Both the position numbers and the translations under genes were made by a program. A stretch of 64,000 nt of DNA from Burkholderia plantarii (GTDB lineage Bacteria > Pseudomonadota > Gammaproteobacteria > Burkholderiales > Burkholderiaceae), in the NCBI RefSeq assembly GCF_001411805.1, contig NZ_CP007212.1, forward strand, positions 124,001-188,000, read 5' to 3'. The notes beneath the pieces are model-generated. The model worked only from the letters and a program-made list of their open reading frames with translations. It did no database searches and was not told the origin of the DNA. Numbering within the stretch: the stretch's first letter is position 1; every line of letters begins with the position of its first letter. Positions 1 through 64,000 of this stretch are shown here, piece after piece.

Positions 1-1443
1 TGGCAGAACAAGCTGCGCTATCTGCTGATCGACGAATACCAGGACACCAACGCCTGCCAGTACCAGCTGCTCAAGCTGCTGGCCGGCCCGCGCGCGGCGT
101 TCACGGCGGTCGGCGACGACGACCAGGCGATCTACGGCTGGCGCGGCGCCACGCTGGAAAACCTCGCGCAGCTCGGCAAGGATTTCCCGAAGCTGCATCT
201 GGTCAAGCTCGAGCAGAACTACCGCTCGACGGTGCGGATCCTGACCGCCGCGAACAACGTGATCGCCAACAACCCGAAGCTGTTCGAGAAGAAGCTGTGG
301 TCCGAGCACGGCATGGGCGACACCATCACCGTCACGCCCTGCAACGACGAGGAGCACGAGGCCGAATCGGTGGTATTCCGGCTTTCGGCGCACAAGTTCG
401 AACGGCGCACGCAGTTCCGCGACTACGCGATCCTCTATCGCGGCAACTTCCAGGCGCGCATCTTCGAGCAGGTGCTGCGCCGCGAGCGGATTCCCTACGT
501 GCTGTCGGGCGGCCAGTCGTTCTTCGACAAGGCCGAGATCAAGGATCTGTGCGCCTACCTGCGCCTGATCGCCAACGCCGACGACGATCCCGCCTTCATC
601 CGCGCCGTCACCACGCCGCGCCGCGGCATCGGCAACACCACGCTGGAGGCGCTCGGCTCGTTCGCCGGGCAGGCCAAGGTGTCGCTGTTCGAGGCCGTCT
701 ACATGGGCGGCATCGAGGCGCGGCTGTCGGCGCGGCAGGTCGAGCCGCTGCGCATGTTCTGCGACTTCATCCAGCGCCTGACCGAGCGCGCCGACAAGGA
801 TCCCGCCACCGTCGTGCTCGACGACATGATGGAGGCGATCCACTACGAGGCGTATCTGTACGACGCGTTCGACGAGCGCCAGGCGCAATCCAAGTGGCAG
901 AACGTGCTGGAATTCCTCGAATGGCTCAAGCGCAAGGGCACCAAGCCCGAGGCCGAGGCCGTGGACGGCGAGGCCGAGGGTTTCCACAACGCCGACGGGC
1001 TCGCCGACACCGGCAAGAACCTGCTCGGGCTGATCCAGACCGTCGCGCTGATGTCGATGCTCGAGGGCAAGGAGGAGGATCCCGACGCGGTGCGGTTGTC
1101 CACCGTGCATGCCTCGAAGGGGCTCGAATACCCGCACGTGTTCCTGGTGGGGGTCGAGGAAGGCGTGATGCCGCACCGCGGCGGTTCGGAGGACGACGCG
1201 ATCGACGACGAGCGGATCGAGGAGGAGCGCCGCCTGATGTACGTGGCGATCACGCGTGCGCAGCGCAGCCTCCATCTGAACTGGTGCAAGAAGCGCAAGC
1301 GGGCGCGCGAGACGATCGTCTGCGAGCCGTCGCGCTTCATCGCCGAGATGGTGCTCGACGACGCGCCGCCGCCCACGCCGGAGGAGGCGCCGATGACGCC
1401 GAAGGACCGGCTGGCGAGCCTGAAGGCGTTGCTGCAGAAGTAA
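1..1443 (+). CDS. rep: ATP-dependent DNA helicase Rep (3' part; 5' end outside window)
   Basis: UvrD/Rep-family superfamily 1A 3'-5' helicase, which clears proteins from DNA ahead of replication forks. The reading frame is open from base 1, so the N-terminus with the Walker A motif lies upstream. Visible motifs are the DEYQDTN Walker B (motif II), GDDDQAIYGWRG (motif III), EQNYRS (motif IV), VHASKGLEYPHVF (motif V) and YVAITRAQ (motif VI). The sequence reads like E. coli Rep over its whole visible length (480 residues), including the FEK and EIKDLCAYLR segments, which supports Rep over UvrD or PcrA. The 3' end converges on the cytochrome gene at 1558. Identification is firm; only the start is missing. 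Confidence 0.95.
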   Translation, partial: WQNKLRYLLIDEYQDTNACQYQLLKLLAGPRAAFTAVGDDDQAIYGWRGATLENLAQLGKDFPKLHLVKLEQNYRSTVRILTAANNVIANNPKLFEKKLWSEHGMGDTITVTPCNDEEHEAESVVFRLSAHKFERRTQFRDYAILYRGNFQARIFEQVLRRERIPYVLSGGQSFFDKAEIKDLCAYLRLIANADDDPAFIRAVTTPRRGIGNTTLEALGSFAGQAKVSLFEAVYMGGIEARLSARQVEPLRMFCDFIQRLTERADKDPATVVLDDMMEAIHYEAYLYDAFDERQAQSKWQNVLEFLEWLKRKGTKPEAEAVDGEAEGFHNADGLADTGKNLLGLIQTVALMSMLEGKEEDPDAVRLSTVHASKGLEYPHVFLVGVEEGVMPHRGGSEDDAIDDERIEEERRLMYVAITRAQRSLHLNWCKKRKRARETIVCEPSRFIAEMVLDDAPPPTPEEAPMTPKDRLASLKALLQK

Positions 1444-1449
1444 GCCGGG

Positions 1450-1473
1450 GCGGGCGGCGCGCTTGCCGCCCGC
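1450..1473. other. Perfect 9-bp hairpin between convergent genes
   Basis: GCGGGCGGC and GCCGCCCGC are separated by six bases just after the rep stop codon. There is no T-tract on either side, so it is not a canonical intrinsic terminator. It lies between two convergent genes and may still stabilise or end transcripts. Confidence 0.4.
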
Positions 1474-1557
1474 GCCATGGGAATCGGCCCGTGCCGCCGT
1501 TGGCGGACACGAGCCGATGCGTTGTTGAGGGGCGCGTGGCGACCGGCGCCGCTTCGT

Positions 1558-2460
1558 TTATTTCGCCGCGTTGACCATGTAGTCGACGGCGGCCTTCACG
1601 TCCTCGTCGGAGGCGTTCGAACCGCCCTTCGGCGGCATCGAGCCCTTGCCGTGCAGCGCGTAGTTGTAGATCTTGTCGATCGGATCGGCCAGGCGCGGCG
1701 CCCAGTCGGCCTTGTTGCCGAACTTCGGCGCGCCCAGCACGCCGGTGGCGTGGCAGGCCTGACAGGTCGAGTTGTAGAGCGCCTGCCCGGCGCCGCCCGC
1801 GGCGGGCACGGCGGCCGGTGCGGCGCCCGGTTTCGGCAGCGCGGCGATCGCGGCCATCGCGGCGGCCGCCTGCGTGTTCGCGGTGTCGGCGCCGCTCGCG
1901 CCCGAGGCTGCCGCGGCATCGGCCGCTGCGCCCGAGGCCGGTGCCGCGTTGGCGGCCGGCTGGGCCGGTTCCGCGAAGTTCGCGCCGGCGTGGTTCGCCA
2001 TGTAAACGACGGCGCGCGCAATTTCGAAATCGCTGACGTCGTCGGGGCTGGTGCCGCCGCGCGCGGGCATCGCGCCCTTGCCGGTCAGCGCCGTGTGCAG
2101 CAGCGTGTCGTAGCCCTGCGCGATGCGCGGTGCCCAGTCGCCGGCGTTGCCGAACTTCGGCGCGCCGGCCGCGCCGGTGCCGTGGCAGGTCACGCAGACC
2201 GCCTGGTAGATGGCTTCGCCGCTCTTGTAGGTCTTCGGCGCGTTGGCGTCCTTGACGTCGACCTGCGCGAGCGGCGCGATGCGCTGCGCGACGGCCGCGT
2301 CCGACAGGCCGTCGGTGCCGGCGCCGGAGCGGAACGCGTGATCGGCATAGCCGGCCAGCAGGATGATGATGACGATCGGGATCGCGAACGACGCGACGAT
2401 CACGGCGATCAGTTGCCCGGGCGTCTTGATGGGCGCTTCGTGTTGGGGCGCTTCGCTCAT
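1558..2460 (-). CDS. Di-haem c-type cytochrome (cytochrome c5-like)
   Basis: A 300-aa membrane-anchored electron carrier. One transmembrane segment (about residues 17-38) is followed by two cytochrome c domains with haem motifs CVTCH (89-93) and CQACH (233-237). Each domain has a KFGN...DWAPR stretch and a GAMPARGG or GSMPPKGG loop that provides the axial Met. The domains are joined by a long Ala/Pro-rich linker (about 165-225). The tandem architecture is typical of the c5-type carriers that feed terminal oxidases in beta-proteobacteria. The gene stands alone and converges with rep. The start is a Met directly before the short cytoplasmic tail. The electron partner cannot be read from the sequence. 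Confidence 0.88.
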   Translation of the reverse strand: MSEAPQHEAPIKTPGQLIAVIVASFAIPIVIIILLAGYADHAFRSGAGTDGLSDAAVAQRIAPLAQVDVKDANAPKTYKSGEAIYQAVCVTCHGTGAAGAPKFGNAGDWAPRIAQGYDTLLHTALTGKGAMPARGGTSPDDVSDFEIARAVVYMANHAGANFAEPAQPAANAAPASGAAADAAAASGASGADTANTQAAAAMAAIAALPKPGAAPAAVPAAGGAGQALYNSTCQACHATGVLGAPKFGNKADWAPRLADPIDKIYNYALHGKGSMPPKGGSNASDEDVKAAVDYMVNAAK

Positions 2461-2716
2461 GCTGGCCTCGTCTCCGTGAATAGGAATTGTGCTCGGGTTC
2501 GGCTGCGGCAGAATGTCTGACGACGGAAGCTCGAATGATTATAGACGCCTCTTTTTCCGCGCAAAGGGCCGGTTGCGACGCGCGTTTACCCGCACGCATG
2601 CGGGCCACGGCGGTGGCGGGCGCGGCCGGTGGACGCTGTGGGCGAAACCGGGTATGCTTTCGGTCTTGCCGACGTCACCGAATGGTTTTTCAGGGTCGTG
2701 ACGCGGTTTCCCCGAT

Positions 2717-2792
2717 GCGCCCGTAGCTCAATGGATAGAGTACTGCCCTCCGAAGGCAGGGGTTGCTGGTTCGATCCCAGCCGGGCGCGCCA
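2717..2792 (+). tRNA. tRNA-Arg (anticodon CCG)
   Basis: Folds as a complete cloverleaf. The acceptor stem GCGCCCG (2717-2723) pairs with CGGGCGC (2782-2788), followed by discriminator G and an encoded CCA. The anticodon arm is CTGCC-CTCCGAA-GGCAG, giving anticodon CCG, and the T arm is GCTGG-TTCGATC-CCAGC. It reads CGG arginine codons, which are frequent in this GC-rich genome. It lies at the edge of the accessory patch that follows. I saw no second copy of its 3' end elsewhere in the window. Confidence 0.95.
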
Positions 2793-3290
2793 TCTGGTTG
2801 TTCTCCGAAATTTCCCGAAGTCTTGAAAAGCCGCGCTGGATAAGGCGCGTGGGTATTTGCGTTCGCAGAACGCCAAGGCATGCCCGCGAAATCCGGCGCC
2901 AGAGCGTCATGGGAAACACACAGGGAAAAACACGCGGCCCTACGCGAATACAGGCCGGCTGCCGGAAGGTGGGTCGAACCCGAGAATTCGTCCGGCTCGC
3001 GAGGCCGGGGTCCGTCCGTCGCGGCATGCGGGACGGGAAAAACCTGGCGCCAGGGCTTGTTCGTAGCCCGCCTATATCGCCGACGGCAGCACCAATCAGA
3101 CCGGATTCCAGGCGAAGACCACCAGAAACCGCCCTGAAGCCCACCCGGGCGGAACCCGAGCGGGAATCACATCGAAGAGGCCGGCGCGATCAGATCGCAA
3201 CTGCGCCCCGGCCCCCATTTCGGGCGCATGCCAGTCCCACCCCGCCACCCCATCCGCAAGGCCAAGACCGACACGCGCCACCCCGGCTCC
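2793..3290. other. Gene-free stretch downstream of tRNA-Arg
   Basis: About 500 bases without a credible gene. The open frames here lack ribosome binding sites and protein-like composition. Base composition is patchier than in flanking genes, with A-rich runs around 2910-2940. This fits a tRNA-adjacent junction, but no att repeat or integrase was found. Confidence 0.4.
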
Positions 3291-6194
3291 TCATTCCAGC
3301 CTGACGTCGACTTCCCCCGCCGCCACCACCAGCGCCTTTCTCGCCGCGTCCTGCATCGAATCGAGCCCCAGCCCCCGCAGCGTGATCGTGACGCTCCTGC
3401 CGCCGATCGTCGTCTCGATCTCGGGGATCGTGTAGACGTCGAACGCCAGGCCGCGCAGCGCCGCCGTGACCGCTTCCCTGATGACGGGGTTGAAGGCACT
3501 CAACAACACGCCGGCGTCGACAATCACGGGCAGGCCGTGGAAATGCCAGTTCACGTCGACGTCGTCGAGCGCCCGGAACACGATCTTCACTTTCCGCTCC
3601 GGCGTGATCTCGATCGAGGCCTCGGCCTGTACGGAACCGTCGGCACTGGCGGTGAAGCCGACATCGCCAAAGATGGTCGAGGCGGCGAGCTTCGCGCCGC
3701 CGTCCACGCCGATCGACAGCTTGTACCGGTTGCCCGCCCCCGCGGTCACCTGGAACCGGGGATTGGCGAAGGTCAGCCAGTATTCCGCCGAGACGGTCGT
3801 GATGCCGAGGTCGCGGCTCCACCGGTCACGCACGGAAATGTCTTTCAGGAAGGTGGTGGCGACGGCATCCAGGGTGGGCGTGTCGACGCCGCAGAACAGG
3901 CGCCCGCGGGGCCAACCGGACGGCGGCGGGGTGACCGCCGCGTCCGGCGCCATGCAGGTCGAGCCGAGCAGGTAGGGCGGCTGCACGGCGACCACCGGCG
4001 CGGCGAATTGAACGCCGTTCAGGTCCAGCGCGGGAATCGCAATGCGCCCGAGAATTTCCCGGTTCAGGTAGTCGAGCAGCAGCGGCAGGAAGGCCTGGTT
4101 CAGCGCGAGTTCCAGGATGACCCGCAGCGGTTCGTCGATCTGCCCTGAGGCGATCTGCAACTCGCCCCGGTCGAGATGAATCGTCAGGCGGCTGTCGCGG
4201 TCGAACCGGACCGTCGCGGCGGCCTCCAGCCGGGCGTCCAGTTCGGCGGCGATCGCGCCGCCCGCCGTCAGCCGCACCTGGGCGACACTGGCGGAAAAGC
4301 TCGCCGCGTCGGCCTGCTCCTGCAACGCCTGCTGCTCGGCGGAAAGGGCCGATTGTGCCGAGCGCGGCCGCACCGCCGGCGGCGCGAGCCTGAACACCGG
4401 CGCGGTGCGCATGTCGAAGCCGACCCGGGTGAGGCCTTCGCGGTCCACGTCGATCGACGCCTTGAACACCTGGGGATAGCAGCCGCGGTAAATCGCGTCG
4501 GCCACGCTGTTCAGCGCATGCTCATCGCCGCCGGCGACGACGTCGTAGCGCTGCGTGGTGGTGCGCCAGAGTTCGTAGGGAGACGCATCGTCCCAGTTGA
4601 AGATCTGCAGGACGTTGCCTCGGTCCGGATACGCATCGGAGCGGCGCATGTTCAGCTTCAATTCCCAATCGCTCAGGCAGTTGATCGCGTTGTACAGGCC
4701 GGGCACGGTGTCGTTGCGCCAGATGCAGTCCTCGAGCTTCGTCGAGCGAATCTCCGCGAGCGCGGTCGGCTCGCGGTTGCCGCGACGCGCGATGCAGCGG
4801 GTCGGGTCGGCCTTGCTGATCAGGAAGAAGCCGGAGCGGCTCGGCACCAGGCGCTGGTCCCAGGTCTGCCAGTTCTCGTCGCCGTGGACGTCCACCGTCA
4901 CGGTGCCCGGAGCCGGATGCCCGGTGATGAGCAGCATCCGTCCCGACGCCGAGCGCGCCTTCGAGATGATGGACACGTAGTTCGGCGCACGCTTGACGAG
5001 CTTGACGACGATCGCGTCGAATCGCGATGCGGCGTCGCGCGAGCCGCAGAACTCGCCGTTCGAGCACCAGGCGGTCTCGCCGCCGCCGCCGTGGCGGTAC
5101 GCCATGTAAAAGATGTCGTAGCGCGTGAAGTTCTCCCCGGTCAACTCGATCGCGAACCCCTGGATCGTCGCTTGCTGGCCGCGCGTGCCGGCGAACTCGC
5201 CGTCCTTGACCCAGCCGGTATCGCCCTTGCCGGTCACGTGCGCCATGTAGCGCAGGCCAAGGCCGACCGGGGCGGCGAACTTGATCTGGAAGCCCTCGAG
5301 GGCCTTGCTGTCGCCGCGCGCGCCGGCGTATTCGTTGGGGCCGACGGTGATGTCGCCGAGCTGCTGCACATGCACCAGCACCGAGAATTTGCGCACGAGC
5401 TTGACGGTGATCGCGTCGAGCGGGCGCGACTGGCCGCGCGTGCCGCAGAACTCGCCGTTCGCGCACCAGGCGGTCTCGGTGCCTCGCGTGTCGTGCGCCC
5501 GGTAGAAGACGTCGTAGTCGGCGAAATGGTCGCCGGTCAGCCTGATCGCGAAGCCTTCCACCGACTGCCGGCCGTCCTCGCCGCCGACGAACTCGCCGTC
5601 GCCGAGCCAGGGCGTATCGCCCGTGCCGGCCAGATGCGCCATGTATTGAAGCGACAGGCCGGAGGTCGCGGCGGGCCGGATCTGGAAGCCGCTCAGCGGC
5701 AGACCCTGGTCGGGCGCGCCGGCGGCTTCGTTCGGGCCCGCCGTGACGTCGCCCACGCCCGGCACATGCACGCGCACCGCGAACTTCGGTACCAGCTTGA
5801 CCACCATCGCATCGAGGTCGCGCGCCTGGCCGCGCGTGCCGCAGAACGCGCCGTTCGCGCACCAGGCGGTCTCGCCGCCGCCGTGCTGATAGGCCATGTA
5901 GACGACGTCGTATTCCGTGGACTTCTCGCCCGTCAGCGTGATCGCGAAGCCCTGCACCGGCGCGTTCCTGCCGCGGCTGCCGACGAACTCGCCATCCCCG
6001 CGCCAGCCCGTGTCGCCCGTTTCGGCGACGTGGGCCATGTAGCGCAGCCCGAGTCCCGCCGCGTCCGGGAAACGGATCCGGAAGCCCTCGAGCGTCTTGT
6101 CCTTGCCGCGTGCGCCGGCGTATTCGTCCGGACCGACGGTGATGTCCCCGAGGTCATGCACGTGGACGAGCACTTCAAAGTTTGGCGTGGTCAT
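3291..6194 (-). CDS. ChW-repeat, ricin-B-like, TULIP/P47-like protein
   Basis: A 967-aa protein with no obvious signal peptide. Residues 1-402 are three homologous blocks of about 132-137 aa (1-137, 138-269, 270-402). Each block holds three ChW-like motifs of the form hydrophobic strand, W or T, GEF/GAF, G(T/S)RG, then LDAI or VQGFAI, about nine units in all. Residues about 403-560 look like a ricin-B beta-trefoil (SGFFLIS, CIARRGN, CIWRND, LQIFNWDD). Residues about 600-967 carry amphipathic strands and FLPLLLDYLNREI, reminiscent of TULIP/P47-type lipid-binding folds; that last assignment is weak. ChW repeats are best known from clostridial and actinobacterial surface proteins. The gene is solitary between tRNA-Arg and a broken gene. 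A host-directed or insecticidal lectin-like role is possible but inferred. Confidence 0.6.
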   Translation of the reverse strand: MTTPNFEVLVHVHDLGDITVGPDEYAGARGKDKTLEGFRIRFPDAAGLGLRYMAHVAETGDTGWRGDGEFVGSRGRNAPVQGFAITLTGEKSTEYDVVYMAYQHGGGETAWCANGAFCGTRGQARDLDAMVVKLVPKFAVRVHVPGVGDVTAGPNEAAGAPDQGLPLSGFQIRPAATSGLSLQYMAHLAGTGDTPWLGDGEFVGGEDGRQSVEGFAIRLTGDHFADYDVFYRAHDTRGTETAWCANGEFCGTRGQSRPLDAITVKLVRKFSVLVHVQQLGDITVGPNEYAGARGDSKALEGFQIKFAAPVGLGLRYMAHVTGKGDTGWVKDGEFAGTRGQQATIQGFAIELTGENFTRYDIFYMAYRHGGGGETAWCSNGEFCGSRDAASRFDAIVVKLVKRAPNYVSIISKARSASGRMLLITGHPAPGTVTVDVHGDENWQTWDQRLVPSRSGFFLISKADPTRCIARRGNREPTALAEIRSTKLEDCIWRNDTVPGLYNAINCLSDWELKLNMRRSDAYPDRGNVLQIFNWDDASPYELWRTTTQRYDVVAGGDEHALNSVADAIYRGCYPQVFKASIDVDREGLTRVGFDMRTAPVFRLAPPAVRPRSAQSALSAEQQALQEQADAASFSASVAQVRLTAGGAIAAELDARLEAAATVRFDRDSRLTIHLDRGELQIASGQIDEPLRVILELALNQAFLPLLLDYLNREILGRIAIPALDLNGVQFAAPVVAVQPPYLLGSTCMAPDAAVTPPPSGWPRGRLFCGVDTPTLDAVATTFLKDISVRDRWSRDLGITTVSAEYWLTFANPRFQVTAGAGNRYKLSIGVDGGAKLAASTIFGDVGFTASADGSVQAEASIEITPERKVKIVFRALDDVDVNWHFHGLPVIVDAGVLLSAFNPVIREAVTAALRGLAFDVYTIPEIETTIGGRSVTITLRGLGLDSMQDAARKALVVAAGEVDVRLE

Positions 6195-6368
6195 GTTGGT
6201 ATCTCATGGAATGGGTGCTGCGAGTCACGCCCGGAACGGGCGAATCGTGGCATGGCGGACGGCCCCGGTTCGGGTGGGCGGCGCCGTCGACGCGGCGTTG
6301 GATCGGCCATGCCGGCACCGGCGCGCCTGCGTGATGCGGCGGCGTGCGGTGTCGTTTATTTGGGCGTG

Positions 6369-6416
6369 AGTATAGGAATGGCCACGTGCGATTTCTGTAG
6401 CACAAACGCGCTACAG
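6369..6416 (-). promoter_or_regulatory. Candidate promoter/operator upstream of the ChW-repeat gene
   Basis: On the minus strand a TATACT hexamer (plus-strand 6369-6374) could be a -10 element about 175 bases before the start codon. Just upstream is a 7-bp inverted repeat, CTGTAGC and GCTACAG (6395-6416), with an 8-base spacer, placed where a regulator could cover the -35 region. No good -35 hexamer is visible, so the promoter call is tentative. Confidence 0.3.
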
Positions 6417-6632
6417 GGACGGCGCGCGCGGGGCCGTGATGGTCGGGCGGGAGATGGGCTGGAGGCCGGGTTGCCGGGTTCGCGAGCGGCGCGACGCGAC
6501 TCGCGACCCGGCGGCCCGACGGCCTGGTGAAGGCCGCCAATCGCCCGCCGCCTGCTCTCGCGCATCGGACAGGATTTGTCCGGCCGCCCATCTAGACCCG
6601 GGCCCCGTCGATCATCCGCCGGAGCGCCACGC

Positions 6633-7222
6633 ATGGGATTTCTCGTCCGGAAACGGTTGCCGGCCCTGCAGCCCGACCGCCGCCTCGGCGTTGCAGGTTC
6701 GGACGCCGCGCTGCACGGCAGGCGGGGCGCCTGGGACAGAGGCTGCGCGCTGCATGGCGCGGCGATGGCGCTCGCGCTGCCCGGGCTGCTGCGCGATCCG
6801 AGCGGCCTGCGCGGCACGGCCGACGACGCGGGCGCCGCGTTCCGGGATCGCGCGTGGCCGCACTACCTGCACGGCGTGACGCTCGACGGGTTGCGCGGGT
6901 TGCTGGCGGTACTGCGCCGGGGCCTGCGCACGGCGGTGGAGGCGCGATCGCGCGAGGCGGTGGCGCGCTCTATCCGGACTTCCGGGCGTCGATCCATTCG
7001 CTCGGCACGGCCGTGACCAACCTCCCCGCCACCACCTGCGTCGCGACGATGTGGGGGCCGAGCCCGGGCAGCACGCCGTCGTCGTTCGCGTTCGACTCGC
7101 CGTTCACCGACGTGCTGACGCCGAACGCCGTCTCGACGGTCGAGCAGGCCGTGCAGGTGCGGCTCGGCTGGCAGGCGGGCGGCGAGTGCTACCTCAACAC
7201 CTGGCAGCACGGCCAGCCCTGA
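6633..7222 (+). pseudogene. Frameshifted orphan gene, function unknown
   Basis: Protein-like codons with GC-rich third positions start at ATG 6633 (MGFLVRKRLPALQPDRR) and continue to about 6950. The credible sequence then moves to another frame (ALYPDFRASIHSLGTAV, then ATTCVATMWGPSPG) and ends LNTWQHGQP at 7222. A single-base indel near 6945-6970 would join them into a product of roughly 195 aa. The N-terminal half has a hydrophobic stretch (ALALPGLLRD); the C-terminal half contains two Cys. I recognise no family. It could be a real pseudogene or a sequencing error. Confidence 0.35.
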
Positions 7223-7357
7223 GCGGCTCGCCAGGCACGGCGGCGCAGGCGGCCACGCGGGTTGCGTCGTGTCTCGGGCAGGGCCGCCGGATTCCGGCCG
7301 ATCTCAGGCTGGCTCCGGGTCGATTTCAGGCCGGCCTCACGTCAACTCACGCCGACT

Positions 7358-8182
7358 TCACGCCGCCCCGAACCCGTACAGCTCGGCCGGATTGTCGACG
7401 AGGATCCGGCGGCGCACCGCGTCGTCGTCGATGCAGCCCATCGCCCAGTCGAGCAGCCGCGCGTCGTCGGGCACCGGCTTCACGTTCGGATGCGGCCAGT
7501 TCGAGGCCCACAGGCAGCGTTCGGGATGGCGTTCGGCCAGGTGGCGCGCGAGCCAGGCGCGGTCGTCGTAGGCGGGCGGGCCGTCCCGCGAGCTTTCGTA
7601 GGGCGCCGACAGCTTGACCCAGCAGCGCGGCCCGTCGAGCAGCCGGTCGAGCGCGGCGAGCGCCGCGCCGTCGGGCGCGAGCGGCCCGAGGAACTTGCCG
7701 AGATGATCGATCACGAGCCGCGCCGGCAGCTGCGCGAGCTGCGCCTCGTGTTGCGGCAGCGTATGGCCGTCGAGCTGCAGGTCGATGTGCCAGCCGAGCG
7801 GCGCGATGCGCGCGGCCAGCGCCGGCAGCGCGTCCCACGGCAGCAGCCCGCCGGGCAGCATCATGAAGCGCACGCCGCGAATCCCGCCCGCGTGCAGCCG
7901 CTCCAGTTCGGCATCCCCGACCTCGGGCGGCACCACCGCCACGCCGCGCGCGCCGTCGCCGAGTTCGGCGATCGCGGCGAGCGTGCAGCGATTGTCGAAG
8001 CCATAGCCGGTCGGCTGCACCACCACCACGCGCGACAGGCCGAGCGCGCGCTGCATCTCGCGGCAGGCCGAGGCGGGCGCGGGCGGCGGCACGAAGGTCG
8101 CGCTCGCGGCCAGCGGATAGCCGGCTTCGTATACGTGGACGTGGCAGTCGCAGGCGCCGTCGAATCGCGGCGGCGCGCTCAT
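7358..8182 (-). CDS. Amidohydrolase family protein (PDC-lactonase-like)
   Basis: A 274-aa TIM-barrel metal-dependent hydrolase of the 2-pyrone-4,6-dicarboxylate lactonase/sugar-lactonase group. The metal-binding CDCHVHV motif is at residues 10-16. GVRFMML, then VIDHLGKF, and near the end WASNWPHPNV with a downstream NPAELYGF closing strand, are typical of the family. The start ATG overlaps the stop of the dehydrogenase gene by four bases, so the genes are translationally coupled. It is the last gene of the TRAP operon and probably opens a lactone or related ring of the imported compound. The substrate cannot be told from the sequence. Confidence 0.82.
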   Translation of the reverse strand: MSAPPRFDGACDCHVHVYEAGYPLAASATFVPPPAPASACREMQRALGLSRVVVVQPTGYGFDNRCTLAAIAELGDGARGVAVVPPEVGDAELERLHAGGIRGVRFMMLPGGLLPWDALPALAARIAPLGWHIDLQLDGHTLPQHEAQLAQLPARLVIDHLGKFLGPLAPDGAALAALDRLLDGPRCWVKLSAPYESSRDGPPAYDDRAWLARHLAERHPERCLWASNWPHPNVKPVPDDARLLDWAMGCIDDDAVRRRILVDNPAELYGFGAA

Positions 8183-9210
8183 CGTGTCGGCTCCGGCGCG
8201 CCGGCCAGGGCGGCGGAGGCGGGATGACGCTGCGCGAGCCGCCGCGCCTGCGCCGCGTTCACCGCGCCGGCCGGGATGCGCCCTTGCAGCAGCGCCTCGG
8301 TCTGCGCGACGGTTTCGAGCGACTGGTGCTCGATCGCGCCGGGCGTGAGGCCGCCCACGTGCGGCGTGGCCAGCACGCGCGGATGCGCGGCCAGCGCCGG
8401 CGACGGCATCTGGTCGGCGGCGCGGCCCACGTCGAGCGCGGCCCCGGCCAGCCGGCCGGCGTCGAGCGCGGCGAGCAGCGCGGCCTCGTCCACCAGCTCG
8501 CCGCGCGCCGCGTTGATGAACAGCGCGTCGGGCTTCATCGCCGCGAACGCGCGCGCGTCCATCAGGTTGCGCGTGTCGGGCGTGGCGGGCGCCAGGCAGA
8601 CCACGAAGTCGGCCTCGCCGAGCAGCGCGTCGAGTTCGACCTGGTGCATGCGCAGGTCGGTGACGGTGGCGAACGGATCGGCCACCACCACGCGCATGCC
8701 GAACGCGAGCGCCAGCTCGCACAGATAGCGCGCGATCTGTCCGTAGCCGATCACGCCGAGCGTGGCGCCGCGCAGCTCGCGGCCCATGCGCGGCACCGGC
8801 GGCTCGCCGCGCCGGTAGCTGGCCGCGTAGGCGCTGGTCGAGCGCGCGAGGTCGAGCATCGCGCCGATCACCCATTCGCTGACGGCCGGCACGAAGCCGG
8901 CGCTCGCCTGCGTGACGAGCACGCCGTGTTCGCTCGCGGCCGCCACGTCGACGGTGCGGATGTCCACCGCGCAGCGCACGAACGCGAGCAGCTTCGGCAG
9001 CGCGGCGAACAGCGCGCGCGGCGCGGGCGTCTGCCGGTAGCCGATGATCACCTCGGCGTCGCGCGCGGCGGCGATCAGCTCGTCGGTGCTCAGTTCGCGC
9101 TCGGCGTCGTTGAACCGGACGCTGGCGACGGCGCGCAGCGCGGCGGCCGCACGCGCGCCGAAATAATGGTCGAGCATGTGGCGCGGATGGCTCACGAATA
9201 CCTGGGTCAT
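8179..9210 (-). CDS. D-2-hydroxyacid dehydrogenase family protein
   Basis: A 343-aa NAD(P)-dependent oxidoreductase of the D-isomer 2-hydroxyacid dehydrogenase family. The Rossmann motif GVIGYGQIARYL and following acidic residue (VVVADPF) lie mid-protein. The catalytic Arg (INAARGELVDE) and His (TPHVGG) are present. The region that normally carries the catalytic Glu reads LDVGRAADQMPSP, with Asp as the nearest acidic residue. It overlaps lacI upstream and the amidohydrolase downstream by four bases each. It probably oxidises or reduces a hydroxy or keto acid in the pathway fed by the adjacent TRAP transporter. Confidence 0.85.
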   Translation of the reverse strand: MTQVFVSHPRHMLDHYFGARAAAALRAVASVRFNDAERELSTDELIAAARDAEVIIGYRQTPAPRALFAALPKLLAFVRCAVDIRTVDVAAASEHGVLVTQASAGFVPAVSEWVIGAMLDLARSTSAYAASYRRGEPPVPRMGRELRGATLGVIGYGQIARYLCELALAFGMRVVVADPFATVTDLRMHQVELDALLGEADFVVCLAPATPDTRNLMDARAFAAMKPDALFINAARGELVDEAALLAALDAGRLAGAALDVGRAADQMPSPALAAHPRVLATPHVGGLTPGAIEHQSLETVAQTEALLQGRIPAGAVNAAQARRLAQRHPASAALAGAPEPTR

Positions 9211-10277
9211 GTCTTTTTCCTGGTTGGCCGGGGGGCTCCCGGCGGCGCGACCGATTCGCGCTCGACGAGCGAGATGTCCGTGAACAGCGTGGGCTCGGCC
9301 GCGGCGGGGGCATCGTCCCGGCGCATCACGCGCTCGACCATCGCGGCGGCCATGGCCGGCACCGGCAGCTGCACGGTGGTCAGCGCCGGGTTCGAGATGG
9401 CGGCGAGGAAGTGGCCGTCCATGCCGACGACCGAGACGTCGCCGGGCACCGCGAGGCCCGCCTCGCGCAGCCCGGCCATCAGGCCGAGCGCCATCAGGTC
9501 GTTGACGGCCACCACGCCGCCAGGCCGCGTCGCGGCGGGCTCGGCCGCGAGCCGCCGGGCCAGCGCGCGGCCGTTCTCGGCGATCATCGCGTCGCCGTAT
9601 TCGTCGACGGTGCCGCTGTCGAGCACGCGCGCGCCGGCCGCGAGCCCGGCCTCGCTGGCGGCGGCGAGGAAGCCGTCGATCTTGTCGCGCCGGCTCATCG
9701 TCATGCCGGCCAGCGTGGCGTAGGCGAGCCGCGTATGGCCGTGCGCGATCAGGTGGCGCGTGGCGAGGCGCGCGGCGCCGAAGTTGTCGGGCGTGACGTG
9801 GCCGATGCGCGTGTGGCCGCCACCGGTGGCGCGCCGGTCGTAGCTGACCACCACCATGCCGCGTTCGGCGGCGGTCTCCAGATGACGCTCGTCGGCCAGC
9901 GACGAGATCACGATCACGCGGCGCACGCCCTGCGAGAGCAGGTCGTCGAAGAACGACGCCTCCTTCACCGGGTCGCGGTAGGTGTTGCCGATCAGCACGC
10001 GGTGGCCGTAGCGCTCCTGCGCGAGGGTTTCCACCTCGCGCGCGATGTAGCCGTACATCGGGTTGGCGATCGACGGCACCAGCAGCCCGACCAGCGGCGT
10101 CTGGCCGGTTTTCAGCTGCCGCGCCAGCTTGCTCGGGCGATAGTCGAGCGCGTCCATCGCGGCGCGCACGCGCGCGAGGGTTTCCTCGCGCATCTGGTCG
10201 ACGCGGCCGTTGAGGACGTTCGATACCGTGCTGACCGACACGCCGGCGTGGCGCGCGACATCCTGAATGGTGCTCAT
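9207..10277 (-). CDS. LacI-family transcriptional regulator
   Basis: A 356-aa repressor. The N-terminal helix-turn-helix (MSTIQDVARHAGVSVSTVS) and hinge helix (RPSKLARQLKTG) are followed by a periplasmic-binding-protein-like effector domain with GLLVPSIANP and DGHFLAAISNPALTTV. It sits inside the operon it probably controls, 19 bases after dctQM and overlapping the dehydrogenase, so it would be autoregulated. The 29-bp palindrome at 13297-13325 is its best candidate operator. The effector is likely the TRAP substrate or a metabolite of it. Confidence 0.9.
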   Translation of the reverse strand: MSTIQDVARHAGVSVSTVSNVLNGRVDQMREETLARVRAAMDALDYRPSKLARQLKTGQTPLVGLLVPSIANPMYGYIAREVETLAQERYGHRVLIGNTYRDPVKEASFFDDLLSQGVRRVIVISSLADERHLETAAERGMVVVSYDRRATGGGHTRIGHVTPDNFGAARLATRHLIAHGHTRLAYATLAGMTMSRRDKIDGFLAAASEAGLAAGARVLDSGTVDEYGDAMIAENGRALARRLAAEPAATRPGGVVAVNDLMALGLMAGLREAGLAVPGDVSVVGMDGHFLAAISNPALTTVQLPVPAMAAAMVERVMRRDDAPAAAEPTLFTDISLVERESVAPPGAPRPTRKKT

Positions 10278-10296
10278 GGCTGGGTGTGTAGAGGCG

Positions 10297-12189
10297 CTAC
10301 AGGCCGAAGCGGTTCGGCAACCACAATGAAAACGACGGCACCAGAATCAGTACCACCAAAGCGGCGCACAGTACCACCAGATACTTGAGCATGGGGCGCG
10401 CCACCGCCTTCACGTCGGTGCCGGTGATCGCGCAGGTGGCGAACAGGCCGAGCCCGACGGGCGGCGCGAACAGGCCGAGCCCCATCGCCACCACGATCAC
10501 GGTGCCGAAGTGCAGCGGATCGATGCCGAGCTGGGTGGCGATCGGCGTGAGCAGCGGCCCGAAGATGATCAGCGCGGGCGCGCCCTCGAGCACCGCGCCG
10601 AACACGATCATCAGCAGCACCGAGAGCAGCACGAACAGGGTCGGCCCGTACTGATGCGCGAACGCGATCATCGAATCGGACACCAGTGCCGGGATCTGCT
10701 CGACGGTCAGCGCGAACGAGACGCTGGACGCCGCCGCGACGATGAACAGGATGCTGCTGGCCATCGACGCCGAGCGCACGAACACGCGCACGATCGAGCG
10801 CGGCGTGAGTTCGCGGAACGCGAGCCAGCCCACCAGCAGCGCGTAGACCACCGCGAACGCCGACACCTCGGTGGAGGTGGCGATGCCCGAGGTCACGCCC
10901 TTGCCGATCATCGCGATCATCACCAGCGCGACCAGCGCGCCGCCCGCCAGCGGCAGCCAGTGGCGCGGGTTCGGCAGCGCGGCGGCCACGTCGATGCGGC
11001 GCCCGGCGATCACGGCCACCACGGCCAGCGCCACCGCCAGCACCACGGCCGGCACCACGCCCGCCAGGAACAGTCCGGCGATCGAGATGTTGGCCACGAA
11101 GCCCATGATGATCATGTTCACACAGGGCGGGATGGTCTCGGCCATCACCGCGCTGCAGGCCAGCAGCGCGGCGGCCTCGTCCGGATCCTCGCCGCTCTGG
11201 CGCACCGCCGGCATCACCACGCCGCCCACCGCGGCGATGTCGGCCAGCTTCGAGCCCGACACGCCCGAGAAGAACGCCGTGGCGATGATGGTGATCAGGC
11301 CGAGGCCGCCGCGCACGCGCCCGAACAGCCGCAACAGCAGCTCGATCAGGCGCGAGGACATGCCGTTGGTTTCCATCAGCAGGCCGGCCAGCACGAAGAA
11401 CGGGATCGCCAGCAGCACGAAGTGGTCGGTGCCGGCCATCACCTGCTGCGCGTAGACCAGCATCGGCAGCGACGGATCGGCGAGGAAGTAGAGCAGCGCC
11501 GAGAGCGCCAGCACGAAGCCGATCGGCACGCCGAGCAGCAGCCCGCCGAAGAAGCCCGCCGCCAGCAGCAGCCCCGGCGAGAGCGCGTGGCCGGGTACGA
11601 ACGCGTTCCAGGCCACCACCGCGGCGGCGGCCAGCACGCCGCCGAGGAAGGTGCCGAGCACCGTGGCGCGCGGGCCGTTCAGCGCGTTGGCGAGCGCGAA
11701 GATCGCCATGAACGCGCTGCCGGCCACCAGCGGATAGACGTCGATCCAGGCCGGCAGCCCGCTCGGCGTCATCTGGCCGTAGGAATCGACCAGCAGCAGG
11801 CACGACGACACGCAGAGGTTGCCCGCCACGCCCGCGATCACCCAGTGGCCGAGCTGCACCAGCGCGGGCTGCCAGCGCGCCGGCAGCAGGCCGCGGAACA
11901 GGTCCACGCCCACGTGCTGGCTGCGCGCGAGCACGGTGGCCGCGCCGCAGAACACCAGCACGATCATCAGCGCGCCCGCCACCTCCTCGGCCCAGTCCAC
12001 CGGGTCGTGCAGGAAGTAGCGGTAGATCACCGAGATGAACACCACGGCGACGTCGGCGGCCAGTACCGCCGCGCAGAAATGTTCGATGCCGCGCAGCAGG
12101 CAGCCGAGGCCGCGCGCGAGCCGGGTGGTCTCGCCGAAGCCGGGCGCGGCGGCCGCGGCCCGGCCCGACGGGGTGGGCAGGGCGCTCAT
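10297..12189 (-). CDS. dctM: TRAP transporter fused DctQM permease
   Basis: A 630-aa inner-membrane protein joining both TRAP permease subunits. The first part (about residues 30-170) is a DctQ-type four-helix unit (RYFLHDPVDWAEE, ARSQHVGVDLFRG). The rest is a DctM-type large subunit with GVPIGFVLALSAL, FFVLAGLLMETNGMSSRL and GLGLFAPPVGLGLF. It works with the binding protein encoded four bases upstream to import an organic acid by sodium-driven antiport. QM fusions are known in the family, so this is a variant and not an artefact. Confidence 0.93.
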   Translation of the reverse strand: MSALPTPSGRAAAAAPGFGETTRLARGLGCLLRGIEHFCAAVLAADVAVVFISVIYRYFLHDPVDWAEEVAGALMIVLVFCGAATVLARSQHVGVDLFRGLLPARWQPALVQLGHWVIAGVAGNLCVSSCLLLVDSYGQMTPSGLPAWIDVYPLVAGSAFMAIFALANALNGPRATVLGTFLGGVLAAAAVVAWNAFVPGHALSPGLLLAAGFFGGLLLGVPIGFVLALSALLYFLADPSLPMLVYAQQVMAGTDHFVLLAIPFFVLAGLLMETNGMSSRLIELLLRLFGRVRGGLGLITIIATAFFSGVSGSKLADIAAVGGVVMPAVRQSGEDPDEAAALLACSAVMAETIPPCVNMIIMGFVANISIAGLFLAGVVPAVVLAVALAVVAVIAGRRIDVAAALPNPRHWLPLAGGALVALVMIAMIGKGVTSGIATSTEVSAFAVVYALLVGWLAFRELTPRSIVRVFVRSASMASSILFIVAAASSVSFALTVEQIPALVSDSMIAFAHQYGPTLFVLLSVLLMIVFGAVLEGAPALIIFGPLLTPIATQLGIDPLHFGTVIVVAMGLGLFAPPVGLGLFATCAITGTDVKAVARPMLKYLVVLCAALVVLILVPSFSLWLPNRFGL

Positions 12190-12193
12190 CGGC

Positions 12194-13225
12194 TCAGCCC
12201 CGCGCGGCGACGATCGCCGGGAACAGCGGCGCGGTGGCCGGATACTGCTTCGCGAAGCTCGCGTAGAGCTTCGCCTGCATCTCGCGGCGCACCGCGTCGC
12301 GGTCGGCCGCCGACATCGGCGCGAAGCTCATGCCGCGCTTCCTCAGCTCCTGTTCGGCGTTCGCGGCGGTCTGGATCGCGGTCTGGCGCTGCTTGCGGGT
12401 GGCGTCCTGCACGGCCGCCTGGAACGGGCCGCGCAGGTCCGCCGGGAGCTTCGCCAGGGCGCGGCGGCCCATCGTCACGACGATCGGGCTGAACACGTGC
12501 TGGGTCTGCCAGCACGACTTCACCACCTCGTCGAACTTGCTCGCCAGCACGGTCGCGCAGTCGTGCTCGAAGCCGTCCACCACGCCGGTCTGCGCGGCCA
12601 TGTAGAGCTCACCGACCGGAATCGGGGTGGGTACCGCGCCCATCAGCCGGAACGTGTCCATGAAGGCCGGCGTGGGCAGCACGCGCAGCTTCATGCCCTT
12701 GAGCTCGGCCAGCGAGTGGACCGGCTTCTTGGTGAACACGTTGCGCCCGCCGAACGAGTAGCCCCAGGTGATGATCGAGCAGCCCGCGCGCTGCTGCAGC
12801 AGCTTGTCGAAGCTCGCGCCGACCGGGCCGTCCATGGCGCGGCCGACGTGGTCGAAACCGTCGAACAGGTAGCCGAGATCGAGCATGCCGAGCTCGGGCA
12901 GCGCGGTGGCCCAGATCGACGAGCCCGCCACCATCATGTCCACGGCGCCCACCTTGACCTGCTGGACCACGTCGCTTTCCTTGCCGAGCTGGTTGTTCGG
13001 GAAGAAGTCGATGCGGATCCGGTCGCCGACGCTCGCCTTCAGGTTCGCGGCCAGATCCTGGTACCAGACGTAGTGCGCGGCGTTCTCGTTGGCCGGCATC
13101 GACGAGGACAGCCGCAGCGCGACCGGCGCGTCGGCGCGTGCGAGGCCCGCGAGGCCGAGGCCCGCCGTGGCGAGCGAGGCCGCCGAGGCGGTCTGGAGGA
13201 AGCGTCTTCTCGAAATCGACTGCAT
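12194..13225 (-). CDS. dctP: TRAP transporter solute-binding protein DctP
   Basis: A 343-aa periplasmic substrate-binding protein. The N-terminus SRRRFLQTASAAS followed by a hydrophobic stretch is a twin-arginine-type signal. The mature protein shows the DctP-family core: a conserved Arg in GMKLRVLPTP that salt-bridges the substrate carboxylate, then GAVPTPIPVGELYMA and GVVDGFEHD. It is the first gene of the leftward operon and lies downstream of the palindromic promoter region at 13297-13328. The ligand is therefore probably a carboxylate such as a sugar acid; the precise compound is unknown. Confidence 0.92.
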   Translation of the reverse strand: MQSISRRRFLQTASAASLATAGLGLAGLARADAPVALRLSSSMPANENAAHYVWYQDLAANLKASVGDRIRIDFFPNNQLGKESDVVQQVKVGAVDMMVAGSSIWATALPELGMLDLGYLFDGFDHVGRAMDGPVGASFDKLLQQRAGCSIITWGYSFGGRNVFTKKPVHSLAELKGMKLRVLPTPAFMDTFRLMGAVPTPIPVGELYMAAQTGVVDGFEHDCATVLASKFDEVVKSCWQTQHVFSPIVVTMGRRALAKLPADLRGPFQAAVQDATRKQRQTAIQTAANAEQELRKRGMSFAPMSAADRDAVRREMQAKLYASFAKQYPATAPLFPAIVAARG

Positions 13226-13296
13226 GGTGTGGTGTCTCCTGGGTGCCGCGCCTGGCGCGAGTGGATGTCGTGAGTCGTCGCGACGGCCACGCAGCG

Positions 13297-13328
13297 ACTG
13301 TATCGATTTAGTGTATCGATATAGTCAA
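13297..13328 (-). promoter_or_regulatory. Operator palindrome and promoter of the TRAP operon
   Basis: Positions 13297-13325 form an imperfect 29-bp palindrome with arms ACTNTATCGAT and ATCGATANAGT centred on 13311. Read leftward, the outer arm merges with TTGACT (plus-strand 13323-13328), a near-consensus -35 element, so a bound dimer would cover the promoter. It lies about 75 bases before the dctP start codon. The co-encoded LacI-type protein is the natural candidate ligand. Confidence 0.6.
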
Positions 13329-13629
13329 CCACGGATCAGGCCGGTGCAACTCGGTGTTTTCCCGCCGTTGGAAGGGGCGACGCAGTTCGCTGTGACGAAA
13401 TTGATCGTGCGGTGGCGGGCGGTTTCGTAGTTTTACGATGGCTCGAAGGGGAGCAATGAACGATAGTTCTTCGCGTTTCGATCAGGTTGGTGTTCGGGGT
13501 ACGCAAATAAAAACCGGCCGGTTGTCTGAAAACGAGGCGATACCCCGTAGCCAGAGCGCGACGCGCATCAAGGTCAAGGGTTCGAGGACAAGTCAATTGA
13601 ATGCGAAAGCACACGGGAAACGGCGGGGG

Positions 13630-14490
13630 ATGCATGCGGCGTGGCGGATTTTCCGGTCCGGCGGGAGCCGGCGATACGGGGTCCGAGGCGCGGCCATGAC
13701 GCTGCTGGCCATCGGCATGGCCGCGCACGCGGCAACCACCGAGCCCGCGGCATCCGCGCCGCTCGCCGATCCCGCCGCGTCCGCCGTCGATCCCGCCCAG
13801 TCCGCCGCACCCGGGCCCGCGCCGTCCGGACCGAAACTCAACGTCGGCGGCCTGTACGACTACCTGCCCGGCGACACCTCCTCGATCATGAAACCGATCC
13901 GCAACGACGGCGACGAGACCGGCTTCGTCGTCGTCGAGATCAAGCGCATCGCCTTCGATGCCGACGACCACCTTCACGAGTCGCCGCAGCCGGGCGACGG
14001 CGCGCTCGAGGACCGCCTGATCGTCAGTCCCAACCGGCTGATCGTGCCGCCGCAGGGCACGCGCAGCACCCGCATCCTCTATGTCGGCAAGCGCGAGGTC
14101 GAGCAGTACTTCCGCGTGCGCTACCTGCCGGTCCAGCCGTCGCGCAAGGCCGGCTTCGACGTGTCGCCGGAGGTCGAACGCCGGGCCGCCCGCGCCGGCA
14201 TCAAGGTGCTGATCGGCTATGGCGAGATCGTGTTCGTGCGCCCGAGCCACGAGCACTACGACACGCGCTTCGACGACACGCCGGACGCGCTGCGCATCGT
14301 CAATCGCGGCAACACCACCGTGGTGCTCGACAACTACCGCGTGAGCGCCCGCAACCAGGCGGGCGACGAGCCGTCGCGCCACTTCATCCTGCCGGGTCGC
14401 ACGCTGACGGTGAAGAAGCAGGATGTCCGGTCGGTCGCGTTCGATCTCGAGGAAGGCCGGCATACGCGCCACCAGCACTTCGATTTCTAG
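13630..14490 (+). CDS. cblB: Fimbrial periplasmic chaperone (CblB/CooB/CfaA type)
   Basis: Pilus-assembly chaperone of the alpha (CFA/I, cable pilus) class; it holds pilin subunits in the periplasm before the usher. Hallmarks are LIVSPNRLIVPPQGTRSTR and then QYFRVRYLPV, the subunit-binding edge-strand region. The start is uncertain. ATG 13630 gives 286 aa with a positively charged leader and hydrophobic core TLLAIGMAAHA. ATG 13696 gives a short clean signal. An upstream ATG at 13456 has the best Shine-Dalgarno sequence (AAGGGGAG) but would add an implausible 58-aa prefix. It is first in the chaperone-pilin-usher-tip order seen in cblBACD and cooBACD. Confidence 0.82.
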   Translation: MHAAWRIFRSGGSRRYGVRGAAMTLLAIGMAAHAATTEPAASAPLADPAASAVDPAQSAAPGPAPSGPKLNVGGLYDYLPGDTSSIMKPIRNDGDETGFVVVEIKRIAFDADDHLHESPQPGDGALEDRLIVSPNRLIVPPQGTRSTRILYVGKREVEQYFRVRYLPVQPSRKAGFDVSPEVERRAARAGIKVLIGYGEIVFVRPSHEHYDTRFDDTPDALRIVNRGNTTVVLDNYRVSARNQAGDEPSRHFILPGRTLTVKKQDVRSVAFDLEEGRHTRHQHFDF

Positions 14491-14627
14491 CCTGCCGCGC
14501 CCGGTCGCGCCACCGGCTTCGCGCGCCCCCCCGATTCGTCCGTTTTCGTTTTCCCGCTGACTGAAACGTCAGTGCCACTCGGTCGTTCCATGACGGCCGT
14601 ATTCGTCAATCCAAGAGGTATTCAGTC

Positions 14628-15161
14628 ATGCTTAGCAAGCTCGCTTTCCAGTCCCTGGTCGCCGCGTCCGTCGCCGCAGTCGGCATCGCGCACGCCGACA
14701 CGGTGCAGCAGAACATCCAGCTGCGCGCCACGGTGCCGTCCGGCACGTCCTACGTGAAGGCGGTGGGCGGTTGGCCGGCCGATGCGGTGGACTTCGTCTA
14801 CGACCAGAACACGCAGAAGCTGCGCAACCCGCCCGTGATCGGCCTGCGCATGCGCAACAACATGGGCACGGGCCCCGGCGCCGGGGGCGTGATTCTGGCC
14901 AGCCTCTCGTACCCGATCGTGCTCAGCGACGGCGTGGCCACCGACGATCTGCCCGTGCAGGCCTCGATCAGCGGCAGCGCGCTGACGAAGCCGGTCGTGC
15001 TGAGCACGACCGGGCAGCAGATCTACAACGACAAGGCCGGCGCGGAAGTGGACGGCGCGCTGACGCTGCACGTGCAGGACGACGCGAAGCTGAATCCGGG
15101 CCAGTCCTATCAGGGCACGGCCGCGCTCGTGTTCGACTTCCAGCCGGCGCCGGCGCAGTAA
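14628..15161 (+). CDS. cblA: Major pilin, CFA/I / cable-pilus class
   Basis: A 177-aa precursor with a clear signal peptide (core LVAASVAAVGIAHA, cleavage before DTVQQNIQL). The mature protein of about 154 aa lacks cysteines, as alpha-class pilins do, and begins with the alternating strand (VQQNIQLRATVP) expected for donor-strand exchange. Its C-terminus GTAALVFDFQPAP is the last beta strand. It follows the chaperone by about 140 bases, a spacing that often lets pilin be expressed separately or more highly. The assignment rests on gene order plus these features, since such pilins diverge strongly. Confidence 0.8.
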   Translation: MLSKLAFQSLVAASVAAVGIAHADTVQQNIQLRATVPSGTSYVKAVGGWPADAVDFVYDQNTQKLRNPPVIGLRMRNNMGTGPGAGGVILASLSYPIVLSDGVATDDLPVQASISGSALTKPVVLSTTGQQIYNDKAGAEVDGALTLHVQDDAKLNPGQSYQGTAALVFDFQPAPAQ

Positions 15162-15202
15162 TGTCCCCCCGCCGTTCATGATCCGCGCTCCAGACCGACC
15201 TC

Positions 15203-17701
15203 GTGCCGATCCGCCTCCATCGCCTTGCCTGCGGCGCCCTGCTTGCATTTTCAGCCGCGCGCAGCTTCGCCGGACACATGGAGCTTCAGCCGACGCGCTA
15301 CATGAACGATCTGCCCGACGGTTTCGCGAGCGCGATCTATGACGCGCCGCTGGCCGTCCGGGTAGAGGTCGACGGTCGCTACCTGGCCGACGCGATGGTG
15401 GTGCTGGATCGCCACGATCGCGTCACGCTCACGCAGATGATGGCGGGCGCCGAGAGCACGATCCCGCTCGAGCGGCGCAACGAGTACGAGGCCGTGCTGC
15501 GCCGCGGCCTCACGCTCGGTACCTGCTCGGGGCTCGACTGCCGCGCCGGCATCGTGCGCAGCGCGTTCGGCCTCGCGGATTCGAAGCTCGCCCTGTTCAC
15601 GGACCGCGGCGCCGCCGATGCCGCCAGCGCCACCTATCTCACGCCCCCGGCGCGCGGCAGCGGCGGCGCGGTGCTCTCGCACGGCCTGTCGCTCGTGAGC
15701 GATCCGGGCGGCGGGGCGAGCAGCCTCAACTACGATCTGTCGATCTCTTCCAACCTCGGCAGCTGGACCGCCTACTCGGACCTGCAGGTGATCTACGAAC
15801 ACTACCGCTCGTTCGGCGGCTTCGGCGGCGACCAGTGGCGCAAGTACCTGAACGACGCCTACCTGCAGCGCGAGTTCCACGGCTACTACGCGCGCGCCGG
15901 GATTTTCGCGCCCGACAATTCGACCGACCAGGGCAACCTCGCGCCGCTGCCCTACGCCGGCGCGGACACCATCGCGGGCTTCTCGATCGGCTCGTCGGAC
16001 ACGCTGCTGCGCTCCGACCGGCACGCCAGCATGATCCCGCTGACCGTCAACGCGAACCGCGCCGGCCGCGTCGAGATCTACAAGGACGGCCGGATGCTGG
16101 CCACGCGGGTGGTGCAGCCCGGCGTCACCGAACTGCCCACCGAGGATCTGCCGAACGGCATCTACACGGTGGAGGTGCGGCTCTACGAGGGCAACCAGCT
16201 GGTGTCGAGCATGCCGGAGAGCATCTACAAGCCGACCAACTGGAACGGCCGCAGCCGCTGGCGGTTTCGCGTCTACGGCGGGCGCCGCTTCGCGCCGTGG
16301 GACGGTGCGTTCGACGACACCGGGCGGGGCGACTGGGCCGGCGGCGCGCAGCTCGGCTACCTGCTCACGCCACGGCTGCGCGGCGGCGTGACGGTGTCCT
16401 ACCAGGGCGACGACACGCCGGTGGGCCTGTTCGTCGACTACCAGTTCAACGACAGCGCGCGGCTTTACGTGAATCCCTATTATTCGTCGCGGCGCGGCTC
16501 GGGCTTCGAGGTCCAGGGCACGCTGCGCGCGGGCACCGCGAGCCTGGCCGTCACGCACCGCTACGCGCAGGTCAAGTACAGCCGCCGCGTGCGGACCTAC
16601 GACGGCAGCCCGCTGCCGGTCTACACCGACATCTCGCGCTACAGCAGCGTGGTCGGCTCGTGGCAGGTCAACGAGCACAACCGCCTGAGCACGAGCCTGC
16701 GGTTCGATCACGTCCATGCCCAGCACACCATCGACCTGTCGTTCTATCGCGATCTCGTGACCCACGGCGGCACGCAGATCCAGGCGTTCGTGAGCCTGTA
16801 CGACCGGCCGGCCGCGTGGAGCGGCCACGACATCCGCCAGCGCGAGCACGGCGTGATGATCGGCCTGACCGGCACGTTCGGGCGCGGCAGCGACCAGTTC
16901 AACGTCAGCACGGGCGCGGGCCGCACGGCGGCCGGTCTCGACCGCTCGGTCAACCTCGGCTACCAGCACAACTTCGCGCACGGCGCCGTGCAGTCGATCG
17001 ACGTCGCCGGCAACTATGCGCGCGGCGGCAGCTCGGCCACGGCGTCGGCGCGCTTCTCGGCGCGTCACCTTAGCGGCGACGGCTACGTGCAGTACGCGAC
17101 CGGCAGCGGCGACGCCTCGCTGGGCCTGAACCTGCGCAGCACCACGGCGATCGGCGGCTGGGCGATCGGCGAGGCGGCCTCGGACCTCGGCGCCGCGCGC
17201 TCGGCGGTGGTGCTCGACGTCGGCGCCGATGGTGCCGCGCTGCCCGCCGGCCTGGTGGCGCGCATGAGCGACGGGCAGTTCGTGACGCTGCATGCGGGGC
17301 GCAACCTGGTGGCGGTCGATCCGTATCGCACCGCCCACCTGAGCTTCGACCAGCTCGACGGCAAGACGGGCGGGGTGCGTTTCCGGCCCGAATCGATGTC
17401 GGTGCAGCTGTATCCGGGCGGGGTGGTGCATCGCAAGCTCGACGCGATCCGCACCATCACGGTGGTGGGGCGCGTCGTCGATGCGAACGGCCGGCCGCGC
17501 ACCGGCATCCGCATCGTCAATCACGCCGGCCAGGCCTGGCCGGAAAGCGACGGCGTGTTCACGATGGAGGTGAGCCGGCAGCAGCCCACCATCGAGATCT
17601 TCGACGGCGGGCGCGATGTCTGCCACGTCGACCTGCGCCACCGGATCGTGCGGCCCGACGCGAGCGGGGTGGCCGTGCTGGGAGACCTGACATGTCGATG
17701 A
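15203..17701 (+). CDS. cblC: Outer-membrane usher, alpha-fimbriae (CblC/CfaC type)
   Basis: An 832-aa usher that threads pilin through the outer membrane. It starts at GTG 15203 with a signal peptide (ACGALLAFSAARSFAG). Typical segments are LNYDLSISSNLG, the tyrosine- and glycine-rich barrel strands, the plug-region ELPTEDLPNGIYTVEV, and YVNPYYSSRRGSGF. The last about 80 residues form an Ig/carboxypeptidase-regulatory-like domain (VVGRVVDANGRPRTGIRIVN) ending in a pair of Cys separated by strands. It overlaps the tip-protein gene by ten bases, so the two are coupled. Length fits the alpha-class ushers. Confidence 0.88.
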   Translation: MPIRLHRLACGALLAFSAARSFAGHMELQPTRYMNDLPDGFASAIYDAPLAVRVEVDGRYLADAMVVLDRHDRVTLTQMMAGAESTIPLERRNEYEAVLRRGLTLGTCSGLDCRAGIVRSAFGLADSKLALFTDRGAADAASATYLTPPARGSGGAVLSHGLSLVSDPGGGASSLNYDLSISSNLGSWTAYSDLQVIYEHYRSFGGFGGDQWRKYLNDAYLQREFHGYYARAGIFAPDNSTDQGNLAPLPYAGADTIAGFSIGSSDTLLRSDRHASMIPLTVNANRAGRVEIYKDGRMLATRVVQPGVTELPTEDLPNGIYTVEVRLYEGNQLVSSMPESIYKPTNWNGRSRWRFRVYGGRRFAPWDGAFDDTGRGDWAGGAQLGYLLTPRLRGGVTVSYQGDDTPVGLFVDYQFNDSARLYVNPYYSSRRGSGFEVQGTLRAGTASLAVTHRYAQVKYSRRVRTYDGSPLPVYTDISRYSSVVGSWQVNEHNRLSTSLRFDHVHAQHTIDLSFYRDLVTHGGTQIQAFVSLYDRPAAWSGHDIRQREHGVMIGLTGTFGRGSDQFNVSTGAGRTAAGLDRSVNLGYQHNFAHGAVQSIDVAGNYARGGSSATASARFSARHLSGDGYVQYATGSGDASLGLNLRSTTAIGGWAIGEAASDLGAARSAVVLDVGADGAALPAGLVARMSDGQFVTLHAGRNLVAVDPYRTAHLSFDQLDGKTGGVRFRPESMSVQLYPGGVVHRKLDAIRTITVVGRVVDANGRPRTGIRIVNHAGQAWPESDGVFTMEVSRQQPTIEIFDGGRDVCHVDLRHRIVRPDASGVAVLGDLTCR

Positions 17702-18897
17702 AGCGATATCTGGCCGGCTTGACGGCGCTGTTGATCCTGACCGGCACGGGTACGCGCCACGCCGAGGCGTCCGACCTGACGATCAGCGCGAGCTACCGCG
17801 GCAACCTTGCGCAAACGAACGGCCATCTCACCAACACGACGCCGCAGAGCGGCATGTGCGTCGATCATCCGCAAGCGTGCCCGCCGGGCAGCTTCAGCCT
17901 GCTGTTTCCGTGGGCCGGCAACGCCGGCGGCCATCTCGGCGTGAAGCTGCTGTCGAAGGACCCGCGGGCCCCGTTCGAGGACCGTTTCTATATTGGCTTC
18001 AACGTCCCGTCGTTTACCTTCATCACGGTGGCGGACGATGCCGGCTTCACGCGTTCGCTCAACTTCGAGGTGACGTCGATCGGCCTGTCCGCCAACCGGT
18101 TTCCGGCGTCGCCGACCGCCTCGATCGGGCATTCGGGCTGCGACTTCATGGGCGGCACCGCGTGGGGGCAGTCGCCGTTCTACGCGATGTTCAAAAGCGC
18201 GAGCAGCGGATATTGCGTCTACTACGGGCCGCCGCAACCGGGCCTCGATTCGGTGGAAATCGGCGACGTCAGCTTCAGCTATCGGCTCACGCTCGATCAG
18301 CCGTGGACGTGGCGTCCCGGCATCTATCGGGGCAGCTACCTCTATCGGTTCGGCCCGGGTAACAACCTCGATTTCGGCCGGAATTTCCAGGGCAACACCG
18401 ACGATGTCATGCTGCATTTCGTGGTGTCGGTCGAGCCGGACATGTACGTCCACTTCCTGAGGGACGGCAACTGGAACGCCCTCACCGTCGAGATGGAGCC
18501 GATGGGCGGCTGGCTCGCCTGGCAGAGCGAGATGCCGCCCGTATTGACGGGCAGCACCTGGTTCGATTTCGGCACGCGCGGGCCGGTGTCGATCAGCATG
18601 GCCTGCGCCTACCCGGTCGGCGACGGGTGCGGCATCGCGCAGAACGACACCAGCCCTGCGCTGGGCGTCGACGTGCTGCTGACCGATGCCGGCCTGACGG
18701 ACGACACGGGCCGCCAGGCCATCGACAGCCGTCTGACCCAGGCGCCGCGCGTGTTCACGCCGGTTTCAGCGCAGGGCAGCGGCATCCGGCAGGCACGCCT
18801 GACGTTTCGCACCTCGGCCGGTACGACCGGCCGGATGCGGCGCGGAGAAAGCTATTACGGCTTGTTGATTCTCACCTTCGATTCCGGCGTCGACTAG
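17692..18897 (+). CDS. cblD: CblD/CfaE-type fimbrial initiator and tip protein
   Basis: A 401-aa minor pilin that starts assembly and probably binds the target surface. The signal peptide ends near RHAEA, followed by SDLTISASYRG. The body contains six or more Cys (for example SGMCVDHPQACPPGSF, SGCDFMGG and ACPVGDGC-like spacing), fitting a disulfide-stabilised adhesin domain. The C-terminus SYYGLLILTFDSGVD resembles the pilin-fold domain that is completed by donor-strand exchange. It is the last gene of the operon. The receptor cannot be deduced. Confidence 0.8.
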   Translation: MSMKRYLAGLTALLILTGTGTRHAEASDLTISASYRGNLAQTNGHLTNTTPQSGMCVDHPQACPPGSFSLLFPWAGNAGGHLGVKLLSKDPRAPFEDRFYIGFNVPSFTFITVADDAGFTRSLNFEVTSIGLSANRFPASPTASIGHSGCDFMGGTAWGQSPFYAMFKSASSGYCVYYGPPQPGLDSVEIGDVSFSYRLTLDQPWTWRPGIYRGSYLYRFGPGNNLDFGRNFQGNTDDVMLHFVVSVEPDMYVHFLRDGNWNALTVEMEPMGGWLAWQSEMPPVLTGSTWFDFGTRGPVSISMACAYPVGDGCGIAQNDTSPALGVDVLLTDAGLTDDTGRQAIDSRLTQAPRVFTPVSAQGSGIRQARLTFRTSAGTTGRMRRGESYYGLLILTFDSGVD

Positions 18898-19404
18898 CGC
18901 CGGCCGATTGTTTCGGGTTCGAGCCGATCGGCGCGCCGCGTCGCCACTTTTCCGTAACGGCGCGGCCGGCCGTTGCGGGGCATGGCGCGGCCGCGCGTCA
19001 TGCCGCCGGTTCGCTTCGCGCCGATGCGGAAGGGTTCGCATCGGCCGCGCGCGCGGCTTCGCGCTTCATGAGACGCTCCGACCTGCCTGGCCACGCCAAC
19101 AGGGGATTACGTTCACGGGGTGCATGCGAACGGCTCGCGTCGGGACGAACCATCAACCACCGACGCTTCACACCACAGCCTCGCCGCAAAACAAAACGAG
19201 AACGCCAGCAACGGCTGCCAAGGCAAGTTTCACCTCGCCACCGACCGGTCGCGGGTGCCGTCGCGCACCCGCGCGGGCCGGCGCGCGAGCGTGGTAACGG
19301 CCTCACCTCGCCCGTTCCGGCTTGATGGATCGCGCACCAGCCAGGTGCGCATCCGGTTTCCCGTTGGTCATTCGAAAGCGAAACGTCATGCACGTGACAC
19401 GAAT

Positions 19405-19420
19405 CCGCAAACGTTTGGCC
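19405..19420. promoter_or_regulatory. PurR/LacI-type operator-like palindrome 1
   Basis: CCGCAAACGTTTGGCC: the core GCAAACGTTTG is an almost perfect inverted repeat about a central CG, the pattern bound by PurR/LacI-family regulators. It lies about 310 bases upstream of the GH2/GH64 gene and 123 bases from the second copy, centre to centre. The cognate regulator is not evident in the window. Confidence 0.5.
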
Positions 19421-19527
19421 CGATTGCCGGGTATTTTAGGGTTGCAAGGGTTTACACCTACCTAATTTGGGAGATTGAGGCCGTTATCCCCTGCTGATGC
19501 CAGATGAGGGTCATCCCCTATTTGGCG

Positions 19528-19543
19528 ACGAAAACGTTTGCCA
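19528..19543. promoter_or_regulatory. PurR/LacI-type operator-like palindrome 2
   Basis: ACGAAAACGTTTGCCA carries the same AAACGTTT core as site 1, about 190 bases before the start codon at 19732. Two copies with the same axis and flanking bases in an otherwise dissimilar sequence make chance unlikely, and the pair suggests looping or cooperative binding. Confidence 0.5.
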
Positions 19544-19731
19544 TCCGTCCGTGATGAACGGTCGACGGGTAGCGAGGCGGGGTAACGGGGTAATGGGGAA
19601 AGGGTGCGCGGTGGCGTGCGGGTCGATCGGCCCGGGCGTTCGCGCGCGCCCGGCACATGGGGGGGCGCGCCCGGTTCGGGCGGCCCGGGTGCAAGACATA
19701 CGCAAAACGGAAAAAACTGGGGAAACTCAAC

Positions 19732-22700
19732 ATGCGCAAGAATGTTAGGCATTCAGCCTGGCAGGGTGCGGGCTTGTTGCTCCTGTTATGGGGGCTATTC
19801 CTGCTCTCCGCGGTGCATGCGCGAGCGGCCGTCAAGCTGCCGCCAAGCAATCACATCCGGATCAATCTGGGTGCGACGCCGTGGAAATACATCAAGGACG
19901 TCGACAACCCGAATTCGATGCAGCCGTCGTTCGACGATTCGAAGTGGCAGTCGATCGGCGTGCCGCAGACGCCCGCCGACAACGACACCTTCATCAATCT
20001 CGAGTCGGGCGGCGGCCAGGGCCAGCTGACCGGCAACACCAACTGGTATCGCAAGCACTTCACGCTCGATCCGTCGTATGGGCCGGATCAGCTGAACCGC
20101 AAGATCCTGGTCGAGTTCGAAGGCGCGCATACCGGCGTGCAGGTCTACATCAACGGCCACTTCATCCCGGGCAACAGCCAGGTGCAGGCGAACTCGCAGG
20201 CCACGCACGTGATCGGCTTCATCCCGTTCATCGTCGACATCACGCCCTACGTCCAGTTCAAGGACGCCAACGGCAATCCGGTCGACAACGTGCTGGCGGT
20301 GAAGGTCTCGCGCGGCGACAAGTTCTTCGAATCGCCGAGCTTCTCCGGCGCGTTCCGCTTCGGCCAGGACGACACGGGCCTGTTCCGGCCGGTGTGGATG
20401 CACATCACCGACCGCGTCCACATTCCCGAGAACATCTACGCGGTGCTGAACACCTGGGGCACCTACGTGTCGACGGTGTCGGCCAACGACGCCTCGGCCA
20501 CCATCCGCGTGCAGACCAACGTGCTCAACGAGTATTCGTCGAGCCAGCCGGTCACGCTGACGACGCAGATCGTCGACGCGGCCGGCAACGTCGTGGCCAC
20601 CGCGCAGGACAGCAGGACGATCCCGGCCAACAGCTCGGGGCCGCTCAATCCGACGCTGTTCGACCAGGTGCTGACGGTGAACAACCCGACGCTCTGGTAT
20701 CCGAACAACAGCACGTTCGGCCATCCGTACATGTACCGCGTGATCCACTCGGTCAGCATGAACGGCGTGGTGGTGGACACCAAGGAGAGCCCGCTCGGCA
20801 TCCGCACCATCACCTGGGACCGCAACCTGCCCGTGATCAACGGCCACGAGCACTTCCTGTGGGGTGCCTCGGGCCGCTACGACTACCCGGCGCTCGGCTC
20901 GGCCGTGCCGCCGGACCTGCAATGGCAGGATCTCTCGCTGCTCGCGCAGGCGGGCGGCAGCTCGTATCGCCCCGGCCATTCGAGCCAGGGCCGCGAGTGG
21001 CTCGACGCCGCCGACGAGTACGGCATCATGATGCTGCAGCCCAGCGGCGACGGCGAGAACGGCTTCAGCGCGCTCTGCACCTCGGCCGGCCAGGGCAACT
21101 GCGTGACGCAGGACAACGTCACGCTGAAGGAAGAGCTGCATCGCGACATGATCATCCATGACCGCAACCATCCGTCGGTGCTCGCGTGGGAGGCGAACAA
21201 CGGCAAGATGGACGAGGGCATCGCGCAGCAGTTGAAGCAGATCTCGCGTCAGTGGGACCCGGTCAACACGCGCGCCCAGGCCGACCGCACGCCGGATCCG
21301 GCCAACGGCGACATCCTCGGCTGCAGCGGCCAGGGTTGCGACATCAACGTCAAGCAGACCTACCCGAACTCGCCGGCCTACGGCTCCGAGTACTGGGGCG
21401 ACGGTCTCGGCCGCTGGAAGTACGACTTCGAGATCCAGTTCGCGGCGTCCTACATCCGCGACTGGGTGCATAGCGTCGCCGGCAAGTCGTTCGGCATCGC
21501 GCACTGGTATCTGGCCGACACGCCGGGCGAAATCAACACCCAGACCGACGGCACGCCGAACAACGAAGTGCGTTCGAACGGCGCGTCGATGATGGACTGG
21601 AACCGCCTGCCGCGCCTGATCTACTACATCTACGAGGCGATCTGGACGCCGTACCAGATCAAGCCGGTGGTCAAGCTCGCACATACCTGGAACCGCTCGG
21701 GCACGGTGCGCGTGAACGCGTTCAGCAACTGCCCGTCGGTGCAGCTGCGCCTGAACGGCCAGCTGATCGGCGGCGCGCAGGCGCCGAACGCGGTGAACTC
21801 GGATCCGTCCGCGGACATCACGCAGAACACCACGCTGCTGCCGGGCCAGGTCCACTGGGACAACATCACGTTCCAGCCGGGCACGCTGGTGGCCGAGTGC
21901 CTGAACGAGAACCTGCAGGTCGCCGCCACCGACACGCTGGTGACGGCCGGCCCCGCCGACCATCTGGTGCTGACGGTCGATCCGCAGATCACCAAGCCGG
22001 ACGGCGACCAGTTCCAGCTCACCGCCAACGGCACCGACGCGGCCACGCTGACGGCCAAGGTGGTCGACGCGCAGGGCAACCTGGTGCCGGACGCGGCCCA
22101 GACGCTGACCTTCAGCGTCAGCGGCCCGGGCACCTATCGCGGCGGCTCGGACCACTACGTGAACGACAACCAGCCGCAGGGCTGGCACGCGCCGGGCGAT
22201 CCGAACCTGTCCGCCGAAGGCGGCATGGCAAAGATCGCGGTGCGCACCCAGTTCGCCACGGGCACCGTGCAGGTGACGGTCAGCTCGCCGAACCTCGGCA
22301 GCGCCAACGCCTCGTTCAACGTGGTGCCGGCCGTCGACGCGCAGGGCTTCAACGGCACCGGCACCACCGTCGGCCAGCAGGACCAGCAGGCACCGCAGAT
22401 CGTCACGCAGCCGGCCGACCAGGTCGTCACGCTCGGCCAGACCGGCACCTTCACGGTGCTGACGGCCGGCGCCACGCCGATCTCGTACCAGTGGCTGAAG
22501 AACGGCACGCCGATTTCGGGCGCGACGAGCTACAGCTACACCACGCCGGCGCTGCAGCAGGGCGACAACAACGCGACCTTCAGCGTGGAAGTCAGCAACA
22601 CGATCGGCCACGTCAGCTCGCGCAACGCGGTGGTCACGCTGGTGCAGCCGGCCGCGCCGCAGATCGTCACGGCGCCGCTCGCGAAGAACATCACCGCGGG

Positions 22701-25700
22701 CCAGAGCGCCGAGTTCACGGTGCAGGCCTCGGGCTCGCCGGTGCTGTCGTACCAGTGGCTCAAGAACGGCGCGCCGATCGACGGGGCCACCTCGCCCGTC
22801 TACGACACGCCGGTGATGGCCGTGACCGACAGCGGCACGCTGTACAGCGTCACGATCACCAACAGCGCGGGCAGCATCACGTCCACGGCGGTGAAGCTGA
22901 CCGTGAACGTGGCCACGCCGCCCGTGATCGTCTCGGACCTGACCGACCAGAGCGTGCCGTTCGGCCAGAGCGTGACGTTCAGCATCAGCGCGAACGGCTC
23001 GAACCCGCTCAGCTACCAGTGGACCCACAACGGCCTGCCGGTCGGCGACAACTCCGCCAGCTACCTGATCACGCAGGCGCAGTCGAGCGACGCGGGCAGC
23101 TACGCGGTGACCATCACCAACAGCGCCGGCAGCGTCACGAGCCGCACCGCGACGCTCGACGTGAGCGGCACCGACGCGTCGAATCTCGCGCTGGGCGGCA
23201 TCGCCAAGTCGAGCAGCGACCAGAACGGCGGCCTCGTTGCGGCCAACGCGATCGACGGCTCGATCGGCACGCGCTGGTCGTCGGCGCCGGAAATCGATCC
23301 GTCGTGGCTCGAGGTCGACCTCGGCTCGGTGAAGACCTTCGACAAGGTCGTGCTGGTGTGGGAAAACGCCTACGCCTCGGAATACGACATCCAGGTCTCG
23401 AACGACGAGAAGACCTGGACCACCGTGTTCCCGAACGGCCAGCCCGACGGCGCCGGCAACACCACGGCACCGGTCACGGGCGCGGGCGGCACCGAGACGC
23501 GCTTCTTCGCGAGCACCTCGGCGCGCTACATCCGCATGCTGGGCACCAAGCGCGCCACGCAGTACGGCTACTCGCTGTTCGAGTTCCAGGTGCTCGACGC
23601 GCCGCAGTGCGGCGCCGAGACCGAGCGCTTCACGCCGATCCCGGCGCAGGCCGGCACCTGGCATTCGACCATCCCGGGCCTGCCGGACGGCCCGTTCATC
23701 CCGACCGTGAAGGACAACGTCAGCGGCCTGACCTGGCAGCAGACGTACACCACCTTCGCGGCCGACGGCGCGCAGTTCACGCAGCAGATCGCCGAACAGT
23801 ACTGCCAGTCGATCGGCATGCGCGTGCCGACGCTGAACGAGGCGCTCACCGTGGCGCGCGCGAACTACGCCTCGTGCGCGTTCCCGTCGCCGTGGCGCAC
23901 CTGGACCACCACGCCGGTGCCGAACCTCGCGAACAACGCGTGGCTCGTCGATTCGTCGGGCAAGTCCTGGCCGGGCATCATCAACAACACGCCGGCCTGG
24001 GTGATGTGCGTCTCCGGCCCGACCGTGCCGGCGCCCGTGATCACCGCGCAGCCCGCGGCGCTCACCGCCAGCGAAGGGCAGAGCGCGAAGTTCACGGTGG
24101 CCGTTACCGGCACCGGTCCGCTCGACTACGAGTGGATGCGCAACGGCACGCTGGTCGCGATCACCACGATCCCGTCGTACACCACGCCGGCCCTCACGGT
24201 GGCGGGCGACAACGGCGCGATCTACACGGTCAACGTCAGCAACGCGGGCGGCACCGTGAGCAGCGCGCAGGCGGCGCTGACCGTGGTGGCCGCGAGCACC
24301 GGCACCGGCGGCAACGGCGGCACCGGGGGTAACGGCGGCAACGGCAACACGGGCGGCAATGGCGGCAATGGCGGCAATGGCGGCACCGGCAACAACGGTG
24401 GCGGCACCACCCAGCCGACCACGCCGAGCGCGAACCTGGCGCTCGGCAAGCCGACCACCTCCAGCGGCAACGAGAACGACGGCTTCGGCCCGGCCAACGC
24501 CACCGACGGCAGCACCAACTCGCGCTGGTCGTCGGCGTTCTCCGATCCGCAGTGGCTCGAGGTCGATCTCGGCTCGGTGCAGACCGTCGATCGCGTGGTG
24601 CTGCGCTGGCAGGATTCGTACGGGGTGGACTACAAGATCCAGACCTCGACGGACAACCAGCAGTGGAACGACGCGGTGACCAAAACGGGCGACACGGGCG
24701 GCAACGAGGACCTGCTGTTCCCGGCGCCGGTGCAGGCGCGCTACGTGCGCATGTACGGCACCAAGCGCTCCACGCAGTACGGCTACTCGCTGTTCGAGTT
24801 CGAGGTGTACAACACCGCGAACACGCCGAAGTTCACGCTGACGGCCACCAGCACGGGCAGCGGCACGCTCGCGCCGGCCGGCAACGCCTCGGTGCTGCAG
24901 GGCGGCAGCCAGACGTACCAGTTCGTGCCGGCCACGGGCGCCGCGGTGACGGGCGTGCAGGTCGATGGCCAGGACGTGGGCATCGTCGATCACTACACGT
25001 TCGACAACGTGCTGACCACCCACACGCTGAACGTCGCGTTCGGCTCGGCGGCGGGGGCGGTGAACCTGGCGCTGGGCGCGAAGGCGAGCGCCAGCGGGCT
25101 CGAGAACAACGGCTATCCGGCCTCGAACGCGATCGACGGCGACCTCAACACGCGCTGGTCGTCGAACTTCGCCGACGATGCCTGGATCACGCTCGATCTC
25201 GGCAAGGAAACCGCGTTCAACCGCGTGGTGCTGAACTGGGAGAACGCCTACGGCAAGCAGTACCTGATCCAGGCCTCGCACGACAACGTGGACTGGTCGA
25301 ACACGGTCTACACGCAAAGCGCCGGCAAGGGCGGCATCGAGGACCTGCCGCTGCCCAACACCACCGCACGCTACATCCGCCTGCAAGGGCAGCAGCGCGC
25401 GTCGGGCTACGGCTACTCGCTGTTCGAGTTCGGGGTCTACAACGACCCGGCGCGCGCGTCGAGCGGCACCGGCAACGGCACGGGTACCACCCAGCCGCAG
25501 CCGACGCCGAGCCCGTTCGTCGAGCAGCCCGCCGCGCAGGCGGTGCCGGTGGGGCAGAACGGCCACTTCGCCGTGATGCTCTCGGGCACCGGCTACACGT
25601 ACCAGTGGCTGCTCGGCGGCCAGCCGATCGCCGGCGCGACCAGCCGCACCTATGACACGCCGGCCACCGTCGCCACCGACAGCGGCAAGGTGTACAGCGT

Positions 25701-26907
25701 GGCGGTGACCGGGCCGGACGGCACGGTCACCACCTCGGGCACGGCGACGCTCACGGTCGACACGACGGTACCGAAGTACACCGTCAAGTCGGGCGTGATC
25801 GGCGTGGATCTGGTGAACAACACGCAGGGCACCTACTCGGATGCCCAGGTGTATGTCGCCGTGATCGCGCGCGATCCGGCCACCGGCCAGTTCGCGTGGC
25901 TCAAGCCGGACGGCACGATCGTGGCAGCGACGGTGGCCGACAACGATGCGCCGAACCACCTGACGGCACCGAACGGGCAGAACTACAGCAACTACTTCTT
26001 CACGCTCGCGCAGAGCAAGACGCTGCAGTTGCCGCCGCTGTTCTCGGGCCGGATCTTCGTGTCGCTCGGCTCGCCGCTGTTCATCAAGATCAACACGGAC
26101 GCGGCCGGCAACATCGGCTTCGCCCCGCCCGATCCGAACAACGCCACCGACCCGAGCCTGGGCATCCCGTTCGACTGGTACGAGTTCGCCTACGGCAGCA
26201 ACGGCCTCTGGATCAACACGACGCAGGTCGACGAGTTCGGCTTCCCGCTCACGGAAGACGTCTACTCGGCGAACGGCACCGTGCATCAGCGCACCGGCAT
26301 CACGCAGCGCCGCGCCGACCTGTTCCAGGCGTACACGCACGAAGTGTCGGCGGCGTTCCAGCCGTCGGCGCCGTCGAACTTCCGCATCATGGCCCCGGCG
26401 CACGACTCGTTCGCGGCCGGCAAGGCCAACGGCAACTACTTCGACGGCTACGTCAACGACATGTGGACGTATTACGCCTCGAACGATCTGCCGGTGGTGG
26501 CGGGCGCGCGCGCGTTCGTCGGCCGCGCGTCGGGCACGCAACTGGTGTTCGGCGAGGTCGACCAGCACAACGGCCAGTTCCAGGGCAGCACCTATGCCGT
26601 GAACAAGCCATCCACGCAGGACGTGCTGCTCTGCAACGGCGTGTTCCTCGACGGCGACGGCACGCAGCAGCAGATCGAGGCGCAGATCTGCGCGGCGATC
26701 AACCGCCACGTGATGGGCGACGCGACCAAGTGGAACGTGCCGTCGGCGTACTACGCGGCTTCGCCGTACAACGAGTACGCGCGCTTCTGGCACGACCACG
26801 GCGTCAGCGGTCTCGACTATGGCTTCTCGTTCGACGACGTGAACAACCAGAGCTCGACCGTGAACGTGCCGAATCCGGAGCACGTCGTGCTCGGCATCGG
26901 CTACTGA
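19732..26907 (+). CDS. Giant secreted multimodular glycoside hydrolase (GH2-like and GH64-like)
   Basis: A 2391-aa protein; ATG 19732 is chosen for the GGGGAA site and the signal peptide that follows (GLLLLLWGLFLLSAVHARA). Approximate domains: GH2-type sugar-binding and Ig domains plus TIM barrel (35-735), Ig-like (740-880), three Ig-like repeats ending in YQWLKNG or similar (885-1148), discoidin/F5-8C (1149-1290, SRWSS/TRWSS and YGYSLFEF), DUF1566/Lcl-like (1291-1425), Ig-like (1430-1520), Gly/Asn linker (1523-1560), discoidin (1566-1690), linker domain, discoidin (1776-1905), Ig-like (1928-2015), GH64-like beta-1,3-glucanase (2020-2391, VDEFGFPLT and FDWYEFAYG). It probably degrades a beta-1,3-glucan such as fungal or oomycete wall. 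In the GH2 barrel the segment aligned with the acid/base motif reads WEANNG, so that half may bind and not cut. It has its own terminator and lies beside a secretion operon that may export it. Confidence 0.82.
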   Translation: MRKNVRHSAWQGAGLLLLLWGLFLLSAVHARAAVKLPPSNHIRINLGATPWKYIKDVDNPNSMQPSFDDSKWQSIGVPQTPADNDTFINLESGGGQGQLTGNTNWYRKHFTLDPSYGPDQLNRKILVEFEGAHTGVQVYINGHFIPGNSQVQANSQATHVIGFIPFIVDITPYVQFKDANGNPVDNVLAVKVSRGDKFFESPSFSGAFRFGQDDTGLFRPVWMHITDRVHIPENIYAVLNTWGTYVSTVSANDASATIRVQTNVLNEYSSSQPVTLTTQIVDAAGNVVATAQDSRTIPANSSGPLNPTLFDQVLTVNNPTLWYPNNSTFGHPYMYRVIHSVSMNGVVVDTKESPLGIRTITWDRNLPVINGHEHFLWGASGRYDYPALGSAVPPDLQWQDLSLLAQAGGSSYRPGHSSQGREWLDAADEYGIMMLQPSGDGENGFSALCTSAGQGNCVTQDNVTLKEELHRDMIIHDRNHPSVLAWEANNGKMDEGIAQQLKQISRQWDPVNTRAQADRTPDPANGDILGCSGQGCDINVKQTYPNSPAYGSEYWGDGLGRWKYDFEIQFAASYIRDWVHSVAGKSFGIAHWYLADTPGEINTQTDGTPNNEVRSNGASMMDWNRLPRLIYYIYEAIWTPYQIKPVVKLAHTWNRSGTVRVNAFSNCPSVQLRLNGQLIGGAQAPNAVNSDPSADITQNTTLLPGQVHWDNITFQPGTLVAECLNENLQVAATDTLVTAGPADHLVLTVDPQITKPDGDQFQLTANGTDAATLTAKVVDAQGNLVPDAAQTLTFSVSGPGTYRGGSDHYVNDNQPQGWHAPGDPNLSAEGGMAKIAVRTQFATGTVQVTVSSPNLGSANASFNVVPAVDAQGFNGTGTTVGQQDQQAPQIVTQPADQVVTLGQTGTFTVLTAGATPISYQWLKNGTPISGATSYSYTTPALQQGDNNATFSVEVSNTIGHVSSRNAVVTLVQPAAPQIVTAPLAKNITAGQSAEFTVQASGSPVLSYQWLKNGAPIDGATSPVYDTPVMAVTDSGTLYSVTITNSAGSITSTAVKLTVNVATPPVIVSDLTDQSVPFGQSVTFSISANGSNPLSYQWTHNGLPVGDNSASYLITQAQSSDAGSYAVTITNSAGSVTSRTATLDVSGTDASNLALGGIAKSSSDQNGGLVAANAIDGSIGTRWSSAPEIDPSWLEVDLGSVKTFDKVVLVWENAYASEYDIQVSNDEKTWTTVFPNGQPDGAGNTTAPVTGAGGTETRFFASTSARYIRMLGTKRATQYGYSLFEFQVLDAPQCGAETERFTPIPAQAGTWHSTIPGLPDGPFIPTVKDNVSGLTWQQTYTTFAADGAQFTQQIAEQYCQSIGMRVPTLNEALTVARANYASCAFPSPWRTWTTTPVPNLANNAWLVDSSGKSWPGIINNTPAWVMCVSGPTVPAPVITAQPAALTASEGQSAKFTVAVTGTGPLDYEWMRNGTLVAITTIPSYTTPALTVAGDNGAIYTVNVSNAGGTVSSAQAALTVVAASTGTGGNGGTGGNGGNGNTGGNGGNGGNGGTGNNGGGTTQPTTPSANLALGKPTTSSGNENDGFGPANATDGSTNSRWSSAFSDPQWLEVDLGSVQTVDRVVLRWQDSYGVDYKIQTSTDNQQWNDAVTKTGDTGGNEDLLFPAPVQARYVRMYGTKRSTQYGYSLFEFEVYNTANTPKFTLTATSTGSGTLAPAGNASVLQGGSQTYQFVPATGAAVTGVQVDGQDVGIVDHYTFDNVLTTHTLNVAFGSAAGAVNLALGAKASASGLENNGYPASNAIDGDLNTRWSSNFADDAWITLDLGKETAFNRVVLNWENAYGKQYLIQASHDNVDWSNTVYTQSAGKGGIEDLPLPNTTARYIRLQGQQRASGYGYSLFEFGVYNDPARASSGTGNGTGTTQPQPTPSPFVEQPAAQAVPVGQNGHFAVMLSGTGYTYQWLLGGQPIAGATSRTYDTPATVATDSGKVYSVAVTGPDGTVTTSGTATLTVDTTVPKYTVKSGVIGVDLVNNTQGTYSDAQVYVAVIARDPATGQFAWLKPDGTIVAATVADNDAPNHLTAPNGQNYSNYFFTLAQSKTLQLPPLFSGRIFVSLGSPLFIKINTDAAGNIGFAPPDPNNATDPSLGIPFDWYEFAYGSNGLWINTTQVDEFGFPLTEDVYSANGTVHQRTGITQRRADLFQAYTHEVSAAFQPSAPSNFRIMAPAHDSFAAGKANGNYFDGYVNDMWTYYASNDLPVVAGARAFVGRASGTQLVFGEVDQHNGQFQGSTYAVNKPSTQDVLLCNGVFLDGDGTQQQIEAQICAAINRHVMGDATKWNVPSAYYAASPYNEYARFWHDHGVSGLDYGFSFDDVNNQSSTVNVPNPEHVVLGIGY

Positions 26908-26950
26908 TGCCGCGCGGCCGATGACGGCAGCGGCGCATGCCGCACAGGAC

Positions 26951-26982
26951 GGGCGCCCGGATCGCGGGCGCCCCTCCTTTTT
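26951..26982 (+). terminator. Intrinsic terminator after the GH2/GH64 gene
   Basis: GGGCGCCC (26951-26958) and GGGCGCCC (26966-26973), a self-complementary 8-bp stem with a 7-base loop, followed by CTCCTTTTT. It separates the hydrolase transcript from the secretion operon that starts at 27007. Confidence 0.75.
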
Positions 26983-27006
26983 CGAGATTTTCGTGAAGGA
27001 TGATCG

Positions 27007-27498
27007 ATGAATGACGGGATGGCAGGGATCACGGCGGCGCGGGCCGCGCGGGCGCGCAACGTGCAGGACCGGCGGCACCCGCGGCAGGCGCGACGCGCGG
27101 CACGCGGCTTCACGCTGCTCGAACTGCTGGTGGTGCTGGTCATCATCGGCATGCTGGCGGCGATCGTCGGGCCGCGCTATTTCGCGCAGCTCGGCAAGTC
27201 GCAGGTGACGGTCGCCCGCGCGCAGATCGACGTGCTGACCAAGGCGGTCGACAACTTCCGGCTCGACGTCGGCCGGTTCCCGACCGCCGAGGAAGGGCTG
27301 ACGTCGCTGGTGGTGCGCCCGGCCAGCGCGGACAAGTGGAACGGTCCGTACCTGAAGAAGGAAGTGCCGCTCGATCCGTGGGGCCACCCCTACGTCTACC
27401 AGGTGCCCGGCACCAAGGGCGACTACGCGGTGATCTCGTATGGCCGCGACGGGCAGCCCGGCGGCGCCGGCGAGGATGCCGACATCAGCAGCGAATGA
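27007..27498 (+). CDS. gspG: GspG-like major pseudopilin
   Basis: A 163-aa type II secretion pseudopilin. The class III leader is cleaved in ARG|FTLLELLVVLVIIG (after residue 34) with Glu at mature position 5. Downstream features typical of GspG are NFRLDVGRFPTAEEGL, KWNGPYLKK, PLDPWGHPYVY and a Gly/Asp-rich calcium-loop-like tail (YGRDGQPGGAGEDADISS). The leader is long for the family. It is the first gene of the operon, with an AAGGA site, and sits just after the terminator of the hydrolase gene. Confidence 0.93.
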   Translation: MNDGMAGITAARAARARNVQDRRHPRQARRAARGFTLLELLVVLVIIGMLAAIVGPRYFAQLGKSQVTVARAQIDVLTKAVDNFRLDVGRFPTAEEGLTSLVVRPASADKWNGPYLKKEVPLDPWGHPYVYQVPGTKGDYAVISYGRDGQPGGAGEDADISSE

Positions 27499-27610
27499 CG
27501 CATCGGCGGTCCGCCCTCGGGCGGACCCCGCATCGCGCTGCGTCCCATGAGGTGCAGATGAGGCGCAGCGCCATGCGGCAGGCGGTTCAGACCAAAGGTA
27601 ACGCGGGACC

Positions 27611-28794
27611 ATGCAATACGAAGTCAGGGCGCTCTCGCCCGAGAACCGGATCATCGCGCTCGTCGTCGACGCGCAGGACGAGGCCGGCGCGCGCACCCAC
27701 GCCGAGGCGCGCGGCCTGCACGTCACGCGCGTCGCGCCGCTGCGCGCGCTGCGCCGGCCGGCCGGCGCGCGCGGCGGGATCTCGCTGGTGCTGTTCAGCC
27801 AGGAGTTGCTGGCGCTGCTCAAGGCCGGCCTGTCGATCGTCGAGGGGCTCGAGGCGCTGCTCGAACGCGAGGGCGGCGCGCGCCTGCGCGGCGTGCTCGA
27901 ACGGCTGCTGGCCGGGCTGCGCGAGGGCAAGCGCTTCTCCAGCCTGCTCGGCGAGCAGCCCGACGTGTTCCCGCCGCTCTATGTCGGCATCGTGCGGGCG
28001 GCCGAGGGCACCAGCGACCTGCCGCGCGCGCTGCAGCGCTACGTCGATTACCAGGAGCGCATCGACACGGTGCGCAACAAGCTGGTGAGCGCCGCGATCT
28101 ATCCGAGCATCCTGCTGGTGGTGGGCGGCGGCGTGTCGGCGTTCCTGATTTCCTACGTGGTGCCGCGCTTCGCGACCATCTACGAAGGCACCGGCCGCGC
28201 GCTGCCGTGGATGTCGCAGATGCTGCTCGACTGGGGCAAGTTCGCCGCCGCGCACGGGCTGCCGCTCGCGCTGGCCGCGCTGGGCGGCGGCGCGGCGCTC
28301 GTCATGGGCGTGCGCGCGACCATCGCGCGGGTCGGGCTGGTGAGCCTGCTCGGCCGGGTGCCGGTGCTCGGGCCGCATCTGCGCATTTATCAGCTGTCGC
28401 GGCTCTACCTGACGCTCGGCATGCTGCTGGAAGGCGGGATTCCGATCGTCGCGGCGATGGATACCGCCTGTGGCACCGTCTCGCCCGCCATGCGCGAGGG
28501 CCTGCTCGCGGCGCGCGCGGCGGTGCAGTCGGGCGAGCCGCTGTCCGCCGCGTTCCTCGCGCGCGCGCTGACCACGCCGATCTCGCTGCGCATGCTGCGG
28601 GTGGGCGAGCGCTCGGGCGAGCTGGGCGCGATGCTGACCCAGTCCGCCGCGTTCTACGACGGCGAGATCAGCCGCTGGATCGACCGCTTCACGCGCATGT
28701 TCGAGCCGCTGCTGATGTCGGCGATCGGCGTGGTGGTCGGCACCATCGTCGTGTTGCTCTACATGCCCATCTTCGATCTCGCGGGAAGCCTGTC

Positions 28795-28798
<4 letters not shown>
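27611..28798 (+). CDS. gspF: GspF-like inner-membrane platform protein
   Basis: A 395-aa platform protein that couples the ATPase to the pseudopilus. It has two GspF domains and three transmembrane helices (ILLVVGGGVSAFLISYVV, one around residues 220-240, and LLMSAIGVVVGTIVVLLYMPIF at the C-terminus). VLFSQELLALLKAGLSIVEGL and TLGMLLEGGIPIVAAMD are family signatures. It overlaps gspE by four bases. About 110 bases separate it from gspG, with nothing recognisable in between. Confidence 0.93.
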
Positions 28799-30643
<1,845 letters not shown>

Positions 30644-30651
<8 letters not shown>

Positions 30652-31591
30652 GCGCTGGCTGTCGCGTCTTGCCCCCAAGGCCCGCGCGGGCGAGCCCGGC
30701 GCCGGCCGCGCGCGCCTGCTCGGCGGCCTTGCCGCGCGGGCCTTCGCGCGGCGCGGCCAGTGCCGGCTCGCGCTGGCGCCCGGCGCGCTGACGGTGCGCC
30801 GCGCGGGCGCCTCGCGCAAGGTGCCGGCGCTGTTCGTCGAACGGCCGCTGCCGGCCGGCGTCGAGGCGCAGCCGGAGGCGCTCGCCGCGCTGATCGCCGC
30901 CGCGCTCGACGAATCGGGCGGCCGCGGCCTGCCGGTGCAGGCCACGTTCGCCGACGCGCTGGTGCGCTATTTCATCGTCACGCCGGCCGACAACAGCGTG
31001 CGCCTGCAGGATCTGCGCGCGGCCGCCGGCGCGCGCCTGCAGGCGCTGTACGGCGACGACCCGGCCGGCTGGCAGATCGTGGCCGACTGGCAGGCCGCCG
31101 AGCCGTTCCTCGCCTGCGCCGTGTCGCGGCGCTGGACCGACGCGCTGCAGCAGGCGGTGGCCGCCGGGCGCGGCTGCCTGGTGTCGGCGCAGCCCGAATT
31201 CGTGGCTGCCTGGAACCGCTCGCGCCGCGAACTCGACGCCCGCACCTGGCTTGCCACGCGCGGCGAGCACGCGCTGACGCTGGGCCTGATCGCCGCCGGC
31301 CCGCGCGCGCGCGTGGCCGCCGTGCGCACGCTCGCGCTGCCCGATCCGGCGCCGTCGCTCGGCTGGCTGCGCGCGCAGGTGGCACGCGCCGCGCTGCTCG
31401 ACGACCTGCCCGCGCCCACTGCGCTGCTGCTGCACGGCCCGCGCTGCGAGGCGTGGCTGCCCGGCGCCACCGATTTCACCGATCCCGGCATGAGCGTGCG
31501 CTGGGCCGCGCCGGGCGAGGCGGGTGGGGAACTGCTCGCGCGCGCCGCCACGCCGGCCGTGCCGCTCGGCTGGAGCGGGTCCGCGCGATGA
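30644..31591 (+). CDS. PilM/GspL-cytoplasmic-domain-like protein
   Basis: A 315-aa protein placed where GspL or PilM is expected, between the ATPase and a PilN-like gene. It has an ATPase-like fold signature only in outline: N-terminal strand pattern, LPVQATFADALVRYFIVTP in the middle, and WLATRGEHALTLGLI, with no transmembrane helix. In this system it would recruit the ATPase to the inner-membrane complex. The assignment rests on position and general similarity to the divided GspL (PilM plus PilN) found in type IV pilus and MSHA-like systems. It starts within the last codons of gspE. Confidence 0.65.
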
Positions 31592-32139
31592 GAAGCCTGC
31601 CCATCGATCTCGCGCCGTTCAGCGTGCGGCGCGAGTGGTACCGGATTCGCCCGTATGCGCGCGTGCTCGCGCTGGCCGGGCTCGTGCTGTGCGGCGTGGC
31701 CGCGTTTCGGGCGCAGACGCTGATCGTGCGGCTGCAGGCGCTCGACGGCGAGGCCGCGCGCATCGCCGAGCGCAACGAGCGCGCGCTGCATGCGCCGCAG
31801 CGCCTGCGCGGCGAGCCGATCGACGCCAGGCAGGCCGCCGCCGTCAACCTCGCCGTCGCGCGCCTGAACCTGCCGTGGGACGATCTGCTCGACGCGATCG
31901 AGGCGGCCACCTCCGGCAGGATCGCGCTGATGTCGATCACGCCCGAGCCCGCGCGCGCGCTGATCCGCATCGAGGCCGAATGCGCCGGCAGTCCGGACAT
32001 GCTCGACTATCTCGGCGCGCTCGCGCGGCAGCCGCTCGTCGGGCGCGTCACGCTCACGCGGCACGAACTCGTGAAGGACGGCATGGACGGCGTGCTGCGC
32101 TTCCAGGTCGAGGTGCAGTGGCGGGGGAACGGATCGTGA
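31588..32139 (+). CDS. PilN/GspL-C-terminal-like protein
   Basis: A 183-aa bitopic inner-membrane protein. A cytoplasmic start of about 30 residues (YRIRPYARVL) precedes one transmembrane helix (ALAGLVLCGVAAF), a coiled-coil-like stretch and a ferredoxin-like periplasmic domain (LPWDDLLDAIEAATSGRIALM and later VTLTRHELVKDGMDGVLRF). This is the PilN layout. The ATG overlaps the previous stop (ATGA). It would partner the PilO-like protein encoded next. Confidence 0.72.
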   Translation: MRSLPIDLAPFSVRREWYRIRPYARVLALAGLVLCGVAAFRAQTLIVRLQALDGEAARIAERNERALHAPQRLRGEPIDARQAAAVNLAVARLNLPWDDLLDAIEAATSGRIALMSITPEPARALIRIEAECAGSPDMLDYLGALARQPLVGRVTLTRHELVKDGMDGVLRFQVEVQWRGNGS

Positions 32140-33761
32140 GCATGCAGGCATTGGCCCGGAGCCTGTTGCGGCTTCGTCTCGCGCTCTCGCGCTGCGGCAC
32201 CGGCACCGTGCTGGCCGGCGCGCTGCTGGCCGCCGCCGCGCTGCTCTGGCTCGGGCTGCTGCCCGGCATGGCCGCGCGCGTGGACGACCAGACGCGCTCG
32301 GTCGCGCGGCTCGCCGCGCTGCCGCCGCCGAAGCCGGTGGTGCCGGCGCCGGTGCTGGCGGCCGGCCGGCTCGCCGACTTCTACGCCGGGCTTGGCGACT
32401 CCGCGCATACCGGCGAGATCGTCGCGCGGCTGTTCGAGGCCGCCGCCGCGTCCGGCGTCACGCTCGACAAGGCCGAGTACAAGCCCGGGCACGACACCCC
32501 GGGGCGCTTCGACACCTATACGATCACGCTGCCCGTGAAGGGCGATTACGCGCGGCTGCGGCAGTTCAGCCAGAAGGTGCTGGTGGCCGTGCCCTACGCG
32601 GCGCTCGACGACCTGCGCTTCAAGCGCAATTCGGCGAACGAGCCGGGCGTTGAGGCGAACCTGCGCTTCACCACGTTCCTGCGGCCGGTGACGATCGCGC
32701 CGGTCAGCGCGTCGGCGGTGGCGGCGGCCGAGGCGTCGGCGGCGTCGGGGGCGAGCGCGGCGGGGGCATCGGCAGCATCCGGGGCGCCCGGCGCGGCAGC
32801 GGCGATGCCTGCCGCGTCGGTGACGGATACCACGCAGCGCGCCGGGTTCGGATCCGCGCAGCAGCGCGACAGCTCCGAAGTGCCGCTGCCGACCTCGGAC
32901 GGCACGATATCGGCGGTGGCGGCGCGCGCCCTGGCGGTGGTGCCGGTGACGGCCGCGCCCGCGCACGGCGAGCGGGGCGGGGCGGCGCATCCGGCGACGC
33001 TGGCGACGGCGGCGAAGTCGAACCGGGGCGGCGCATCGGCTCCGGTGGCTCCGGTGGCCGCGACGGCATCGGCACTGGCAACCCCCGCGCCGGGCGCGGC
33101 CGGCGTCGCGCGGCCGGTGGCGGTCAAGGCACCGGCTCACGCTGAACCGGCAAGACAGGATGGCAAGGCGACGACGGTCGCGACGCCGACGCGTGGCGTG
33201 GCCGCGAAACCGGCGAGACCGGTGGCGGCCAGGGCATCCGCGCAAGCCTCGCTCGGCGGCCCGCGAGCGATGACGCTCGCGATGCCGGCGCCCGTGGCGA
33301 CCACGAAACCGGCCGCGCCCGCATCGCAGCCTGCGGCGCAAGCCTCGCTCGGCGGCCCGCGAGCAACGACGATCGCGATGCCGGCGCCCGTGGCGACCAC
33401 GAAACCGGCCGTACCCGCATCGCAGCCTGCGGCGCAGGCCTCGCTCGGCGGCCCGCGAGCGATGACGCTCGCGATGCCGGCGCCCGTGGCGACCACGAAA
33501 CCGGCCGCGCCCGCATCGCAGCCTGCGGCGCAGGCCTCGCTCGGCGGCCCGCGAGCGATGACGCTCGCGATGCCGGCGCCCGTGGCGACCACGAAACCGG
33601 CCGCGCCCGCATCGCAGCCTGCGGCGCAAGCCTCGCTCGGCGGCCCGCGAGCAACGACGCTCGCAGTGCCCGCGCCCACCGCGCCCACCGCGACCGTGCA
33701 GCCGGCGGCATCCGCACCGGCTCGCGCCGCCGCCGCCGCTTCGCGGGGAGCCGCGCCATGA
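32136..33761 (+). CDS. PilO/GspM-like protein with repetitive C-terminal extension
   Basis: A 541-aa protein starting at GTG 32136 (GTGA overlap; ATG 32142 is an alternative). The first about 190 residues look like PilO/GspM: one transmembrane helix (GALLAAAALLWLGLLPGM), then a periplasmic domain with VTLDKAEYKPGHDT and YTITLPVKGDYARLRQF. The remaining about 350 residues are Ala/Pro/Thr-rich and low in complexity. They include five copies of a 32-aa repeat (ASLGGPRAMTLAMPAPVATT...). Such a tail is far beyond a normal PilO and may span periplasm or peptidoglycan; its job is unknown. Confidence 0.7.
   Translation: MSMQALARSLLRLRLALSRCGTGTVLAGALLAAAALLWLGLLPGMAARVDDQTRSVARLAALPPPKPVVPAPVLAAGRLADFYAGLGDSAHTGEIVARLFEAAAASGVTLDKAEYKPGHDTPGRFDTYTITLPVKGDYARLRQFSQKVLVAVPYAALDDLRFKRNSANEPGVEANLRFTTFLRPVTIAPVSASAVAAAEASAASGASAAGASAASGAPGAAAAMPAASVTDTTQRAGFGSAQQRDSSEVPLPTSDGTISAVAARALAVVPVTAAPAHGERGGAAHPATLATAAKSNRGGASAPVAPVAATASALATPAPGAAGVARPVAVKAPAHAEPARQDGKATTVATPTRGVAAKPARPVAARASAQASLGGPRAMTLAMPAPVATTKPAAPASQPAAQASLGGPRATTIAMPAPVATTKPAVPASQPAAQASLGGPRAMTLAMPAPVATTKPAAPASQPAAQASLGGPRAMTLAMPAPVATTKPAAPASQPAAQASLGGPRATTLAVPAPTAPTATVQPAASAPARAAAAASRGAAP
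33242..33690 (+). repeat. 96-bp in-frame minisatellite in the PilO-like gene
   Basis: Copies begin at about 33242, 33338, 33434, 33530 and 33626, exactly 96 bases apart; the last diverges after about 50 bases. Each encodes 32 residues, so copy-number change is in frame. The near identity of copies 1-4 indicates recent duplication or gene conversion. Confidence 0.9.
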
Positions 33762-34294
33762 AGATGAAACGCCAGCACATCGTGATGGCCGTGCTGTTCG
33801 TCGCCTGCGCGTTGGTGCTCGTCTTCACCGGCCATTCGCAGGACGACGGCATCGTCGAGGCCACGCCGCGCGCACCCGCCGCCGCGCCGGCCCGCGCGGC
33901 GAACGCGAACGCCAACCCCGACAGCCCGCGCGGCACGTCAGGCGTGCCGACGATCGCGGCGGTCCGCGCCCGCGCCGAGCGCACCGGCGGCGGCGCCCAC
34001 GCGCTGTTCGGCACGCTGCTGCTGGCGCCGCCGCTGCCGTCGGCCGCGCCCGAGCAGGTCGACGTGCCGCCGCTGCCGAACACGCCGCCGATGCCGTTCA
34101 CCTACATCGGCAAGCAGCAGTCGGCCGGGCGCTGGGAGGTCTACCTCGCGCGCGGCGACGACACGCTGATCGTCCGCGACCAGATGGTGATCGACGGCAC
34201 GTACCGGGTCGAGTCGATCGATCCGCCGAACCTGACGCTCGTCTACCTGCCTCAGAAACTTGTCCAGACGCTGGATATCGGCAGTGCCGACTGA
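33758..34294 (+). CDS. PilP/GspC-like inner-membrane protein
   Basis: A 178-aa protein with one N-terminal transmembrane helix (IVMAVLFVACALVLVFTG), a Pro/Ala-rich spacer and a small C-terminal beta domain. The latter reads PFTYIGKQQSAGRWEVYLARGDD and IDGTYRVESIDPPNLTLVYL, the homology-region pattern shared by GspC and PilP that docks on the secretin. It overlaps the PilO-like gene by four bases and precedes the secretin gene, exactly where this link protein is expected. Confidence 0.78.
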   Translation: MKMKRQHIVMAVLFVACALVLVFTGHSQDDGIVEATPRAPAAAPARAANANANPDSPRGTSGVPTIAAVRARAERTGGGAHALFGTLLLAPPLPSAAPEQVDVPPLPNTPPMPFTYIGKQQSAGRWEVYLARGDDTLIVRDQMVIDGTYRVESIDPPNLTLVYLPQKLVQTLDIGSAD

Positions 34295-34319
34295 TCCGCG
34301 CGCCACGAGGAACGAACCG

Positions 34320-36887
34320 TTGTCCAAGCCCATCCCGATCCGAAACCGCCCGCCCACCCCGGCCGCGCTGCGTCTGCTGCGGCGCGGCACGATGCTGGTC
34401 GCGCTGGCGGTCCTGCTCGCCGCGTGCGCGCAGTCCCAGCCCTATCGCGACGGCCAGAAGCTGGTCGCGGCCGGCAAGGTCGACGAGGGGCTCGGCAAGC
34501 TCCACGACGCGTCGAACCAGGAGCCCGAGGACGCCAAATACCGCCAGGCCTGGCTCGCCGAGCGCGAGAAGGCGATCAACGAGGCGATGGGGCAGGGCGA
34601 CCGGCTCGCCGCGAGCGGCGCGCGCGATGCCGCGCGCAAGGCCTACGAGCACGTGCTGGCGCTGAGCCCCGGCAACGAGCGCGCGATCGCCGGCCTCACC
34701 GCGCTCGATACCGACGTGCGCCTGAACCTGATGCTGAGTCGCGCCGAGGCGCTCTACGCGCGCCATCAGCCCGACGACGCGCGCCGCATGCTCGACGCCG
34801 TGCTGACCGAGGCGCCCGCCAACCGCCGCGCGCTCGAGCTGCAGCGCAGGCTCGCCGCCGATTCCGGATCGGCGCGTGTCGAGGCGGCGCTGGCCGCCGC
34901 CTACCGCAAGCCGATCCGCATCGACTTCCGCGACGCACCGCTCAAGCAGATCTTCGACGTGATCTCGCGTTCCTCGGGCATGAACTTCCTGTTCGACCGC
35001 GACGTGAAGACCGACCAGCGCACCACCATCTTCCTGAAGAACAGCACGATCGACGCCACCGTGCGCTACGTGCTCGCCACCAACCAGCTCGCGCAGCAGG
35101 TGCTCGACGAGAACACCGTGCTGATCTATCCGAACACGGCCGCGAAGGTGAAGGACTACCAGGAGCTGGCGGTGCGCACGTTCTTCCTCTCGAACACCGA
35201 GGCGAAGACCATCGCCAACACGCTGAAGACGATCCTGAAGGTCCACGACGTGGTGGCCGACGAGAAGCTCAACATGGTGATCGTGCGCGACACGCCCGAC
35301 GCGATCCGCATGGCCGAGCGGCTGGTCGCGCTGGAGGACGTGCCCGAGCCCGAGGTGATGCTCGAGGTGGAGGTGCTGGAAGTGCAGCGCAACCACGAGG
35401 TCAACCTCGGCGTGGCCTGGCCGAGTTCGGTCAACGTCACGCCGCTGCCGCTCGGCAGCGTGATCGCGCCCGTCACCGGGCAGTCCAGCGCCACCAGCGT
35501 GGCCGGCTCGCCGTACTACCCCTATGGCTATGGCGGCGTGGGCTCGTACGGCACCGGTTCGAGCGGCTCGACCCCGGCGCTGACCATGAACGACCTGCTG
35601 CACCAGACGATCCGCACCATCGGCCTGTCGTCGCTGCAGGCCACCGTCAACGCCAACGTGCAGGACTCCGACGTCAAGCTGCTGACCAATCCGCGGATCC
35701 GCGTGCGCAACCACGAGAAGGCCAAGATCCTGATCGGCGAGCGCGTGCCGAACTTCACCTCCACGGCCACTTCCACCGGCTTTCTCTCGCAGTCGGTCAA
35801 CTACCTCGACATCGGCCTGACGCTGAACGTCGAGCCCACCGTCTACCTCGACGACACGGTCGGCATCAAGCTCGCGCTGGAAGTGAGCAGCCTCGGCAAT
35901 TCGATCACCACCACCACCGGCACCGCCGCGTACCAGATCGGCACGCGCACGGCCAGCACCGTGCTGCAGCTGAAGAACGGCGAGACCGACGTGCTCGCGG
36001 GCCTGATCGACAACGAGGAACGCACCTCCGGCAACAAGCTGCCCGGCATCGGCCAGCTGCCGATTCTCGACCGGCTGTTCGGCGCCAACGACGACCAGGC
36101 CAAGAACACCGAGATCGTGCTCGCGATCACGCCGCATCTGGTGCGCAACCTGCGCCGGCCCGACGCCGATCTCGCCTACTTCACCTCGGGCACCGAGACC
36201 AACCTGCGCAGCATGATCCAGTCGAACGGGCTCGCGCAGCCGGCCGCGTCGAGCAGCACGCCGGCCGCGGCGAGCACCGGCGCCGGCGGCGGGACGGCCG
36301 GCGCTTATGGTGCGAACGGCGGCTACGGCGGATATGGCGCGGGCGCGGGCGGCGCCTACGGCGCGAGCGGCTCGTCGGGCGCCGGCGCCTACGGCAGCGC
36401 CAACGGCGGCAGCGGCCTCTACTACGGCGGCGACGGCGTCGCCGCGCCCGGCTCGGGCGCCGTGCTCGGCACCGCGCAGATGACGATCGACGGGCCGCCG
36501 CAGGTGAAGACCGGCGATTCGGTCACCGTCTCGCTGTCGATGTCGGCCGACCAGCCGGTGGCGAGCGCGTCGTCGATCGTCGGCTTCGACGCCACCAGGC
36601 TGCAGTTCGTCGGCGTGACCGAGGGCGATTTCCTGAAGCAGGGCGGCGCGCCCACCTCGTTCTCGAGCCGCGTGAGCCCGGGCCAGGTGCAGCTCGCCGA
36701 CTCCGTGCAGGGCGGGATGGGCGGCGCCGCCACCGGCACCTACGCGGTGCTGAGCTTCAAGGCGCTGGCGCCGGCCTCGCAGACCTCGATCAAGATCACG
36801 CCGGGCTCGGTGGTGGGCCTTACGGGCGCGCCGATCACGTTCGCGCCGCCGTCCGCGTTCACGCTCGGCATCAATCCGACGCCATGA
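34320..36887 (+). CDS. gspD: Secretin (GspD/MshL-like) with TPR front and cohesin-like end
   Basis: An 855-aa outer-membrane channel. TTG 34320 is chosen for its GAGG site; ATG 34389 would begin just before the signal. LLAACAQSQ is a lipobox with Cys near residue 36, so it is a lipoprotein. TPR-like helices (about 41-190) precede the secretin N domains (RIDFRDAPLKQIFDVISRSS; AVRTFFLSNTEAKTIANTL), the secretin barrel (about 350-620, with LLTNPRIRVRNHEKAKI, VPNFTSTAT and GLIDNEERT) and a Gly/Tyr/Ala-rich linker (640-705). The last about 140 residues (MTIDGPPQVKTGDSVTVSLS onward) are a cohesin-like beta sandwich. Stop and next start overlap. Confidence 0.88.
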   Translation: MSKPIPIRNRPPTPAALRLLRRGTMLVALAVLLAACAQSQPYRDGQKLVAAGKVDEGLGKLHDASNQEPEDAKYRQAWLAEREKAINEAMGQGDRLAASGARDAARKAYEHVLALSPGNERAIAGLTALDTDVRLNLMLSRAEALYARHQPDDARRMLDAVLTEAPANRRALELQRRLAADSGSARVEAALAAAYRKPIRIDFRDAPLKQIFDVISRSSGMNFLFDRDVKTDQRTTIFLKNSTIDATVRYVLATNQLAQQVLDENTVLIYPNTAAKVKDYQELAVRTFFLSNTEAKTIANTLKTILKVHDVVADEKLNMVIVRDTPDAIRMAERLVALEDVPEPEVMLEVEVLEVQRNHEVNLGVAWPSSVNVTPLPLGSVIAPVTGQSSATSVAGSPYYPYGYGGVGSYGTGSSGSTPALTMNDLLHQTIRTIGLSSLQATVNANVQDSDVKLLTNPRIRVRNHEKAKILIGERVPNFTSTATSTGFLSQSVNYLDIGLTLNVEPTVYLDDTVGIKLALEVSSLGNSITTTTGTAAYQIGTRTASTVLQLKNGETDVLAGLIDNEERTSGNKLPGIGQLPILDRLFGANDDQAKNTEIVLAITPHLVRNLRRPDADLAYFTSGTETNLRSMIQSNGLAQPAASSSTPAAASTGAGGGTAGAYGANGGYGGYGAGAGGAYGASGSSGAGAYGSANGGSGLYYGGDGVAAPGSGAVLGTAQMTIDGPPQVKTGDSVTVSLSMSADQPVASASSIVGFDATRLQFVGVTEGDFLKQGGAPTSFSSRVSPGQVQLADSVQGGMGGAATGTYAVLSFKALAPASQTSIKITPGSVVGLTGAPITFAPPSAFTLGINPTP

Positions 36888-37456
36888 GGCACGTTTCGCC
36901 CGCTTCACGCCTGCCCGCCGCCGCGCCGGCGCGGCGGCCCGCGCCGGGTCCGGCGCGCGGGGCCGGCGCGGCGCGCGGCGGCCGGCGCGCGGCGGCCGGC
37001 TTCACGCTGATCGAGCTGCTCGTCACGCTCGCGATCCTCGGCGTGCTGGCCAGCATGACGGTGCCGGTCGCGCAGGTGATGCGCCAGCGCGAGCGCGAGC
37101 AGGAACTGCGCGAGGCGCTGCACCAGATCCGCGGCGCGATCGACGCCTACAAGACGGCCTCGAAGGACGGACGCGTGCCGTCCGACAACGGTGCGTCCGG
37201 CTACCCACCGACGCTGAACGTGCTGGTGGACGGCGTGAAGGACCAGAACGATCCGAAGGGCGCGAAGATCTACTTTCTGCGCCGCCTGCCGCGCGACCCG
37301 ATGAGCAACGATCCGCAGCTCGACGCCGCCGACACCTGGGGCAAGCGTGCCTACGCGAGCGAGCCCGAGGATCCGCAGGAAGGCGACGACGTCTACGACG
37401 TCTACTCGACCTCGAAGGCCGTCGGCCTGAACGGCATTCCCTACCGGAACTGGTGA
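36884..37456 (+). CDS. Pseudopilin with long leader
   Basis: A 190-aa type II secretion/type IV pilus-like pilin. A 39-residue Ala/Arg/Pro leader ends in AAAG|FTLIELLVTLAILGVLASM, with Glu at mature position 5. The mature part has LREALHQIRGAIDAYKTAS and FLRRLPRDPMSNDP, close to the GspG/PulG pattern, and ends GIPYRNW. It overlaps the secretin stop by four bases. Whether it is a major or minor pseudopilin cannot be settled from sequence alone. Confidence 0.85.
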   Translation: MRHVSPASRLPAAAPARRPAPGPARGAGAARGGRRAAAGFTLIELLVTLAILGVLASMTVPVAQVMRQREREQELREALHQIRGAIDAYKTASKDGRVPSDNGASGYPPTLNVLVDGVKDQNDPKGAKIYFLRRLPRDPMSNDPQLDAADTWGKRAYASEPEDPQEGDDVYDVYSTSKAVGLNGIPYRNW

Positions 37457-37890
37457 GCGCGATGCGAATCCCGATGCGACCGACCAATCGACGCGCGCGG
37501 CGCGAACCACGCGAGCGGCGTGGCTGGCGCGGCTTCACGCTGATCGAGCTGCTGATGGTGCTGGCGATCGTCGCGCTGATGCTCACGCTCGCGCTGCCGC
37601 AGTATTTCCATTCGATCGACGCGTCGAAGGAGAAGATCCTCGCCGAGAACCTGCATGCCACGCGCGACGCGATCGACAAGTTCTACGGCGACCTCGGCCG
37701 CTACCCCGAATCCCTCGACGAACTCGTCGACAAGCATTACCTGCGCACGCTGCCGTTCGATCCCGTCACCGACAGCGCCACCACCTGGCACCTGATCGCG
37801 CCCGAGGAACAGTTTCCCGGCAAGGTCTACGACCTCAAGAGCGGTGCCGAGGGCACCACGCTCGACGGCCGGCCGTTCGACGCGTTATGA
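37453..37890 (+). CDS. Small pseudopilin
   Basis: A 145-aa pseudopilin starting at GTG 37453 and overlapping the previous gene. The leader ends in GWRG|FTLIELLMVLAIVALMLT after residue 27, with Glu at position 5. The globular part, LHATRDAIDKFYGDLGRYPESLDELV followed by LRTLPFDPVTDSATTW, is again GspG-like and compact. It overlaps the next gene by four bases. Confidence 0.85.
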   Translation: MSAMRIPMRPTNRRARREPRERRGWRGFTLIELLMVLAIVALMLTLALPQYFHSIDASKEKILAENLHATRDAIDKFYGDLGRYPESLDELVDKHYLRTLPFDPVTDSATTWHLIAPEEQFPGKVYDLKSGAEGTTLDGRPFDAL

Positions 37891-39053
37891 CGTCGCGAGA
37901 GGGGCTCGATGGCGGGCCGGATGTGCCGCGACGCGCGGGCGGGGTGGAGCGAGGCCGGGCGATGTCGCGAGCCATGGCGCGGGCGATGGCGCGGTCACCG
38001 GGGCCGGCGGCCCTCGAGGATCGGTGCCGCGCCTGTCATCGCGCCCGTCGTAACGGTCCCGGCGTGCCGACCAAGGCAGCGGCGGCGGTGGGGCCGGTAG
38101 GGGCGGCGGGACCGGCGCCGCGCCGCCCGCCGCGCCGCGGGCACGGGCCGGGCGCGCGGCACGGCCAGCGCGGGCTCGCCTATCTGGCGCTGCTGATCGG
38201 CATCGCGATCATCGGCGTGGTGGCGGCCGGCACGATCCAGCTTGGCGCGCTCTACCAGCGGCGCATGGCCGAGCGGGCGCTGCTCGATATCGGCGACGAG
38301 TTCCAGCGCGCGCTGCTCAGCTACACCGACAACACGCCGGTCGGCCAGCCCACCCAGCCGCGCTCGCTCGAGGAACTGGTGCGCGATCCGCGCTATCCAA
38401 ACCCGGTGCGCCACCTGCGCCGCATCCGTGCCGATCCGCTGACGGGCAAGGCCGACTGGGTGCTGGTGCGCTCGCCGAACGGGCAGACCATCGTCGGCAT
38501 CCACAGCGCGTCGCACGAGCGTCCGATCCAGCTGCGGCAGTTCCCCGAGCAGTTTCGCGGCTTCGAGGACAAGCACAGCTACACGCAATGGGTGTTCGTC
38601 GCGCGGCCCCCGCAACAGGGGCTCGGCGCGCGCGCGCCGGGCGGCGTGCCGGTGCCGGGCGTGGCGCCGGGCACGCCGCTGCCGGTGAGCGGGGACGACG
38701 ACGGCGCCGCGCCGGGGACGGGCGGCATGGCCGATGCCGGCTTCCCGGCGAGCGGCGGATTCGGTTCGGACGATGGCTTCGGCGGCGGGTTCGGCGGCGG
38801 CTTCTCGACCCGTGGCGGGTTCGGCTCCGGAGGCGGGTTCTCGAACGGCGGGAGCAGTGCGGGCGGCGGATTGTCGAACGGCGGCGGGTTCTCGTCGGGG
38901 GGCGGGTTCTCGACCAACGGCGGCTTCGGCTCGGGAGGCGGCGGCTCGAACGGCGGTTACCCGAATGGCGGCTTTTCGGGCGGCAGTGGATTCTCCAGCG
39001 GCGGATTCTCGGGTGGCGGCGGGTTCTCGTCGGGGAGCGGCGCCGGCAACTGA
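37887..39053 (+). CDS. Atypical pseudopilin with Gly/Ser/Phe-rich tail
   Basis: 388 aa if the coupled ATG at 37887 is used; that gives a 96-residue basic leader, so an internal start (37962 or 37974) is possible. The pilin-like segment is RG|LAYLALLIGIAIIGVVAAG, which lacks the usual Phe at +1 and Glu at +5. LRRIRADPLTGKADWVLVRSP and HSYTQWVFVARPP complete a small GspG-like domain. The final about 130 residues are Pro/Gly and then almost pure Gly/Ser/Phe/Asn repeats. It is the last gene of the operon. The tail may mediate assembly or adhesion; that is inference. Confidence 0.7.
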   Translation: MTSREGLDGGPDVPRRAGGVERGRAMSRAMARAMARSPGPAALEDRCRACHRARRNGPGVPTKAAAAVGPVGAAGPAPRRPPRRGHGPGARHGQRGLAYLALLIGIAIIGVVAAGTIQLGALYQRRMAERALLDIGDEFQRALLSYTDNTPVGQPTQPRSLEELVRDPRYPNPVRHLRRIRADPLTGKADWVLVRSPNGQTIVGIHSASHERPIQLRQFPEQFRGFEDKHSYTQWVFVARPPQQGLGARAPGGVPVPGVAPGTPLPVSGDDDGAAPGTGGMADAGFPASGGFGSDDGFGGGFGGGFSTRGGFGSGGGFSNGGSSAGGGLSNGGGFSSGGGFSTNGGFGSGGGGSNGGYPNGGFSGGSGFSSGGFSGGGGFSSGSGAGN

Positions 39054-39204
39054 GGCGTGCCGTGGCGTGCCGATGTGCGAAGGGCGCGCGCGACGGCTGC
39101 CGGCCGCGGCGCTCGCGCGATTGCGCCGGGTGGCGCACGGCCTCGGCGGTCCCGCGCAGCGCTTGCGGCCCGCCGTTCAGGCCGTGTCCGTTACTGCCCG
39201 TCGT

Positions 39205-39771
39205 TTAGCGCTCACCCGTGTCGCGATGCGTGGCCTGCCACGCGTCGAGTTGCGCCGACATCGCCAGCCGCAGCGCCGCATAGGCCTCGACGAGCCGTTC
39301 CAGCGAAAACGCGCGATTGAGCCCGCTCGGGTTCGGCAGCACCCACACGCGGGCATCCGCGAACGGGTCCGCCTGCTCGCCCCATGCGATCTCGCGCCGC
39401 TGCGTGAGCGCCGCGAACGCCGGCTTGCCGAGGAACGCGATCGCGCGCGGCCGGCACTGCGCGACCTTGGCGCGAAACGGCGCCACCGCGTCGCCCATCT
39501 CGATGCGCCCCAGCTCGGCCGCGCGGCGCGTCGGCCGCGTCGCCATCGAGGTGATGCCGCATCCATAGCGCAGCAGCGCGCGATCGTCCTCGGCGCGCAG
39601 CCGCACCGGCGTGAATCCCGCCAGATGCAGCGCGGGCCAGAAGCGGTTCGACGCCGAGCCGAAGTTGTGCCCCGACGTCGCGGCGAGCGGGCTCGGGTTG
39701 ATCCCGCAGAACAGCACCGGCAGATCGGGCAGCAGGACGTCGAACGGCGAGAGGGAAACGGGAGAGGTCAT
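39205..39771 (-). CDS. mug: Mismatch-specific uracil/thymine DNA glycosylase (Mug family)
   Basis: A 188-aa base-excision repair enzyme that removes U or T from G mismatches and bulky ethenocytosine. Motif 1 FCGINPSP (catalytic-loop GINPS, residues 22-28) and motif 2 LPNPSGLN (145-152) with ALHLAGF and GCGITS match Mug/TDG. The ATG at 39771 is the Met before the first beta strand; a much longer open frame upstream is not protein-like. Solitary gene, convergent with the secretion operon. Confidence 0.88.
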   Translation of the reverse strand: MTSPVSLSPFDVLLPDLPVLFCGINPSPLAATSGHNFGSASNRFWPALHLAGFTPVRLRAEDDRALLRYGCGITSMATRPTRRAAELGRIEMGDAVAPFRAKVAQCRPRAIAFLGKPAFAALTQRREIAWGEQADPFADARVWVLPNPSGLNRAFSLERLVEAYAALRLAMSAQLDAWQATHRDTGER

Positions 39772-39979
39772 GGCTGGCCGAATCAGGCGATGAGGGAGCG
39801 GGTGCGTCGGCCGCGAGCGACGGATCGTCCACTTGCGGGGCGTACCAGGATTGAGGCAATGCCCGTGCCTCCGATTCTCGCGGGCTTGGCCGTGGTCGCG
39901 CGGTTCCGTTCGTGCCCGTCGTTCGCTTGTTCGCCTCCGATACCGGCAACGAACCGGTGCGCGACCGGCCGCGATCGTT

Positions 39980-40339
39980 GAGCGTGCGCGAGCGGCGCGT
40001 CGTCTGCAGGATATCAAGACGGTGCAGATCGGCTGGCCGCCCGGCATGCCGCTCGTTCGCGAGACGGCGGCCAACCTGTACGACAGGGGGATCGCGCTGC
40101 CCGGTCGAATCGCGCGCGTGCCGTCGACGATCGTGGACGAGCAGGTGGTGCTGCTGCACGGCGTCGACAAGAAGTCGCGCGCCACGCCGCGAATCGATCT
40201 GGACACCGCGAAGGCGCGCACGCGGCAGGTGGCGAGGGGCGAGGGCATCGAAACGGCCGGCCTGAACGCGATGAACGCGGCCCCACGCCAAAAAAGCACG
40301 GAACGAGTGACCCATGGCGAGCCGCCACATCGGCGGTGA
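39980..40339 (+). pseudogene. Decayed RelE/HigB-type (Gp49) toxin gene
   Basis: From about 40010 the frame reads DIKTVQIGWPPGMPLVRETA, then RIARVPSTIVDEQVVLLHGV and DKKSRATPRIDLDTAKARTR. This is the core of the phage Gp49/HigB-like toxin family (GWPxGMP, RIARV, VLLHGF.KK, TP..D...A..R). The N-terminal part, including the start, is not recognisable, and Gly/Trp positions in the middle strand are lost (LYDRGIALPG). The upstream region 39772-39980 holds nothing else. It probably no longer makes an active toxin. Confidence 0.6.
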
Positions 40340-40390
40340 CTTCGACGCGTTCCTCGCCGAGGAAGCGATGCTCGAGGCGGCCACGGCGCC
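40314..40390 (+). pseudogene. Truncated cognate antitoxin fragment
   Basis: ATG 40314 begins ASRHIGGDFDAFLAEEAMLE and then EAATA, the conserved opening of XRE-type antitoxins paired with Gp49/HigB toxins (RHIGS.FDDFL.EEG.LEE.TA). After about 25 residues similarity stops and the DNA runs into the 3' end of the chemoreceptor gene. The helix-turn-helix is therefore missing. It overlaps the toxin remnant, as in intact modules. Confidence 0.6.
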
Positions 40391-40430
40391 CGCGCATCGC
40401 GGAGCCGGCCCCGCGCGGTGTCCCGCGCCA

Positions 40431-42026
40431 TCAGGCCGGCATCGCCTCCAGCGTCGATTCCACCGTGGTGCGGAATACGCTGACCGTCTCCAGCAGCCGT
40501 TCGGCCTGCGACACCAGCATCTCGGTGGCCGTGCTCGACTGCTCGACCAGCGCCGCGTTCTGCTGCGTGCTGTCCTCGAGCTGCTCGATCATGGTGCGGA
40601 CCTCGCCGATGCGGCGCGTCTGCACCTTACACGCGTCGTTGATCTCGCTCATGATCGACGTGACGTTGCGCGACGACTGGATCACGTCCTCGATGGTCGA
40701 GCCGGCCACCGACACGAGCCGCCCGCCGTCGCTCACGCGCGCGTTGCTCTCCTGCACCAGCGACTTGATCTCCTTGGCGGCCGCCGCGCTCTTCTGCGCG
40801 AGGATCCGCACCTCGCCCGCCACCACCGCGAAGCCGCGTCCGTGGCCGCCGGCCTTGGCGGCCTCCACGGCCGCGTTGAGCGCGAGGATGTTGGTCTGGA
40901 ACGCGATCGCGTCGATCACCGAGATGATCTCGCCGATCCGGTGCGAGGACGCGTCGATGCCGCGCATCGTCTCCACCACCCGGCCGACCGCGTCGCCGCC
41001 GTTGCTGGCGGTGGACGAGGCCTTGTTGGCGAGTTCGTCGGCGTGGCCGGCGTTCGAGGCGTTCTCGGAGACGCTGGTGTCGAACTCGCCGAGCGCGTTG
41101 GTGGCCTGTTCGAGCGCGACGGCCTGCTTGCTGGTGCGCGCGCTCAGGTCGTTGGTGCCGTGCGCGATCTCGCGGCTCGCCTGCACCACGCCGTCGGCGG
41201 CCTCGCGCACGCGCTCGACGATCTCGGCGAGGCTGTCGCGCATCTTGGTGACGGCGGCCATCACGCTGGTGTCGTCCGAGGAATGCGCGGGCGAGCGCAC
41301 CGACAGGTTGCCGGCGCGGATCGCCTCGGCGAAACCGATCATCTCGCGCGGATCGGCGCCGAGCGTCGATGAAATGTTGCGCGTGACGAGCCAGGCGATC
41401 GCGAGGCTCAGCAGGCAGGCGCCGGCGGTCAGCGCGGCCATCAGGATCTTGAAGGCGCGGCTGGTGTCGCGCGCCTCCATCCCCTCGGTCGCGTTCAGTG
41501 AATCCTCGTAGTCGATCATGGTGTTGACCGCCGCGAGCCAGGCGACCAGCGCGGGCCGCGCGCTCTCGAGCAGCACCTTGCGCGCCTCGTCGGGCTGGTT
41601 GTGGGTCTGCAGGTCGATCACCTGGTCGATCAGCGGCATCGCGCGCGCCTGCGCGGCCTGGATGCCCTGGTAGATCGATTTTTCCTCGGGCGTGATGTTG
41701 TCGCTCGGCAGGAAGATGGTCTCGAACGGCTTGGCCGATTCGTCATAGTCGTTCTGCAGCTTGCGGATCTGCTGGATCACGGCCGGCAGCTCGTCGGGGG
41801 CGACCAGCGTGACGTCGCGCAGCGCGATCGAGCGGTCGTGGACGCTGCCGCGGAAGTTCACGGCGTAGCGCTCCTTCACGCCGTTCAGGTCGATGATGTC
41901 GTCGAGCCGTTCGCGGATGTTCTGCACCTGCAGGATCGCGATCACGGCTAGCGCCACCATGGCGACCAGCATCATGCCGAAGCTGACGATCAGCTTGCCC
42001 CGCACACTTCTGATTCGAATTTTCAT
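40431..42026 (-). CDS. Methyl-accepting chemotaxis protein
   Basis: A 531-aa transmembrane chemoreceptor. Transmembrane 1 ([20 protein letters not shown]) is followed by a four-helix-bundle periplasmic sensor (about 32-188), transmembrane 2 ([18 protein letters not shown]), HAMP (about 213-265) and the cytoplasmic signalling coiled coil with the hairpin tip [21 protein letters not shown]. It lacks a C-terminal CheR-binding pentapeptide, ending ESTLEAMPA. The ligand is unknown. It stands alone; its 3' end abuts the toxin-antitoxin remnant. Confidence 0.94.
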
Positions 42027-42213
42027 GTTTTCCCCGAGCGCCCGGGCGACTTCTGGATCTGGTTGGTCTCCGTGATCACGCGCGGCCGCGTCCCCAGGCT
42101 TGGACGGAACCGGTACGTGCGACGGCGCGGCAGCCGGGCCGCCCGTACGTAAACGGTTCGACCCGGTGGTTTATTCCGTTTTCGGGCGCAACCGGTTACA
42201 GCGGATCGAAAAT

Positions 42214-43221
42214 TTATTCGTCCGGGCCGCGTTCGCGGCGGTAGGTCGGGCGCGAGCGGCGGCGGAACGTGCTCGGATCGGCGCCGTACAGGGCCTGGAA
42301 CCCCACCGAGAAATTGCTGCGGCTCGCCATGCCGACCGCCTTCGCCACCGCGGCCACCGGCAGCGTGGTGGTGGCGAGCAGCTCGGCCGCGCGGCGCAGG
42401 CGCACCGTCTTGAGCATCGCCATCGGCGGCTGGCCGAACGCCTCGGCGAAGCGCGCGGCGAACGCCGAGCGGCTCATCGAGGCGAGCGCCGCGAGCCGTT
42501 CGACGGTGAGCGCCTGCGCGGGGCGCTCGAAGATCGCCGTAAGCGCGGCGGCCAGGCGCGGGTCGGCGAGGCCGCCGGCCCAGGGCAGCACGGCGCCGCC
42601 GGCGGCCTCGACGGCGTGGGCCGGGGTGGACGGATCGGCGGCGGCGTCGATGTGACGGCGCAGCGCCATCACCAGACATTGCTTGAGCAGCGCCTCGACC
42701 AGCACGCGCGAGCCGGGACCGGGCCGCGCCGATTCGGCCAGCAGCAGCACGAACTGGTCGCGCAGGCCCGAGGCCGCGTCGAAGCGCACGACGAGCGGAC
42801 GCGCGAGCGGCCCGAACGGATCGGCCGCGGCGCCGGGGCCGAGATCGAGTTCGCCGCAGGCGGTGACCACGCCCTCGGCGCCGTCGCCCACGCTGACCAC
42901 GGGCGCGGTTTCGCGCGCGAGCGCGGAGCCCACGCGCGAGCGCTCGACGCTGCGCGCGGCCGTGTGCTCCGGCGTATCGATCCGGTAGACCGCGCCGGCC
43001 GGCAGCAGCACGAAGCAGTGGGGCGCGAGCGGCACGCGCGTGCCATCGCCGAGCGCCAGCGCGCCGCCGCCCGACAGGCAGTAGTGCAGGCTCGCCACGC
43101 GGCAGGGCTCGAAGCGCACGCCCCAGCCGCGGCGGATGTCGCAGATCGAAAAATTGACCACGCCGAGATCGAGCGTGGCGAGCAGATGATCGAGCAGGGG
43201 GGCGGAGCAGGGGGCGTGCAT
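42214..43221 (-). CDS. AraC-family transcriptional regulator (cupin type)
   Basis: A 335-aa regulator. The N-terminal about 200 residues form a cupin-like sensor (CRVASLHYCLSGGGALALGDG, PHCFVLLPAGAVYRID). The C-terminal AraC/XylS DNA-binding domain has both helix-turn-helix units (LTVERLAALASMSRSAFAARF and LPVAAVAKAVGMASRSNFSV). It is transcribed divergently from the carboxymuconolactone-decarboxylase-family gene at 43311, with under 100 bases between them. Cupin-type AraC regulators often pair with such genes, so it is the likely controller. Confidence 0.9.
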   Translation of the reverse strand: MHAPCSAPLLDHLLATLDLGVVNFSICDIRRGWGVRFEPCRVASLHYCLSGGGALALGDGTRVPLAPHCFVLLPAGAVYRIDTPEHTAARSVERSRVGSALARETAPVVSVGDGAEGVVTACGELDLGPGAAADPFGPLARPLVVRFDAASGLRDQFVLLLAESARPGPGSRVLVEALLKQCLVMALRRHIDAAADPSTPAHAVEAAGGAVLPWAGGLADPRLAAALTAIFERPAQALTVERLAALASMSRSAFAARFAEAFGQPPMAMLKTVRLRRAAELLATTTLPVAAVAKAVGMASRSNFSVGFQALYGADPSTFRRRSRPTYRRERGPDE

Positions 43222-43310
43222 GGCTGGACGATTCGGAACCAGGTCGAGACCAATTCGAACCCACCCGCCGCTACGATGACAGGCGATATCCCCTGTTCAT
43301 GGAGGCAGTG

Positions 43311-43616
43311 ATGTTCGACCCGAAGAATCTTACCCTGTTGAAGAAGCTGGACGAAAACGCACCGGACGCGATGAAGTCGTTCTGGGCATTCGATCATGCC
43401 GTGTTCGAGGACGGCGCGCTGAGCGCGCAGACCAAGCAACTGATCGCGGTGGCCGTCGCGCTGACGACGCAGTGCCCGTACTGCATCGACCTTCACGGCA
43501 AGGCGGCGCGCCAGGCCGGCGCGAGCGAGGCGCAACTGACCGAGGCCGCGCTCGTCGCGGCCGCGATCCGCGCCGGCGGGGCGATCACGCACGCCACGCA
43601 TCTGTTGCGCGGCTGA
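43311..43616 (+). CDS. Carboxymuconolactone decarboxylase (AhpD-like) family protein
   Basis: A 101-aa all-helical protein. ATG 43311 is chosen for the GGAGG at 43301-43305 five bases upstream; the earlier ATG at 43299 overlaps that site. The redox-type motif TTQCPYCIDLHGKAAR supplies a CxxC pair and His, as in AhpD alkylhydroperoxidases and small CMD-family proteins. A thiol-based role in detoxification or redox sensing is likely. Control by the divergent AraC-type regulator is inferred from the arrangement. Confidence 0.85.
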   Translation: MFDPKNLTLLKKLDENAPDAMKSFWAFDHAVFEDGALSAQTKQLIAVAVALTTQCPYCIDLHGKAARQAGASEAQLTEAALVAAAIRAGGAITHATHLLRG

Positions 43617-43813
43617 GCGGGCGCGTAGGCGGCGCGGCCCGCGGCTGGCCGGCGGCGGATGCCGCGAATGATGGCGTTCGGGGCGACGCCGGCAGCATGC
43701 CGGCCCGCGCCGGATGGGAAGCGAACCGGATCGAACCGCGACTTCCGCCCGACCCGATCCGGTCCCGACGCGGGCCGACCGGACCGCGCGCGGTGCCGGC
43801 CAGCCCCCTTTCG

Positions 43814-44146
43814 TCAGGCGTTGCCGACCAGTCCGGGCGCTTCGGCCGAGGCGCTCAGCTGGCGATCGAAGCCGGCCGCGTCGAGTTCGTCGGCGAGGTC
43901 GCGCAGCGCATGGCTCGCGGCGGCGCGATCGTCGTTCTGGTCGTGCGGGATCACGTTCAGGGTCTGCGTGATGCCGGGCGCGGTCTCGTCGAGCGTGATC
44001 ATCACGCCGTGCTTGCTGACGCCGTAGGTGCGGGCGCCGCGCGGGCCGCCGGCGATGCTTGCGAACGGAATCAGCTTCCAGGTGGGCAAGCCGCGCAGAT
44101 CGCGGATCGGCGCATGAATCACCACCGCGCGCATGTCGTTCACCAT
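43814..44146 (-). CDS. Hypothetical protein
   Basis: A 110-aa soluble protein I do not recognise. The start at 44146 is supported by a full AGGAGG sequence (plus-strand about 44151-44157). It has a compact alpha/beta-looking body: VVIHAPIRDLRG, LIPFASIAGG, HGVMITLDETAPGIT, LNVIPHDQND, then a helix DRAAASHALRDLADELDAAGF. No signal peptide or membrane segment. The strong ribosome binding site and balanced amino-acid composition argue for a real gene. No operon partner. Confidence 0.65.
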   Translation of the reverse strand: MVNDMRAVVIHAPIRDLRGLPTWKLIPFASIAGGPRGARTYGVSKHGVMITLDETAPGITQTLNVIPHDQNDDRAAASHALRDLADELDAAGFDRQLSASAEAPGLVGNA

Positions 44147-44665
44147 GTCGATCCTCCTCGATGACGGTAGGCAGGGTTGTCGGCCGATCGGGGCAGTGTA
44201 GTGAAACCGCTCGCGATCGCATCCGAATGGATCAAGCGCGTCGGGACCCTCGGCACGCCGTGCCCGCGCCGCCTGCGCCACCTCAGGGCGCGGGCCGCCC
44301 GTGCCCGATTTGCCCGAGTACCGACTTGACCGACTCCAGGACGTCGTCCGACGACGACGAATCGATTCTCGCGATCGCGCGTGTCGCCGCGATTGCACCG
44401 ATCTGCGCGGCGATCGTGCCGGCGCAGCCGGTGGCTCGAGCGGACGGGCGCGGCGCGACCGGCTGCGTCGATCGGGATGCCGGCGCCAGGCGCGGCCGGC
44501 CCGGTCGAGTGGCGTGACGAGCGCGGGCGGGCGCGGGCGGACGCGGTGCCGCGCCGCGCGGGGGCGGCTGGTGCCGCGCGACCGGGTCCGCGCCGGTTCG
44601 CCGAACGCCCGATGCGGCACCCGGCCAGCCGGGCCGCACGCCGTGCCGCCGCCTCGGCTTCGCGT
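44147..44665. other. Gene-free stretch
   Basis: About 520 bases with no gene I can support. On the minus strand a frame ending at 44283 has a protein-like last 40 residues (IAAQIGAIAATRAIARIDSS, then DDVLESVKSVLGQIG) but no Met start or ribosome binding site nearby. It could be a remnant. Confidence 0.35.
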
Positions 44666-45589
44666 TCAATCGTTGAACACAACCGTCCGTTTCGCGCGTT
44701 CGTCGACGGCGAGCGAGAACACGTCGGGCCGCGCGTAATGGCCCGTCACGTCGAAGTCGTAGCGGGCGCGCGTCAGTTCGGCGGTGTCGACCTCGGCGAT
44801 CACGAGCCCGGTCTCGCCGGCGAGCGGCCCCGCCAGCACGTCGCCGAGCGGCCCGACGATCACGCTGCCGCCGTTGATCAGCGGCCGCCGCGGGTCCCAG
44901 TCCGGCACCTCGATGCCGAGCGCGGCCGGCGACGGCTGCACCTGGCACGCGCTCACCACGAAGCAGCGCCCCTCGTGCGCGATGTGGCGCATCGAGTTCT
45001 GCCAGATCTCGCGTTCGTCCACGGTCGGCGCGCACCAAATTTCCACGCCCTTCGCGTACATCGCCATGCGCAGCAGCGGCATGTGGTTCTCCCAGCAGAT
45101 CACGGCGCCGGCGCGGCCGGCCGCCGTCTCCACGACCGGCAGCGTCGAGCCGTCGCCTTGCCCCCAGATCAGCCGCTCGGTGCCGGTCGGCATCAGCTTG
45201 CGGTGCTTCGCGACGAGGCCGGCGGCCGGATCGAAGAACAGCGCCGTGCAGTACAGCGTCGCGCCGGCGCGCTCGATCACGCCGATCACGAGCGAGGCGC
45301 CGCTGCGCGCCGACAGTCCGGCCAGCGCCTCGGTCTCCGGCCCCGGCACGTCGATCGCGTTGCCGTGATAGCGCGCGAACGCGTCGCGGCCTTCCGGCAA
45401 CCGATAGCCGAGCCGGGTGCCGAACGTCTCGCCTTTCGGATAGCCGCCCAGCAGCGCCTCGGGCATCACCACCAGCGCCAGCCGCTCGAGGCGGATCGCG
45501 TCCTCGAACGCGAGGATCCGTTGCAGGGTCTCGGCCTTGCCGAGCGGGGAGGCGCCGATCTGCAGCGCGGCGATTCGGGATTGGGGCAT
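44666..45589 (-). CDS. Nitrilase (carbon-nitrogen hydrolase)
   Basis: A 307-aa enzyme hydrolysing nitriles to carboxylic acids and ammonia. The catalytic triad is visible: Glu44 in [14 protein letters not shown], Lys131 in [14 protein letters not shown] and Cys165 in [14 protein letters not shown]. The CWENHMPL and GYPKGETFG segments are those of true nitrilases and not of amidases or ureidopropionases. Plant-derived aliphatic or aryl nitriles are plausible substrates. It is divergent from the LysR-type regulator at 45750, which probably controls it. Confidence 0.92.
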
Positions 45590-45749
45590 GGCGGGCTCCG
45601 GTGGTGGCGATCGCGCCGCCGGCGCGGGCTTTCGCGTTATCGACGGGATATCTCGATTCGCGCTCCGATCCGGGTTCCGGGGCGCGTTTCGATGCCCATA
45701 TCATGGCGCGATGCCCCGCCCGACAATACGGGCCAGCCCACTTTTCGAT

Positions 45750-46712
45750 ATGAATGCCATGAATATCGCCGATGTCGATCTGAACCTGATGAAGGTGTTC
45801 GAAGCGCTGTTCGACGAGGGCGGCGCGAGCCGCGCGGCGATCCGGCTCGACCTCACGCAGTCGGCCGTCAGCGCCGCGCTGCGGCGCCTGCGCGTGCTCT
45901 ACGGCGATCCGCTGTTCGTGCGCACCGGTCGCGGCCTCGCGCCCACCGCGCGTGCGCGCGAGCTGAAGCCGCTGATCGGCGAGGCGCTCGACCGCTGCCG
46001 GCAGAGCCTCGCGTTCGGCGCGCCGGCGCCGGCCTCGTTCGAGGGGCGCGCCGTGTCGGTCGCGATGTCGGACGATTTCGAGATCGCGTTCGGCCGTCGC
46101 CTCATCGAGCGCGCCGCGCAGCTCGCGCCGGGCCTGCGCGTGATCTTCCGGCAGACCCACAGCCAGATCGTCGGCGACGCGCTCGCGAACCGCGAGGCCG
46201 ATCTGGCGATCGCGGCGGGCGGCTTCGCCACGCGCGGGCTCGGCCACATGGCGCTCGGCGACGGGCGCTACGCCTGCCTGCTCGATCCGGCCGGCGCGCC
46301 CGGACCCGGGCGGTATACGCTGACGCTCGACGATTTCCTCGCGCGCGAGCACGTGCTGGTGTCGTCGGGCGGGGTGGTCGGGATCGTCGACGAGGCGCTC
46401 GCCGAGATCGGGCGCCGCCGCACGGTGCGCGCGTCCACCACGCATTTCGCCGCGCTGCCGTTCCTGCTGCGCGGCACGTCGGCCGTGGCGACGATTCCGC
46501 ATCACGCGGCCGACGCGATCGCGCGCATGACGGGGCTCGCGCTCATGGCGTGCCCGCTCGCGATGCCGGCCTACCCGGTCGCGCTCGGCTGGCGCGTCAG
46601 TACGTTGCGGGACGCGGCCGTCGCGAAGCTGCGGCAGGCGATCGTGGACTGCTTCGCGGGGTTTGCGGCGGCAGGCGATCCGGCGGCCGGTGGTTACGGC
46701 GACCGGGCGTAG
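45750..46712 (+). CDS. LysR-family transcriptional regulator
   Basis: A 320-aa regulator. ATG 45750 is chosen since the conserved N-terminus starts at once (IADVDLNLMKVFEALFDEGG); 45759 is an alternative and earlier ATGs give non-conserved prefixes. The winged helix-turn-helix reads ASRAAIRLDLTQSAVSAALRRL followed by FVRTGRGLAPTARA, typical of the NodD/LinR-like subgroup. The C-terminal effector domain follows. Divergent from the nitrilase gene across about 160 bases, the classic LysR arrangement. Confidence 0.92.
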   Translation: MNAMNIADVDLNLMKVFEALFDEGGASRAAIRLDLTQSAVSAALRRLRVLYGDPLFVRTGRGLAPTARARELKPLIGEALDRCRQSLAFGAPAPASFEGRAVSVAMSDDFEIAFGRRLIERAAQLAPGLRVIFRQTHSQIVGDALANREADLAIAAGGFATRGLGHMALGDGRYACLLDPAGAPGPGRYTLTLDDFLAREHVLVSSGGVVGIVDEALAEIGRRRTVRASTTHFAALPFLLRGTSAVATIPHHAADAIARMTGLALMACPLAMPAYPVALGWRVSTLRDAAVAKLRQAIVDCFAGFAAAGDPAAGGYGDRA

Positions 46713-46821
46713 CGCGTGGCGCGGTGGGCGGCACGAATGAATGGCCACGGGGCGCGGAGGGGCGATTGAGCGGCGGGCGGGCGACCGGGCGTTCGGTGAG
46801 CGGCGAACATTGGGTGGCAAC

Positions 46822-47120
46822 GGCCAAGACCAACGGCCAAGACCAACGGCCAAGACCAACGGCCAAGACCAACGGCCAAGACCAACGGCCAAGACCAACG
46901 GCCAAGACCAACGGCCAAGACCAACGGCCAAGACCAACGGCCAAGACCAACGGCCAAGACCAACGGCCAAGACCAACGGCCAAGACCAACGGCCAAGACC
47001 AACGGCCAAGACCAACGGCCAAGACCAACGGCCAAGACCAACGGCCAAGACCAACGGCCAAGACCAACGGCCAAGACCAACCGCCAAGACCAACCGCCAA
47101 GATCAACCGCCAAGACCAAC
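46822..47120. repeat. Minisatellite: 23 tandem copies of a 13-bp unit
   Basis: Twenty perfect copies of GGCCAAGACCAAC (46822-47081) are followed by three copies starting with C (47082-47120), the middle one with one further change. The array lies in the gap 46713-47499 between two rightward genes. Since 13 is not a multiple of three, open frames through it are artefacts of the period. The rest of the gap shows no gene. Likely hypervariable in copy number by slippage. Confidence 0.97.
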
Positions 47121-47499
47121 GAGCGCCGCCGACGGGCAAACCCGCCCAGGCGACCCCGTCGGGCCCGCCCGCGGCGGCCACCCCATGCGGCCGACCACGA
47201 AGCCTCCAATCCTGCGCAAGCAGGCGGCCAGGCGCAATCGCTCCCCGTCGCTCCCTGCCGCCGAGGGGCGCGAACCAGACGCGAACCGGGCGCAAATCAG
47301 GCACCGTTTCGAAATGTCCCACCCCTGATCCTGCGCCGACTCGGGCGAGATTTCCCGCGCCGTCTCGCGCCGGGCCGGTTACCATCGCGGCATCCCGTGG
47401 TGTCACGAAAGCGTCACGCAGTACGCGCAGCGTCCATGGCGGATCGACGCGTTTCTAGGACGACACACCACACCGACCGAGGACGAGGAGGATGACGAC

Positions 47500-49215
47500 G
47501 TGACCGACCCGAAAGCGAAATCGAATCCGAGCGGCGCCAGCGCCGACAGCGACGCATTGCCCGGCGCCGCCGGCCCCGACGATCCGGAGCGTCGTCGCGC
47601 GCTGGGCGGCCTGGCCGCGCTCGGCGCGAGCCTCGCGCTGGGCGCCTGCGCCGCGCCGCCGGGCGGTGCGCAGGCCGCCGCGCCGCGCACGGAAGCCGAG
47701 CTGCGCGCCGACCGCGCGCTGCGCGAGCAGGTCCGTCACATCGTCGTGATCTACGCCGAGAACCGCAGCTTCGCGAACCTGTACGGCGATTTCCCGGGCG
47801 TCGCGCAGCCGCTCTCGACGGTGCCGGCCGAGCGCTACACGCAGCTCGACCGCGACGGCAAGACGCCGCTCGCGCGGCTGCCGGCGATCTGGGGCGGGCT
47901 GGTGCCGCAGGCGCAGGAGGTGGACGGCACGCGCTACATGATCGCCGAGCGCGACATCCACGGCCTGAAGAACGCGCCGTTCCGGATCCACGACGCGCAC
48001 GGCAAGCCGCTGCCGAACGGCGTGATCACGCGCGACCTCTGGCACCGCTTCTACCAGAACCAGATGCAGATCAACGCGGGCCGCAACGACCAGTTCGCGG
48101 CCTGGGCCGATTCGGGCGGCCTGGTGATGGGCCACTACCGGAACTCGGCCGAGACGCTGCGGCTCTGGCAGCTCGCGCGCGACTACACGCTCTGCGACAA
48201 CTTCTTCATGGCCGCGTTCGGCGGTTCGTGGCTGAACCACATCTTCCTGATCTCCGCGCAGGCGCCGTTCTATCCCGACATCGCCACCAGCCCGGCCAGG
48301 TCGCTGGCCTCGGTGGTGGACGGCGACGACCCCGCCGGCACGCGCCTGAAGCTCGCCGACGATTCGCCGGCCTCGGCGCTCGACGGCCCGCCGAAGTTCG
48401 TCAACGACGGCCTCTTCACGCCCGACGGCTACGCGGTGAACACCATGGCGCCGCCGTACCAGCCCAGCAACGTGCGTCCGCTCGAGGGCGGCAATCCGGC
48501 CTATGCCGATCCGACCAACCCGCGCGTGCTGCCGCCGCAGCGCTACGCGACGATCGGCGACCGGCTCTCGGAGAAGGGCGTCGACTGGGCCTGGTACGCG
48601 GGCGCGTGGCAGTACGCGATCGAGCACCGCGACACCGGCATGGTGCCGGACTTCCAGTACCACCATCAGCCGTTCAACTATTTCGTGAACTACGCCCCCG
48701 GCACCGAGGCGCGCCGCCGCCACCTGCGCGACGCGGGGCTCGGCGACGATCCGTCCACCAACCGGCTGCTGGCCGACATCGACGCGGGCCGGCTGCCGGC
48801 CGTGACGTTCTACAAGCCGCAGGGCAACCTGAACATGCATGCCGGCTACGCCGACGTCGAATCGGGCGACCGCCACGTGGCCGCGGTGATCGAGCATCTG
48901 CGCAACAGCCCGCTGTGGCCGAACACGGTGATCGTGATGACGCACGACGAGAACGGCGGCTGGTGGGACCCGGTCGCGCCGCCGCAGGGCGACCGCTGGG
49001 GCCCGGGCTCGCGGATTCCGGCGCTGGTGATCTCGCCGTTCGCCAGGCGCGGCTACGTCGATCACACGCTCTACGACACCAACTCGATCCTGCGCTTCAT
49101 CAGCCGCGTCCACGGGCTCGCGCCGCTGGACGGCGTGGCGGCGCGCGACCGCGCGTTCGCCGAACGCGGCGCGGTGCCGCCGGGTGATTTGACGAACGCG
49201 CTGACGCTCGGTTGA
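47500..49215 (+). CDS. Secreted phosphoesterase (phospholipase C / acid phosphatase AcpA family)
   Basis: A 571-aa enzyme starting at GTG 47500 after an AGGAGG site. The N-terminal RRRALGGLAALGASLALGAC looks like a Tat-type signal with a possible lipobox Cys. The catalytic core belongs to the alkaline-phosphatase-fold phosphoesterases: VIYAENRSFANLYG (metal and nucleophile region), NDQFAAW, CDNFFMAAFGGSWLNHIFL, and VIVMTHDENGGWWDP with VISPFARRGYVDH near the end. ENRSF in place of ENHSF places it nearer AcpA-type acid phosphatases than classical PlcN. Probably releases phosphate from extracellular or host phosphoesters. Confidence 0.85.
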   Translation: MTDPKAKSNPSGASADSDALPGAAGPDDPERRRALGGLAALGASLALGACAAPPGGAQAAAPRTEAELRADRALREQVRHIVVIYAENRSFANLYGDFPGVAQPLSTVPAERYTQLDRDGKTPLARLPAIWGGLVPQAQEVDGTRYMIAERDIHGLKNAPFRIHDAHGKPLPNGVITRDLWHRFYQNQMQINAGRNDQFAAWADSGGLVMGHYRNSAETLRLWQLARDYTLCDNFFMAAFGGSWLNHIFLISAQAPFYPDIATSPARSLASVVDGDDPAGTRLKLADDSPASALDGPPKFVNDGLFTPDGYAVNTMAPPYQPSNVRPLEGGNPAYADPTNPRVLPPQRYATIGDRLSEKGVDWAWYAGAWQYAIEHRDTGMVPDFQYHHQPFNYFVNYAPGTEARRRHLRDAGLGDDPSTNRLLADIDAGRLPAVTFYKPQGNLNMHAGYADVESGDRHVAAVIEHLRNSPLWPNTVIVMTHDENGGWWDPVAPPQGDRWGPGSRIPALVISPFARRGYVDHTLYDTNSILRFISRVHGLAPLDGVAARDRAFAERGAVPPGDLTNALTLG

Positions 49216-49272
49216 GCAGGTTGGGGCGGTTCAGCCGATACGCCCGGTGATCGGGCGGCGGGCGGGAAAGCG

Positions 49273-49307
49273 AAACGGGCGGCCGGAAGCGGCTGCCCGT
49301 TTTTTTT
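49273..49307 (+). terminator. Intrinsic terminator after the phosphoesterase gene
   Basis: ACGGGC-G-GCCG, loop GAAG, CGGC-T-GCCCGT followed by an uninterrupted run of T to 49307. Strong rightward terminator about 60 bases after the stop codon. Confidence 0.85.
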
Positions 49308-49359
49308 ACATGCGGCGATTGGCGGGCGGCGGCGCCGTCCCGCCGGTGCCGCCGCCCCC

Positions 49360-49986
49360 TCAATGCTGCGACGACATCCGCAGCGTCAGCGCGCCGGCGC
49401 CGATCAGCGCCGCGCCGCCGCCGTAGCCGAAGCGGCGCTGCGCCGTGGCGCCCGTCAGCCGCGAGGCCGCGTAGCGCGCGATGCGTGCATAGCAGGCGGC
49501 GTTCACCGTCGCGATGCAGACGAAGGTGGGCAGCAGCACTGCGCACTGCGACAGGAAGGTGGCGTGCGGCGACACGAACTGCGGCACGAACGCGACGAAG
49601 AACACGATGCTCTTCGGGTTCAGCGCGGTGACGGTCCATGAGCTCAGGAAGCGGCGCGCGGCCGACTTCGGCTCGACCGGCACGGTCTGCCGGCCGGCCG
49701 CGCGCGCCTGCAGGATCGAGCGCAGGCCGAGATAGATCAGGTAGGCGCCGCCCACCAGCTTGAGCGCCGTGAACGCGGTGGCCGACAGCGCGAGCAGCGC
49801 GCCCGCGCCGGCCAGCGAGACGGCCATCGCGGTGGTGTCGCCGGCCGCCACGCCGGCCACCGTGCTCCACGACGACCGGTGGCGGTTCGCCAGCGAATCA
49901 CCGATCACGAGCAGGATGGTCGGGCCGGGGATCAACACCAGCACGATGCATGCGCCGGCGAAGGCGAGCCAGGTTTCGAAGGTCAT
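49360..49986 (-). CDS. LysE/RhtB-family exporter
   Basis: A 208-aa inner-membrane transporter with about six hydrophobic segments. The opening FAGACIVLVLIPGPTILLVIG contains the PGP motif of the LysE/RhtB family, and TALNPKSIVFFVAFVPQFV is the second family signature. Such proteins export amino acids or their analogues. The start at 49986 places the first helix directly at the N-terminus. Solitary gene; substrate unknown. Confidence 0.92.
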   Translation of the reverse strand: MTFETWLAFAGACIVLVLIPGPTILLVIGDSLANRHRSSWSTVAGVAAGDTTAMAVSLAGAGALLALSATAFTALKLVGGAYLIYLGLRSILQARAAGRQTVPVEPKSAARRFLSSWTVTALNPKSIVFFVAFVPQFVSPHATFLSQCAVLLPTFVCIATVNAACYARIARYAASRLTGATAQRRFGYGGGAALIGAGALTLRMSSQH

Positions 49987-50321
49987 CGGAAGCTCCGCAA
50001 GGGTGAGGAGCCACCAGTGATCCACGGGCGGCCGCGCGCTGTCAAGCCGACGAGCGATGAGTAAGCGACGAGCGAGCGGCGGGTGAGCGATGACGTGACC
50101 GGGAGGCCGGAAGGCGTGCGGCCGGGCAGGCGAGCGATGAGTGCGCGACGGGCGGCCGCGGACGGGCCGGACGGGCTGGACGGCCCATGGTCGAGCCGCC
50201 CGCCGTGCGGGCCACGTCCGCCGCGCCGTCTTCTCCGCGCCAGGCGACGGACGGGGCGCCATCTCCGACCATCCCGAGCCGCTCCACGCCGCGTGCCGCT
50301 TCGGATCACCCCGAAATCACC
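49987..50321. other. Gene-free stretch with imperfect direct repeats
   Basis: 335 bases without a gene. A CGAGCGATGAGT-like segment occurs near 50050 and again near 50130 with similar flanks (AGCGACG and GCGCGACG). No promoter or terminator stands out. It separates the exporter gene from the glycan cluster end. Confidence 0.4.
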
Positions 50322-51380
50322 TCACGCCGCCGAGCGCGCCGCGACCGGCGCGCCCGGATGCAGCGTCGCGTCGAACGCGCGGCACGAGGCGCGGAAGTGG
50401 TCGATCTTCGCCTCGGTGTCGGCCGGGAACGCGAGCGGCGCGGTGGTCCACGCGTCGCGCGGCAGCCGCCGGCAGATCGCGTGATCCTCGTCGAACACCT
50501 GGCGGTTCAGCCGCGCGGTGGAGGCGAAGAACGGCTCGAGGATGCCGTCGGCCGCCGCGCCCGTGGTCGGGGCGCCGTACAGCCGGCTCGTGAAGCGCGT
50601 GAGCCCGGCCGCCTCGCCGCCCGCCGGCAGGAAATGCTGCAGCGAGTACGAGTAGCCGTAGGTCGACGAGATCATCGTGAACGGGAACAGGTACAGGCTC
50701 AGATAGCCCTCGTACTGGAAGTCGATCGCGAACAGGCGCCGCAGCTTCGCGAGCTGGTTGCGCTGGCGCGAGGCGCCGAGCGGCGTGCGCCAGAGCGAGT
50801 TCACGCCGTCGTAGCGGTTCTCGCCGTCCTCGAGCGCGAGCGTACCGAGCGTGCCCGGATGCACGGCGCCGATGTGGTACGGCTCGAGCGCGTTCTCGAC
50901 GGCGAGCGGCCAGTAGCAGCCGTAGTCGTAGCGGTTCAGGTCGAGGCGCCGGTCGATGTTGAACGAGATGTCGGCCACCAGCGGCTCGAACTCGCCGAGC
51001 TGGGTGGCCAGGTCGGTGGCGGGACGGATGCCGACGAACAGGAAATCGCCGCACCAGTCGAGCGCGTAGGTGTTGAGCGCGGCGCGCTCGATCGAGCATT
51101 GGCGGAACCGCTCGCGGCCCGGGATGATCAGCTGCCCCTCGCGGTAGGTCCAGCCGTGATAGGCGCAGCTGGCCGGCTGGTTGCCGCTGTCGTCGAGGTA
51201 CATGCGCGCGCCGCGGTGCGGGCAGCGGTTGTCGAACGCGACCAGTTCGCCGGCGTCGTTGAACACGACGATCTCGCCGGCCGCGCAGTCGAGGCGCACG
51301 AAGTCGCCGTCGGCCGGCAGCTCGCGCCGGTGGCCTACCAGATGCCAGTGGCGCGCGATCAGTTCGAGATCGAAGTCCAT
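50322..51380 (-). CDS. Rieske non-haem iron oxygenase
   Basis: A 352-aa oxygenase alpha-subunit-like protein. The Rieske [2Fe-2S] site is CPHRG (Cys53, His55) and CAYHGW (Cys72, His75). The mononuclear iron site is in ENALEPYHIGAVH (His169, His174), with the third carboxylate ligand expected downstream. No reductase or ferredoxin gene is adjacent. It is the last gene of the glycan cluster, eight bases after the acyltransferase. In that setting it may hydroxylate the sugar or its acyl group, or work as an amine oxygenase. That role is inference; the family is certain. Confidence 0.9.
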   Translation of the reverse strand: MDFDLELIARHWHLVGHRRELPADGDFVRLDCAAGEIVVFNDAGELVAFDNRCPHRGARMYLDDSGNQPASCAYHGWTYREGQLIIPGRERFRQCSIERAALNTYALDWCGDFLFVGIRPATDLATQLGEFEPLVADISFNIDRRLDLNRYDYGCYWPLAVENALEPYHIGAVHPGTLGTLALEDGENRYDGVNSLWRTPLGASRQRNQLAKLRRLFAIDFQYEGYLSLYLFPFTMISSTYGYSYSLQHFLPAGGEAAGLTRFTSRLYGAPTTGAAADGILEPFFASTARLNRQVFDEDHAICRRLPRDAWTTAPLAFPADTEAKIDHFRASCRAFDATLHPGAPVAARSAA

Positions 51381-51388
51381 CGCCGCGC

Positions 51389-52081
51389 TCACAGCTTCTT
51401 CGCCGGGGCGGCGTACAGGGTCGCGCCGTCGGGCACCTTGCGCATCACCACGGCGCCGGCGCCGATCCGCGCGTCGGCGCCGACCGCCACGCGCGGCAGC
51501 ACGCGCGCGCCCGAGCCGAAGAACACGCCTTCGCCCACCCGCACGTGGCCGGTCAGGTCGACGTGCGAACTGAGCGTCGAATAGGCGCCCACCGTGACGT
51601 CGTGGCCGACGCTCGACAGGATGTTGACGGCCACGAAATCGCCGATCTCGCAATCGGCCGACAGCACCGCCTGCGGACACAGCACCACGCCCGTGCCGAG
51701 CCGCGCGCTGCGCGCGACCACCGCGCTCGGGTGGCGCAGCGAGGCGAAGCGCGCGCCGCGCGCGGCCAGCCGGGCCACCACGTCGCGTTTGGCCTGCGGC
51801 TCGCCGATCGCGATCAGCAGCGCGTCGCCGTCGGCGGGCTGGTAGGTGTCGATGTCGCCGCGCCATTCGAGCGCGTAGGGAAAGCCGTCGAGCGCCCGCG
51901 GATTCGCGTCGAGGAAGCCCGTCACGCGCGGCCCGAGGCCCGCGTCGGCGGCATCCTCGGCCCAGTTGATCAGCTCGCGCGCGAACGCGCCGCCGCCGGC
52001 CACGAGGTAGCGGGCCGGCTTCGCGGCGTCGTGCGGCGTACCTGCCGGCGCATGCATCGATCCACCCGTCGGCGAATTCAT
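51389..52081 (-). CDS. Sugar N-acyltransferase, NeuD/PglD/VioB-like
   Basis: A 230-aa left-handed beta-helix acyltransferase. The N-terminal Rossmann-like part (YLVAGGGAFARELINWAED) binds the nucleotide sugar. The C-terminal hexapeptide repeats (VVLCPQAVLSADCEIGDFVA, then NILSSVGHDVTVGAYSTLS and RIGAGAVVMRKVPDG) build the coil, and the catalytic His is in SVGHD. The family N-acylates UDP- or dTDP-4-amino sugars. With a VioA-like aminotransferase upstream it is a good VioB counterpart. It shares one base with the SDR stop (TGATG). Confidence 0.85.
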   Translation of the reverse strand: MNSPTGGSMHAPAGTPHDAAKPARYLVAGGGAFARELINWAEDAADAGLGPRVTGFLDANPRALDGFPYALEWRGDIDTYQPADGDALLIAIGEPQAKRDVVARLAARGARFASLRHPSAVVARSARLGTGVVLCPQAVLSADCEIGDFVAVNILSSVGHDVTVGAYSTLSSHVDLTGHVRVGEGVFFGSGARVLPRVAVGADARIGAGAVVMRKVPDGATLYAAPAKKL

Positions 52082-52845
52082 CAGCGCACCCGGTAGCCGC
52101 CGTCCACGGCGAGCGCCGTGCCGGTCACCCAGCGGCTCGCGTCGGACAGCAGGAACAGCGCGGCATTGGCCACGTCCTCGGGCTCGCCGAAGCCGAGCAG
52201 GTGGCTCGACTCGTAGGCGGCCACCGCGTCGTCGGGGCTGCCGCGCGTGAGGCGTGCGTGCATCTCGGTGCGCACCGCGCCGGCCGCGATCGCGTTGACG
52301 CGGATCCGGCGCGGCGCGAGTTCGCAGGCGAGCGAGCGCACCAGCCCTTCCACGCCGGCCTTGGCGGCCGAGTAGGCGGTCATCCCGACCTGCCCGGTCG
52401 AGGCGGCCACCGACGACATCAGCACCAGCGAGGCGCCGTCGGCCAGCACGCCCTTCCTGGCGGCCGCGCGCGCGATGCCGAACGCCGCGAACAGGCTGCC
52501 GGCGAACGTCTCGTCGAGCTGCGCCTGCCTGGTCATGCGGGCCGGGCGGATCAGCTCGATGCCGGCCGCGTGGAACACGCCGGCCAGCGCGCCGTGCGTC
52601 TCGGCCAGTTCCGAGACCCACTCGGCGGTGACGTCGGCGTCGTCGAGCGCGCGCGTTTCGGCGCGATGGCCGTCGCCGGGCAGGGCCGCGAACGTGTCGG
52701 CGAGGCGCGCGGCGTCGCGGCCGCCCGCGATCACGCGGCCGCCGGCGCGCGCGATCGCCACCGCGGTGGCGCGGCCGAGGCCCGACGAGGCGCCGGTGAC
52801 GAGATAGGTGCCGCCCGCGAGGGCGTGATCGGAAAAGGCGGTCAT
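52081..52845 (-). CDS. Short-chain dehydrogenase/reductase (FabG-like)
   Basis: A 254-aa SDR. The cofactor motif TGASSGLG is at residues 17-24 and the catalytic residues are Ser144/145, Tyr158 and Lys162 (AYSAAKAG). SVAASTGQVGMTAYSAAKAG and NAIAAGAVRTEM are FabG-like. It overlaps the KAS III gene by four bases. Beside two condensing enzymes and an ACP, the best reading is reduction of a 3-ketoacyl-ACP to a 3-hydroxyacyl-ACP, giving the acyl group for the amino sugar. Confidence 0.88.
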   Translation of the reverse strand: MTAFSDHALAGGTYLVTGASSGLGRATAVAIARAGGRVIAGGRDAARLADTFAALPGDGHRAETRALDDADVTAEWVSELAETHGALAGVFHAAGIELIRPARMTRQAQLDETFAGSLFAAFGIARAAARKGVLADGASLVLMSSVAASTGQVGMTAYSAAKAGVEGLVRSLACELAPRRIRVNAIAAGAVRTEMHARLTRGSPDDAVAAYESSHLLGFGEPEDVANAALFLLSDASRWVTGTALAVDGGYRVR

Positions 52846-53942
52846 GATTCGATGGTGTCGACCACGGCGAGCGGCCCGGCGACGAGCGAGGCCGAGGCCC
52901 ACGAGTAGCCGACCCCGAAGCCGAACATGGCCAGGCGCTGGCGCCGCGTGGCGAGCGCCTCGCGCAGTTCGGTGGTCATCAGCAGCGGGATCGACGCGCA
53001 GCTCGTGTTGCCGTAGGTGGTCAGGTTGACGGGGACGCGCTCGCCCGGCAGGCCGGCCTTCTTCGCCAGATGCTTGAGCATGAACAGGTTGGCCTGGTGG
53101 AACAGGAACGCGTCATGGTCCGGCACGCCGTGCCCGGCCAGCTCGAGCGTGCGCGCGACGAGCGGCGGGATGCGTCGCAGCGTGAAGTTGAAGATCTCGC
53201 CGCCGTCCATGAACAGGTGCGCGCGCGAGCGGCCGGCGAGGCGCGGGTCGGCCTCGGGGGCCGCTTCCGGCATGCCGGCCGGGGTTGCGGCAACCACGCT
53301 TTCCCGGCACCCGCCGCCCGGCACGATCAGGTTCGGCACGCCGGCGCCGTCCGAGCCGATCACGAACACGGCGTCCTCGGCCTCGGGATCGGCTTCCAGC
53401 GCGGTGACCGTGCCGGCGTCGCCGAACAGCAGCGCGGTGGCGCGGTCGTCGGGATCGACCAGCTTGCTGATGGTGTCGCCCACGGCCAGCAGCACGCGCC
53501 GCGCGGCGCCGCTGCGGATCAGGTTCATGCCGAGCCAGAGCGCCTGCGGGTAGCCGGAGCAGCCGAGGTTGATGTCGAGCGCGATCGACGCGGCGGGCAG
53601 CCCCCAGGCGGCCTGCAGCACGAACGCGGTGCCGGGCAGCCGGTAGTCGGGCGTCTGCGAGACGAACAGCACCGCGTCCACCTCGTCGGCGCGCCAGCCC
53701 AGGCCGCGCAGCAGGTGGGCGCCGGCGGCGCGGCACAGGTCGCCGGCGGTCTCGCCGGCGGCGGCCACGCGGCGGCGCTCGACGCCGATCATCTTGACCA
53801 CGTCGCGCACGCCGGCCTCGCCGAAGCGTTCGACGAAGACGTCGTTGGCGAGCTCGCGCGCGGGCACGCACGACACCACCCCGGCGATGCGGGCGCCGCC
53901 GGAGCGCAGCTCCCGGCCGACGGAGGCGAGCGGCGCGTTCAA
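52842..53942 (-). CDS. 3-oxoacyl-ACP synthase III-like condensing enzyme (copy 2)
   Basis: A 366-aa KAS III/FabH homologue with TTG start at 53942, two bases after the ACP stop codon. The Cys-His-Asn triad is intact: Cys128 in NLGCSGYPQ, His282 in FHQANLFM and Asn312 in YGNTSCAS. It condenses an acyl-CoA primer with malonyl-ACP, probably with the ACP encoded next to it. It differs in sequence from the second KAS III at 54195, so the two may act at different steps or on different primers. It overlaps the SDR gene. Confidence 0.88.
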   Translation of the reverse strand: MNAPLASVGRELRSGGARIAGVVSCVPARELANDVFVERFGEAGVRDVVKMIGVERRRVAAAGETAGDLCRAAGAHLLRGLGWRADEVDAVLFVSQTPDYRLPGTAFVLQAAWGLPAASIALDINLGCSGYPQALWLGMNLIRSGAARRVLLAVGDTISKLVDPDDRATALLFGDAGTVTALEADPEAEDAVFVIGSDGAGVPNLIVPGGGCRESVVAATPAGMPEAAPEADPRLAGRSRAHLFMDGGEIFNFTLRRIPPLVARTLELAGHGVPDHDAFLFHQANLFMLKHLAKKAGLPGERVPVNLTTYGNTSCASIPLLMTTELREALATRRQRLAMFGFGVGYSWASASLVAGPLAVVDTIES

Positions 53943-53944
53943 GC

Positions 53945-54166
53945 TCAGCCCTTCTGCGCCGCGACCAGCGCTTCGATGTCGGCCACCGTCTGGCAGTTGC
54001 CGAGCGCCTGGCCGTTGAGCAGCACGCCGAAGCAATCGTCGGCCAGCGCGATGGTCGAGACGATCGCGAGCGAATCCCAGTTGTGATCGGCCAGCACCAG
54101 CGCGGGCGACACCTCGGCGGCGTCGATTTCGAAGACTTCCGCGAGCCCTTCGTAGAATGCGTTCAT
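53945..54166 (-). CDS. Acyl carrier protein
   Basis: A 73-aa carrier protein with the phosphopantetheine attachment site NWDSLAIVS (Ser32) and a helical acidic fold (YEGLAEVFEIDAAEVS, then TVADIEALVAAQ). The Trp before DSL and the Cys in CFGVLL differ from the fatty-acid-synthase ACP, marking it as dedicated. It lies between the two KAS III genes, so intermediates of the acyl chain are probably built on it. Confidence 0.9.
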   Translation of the reverse strand: MNAFYEGLAEVFEIDAAEVSPALVLADHNWDSLAIVSTIALADDCFGVLLNGQALGNCQTVADIEALVAAQKG

Positions 54167-54194
54167 CAGAGTTCCTGCCTAAAGCCAACGGTTG

Positions 54195-55220
54195 CTAACA
54201 GTTCAACAGACAGCCGGCCCACGAGTAGCCGACGCCGAATCCGAGCAGCATGGCGCGCGTGCCGCGTGCCAGCCTGCCTTCGCCGCGCAGCTGCTCGAGC
54301 GCGAGCGGCAGCGTCGACGACACCGTGTTGCCGGTGTGCTCCATGAGGATCGGGAAGCGATCCTCGGAGACCTTCATTTTCTTGCGCAGCGCCTCGAGCA
54401 TGAACCGGTTCGCCTGGTGCAGCACGAAGCAGTCGATGTCGTCGCGCGTGAGGCCGGCGCGCTCGAGCAGCCGGTCGGCCGCGCGCGGCACCTCGGCGAG
54501 CGAGAACGCCATCACCTCGGCGCCGTTCATGTACAGATGTTCGTCGGTGCGCACGTTGCCGGAGGCGTCCTCGTGCTCGCGCGCGCTCTCGGCGCTGCGC
54601 GGCTCGCGGAACAGCCCGGCGCGCACGATCAGGTTCTGCGCGCCGCGCCCGTCGGTGCCGAACACGAACGGGCCGATGCGCTCGGCGTCGGCCGCGCGCT
54701 CGTCGAGGCCGATTACGGTGGCCGCCGCGCCGTCGCCGAACAGCGTGCGCACGCTCTTGTCGAGCGGATGCAGGTACTTCGAATAGGTGTCGGCGGTCAG
54801 CAGCAGCACGCTGCGCGCCGCGCCCGTCTCGACCAGCCCCTTGGCGAGCGACAGCCCGTACACGTAGCCCGAGCAGCCGAGGTTCACGTCGAACGCGCCG
54901 GCGTGGGTCGGAATCCCGAGCCGGTGCTGCAGCAGGCAGGCCGAGGCCGGCAGCACGTAGTCGGGCGCCTGGGTGCAGAGGATCACGAAATCGATCTCGC
55001 CGGCGCTCACGCGGCCCTGCGCGAACAGCCGCCGCGCGGCCTCGAACGCGAGGTCCGAGGCGGTCTCGCCGTCGGCCGCCACGCGCCGCTCGCGGATGCC
55101 GGTCTTGGCGAGGATCTTCTCGGCCGGCCACTCCGGGTACAGCGCCGCGAGCGTGTCGTTGCCGAGCACCGTCGCGGGCAGATGGCTCGCGATGTCGAGG
55201 ATCGCGGCGCGTGCGGGCAT
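54195..55220 (-). CDS. 3-oxoacyl-ACP synthase III-like condensing enzyme (copy 1)
   Basis: A 341-aa KAS III/FabH homologue; the ATG at 55220 starts just at the conserved first strand (ARAAILDIASHLP). The triad is Cys116 in NLGCSGYVYG, His268 in LHQANRFM and Asn298 in HTGNTVSST. The end LLGFGVGYSWAG matches copy 2. It shares one base with the stop of the aminotransferase gene. Similar FabH-like genes occur in viosamine-type flagellin glycan islands of Pseudomonas and Xanthomonas, which supports a role in acyl-group synthesis. Confidence 0.9.
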   Translation of the reverse strand: MPARAAILDIASHLPATVLGNDTLAALYPEWPAEKILAKTGIRERRVAADGETASDLAFEAARRLFAQGRVSAGEIDFVILCTQAPDYVLPASACLLQHRLGIPTHAGAFDVNLGCSGYVYGLSLAKGLVETGAARSVLLLTADTYSKYLHPLDKSVRTLFGDGAAATVIGLDERAADAERIGPFVFGTDGRGAQNLIVRAGLFREPRSAESAREHEDASGNVRTDEHLYMNGAEVMAFSLAEVPRAADRLLERAGLTRDDIDCFVLHQANRFMLEALRKKMKVSEDRFPILMEHTGNTVSSTLPLALEQLRGEGRLARGTRAMLLGFGVGYSWAGCLLNC

Positions 55221-56368
55221 CAGCGCGCCTCCGCGATCAGCGAGACGATGCGTTCCACGTTGGCGTCCGACAGCTCCGGATAGATCGGCAGGCACAGGAT
55301 GCGCCGCGAGGTCTCGCGCGCCACCGGCAGGTTGTCCGGATGCGCCGACGGCAGGCCGCGGTAGTTCGGGAAGTCCGAGATCAGCGGATAGAAGTAGCGG
55401 CGCCCGTAGATCTCGTGGTCGCGCAGGTGCTGGTAGAGCCCGTCGCGCGAGAGCGGGAAATCATCGTCGACGAGGATCGGGAAATACGAGTGGTTCGCCA
55501 CCTTCGCGTCGACCGGCGGCGGGCAGCGGATGCCGGGTATCTCGGCCAGCAGCACGCGGTAGCGCGCGTCGATCGCGGCGCGCCGCGCCAGCGCGGCGTC
55601 GATGTGCTGCAACTGCAGCAGCCCGAACGCGGCGTTGATCTCGCTCATCTTGCCGTTGATGCCGGCGGCCACCACCGTCACCTCGTCGACGAAGCCGAAG
55701 TTCTTCAGGTGGTCGATGTGCTGCTTGGTCTTCGCGTCGGGGCAGACGATCGCGCCGCCCTCGAAGGTGTTGAACACCTTGGTCGCGTGGAAGCTCAGGA
55801 TCGACAGGTCGCCGTGCTCGAGCACGCTGCTGTCGTGGGTATGGACCCCGAACGCGTGCGCGGCGTCGTAGATCACCTTCAGGTTGTAGTTGTCGGCGAT
55901 GCGGCGGATCGCCTTCACGTCGCAGGGCCGGCCGTAGCAGTGGACCGGCATGATGGCCGTGGTCTGCGGCGTGATGGCGGCCTCGATCCTGGCCGGGTCG
56001 AGGTTCAGCGTGTGCGGGTCGATGTCGACGAATACCGGCTTGATGCCGTTCCAGAGCAGCGAATGCGCGGTGGCCACGAACGAGTACGGGGTGGTGATCA
56101 CCTCGCCCGAAATGCGCAGCGCCTGCAACGCCGTGACCAGCGCGAGCGTGCCGTTGGTGAAGAGCGCCAGGTGCTCGACGCCGAGATACTCGCAGAGCGC
56201 CTTCTCCAGGCGCTGGTGGAACGGCCCGCCGTTGGTCAGCACCTTGCTGTCCCAGATCTGTTCGAGATACGGCAGGAATTCGGCGAGTGGCGCGAGATGC
56301 GGCTGCGTCACATAGATGCGTTCGTCGGCCTGGGGCTCGACCGCGCGCAGCGGCAGGGCGTTCATCAT
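55220..56368 (-). CDS. vioA: Nucleotide-sugar 4-aminotransferase, VioA-like (DegT family)
   Basis: A 382-aa PLP enzyme of the DegT/DnrJ/EryC1/StrS family. Lys197 in SFHATKVFNTFEGG holds the cofactor and Asp168 in VIYDAAHAFGV contacts its ring nitrogen. Long stretches (YVTQPHLAPLAEFLPYLEQI, TNGTLALVTALQALR, ATAHSLLWNGIKPVFVDIDP) read like VioA, which makes dTDP-4-amino-4,6-dideoxy-D-glucose (viosamine) from the 4-keto sugar. dTDP-glucose synthase and dehydratase are absent here and would come from elsewhere in the genome. It overlaps the glycosyltransferase gene by four bases. Confidence 0.85.
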   Translation of the reverse strand: MMNALPLRAVEPQADERIYVTQPHLAPLAEFLPYLEQIWDSKVLTNGGPFHQRLEKALCEYLGVEHLALFTNGTLALVTALQALRISGEVITTPYSFVATAHSLLWNGIKPVFVDIDPHTLNLDPARIEAAITPQTTAIMPVHCYGRPCDVKAIRRIADNYNLKVIYDAAHAFGVHTHDSSVLEHGDLSILSFHATKVFNTFEGGAIVCPDAKTKQHIDHLKNFGFVDEVTVVAAGINGKMSEINAAFGLLQLQHIDAALARRAAIDARYRVLLAEIPGIRCPPPVDAKVANHSYFPILVDDDFPLSRDGLYQHLRDHEIYGRRYFYPLISDFPNYRGLPSAHPDNLPVARETSRRILCLPIYPELSDANVERIVSLIAEAR

Positions 56369-58737
56369 GCTTCTCCGGTGAGGGCGGCCTCGGCGGCCGT
56401 GGAATCGGCGGCGGCGCCGACGGCGGCGCGCTCGGGCACCGTGAACGAGGCCGGCGCCTCGTCGGCGCACCAGCGCCGCCAGGCCATCCGGAACGCGTCG
56501 GACACCGCGTTGGCGATGCGCTCGGGCTGGAAGCCCGGCGACTGCCGGCAGCGCTCGCGCAGGCCGCGGCGCACGTCGGCGAGCCCTTCCAGGTCGTTGG
56601 CGAGCGCGATGCCGCGGGCGACGAAATCGTCGGCGCTGTCGGCCACGAACTGCTCGAGTCCGACCGACGACATCCAGACCGCGCCGGCGCGGCTCGCCAG
56701 CGTGTCGCCGCGGATCGTCAGGGTCGGCACGCCCATCCAGAGCGCGTTGAGCGCGGTGGTCGAGCCGGTGTACGGGAACGTGTCGAGGCAGAGGTCCACG
56801 TGATGGTGCTGCTGCAGGTAGACGGCGGCGGGCGCGCGCGGCTGCAGGTCGAGCCGCTGGTGCGCGATGCCCTCGGCCGTGAACCATTCGAGCAGCATGT
56901 CCACGCCGCCCACGCGCGGGATCGAGCCGATCCGCATGCGCGAGTTCGGCACCGCGTGCAGGATCCGCGCCCACTCGGCGATCACCTCGCGGCGCAGCTT
57001 GTTCAGGCGGTTGAAGCTGCCGAACGTCACGAAGCCGTTGTGCAGCGCGGGCAGCAGGTTGACGGGCGGCGCGTTGTCGACCGGCTTGAAGGTGCCGCCC
57101 GCCGGCAGATGGATGATCTTCTCGGTGTACTGGCGCTCCATCTCGCCGAACGGCACGCCGAAGCGGTCCGCGAGGTAGTAGTCCATCGCGTCGAGCCCGG
57201 TCGTGCCGGGATAGCCGATCCAGGTGATCTGCACCGGCGCCGGCTTGCGCGCGAGCGCGGGCAGGCGGTTGCGGCCGGTGTGGTTCGACAGGTCGAGCAC
57301 GATGTCGATGCGGTCGGCGCGGATCCGCTCGACCAGACGGTCGTCGGTCAGGCCCGCCACCTGCAGCCAGCTGTCGGTCCAGCCGCGCATGCGCTCGCTG
57401 ATGCCGTCCTCGGTGGTGTGGTTGTGGTAGACGTGCAGCGACAGCGACGGATCGCGGTGCAGCACTTCCAGGATCGGCATGATGTACGACGCCACCGCGT
57501 GATTGAACAGGTCGCCCGAGATGATGCCGACGCGCAGCTGGCGCTCCGGATCGCGCTTGTTGGCGTGGCGCGGCCAGCGCGAGCGTACCGGCGCCTCGTG
57601 AATGTCGGCGAAGCGACGGTGCTCGGCGAAGATCGCCTCGCTGTCGAGCTGCGGATCATGGGTCAGGCAGAACAGCAGGTTGCTGTGCATCGCGGCGTCG
57701 CGCGGCGTGAGCTCGTGCGCGCGACGGAACGCCCGTTCGGCCTCCAGCGTGGCGCCCAGTTCGCTCAGCGCCACGCCGAGCGAGCCGTACATCTGCTGCG
57801 AGTCGGGCGCGAGTTCGATCGAGCGGTTGCCGGCCGCGATCGCCTCGGTGCTGCGGCCCTGCGCGAGCAGCGTCATGTTCAGCACGCGCCATGCCTCGGC
57901 GTAGCGGTCGTCCACCGAGATCGCGCGGCGCGCTTCGCGCTCCGAATCGGCGAGCCGGTTGGCCAGGCGCAGCACGTCCGCGTAGAGCGTGCCGAGCACC
58001 ACGTCGGCCGGATCGAGCGCGGTGGCGCGCGCCAGCGGCTCGGCCGCGGCCAGGTACTGGCCGTCCTTGTGCAGCGCGTTGCTGAGCGATTTCCAGGCGT
58101 AGCCGCTCGCCGGGTAGCGCTGTGTCATGGTGCGCGCGTGCTTGACGGCCTCGGCGTAGCGGCCCTTGTTGTAGAGCGCGGTGAAGCGCGACGCGTCCTG
58201 CTGGGTCGGCCGCCGCCCGAGGGCGCCGCGCGTGTCCGCGTTGACCGGCGCCTCGGGCGCGGCGGGCGCCTGCGTGACCGTCACCGCATGGCCCGCGGCG
58301 GCGGTGACGGCCGCCGCGGCGCGGCCTTCCGCCGAAATCGACAGGCGCTGGATCAGGCCGTCGAGCGCCGGGCCGTGGATGCCGCGCTGCTGGCACATGC
58401 CGATCATCGCCCAGGCGGCGGCCACGCGGCCCGCCTCGATCTGCGCGTTGATGTAGGCGACCCAGAACTGGCCGTTGTTCGGGTCGATGCCCAACGCGGC
58501 CTCGAAATGCGGCAGCGCCGCCTCCGGGTTGCCGGTCTGCACGTGCAGCACCGCCAGGTTGTAACGCGCGTCCACATAGTTCGGCCGGGCCGTGGCGATC
58601 ACCTCGTACATGGCCTGGGCGTCGGCGAGCTCGCCCTTGTGATGGCAGGCGAGCGCGCTCTGCATCACGAGCGCGATGTCCGCGTCGAGCTGCTGCGGAT
58701 CGGGCACGGGGCCGGCGGTAGGCATCGAATCGGACAT
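56365..58737 (-). CDS. TPR-containing GT41 glycosyltransferase (SPINDLY/OGT-like)
   Basis: A 790-aa cytoplasmic protein. TPR helices occupy about residues 15-135 and 190-375. The C-terminal half is a GT41 domain: LRVGIISGDLFNHAVASYI, DLSNHTGRNRLPALARKPAP, WIGYPGTTGLDAMDY, GSFNRLNKL and LDTFPYTGSTTALNALWMGV. These bacterial OGT homologues near flagellin genes transfer sugars to Ser/Thr of flagellin. It is the first gene of the eight-gene cluster; a weak -10-like GATAAT (plus-strand 58772-58777) lies upstream. A terminator separates it from fliT. Confidence 0.92.
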   Translation of the reverse strand: MSDSMPTAGPVPDPQQLDADIALVMQSALACHHKGELADAQAMYEVIATARPNYVDARYNLAVLHVQTGNPEAALPHFEAALGIDPNNGQFWVAYINAQIEAGRVAAAWAMIGMCQQRGIHGPALDGLIQRLSISAEGRAAAAVTAAAGHAVTVTQAPAAPEAPVNADTRGALGRRPTQQDASRFTALYNKGRYAEAVKHARTMTQRYPASGYAWKSLSNALHKDGQYLAAAEPLARATALDPADVVLGTLYADVLRLANRLADSEREARRAISVDDRYAEAWRVLNMTLLAQGRSTEAIAAGNRSIELAPDSQQMYGSLGVALSELGATLEAERAFRRAHELTPRDAAMHSNLLFCLTHDPQLDSEAIFAEHRRFADIHEAPVRSRWPRHANKRDPERQLRVGIISGDLFNHAVASYIMPILEVLHRDPSLSLHVYHNHTTEDGISERMRGWTDSWLQVAGLTDDRLVERIRADRIDIVLDLSNHTGRNRLPALARKPAPVQITWIGYPGTTGLDAMDYYLADRFGVPFGEMERQYTEKIIHLPAGGTFKPVDNAPPVNLLPALHNGFVTFGSFNRLNKLRREVIAEWARILHAVPNSRMRIGSIPRVGGVDMLLEWFTAEGIAHQRLDLQPRAPAAVYLQQHHHVDLCLDTFPYTGSTTALNALWMGVPTLTIRGDTLASRAGAVWMSSVGLEQFVADSADDFVARGIALANDLEGLADVRRGLRERCRQSPGFQPERIANAVSDAFRMAWRRWCADEAPASFTVPERAAVGAAADSTAAEAALTGEA

Positions 58738-58948
58738 GGCGTAAATCGGACGGGAATAGCGAATGGTAGAAATTATCCGGCCGTCCGGCGTGCGACGAAG
58801 CCCGGAACTGACCGGTAAACCGCCGTCAATTTCGCGGATCTACGCGGCCCGCGCGGCGGCGACGAGGGGCGGACCGGGCCGGCGTCTCCGGGATTTCCCG
58901 CGGGTGGCTCCGGCTGGGACGGCCAGGCCCGCTCGCGCGCCTGGCGAC

Positions 58949-58976
58949 GAAAAAAAAGCCCGCGGGGCGGGCTTCG
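58949..58976 (-). terminator. Intrinsic terminator after fliT
   Basis: Read leftward, AAGCCCGC, loop CCC, GCGGGCTT then a run of eight T. A strong terminator between fliT and the glycosyltransferase gene, so the glycan cluster needs its own promoter within 58738-58948. Confidence 0.85.
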
Positions 58977-59031
58977 AGGTGAACGAGCACGCGCTCATGC
59001 GCGTGAATTGTGATTATTCGGGGCGCACCGC

Positions 59032-59340
59032 TCAGTAGCCGAGCGAGGTGGCGGCCTGGCTGTACTGCCGTGCCGCGTGGATCCGTTCGCTCGCCGCGCG
59101 GTACTCGCGCTGCAGTTCGTCGCGCGCCAGGGCCGATTCGGCGATCGCCGCCGCGTCGAGCGCCTGGATCTCGCGGATCATCAGCAGGCTTTCCGGCGTC
59201 TGTTCCGCTTCGATCGACATCAGGTAGGGCGAGCGCGCGGCCACCAGCCGCTCGACGCCCGCCCAGTCGGCGAGCCGCACGGCCCGCTCGATGTCGTGCG
59301 TCATCGCCAGCACCTGGCTCACGAGGGTTTGCTGATCCAT
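59032..59340 (-). CDS. fliT: FliT-like flagellar chaperone
   Basis: A 102-aa, almost entirely helical protein (VSQVLAMTHDIERAVRLADW, then VERLVAARSPYLMSIEAE). It follows fliD by 21 bases, where FliT, the export chaperone of the filament cap protein and regulator of FlhDC, is expected. Sequence conservation in FliT is low, so the call leans on size, helix content and position. Confidence 0.78.
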   Translation of the reverse strand: MDQQTLVSQVLAMTHDIERAVRLADWAGVERLVAARSPYLMSIEAEQTPESLLMIREIQALDAAAIAESALARDELQREYRAASERIHAARQYSQAATSLGY

Positions 59341-59361
59341 GTCCGTCTCTCCCCGGGCCGC

Positions 59362-60924
59362 TTACTTGTTGGTGGCGAGTGCGCCGGCGCTGTTGGTGCC
59401 GCCGAACAGCTGGGTCAGGTAGTTCTGGTTGGTCGTCATTTCGGCCAGTACCGTGTTCAGTTGAGTGAACTGCGTGTTGTACTGCGTGGTCAGCGTCTGC
59501 GCGTAGGCGGACAGCGCCGTCTGCTGGGTGCTCAGGCTCGCCAGCGTCGAGGTGACCGAGTTCTCGCTCTGCGTGAGCACGCCCTTGTCGGACGTGATCG
59601 ACGTGATCGCGGTGTTCATCTGCGCGCCGATGCCGTTGGTGCTGTTGAACAGCGCCGCGGTCGCGCCCGGGTTGCTCGTCAGCGCCGTGGTCAGCGTCGT
59701 CTGGTTGATCACCAGGTCGCCCGCCGTCGCGCCGTCGGTGCCGTCCGACACCGTGATGCCGAGCGAATTCAGCGTGGCCGTCACACCGTTGCTGGTGACC
59801 GAGCCGCCGAGGATCGCCGACAGCTGCGACTGGATCGAGTTGAGCGCCGAGTCGCCGAACAGCGCGCCGACCGTGGGCTTGTTGCTGCCGGCGGTGGTGC
59901 TGTACGAGCCGACCGTCTGCATTGCCGTGACGAGCGCGTTGTAGTTCTGCACGAAGGTCGTGATCGCGGCCGACTGCTTGGTGGTGTCGGCGGCGATGGT
60001 CAGCGTCTGCTTGGTGGCCGGCGTGGTGGTCGAGACCGCCGCCTGCGTGAGGTTCAGCGTGACGCCGGCGATCGCCGAGGTCACCGTGTTGGTCGAGCTC
60101 GAGTTCGCGATGCCGCCGACCGTGAATTGCGCGTCCTGCGCGGCGGTCGATTGGGTCCACGAGGTGGCGGCCGTGGTGCCGGCCGAGACGATCGTCGACT
60201 GGCCGCCGGTGGTGCTCGGGGTGGAGGTGACGCCGAGCTCCGACAGACCGGTGTCGGTGGTGGCGTTGACGCTCACGTTGATGGTGTTGGCCGCGCCGCT
60301 GTTCGTCGAGCTCAGCACCAGATGGGCGCCATCGGCGCCGTTGACGATGGTCGCCGTCACGCCGGGGTTGTCGCTCGCGTTGTTGATGGCGTCCTTGATG
60401 CCGGCCAGCGTGTTGTTGTTCGAGTTGATGCTGACCGTCGACGACTTGCCGTTGACGGTCAGCGTCATGGTGCCGGTGCCGAGCTGCGTGCTCGCGCCGA
60501 ACGCCGGCGACGACAGCGATTGCGACTGGGCGATCTGGGTCACGCCGATCTGGTAGGTGCCGGCCACGGCGCCGGCGCCGGCCGACGCGGTCAGGCCGCT
60601 GCCCGAGGCGGTGGCCGTGAAGGTCTGGGCGAAGGTGCCGTCCGAGAGCGTCGCGAGCGACGACTGCAGCGTCGTCAGCGCGGTCTGCAGCGCCGTGTAG
60701 GCCTGCGACTTGTTCTGGTTCAGGGCGATCGCGGTGGACAGCAGGGACGCCTGCGCGGCCGTCTTCGAATTGACCAGCGCGGTGACGAGCGTGTTGACGT
60801 CCATGCCGGTGTTGCCCGTCGAGCCGCTGATGATCGATTGCGCGGCTTCCTGCAGCGCGGTGCTGCTGGACAGCTGGTTGTTGCTGGTCTGGGACGAGAG
60901 AATGCTGCTCGAGATCGTGGACAT
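59362..60924 (-). CDS. fliD: Flagellar filament cap protein FliD
   Basis: A 520-aa filament cap (hook-associated protein 2) that guides flagellin polymerisation at the tip. The start at 60924 (STISSSILSSQTSNN) is preferred over a Met 13 codons upstream. The N-terminal D0/D1 helix carries GMDVNTLVTALVNSKTAAQ, the middle is Thr/Ser/Gly-rich, and the C-terminal coiled coil ends YLTQLFGGTNSAGALATNK with QYNTQFTQLNTVLAEM before it, as in FliD. It lies between fliC and fliT. Confidence 0.95.
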   Translation of the reverse strand: MSTISSSILSSQTSNNQLSSSTALQEAAQSIISGSTGNTGMDVNTLVTALVNSKTAAQASLLSTAIALNQNKSQAYTALQTALTTLQSSLATLSDGTFAQTFTATASGSGLTASAGAGAVAGTYQIGVTQIAQSQSLSSPAFGASTQLGTGTMTLTVNGKSSTVSINSNNNTLAGIKDAINNASDNPGVTATIVNGADGAHLVLSSTNSGAANTINVSVNATTDTGLSELGVTSTPSTTGGQSTIVSAGTTAATSWTQSTAAQDAQFTVGGIANSSSTNTVTSAIAGVTLNLTQAAVSTTTPATKQTLTIAADTTKQSAAITTFVQNYNALVTAMQTVGSYSTTAGSNKPTVGALFGDSALNSIQSQLSAILGGSVTSNGVTATLNSLGITVSDGTDGATAGDLVINQTTLTTALTSNPGATAALFNSTNGIGAQMNTAITSITSDKGVLTQSENSVTSTLASLSTQQTALSAYAQTLTTQYNTQFTQLNTVLAEMTTNQNYLTQLFGGTNSAGALATNK

Positions 60925-61063
60925 CGCGTAGCTCCGTTGGGGCGCCATCGACGGCGCAGACAATTCAGTTGCGGATCGTGGCGGATCCTACGGCAAACCG
61001 CGAGAAAACGGTACGACGAAAAGGCGGCTGTTGCAGCGCCAATTCCGGAAACGGGGGGGCTGA

Positions 61064-61109
61064 AAACAAAAAGCGCGCGACGGCCACGAGGAAGGTTGCA
61101 CCGTCGCAC
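61064..61109 (-). terminator. Probable intrinsic terminator after fliC
   Basis: Read leftward, GTGCGACGG pairs with CCGTCGCGC (one G-T) around a 17-base loop, followed by GCTTTTTGTTTTC. A second GC-rich hairpin (61113-61138) sits between it and fliC but lacks a T-tract. Confidence 0.55.
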
Positions 61110-61160
61110 GAACGGGCCGCCCATGATGGCGCGGCCCGGGTTTTCAAAGCGCTACGGCGA

Positions 61161-62315
61161 TTACTGCAGGAGCTTCAGAACTTGCTGCGGCAGCGAGTTG
61201 GCTTGCGCCAGCACCGAGATACCGGCTTGTTGCAGCACTTGAGCCTTGCTCAGGTTCGCGGTTTCCTGCGCGAAGTCGGCGCTCTGGATTTGCGACTGAG
61301 CCGACGACAGGTTCGTCGAGTTGGCTTGCTGCGTTTGCGCGATGGCCTGCAGTCGGTTCTGGGTTGCACCGAGCGTTGCCTGCAGGTTGTTGACGGTGGT
61401 CAGCGCGTTGGCGATCGAGACGATGGCCTGGTTGGCGCTCGTTGCGTCGCTGATGCTCACGTTCGACACGGTCGGCGGCGCGTTGACGGCGTTGATCTGC
61501 GAGATCATGTTGGCGGCGGCGCTGGCCTGTGCCGTCGTCATGCCGCTGGTTGCGCCGGTCGACAGCGTCAGGTTCGTGACTGCCGTGCCCGTGCCTGCCG
61601 ACGTGCCCGTCGTGAAGATCGCACCGACTGCCGTCGTGCTCAGGGCCTGACCGTTCTGGTCCGTGAACGTGAAGCCGCCCTTGCCGTCCGACAGCACGTT
61701 GACCGACGTGATGGCCGGTTGGGCCGCCGTCGTGGCCGCGCCGTTCGCGTCGAGGCTCAGGTTCTGGATCGTGCCGACGTTCGTGCCCGATTGCACCAGA
61801 CCGCCACCGATCTTGGCCGCCGACAGGCTTTGGCTCAGGTCGAGGCTGACCGTCTGGCCGACGTTCGCGCCGATCTGGAACGTGACGATGCCGGCCGAAC
61901 CGTCGAGCAGGTTCTTGCCGTTGAAGTTCGTCTGCGAAGCGATACGGTTCACTTCCTGGATCTGCTGCGCCACTTCCTTCTCGGCAGCGGCCTGGTCGCT
62001 CGACGACAGCGTGCCCGTGGCGGCTTCCGTTGCCAGCGTGCTGATACGCTGCAGGCTGGTCGTCAGCGACGACAGCTGGCTCGACGTCGTCTGGATCAGC
62101 GAGACGGCGTCGTTGGTGTTCTGCACGCCCTGGTTCAGGCCGTTGATCTGCGTTTGCATACGCGTTGCAATCGCCAGACCTGCTGCATCGTCAGCCGCGC
62201 TGTTGATGCGGTTGCCCGACGACAGACGCGTGATGGCTTGCGACAGTGCGCTCTGCGAGCCGTTCAGGTTCTGCTGAGCGACCAGCGAGTTGACATTAGT
62301 ATTAATACCGAGCAT
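61161..62315 (-). CDS. fliC: Flagellin
   Basis: A 384-aa flagellin, the filament subunit. Conserved ends are intact: LGINTNVNSLVAQQNLNGSQ, LSSGNRINSAADDAAGLAIA and, at the C-terminus, SRIQSADFAQETANL-type ISSAQSQIQSADFA, then QQAGISVLAQANSLPQQVL. The central region (about 170-290) is the surface-exposed, Thr/Ser/Ala-rich part and holds most candidate O-glycosylation sites for the adjacent GT41 enzyme. An AGGAG site precedes the ATG and a sigma-28-like promoter lies at 62361-62386. Confidence 0.97.
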   Translation of the reverse strand: MLGINTNVNSLVAQQNLNGSQSALSQAITRLSSGNRINSAADDAAGLAIATRMQTQINGLNQGVQNTNDAVSLIQTTSSQLSSLTTSLQRISTLATEAATGTLSSSDQAAAEKEVAQQIQEVNRIASQTNFNGKNLLDGSAGIVTFQIGANVGQTVSLDLSQSLSAAKIGGGLVQSGTNVGTIQNLSLDANGAATTAAQPAITSVNVLSDGKGGFTFTDQNGQALSTTAVGAIFTTGTSAGTGTAVTNLTLSTGATSGMTTAQASAAANMISQINAVNAPPTVSNVSISDATSANQAIVSIANALTTVNNLQATLGATQNRLQAIAQTQQANSTNLSSAQSQIQSADFAQETANLSKAQVLQQAGISVLAQANSLPQQVLKLLQ

Positions 62316-62360
62316 GGAAATTCTCCTAAGTGAGCCGAGACCTTTGACAAGCCAACATTG

Positions 62361-62386
62361 GCATCGGCGGACGCACTCGTTCTTTG
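62361..62386 (-). promoter_or_regulatory. Sigma-28 (FliA)-like promoter of fliC
   Basis: Read leftward, CAAAG (62382-62386) and GCCGATGC (62361-62368) match the FliA elements TAAAG and GCCGATAA with a spacer about one base shorter than the E. coli optimum. It is about 45 bases before the fliC start, giving a short leader with AGGAG at 62323-62328. Confidence 0.55.
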
Positions 62387-62908
62387 CTGGCCGCCTCAGA
62401 GCAGGATTTCGGCGGCCCGAAAAAAAACTTGAGGGATAGTTTCGATTCGTCCCGACTTTTTAATCTCGCGTCGGTCGCGAATCGCGCTTCGCCCCGTGGC
62501 CGACGCAAAGTGCTGTCGGTTGCGGGATTGCACGCGGATGACTCCGCCCACAGATGGATTTCGGCAGCGGCGGCCAAGACTGAAGGACGGGAGATACCCG
62601 GGACGACACGAATGTGTGGATACGACAGGGAGGCGGTAAACCTCTGGCAGTCCGAATGTTTACCTGCTAACATGGCGGGCTGAATTGAGATTTCTGCAAG
62701 CGGTGCCCGTTTTCGGCATGTCCTGCTGGCAGTCAAACGCGGCGCCTGGTGTGGGTTGCCGGGCGTTTCGCGGTGCATTCCGCCTCTCTTTTCCGGCCTC
62801 CGAGGCCACCAAGCCGCTCGTTTCGCCTGTTTGTGGAAACGCCCGGAAGGCCGGTGCGTGGCGCTTGGCCGCTACGTTTTTGACCGTATCAAGCAATTTG
62901 GGAACGAC
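62387..62908. other. Intergenic region between divergent fliC and rpsU
   Basis: About 520 bases with no supported gene. It includes an A-rich patch at 62421-62430 on the fliC side, which could be an upstream promoter element. A clear sigma-70 promoter for rpsU was not identified. Confidence 0.4.
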
Positions 62909-63121
62909 ATGACGACGATTCTTCTGAAGGAAAACGAGCCGTTCGAAGTAGCGATTCGCCGCTTTCGCCGCGCGATCGAAAAGAACGGCCTGATCGCTGA
63001 ACTGCGTGAGCGCCAGTCCTACGAAAAGCCGACGGCTGTTCGCAAGCGCAAGAAGGCTGCCGCAGTCAAGCGCCTGCACAAGCGCCTGCGCAGCCAGATG
63101 CTGCCGAAGAAGCTCCACTAA
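62909..63121 (+). CDS. rpsU: 30S ribosomal protein S21
   Basis: A 70-aa, highly basic ribosomal protein ([20 protein letters not shown], then [20 protein letters not shown]), the full usual length. ATG 62909 starts exactly at the conserved N-terminus. S21 helps 30S subunits engage mRNA. It is followed by a strong terminator. Beta-proteobacteria often have more than one rpsU copy; whether this is the only one cannot be told here. Confidence 0.97.
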
Positions 63122-63142
63122 GCTTCCACGGTTCGCAACAGG

Positions 63143-63186
63143 ACGGCGGTGCCGCCTCGCAAGAGGTGGCGCCGCCGTTTTGCTTT
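63143..63186 (+). terminator. Intrinsic terminator after rpsU
   Basis: A 16-bp stem with two imperfect pairs, ACGGCGGTGCCGCCTC and GAGGTGGCGCCGCCGT, loop GCAA, followed by TTTTGCTTTT. It lies about 20 bases after the rpsU stop. Confidence 0.85.
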
Positions 63187-63303
63187 TGGGGGCCGGGATC
63201 GGGTTTGCCCGGGATCGTCGTTTGCCGGCTGCCCTGGAGCCGGCAGCATGGCTGCGCCGCTTCGTGGCGACGTGCATGCTCAGGCCGTGGTGGGGTTTTT
63301 TTT

Positions 63304-64000
63304 CTACTTCGCGGCGGGCCGTTTGGTGGCCGGCTTCGCGGCCGGCTTCTTGGCCGGCTTGGCGGTTGCGGCCGGCTTGGCGGCGGCCTCGGTGGCCGCG
63401 TGTTTCGTCGATGGCGCCGCGTCGATCGTCGATTTGGCCGCGTTTTCTGCCTCGACGTTAGCCGCCGCCGCGCAGGCGGCCCGGCAGGGGCAGTCGAATT
63501 CATGGTCGTTGACCATGCCGATCGCCTGCATCAGCGCGTAGCAGATCGTCGAGCCGACGAATTTGCAGCCGTAGCGCTTGAGCGCCTTGCTGAGCGCGTC
63601 GGAGGTCCCGGTCGAGGCCGGCGCGTCGCGATACGAACGCCAGCCGTTCTGCACCGGCGAGTCGCCGACGAACGACCACAGGAACGCGGCGAGCGAGCCG
63701 TGTTCCGCGCGGATGCGCTGGACCGCGCGCGCGTTCGCGATCGTCGATTCGATCTTCAGGCGGTTGCGCACGATGCCGGGGTCCTGCATCAGCGCCTCGA
63801 CCTGGGCCGGCGTGAAGCGGGCGACCGCGTCGGCGTCGAAGTTCGCGAACGCGGCGCGATAGTTCTCGCGCTTGTTCAGGATCGTCGACCACGACAGGCC
63901 GGCCTGCGCGCCCTCGAGGATCAGCATTTCGAACAGGTAACGATCGTCGCGCGACGGGCGTCCCCATTCGGTGTCGTGATAATGCGCGTCGGCCTCGGTG
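63304..64000 (-). CDS. tag: DNA-3-methyladenine glycosylase I with Ala/Lys/Pro tail (5' end outside window)
   Basis: Base-excision repair enzyme removing 3-methyladenine. The frame is open to the right edge and begins with ADAHYHDTEWGRPSRDDRYLF, the Tag signature, so the true start lies beyond 64000. EGAQAGLSWSTILNKRENYR carries the catalytic-pocket residues. GCKFVGSTICYALMQAIGMVNDH and CPCR (zinc-binding Cys/His with DHEFDCPC) are conserved. After about residue 185 a 50-residue tail of Ala, Lys, Pro and Thr (AAAKPAATAKPAKKPAAKP) replaces the usual C-terminus and resembles histone H1-like DNA-binding tails. Confidence 0.93.
   Translation of the reverse strand, partial: TEADAHYHDTEWGRPSRDDRYLFEMLILEGAQAGLSWSTILNKRENYRAAFANFDADAVARFTPAQVEALMQDPGIVRNRLKIESTIANARAVQRIRAEHGSLAAFLWSFVGDSPVQNGWRSYRDAPASTGTSDALSKALKRYGCKFVGSTICYALMQAIGMVNDHEFDCPCRAACAAAANVEAENAAKSTIDAAPSTKHAATEAAAKPAATAKPAKKPAAKPATKRPAAK

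What the first reader, a model, noticed from the sequence alone, without database searches (positions are those of the whole stretch)
50322..62315. Candidate flagellin glycosylation island building an acylated viosamine-like sugar
Seen: eight overlapping or closely spaced leftward genes (GT41 transferase, VioA-like aminotransferase, KAS III, ACP, KAS III, SDR, hexapeptide acyltransferase, Rieske oxygenase) next to fliC-fliD-fliT. Known: VioA makes dTDP-viosamine, VioB-like enzymes acylate it, and Pseudomonas and Xanthomonas flagellin islands include FabH-like genes. Inferred: the cluster makes an N-acylated 4-amino-4,6-dideoxyhexose attached to flagellin Ser/Thr. The gene content differs from described islands in having two KAS III, a private ACP and an oxygenase.
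Basis: partly seen in the sequence, partly recalled or inferred. Interest (0 to 1): 0.78.

Follow-up and report, generated by a model that had tools for sequence, protein, structure and literature searches.

The report
Flagellin sugar-decorating gene cluster with oxygenase
Next to the flagellin gene this Burkholderia carries an eight-gene operon that probably builds a rare sugar with a custom fatty side chain and fixes it onto its flagella; the sugar part is shared with many relatives, while the side-chain part, including an oxygenase of unknown role, looks like a swappable module that recurs in other bacteria and in phage-like contigs.

Summary
In detail: eight leftward, mostly overlapping genes (GT41, VioA-type aminotransferase, KAS III, ACP, KAS III, SDR, NeuD/VioB-type acyltransferase, Rieske oxygenase) follow fliC-fliD-fliT at 50322-62315. 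A flagellin glycosylation island making an N-acylated viosamine is well supported by synteny and by Pseudomonas syringae precedent, but unproven here. The claim of unusual content is partly wrong: ACP, KAS III, reductase and acyltransferase are known in Pseudomonas islands; two KAS plus ACP accompany 3,5-dihydroxyhexanoyl in Flavobacterium psychrophilum; Rieske and ACP genes sit in the Xanthomonas flagellar locus. New here: GT41-vioA is a constant pair (27 of 65 Burkholderia genomes, fliC beside it in 26) and different acyl genes follow it. The six-gene KAS-ACP-KAS-SDR-AT-Rieske module is in 5 of 65 and complete at 43 of 53 loci compared, in three phyla. Where contigs allow a view, Rieske comes with KAS genes, though KAS genes also occur without it; phage-like contigs show the same split. 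I infer a 3,5-dihydroxyhexanoyl chain hydroxylated once (predicted residue 291.13 Da). A new variant of a known kind.

The parts
61161..62315 (-). fliC, flagellin, 384 aa; presumed acceptor
   Evidence: Flagellin_N 132.2 bits; 47 Ser/Thr among residues 141-320
59362..60924 (-). fliD, filament cap
   Evidence: 88% match to annotated B. glumae fliD, same place
59032..59340 (-). fliT, chaperone
   Evidence: PF05400 30.8 bits, cut-off 29.5
58955..58975 (-). terminator-like hairpin with T run between fliT and the operon; the stretch aligns in the 7 syntenic loci compared
   Evidence: the scan finds no more hairpins in the region, 4, than its shuffles, mean 5.1; conservation is the only support
56365..58737 (-). 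TPR-GT41 (OGT-like) glycosyltransferase, 790 aa; presumed flagellin glycosyltransferase
   Evidence: PF13844 162 bits; nearest solved chains SPINDLY 285 bits and a bacterial TPR protein 5djs 247 bits
55220..56365 (-). VioA-type dTDP-4-keto-6-deoxyglucose 4-aminotransferase
   Evidence: DegT 348.6 bits; DesI TIGR04427 295.9 bits, below its cut-off 650; B. glumae copy (92%) annotated VioA
54195..55220 (-). KAS1, FabH-like KAS III
   Evidence: NF006829 278.8 bits, cut-off 249; PDB 3gwa/3gwe 619 bits
53945..54166 (-). private acyl carrier protein, 73 aa, with DSL motif
   Evidence: PF00550 22.8 bits, cut-off 20.8; DS[LMI] in 49 of 49 loci with an ACP match
52842..53942 (-). KAS2, second FabH-like KAS III, TTG start
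   Evidence: NF006829 210.2 bits, below cut-off 249; PDB 4efi 520 bits; Cys128, His282, Asn312 invariant in 18 of 18 aligned
52081..52845 (-). SDR, presumed 3-oxoacyl-ACP reductase
   Evidence: adh_short_C2 163.7 bits
51389..52081 (-). NeuD/VioB/PglD-type N-acyltransferase
   Evidence: TIGR03570 189.3 bits over cut-off 160.8; perosamine N-acetyltransferase 4ea7 85 bits, VioB 7txp 74 bits
50322..51380 (-). Rieske non-heme iron oxygenase

Best explanation
The operon is a flagellin O-glycosylation island. RmlB-made dTDP-4-keto-6-deoxyglucose is aminated by the VioA-type enzyme to dTDP-viosamine (Qui4N). On the private ACP, KAS1 makes acetoacetyl, the SDR reduces it, KAS2 adds a second malonyl-derived unit and the SDR reduces again, giving 3,5-dihydroxyhexanoyl-ACP; the NeuD/VioB-type enzyme moves the acyl to the C4 amine; the Rieske oxygenase adds one hydroxyl to the acyl chain before or after transfer; the GT41 enzyme attaches the sugar to flagellin Ser/Thr in the cytoplasm. 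Predicted residue mass 291.13 Da, 275.14 without the Rieske step. Shown: gene content, order, motifs, conservation, and that Rieske and KAS2 occur together or not at all in the 65 Burkholderia genomes. Inferred: every catalytic step, chain length, site of hydroxylation, acceptor. Rough odds: flagellin carries an N-acylated aminodideoxyhexose from this operon 0.85; acyl is C6 0.55; Rieske acts on the acyl chain 0.6.
For: Constant part: 27 of 65 Burkholderia genomes have a close GT41 (>=47% identity, >=755 bits); VioA stands beside it in 27 of 27 and flagellin at the same place in 26 of 27. After vioA, 5 of 27 have this six-gene module, 14 a NeuD-type acyltransferase, 7 a WbqC-type gene, 1 neither in the stretch held. 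Rieske and KAS2 orthologues are in the same 5 of 65 genomes. All six genes at 43 of 53 loci with this Rieske family, 28 in identical order; 0 of 19 loci of distant Rieske proteins have a KAS, SDR or acyltransferase relative at 60 bits. KAS1 and KAS2 fall into two lineages, each spanning the same main host groups (SH-aLRT 84 and 83). Same five functions as F. psychrophilum wfpC-wfpG, assigned by its authors to 3,5-dihydroxyhexanoyl. In P. syringae vioA, vioB, vioT and vioR mutants lack modified viosamine on flagellin. One rmlB over cut-off in the genome. In viral contigs, four loci with Rieske also have KAS and SDR, and five with only an acyltransferase match have no Rieske.
Against: No glycan was measured. 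VioA is below the DesI cut-off, so sugar stereochemistry is open. Homology to the wfp genes was not tested (sequences not available), and their order is read from the gene letters. The module is not flagellin-specific: flagellin was found at only 14 of 53 loci, and L047 and L050 carry Wzz and glycosyltransferase genes. KAS genes occur without Rieske: viral L178-L182, Azospirillum L184 and Parabacteroides L185/L186. Three Acetobacter loci lack one KAS. No reductase partner for the Rieske enzyme is in the operon. Of eight further Pseudomonadota regions chosen by KAS, Rieske was found in 5, only 24-28% identical to the queries. A review's description of a 291.1 Da Burkholderia flagellin glycan does not favour my structure.
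Confidence: 0.55

Rival explanations
1. The same island, but the acyl stays C4: one KAS suffices, the other is redundant or selects the starter, and the product is N-(3-hydroxybutyryl)- or, with the Rieske step, N-(dihydroxybutyryl)-viosamine (231.11 or 247.11 Da).
For: P. syringae makes 3-hydroxybutyryl with one KAS; B. cenocepacia flagellin is recalled to carry 4,6-dideoxy-4-(3-hydroxybutanoylamino)glucose; loci with one KAS found and a Rieske exist (L171; viral loci; the Xanthomonas table).
Against: Both KAS lineages are kept side by side, with mostly intact catalytic motifs, across distant phyla; the same five functions accompany 3,5-dihydroxyhexanoyl in F. psychrophilum.
Confidence: 0.25
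2. The Rieske enzyme oxidises the sugar ring or acts as a demethylase or amine oxidase rather than hydroxylating the acyl chain.
For: Its fold neighbours include N-demethylases such as stachydrine demethylase; the family name tells no substrate; KAS genes also occur without a Rieske gene.
Against: Its presence follows the acyl genes rather than sugar and transferase: no orthologue in the 22 of 27 Burkholderia GT41-vioA genomes with other acyl modules, and it stands near aminotransferases only 26-36% like VioA at 21 of 53 loci; in viral contigs it is absent from five loci that have transferase and an acyltransferase match but no KAS (three of these five are short or cut). No methyltransferase in the operon.
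Confidence: 0.25
3. The operon decorates O-antigen or another surface polysaccharide, and its place next to fliC is incidental.
For: Acyl-module relatives sit in apparent polysaccharide loci (L047, L050); F. psychrophilum uses its equivalent for O-polysaccharide.
Against: GT41-vioA sits beside fliC in 26 of 27 Burkholderia, and two Massilia, one Janthinobacterium and a Burkholderiaceae MAG have the module with flagellin and GT41 relatives in other arrangements; GT41 enzymes are protein glycosyltransferases (established knowledge, not tested); no Wzx/Wzy-type gene in the operon.
Confidence: 0.08
4. A small secreted metabolite cluster unrelated to glycans.
For: KAS III, ACP, SDR and oxygenase also occur in polyketide-like pathways (general knowledge).
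Against: Aminotransferase, NeuD-type acyltransferase and GT41 in the same overlapping operon; no export or regulatory gene among the eight.
Confidence: 0.03

Closest known systems
Viosamine island of Pseudomonas syringae (vioA, vioM, vioT, vioS, vioB, vioR, acp), all seven with homologues in the P. aeruginosa PAK island
   Same: VioA, VioB-type acyltransferase, KAS III, reductase and private ACP; product on flagellin shown by mass spectrometry (PMC3927599, parts 1-2 of 5 read)
   Different: One KAS, no Rieske among the seven genes, a methyltransferase, and VioT caps a rhamnose chain; here two KAS, a Rieske gene, no methyltransferase, and GT41. Some Pseudomonas loci (for example L067) do hold two KAS plus Rieske within 10 kb of a 69-71% VioA
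Burkholderia cenocepacia flagellin glycosylation (Hanuszkiewicz 2014, not held; recalled, and passages in PMC5987112)
   Same: Recalled: transferase linked to the flagellin genes, rmlB-derived sugar, 4-amino-4,6-dideoxyglucose N-acylated with 3-hydroxybutanoyl
   Different: Recalled: the acyltransferase there lies in the O-antigen cluster; here sugar and acyl genes after RmlB are at the flagellin locus, with two KAS, ACP and Rieske
Flavobacterium psychrophilum wfpC-wfpD-wfpE-wfpF-wfpG (PMC6519341, passages read)
   Same: Two 3-ketoacyl-ACP synthases, ACP, reductase and a PglD-type acyltransferase; acyl group 3,5-dihydroxyhexanoyl by NMR; order as here if the letters follow the chromosome
   Different: Sugar is Qui2NAc4N in O-polysaccharide; no oxygenase named in the passages seen
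Xanthomonas flagellar region XCV2007-XCV2013 (PMC3826837, table passage read)
   Same: Rieske, acetyltransferase, SDR, KAS, ACP and aminotransferase between FleQ and other genes near flagellin
   Different: Two SDR and one KAS; listed as genes only; the word glycosylation does not occur in that paper's main text
B. glumae BGR1 flagellar region, NZ_DQ996271.1
   Same: Same locus, 80-96% identical proteins, RefSeq names the parts
   Different: Annotation only; KAS2 is unannotated and split over two frames in that record

Membership tests
P. syringae-type viosamine island | VioA-type aminotransferase | tested here: met
   DegT 348.6 bits; B. glumae copy annotated VioA. DesI equivalog cut-off not reached
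P. syringae-type viosamine island | KAS III, ACP, 3-oxoacyl reductase and VioB-type acyltransferase together | tested here: met
P. syringae-type viosamine island | VioM methyltransferase and a VioT-type transferase | tested here: not met
   No methyltransferase among the eight genes and the transferase is GT41, so it is not filed as a member
P. syringae-type viosamine island | Modified viosamine on flagellin | not testable with these tools
   needs mass spectrometry
Burkholderia flagellin-linked GT41-vioA locus | fliC-fliD-fliT-GT41-vioA synteny | tested here: met
   GT41 orthologue in 27 of 65 genomes; VioA beside it in 27 of 27, flagellin in 26 of 27
3,5-dihydroxyhexanoyl (wfp-type) acyl pathway | Two KAS, ACP, 3-ketoacyl reductase and PglD-type acyltransferase side by side | tested here: met
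   wfp functions from PMC6519341 passages
3,5-dihydroxyhexanoyl (wfp-type) acyl pathway | Same gene order | tested here: inconclusive
   order here known; wfp order taken from gene letters, not stated in the passages seen
3,5-dihydroxyhexanoyl (wfp-type) acyl pathway | Sequence homology to WfpC-WfpG | not tested
   Wfp sequences not in the collections I could reach
3,5-dihydroxyhexanoyl (wfp-type) acyl pathway | Product is 3,5-dihydroxyhexanoyl | not testable with these tools
   needs chemistry
GT41 | Glyco_transf_41 domain | tested here: met
   162 bits, cut-off 25
Rieske non-heme iron oxygenase | Rieske CxH...CxxH, 2-His-1-carboxylate residues, fold | tested here: met
Glycine betaine monooxygenase GbcA | Equivalog score | tested here: not met
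   72.1 bits against cut-off 670
TIGR03570 NeuD/PglB/VioB acyltransferases | Curated cut-off | tested here: met
   189.3 bits, cut-off 160.8

The most novel reading that the evidence does not exclude
Rieske oxygenases form a new class of glycan-tailoring enzymes: within a portable acyl-assembly cassette (KAS-ACP-KAS-SDR-N-acyltransferase-Rieske) they hydroxylate the N-acyl chain of aminodideoxysugars. Bacteria exchange this cassette behind a fixed sugar and transferase to change the surface of their flagella, and phages carry the same logic (RmlB, aminotransferase, HMW1C/GT41 transferase, with or without KAS-SDR-Rieske) to decorate their own or host proteins.
Probability: 0.45. Interest if true: 0.75.

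Novelty: new variant of a known kind. Interest (0 to 1): 0.55.

Why it matters
Flagellin glycans differ between strains and affect motility and recognition by hosts, yet their enzymology is called poorly defined (PMC12645811, section 6). This locus separates a constant part (VioA and GT41) from an interchangeable acyl part in one genus, so glycan differences might be predicted from three module types. It gives a testable role to a Rieske oxygenase lineage and to two KAS III enzymes whose close relatives have solved structures (3gwa/3gwe and 4efi; the record names give only a synthase).

Tried and rejected
Rejected: counting every KAS III profile match as a module. In 398 Pseudomonadota genomes 168 match at E <= 1e-60, but this genome's own FabH scores 221 bits there; only G000 and eight others exceed 260 bits, and the next is 236.5.

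Rejected as proof: the 291.1 Da glycan reported for B. pseudomallei flagellin (PMC3958885, section 11). It fits my 291.13 Da prediction, and a 73% Rieske relative carries that species name (P0005), but an N-acetylneuraminic acid residue is 291.10 Da and the review mentions acetyl, formic acid and possibly acetamidino groups, which do not favour my structure. I could not check whether the module lies at that species' flagellin locus.

Rejected: a sigma-28 argument for the operon; I saw only a site before fliC.

Weak points of single steps. Tree: two of five FabH reference rows (L131, L135) were wrong reading frames and are ignored; L134 and L132 are long branches; it is a quick tree without bootstrap. 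Pseudomonas KAS were assigned to the nearer of KAS1/KAS2, and some labelled KAS1 group with KAS2. Motifs: KAS1 HQAN in 44 of 47, KAS2 GC[SA]G in 39 of 46, SDR Y..[AS]K in 46 of 51, Rieske CxH...CxxH in 51 of 53; misses partly stem from short pieces or strict patterns. Dropped rows: of 69 loci, L037 (4 kb contig) was left out and L087-L105 served as negative control, leaving 49; with the window and L033-L035 this makes 53. The ten without all six genes: L042, L079, L080 (contig ends), L044, L045 (no acyltransferase match), L057 (no SDR or acyltransferase match), L064 (no ACP match), L069, L075, L077 (one KAS). The negative control used a 60-bit floor, which would miss most ACPs, and eight of its 19 stretches are shorter than 13.1 kb. 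The lists were capped, below the matches used here. Not checked: whether PAK's island has a second KAS or a Rieske gene. PHROGs gave no family for the two L198 proteins tried, so its phage origin rests on the collection alone.

Literature: all ten searches used; no title or abstract start that I saw was about a Rieske enzyme in flagellin glycosylation, in a library that lacks most subscription journals. Searches (Pseudomonas flagella; B. glumae flagella) showed nothing on this cluster in the passages seen.
Full report
OBSERVATION. The window is G000:C1:124001-188000 of an 8.08 Mb, three-contig genome. The closest named relative I saw at this locus is B. glumae (Rieske 95%; the eleven proteins 80-96%). 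The eight reported genes are there in the reported order, all on the minus strand, overlapping or nearly so. Between fliT and the operon lies a hairpin with a T run that aligns in the 7 syntenic loci compared, so the operon is probably its own transcription unit; I did not identify its promoter, and the simple promoter scan found none.

CONSTANT PART. A close GT41 orthologue (at least 47% identity and 755 bits) is found in 27 of 65 Burkholderia genomes, this one included. I fetched the places of the other 26. VioA (65-92% to the window's in those 26) is next to GT41 in 27 of 27, and fliC is in the stretch in 26 of 27 (L122 lacks it; in G050 it is on another contig together with fliD, fliT and the start of GT41).

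EXCHANGED PART. What follows vioA differs. Five genomes (G000, G014, G015, G050, G052) have KAS1-ACP-KAS2-SDR-acyltransferase-Rieske; in G050 they are split over contigs. Of the other 22, 14 have a NeuD-type acyltransferase on the opposite strand, 7 have a WbqC-type gene, and in one (L115) I found neither (Pfam of examples). Orthologues of Rieske and of KAS2 occur in exactly the same 5 of 65 genomes; the next Rieske match is 34% identical over half the protein. So the acyl genes appear to come and go as a unit behind a fixed sugar and transferase.

THE MODULE ELSEWHERE. A diverse Rieske alignment found 69 loci in named genomes. After leaving out one 4 kb contig and 19 distant partial matches, and adding the window and three genus loci, 53 were compared. 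All six genes are at 43 of 53; 28 have the identical order KAS-ACP-KAS-SDR-acyltransferase-Rieske. Of the ten exceptions, three sit at contig ends, four lack a match to one or two genes, and three Acetobacter loci have one KAS. Hosts include Paraburkholderia, Massilia, Bordetella, Ralstonia, Comamonadaceae, Caulobacter, Pseudomonas (rearranged), an Acidobacteriaceae MAG and Prochlorococcus (Rieske divergent). Flagellin was found at 14 of 53; a VioA at least 60% identical at 19, a weaker DegT aminotransferase match (26-36%) at 21. At L047 and L050 the neighbours include Wzz and glycosyltransferase genes, so the module also serves what look like polysaccharides. As a control, none of the 19 distant-Rieske loci carries a KAS, SDR or acyltransferase relative at 60 bits. 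A quick tree puts KAS1 and KAS2 in two separate lineages (SH-aLRT 84 and 83), each with the same main host groups.

A WIDER SAMPLE. In 398 Pseudomonadota genomes, G000 and eight others have a KAS well above the FabH background. Around those eight a Rieske gene is present in 5 (L166, L168, L170, L171, L173), but only 24-28% identical to the queries, and not found in 3 (L167, L169, L172), two of which begin within 0.3 kb of a contig end. L168 and L170 also have flagellin and GT41 relatives.

ACYL GENES WITHOUT RIESKE. Sets with ACP, KAS and SDR but no Rieske match exist: at a flagellin gene with pseudaminic acid synthase in Azospirillum brasilense Sp7 (L184), and in Parabacteroides polysaccharide loci (L185, L186). 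Five viral loci (L178-L182, with the same match values) have a KAS and a weak acyltransferase match only. So Rieske implies acyl genes in what I saw, not the reverse.

WHY C6 AND WHY THE ACYL CHAIN. In F. psychrophilum wfpC and wfpE (3-ketoacyl-ACP synthases), wfpD (ACP), wfpF (reductase) and wfpG (PglD-type acyltransferase) are assigned by their authors to the 3,5-dihydroxyhexanoyl group that they see by NMR (PMC6519341, passages). The window has the same five functions, in the same order if the wfp letters follow the chromosome, plus Rieske. In P. syringae, with one KAS and no Rieske among the seven genes listed, the acyl is 3-hydroxybutyryl and its residue without O-methyl is 231 Da (PMC3927599, parts 1-2 of 5), equal to my computed 231.11. 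Two KAS should give 275.14; one added oxygen gives 291.13. That the Rieske gene goes with the acyl genes and not with the sugar is the reason to place its oxygen on the acyl chain; this is inference.

PHAGE PARALLEL. Viral contigs were scanned with KAS2, the transferase found there and Rieske. Ten loci, L188-L197, hold relatives of a GT41 transferase with an HMW1C-type N-terminus. Of these, L188, L189, L190 and L195 (three of them the contigs of L176, L174 and L175) have acyltransferase, Rieske, DegT aminotransferase, KAS and SDR, with an ACP match in three; L197 has acyltransferase, Rieske and aminotransferase before its contig ends; L191-L194 have aminotransferase and a weak acyltransferase match but no Rieske, KAS or SDR match, and L196 is cut before the aminotransferase. 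Only L192 and L194 of those five have about 9 kb on both sides. L177 has aminotransferase, transferase, ACP, KAS and SDR and is cut where Rieske would be expected. L198, found with Rieske, has GT41-ACP-KAS-SDR-acyltransferase-Rieske. L190 and L192 also encode a dTDP-glucose 4,6-dehydratase relative (352.0 and 372.7 bits, cut-off 365.1). Tail proteins beside the cassette in L175, recombination genes in L188, a phage helicase in L192 and an integrase in L189 support phage origin. The same split between constant sugar/transferase and exchanged acyl genes thus appears a second time, in a small sample.

KNOWN OR NEW. Flagellin acyl-viosamine islands are known, and acyl sets with a private ACP are known, so this is not a new kind. 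A Xanthomonas flagellar region lists Rieske, acetyltransferase, two SDR, KAS, ACP and aminotransferase (XCV2007-XCV2013; PMC3826837 table passage). What I did not find in ten searches of the held library is a role for the Rieske gene, or the modular swap in Burkholderia. For B. cenocepacia I rely on recall of Hanuszkiewicz 2014 (not held) and on PMC5987112 passages linking wbxCD and rmlB to it.

LIMITS. No mass, no mutant, no enzyme assay. Counts depend on blast thresholds and on stretches of mostly 10-21 kb. The match between 291.13 Da and the 291.1 Da glycan of another Burkholderia is a lead only, and part of the published description speaks against it.

Noticed in passing
L174-L177, L188-L198 (viral contigs): Phage-like contigs carry protein-glycosylation-like cassettes: HMW1C/GT41 transferase, DegT aminotransferase, N-acyltransferase, in some a dTDP-glucose 4,6-dehydratase, and in some KAS-SDR-Rieske with ACP; possibly for decorating virion or host proteins.
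   Followed up: partly
L178-L182 (viral contigs): A KAS 43% like the LB400 KAS1 with a weak acyltransferase match, without Rieske; five loci with the same match values.
   Followed up: no
L184 (Azospirillum brasilense Sp7 plasmid p3): A flagellin gene preceded by pseudaminic acid synthase, TPR protein, ACP, acyl-CoA ligase, SDR and KAS III: another acyl-making set at a flagellin locus.
   Followed up: no
L185, L186 (Parabacteroides distasonis plasmid records): Acetyltransferase, ACP, AMP-binding ligase, KAS III and SDR in polysaccharide-like loci.
   Followed up: no
L183 (NZ_DQ996271.1, B. glumae BGR1, called plasmid pBGF3): KAS2 is unannotated and lies in two frames in this record, while G015's copy is open; the 25 kb record holds flagellar and chemotaxis genes and neighbours, so it may be a mislabelled chromosomal clone.
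   Followed up: partly
L065 (Paraburkholderia MAG titled 'Vsou symbiont'): fliC, VioA, GT41, KAS1, acyltransferase and Rieske matches are partial or in pieces, as if the island is decaying or the assembly is poor.
   Followed up: no
window 46818-47121: A 13-base unit repeated 23.4 times at 98% match.
   Followed up: no
window 62406-62432: TCAAGTTT-N11-GCCGAAAT upstream of fliC resembles a flagellar sigma-28 promoter (consensus recalled); the pattern was written from this site, so only the lack of other close matches in the window is informative.
   Followed up: no
L173: Two Rieske genes next to acyltransferase, two SDR and KAS in one Pseudomonadota genome.
   Followed up: no
L067 7091-9461: Pseudomonas island variant with two methyltransferase-domain genes and a PhyH-type oxygenase beside the Rieske module.
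   Followed up: no
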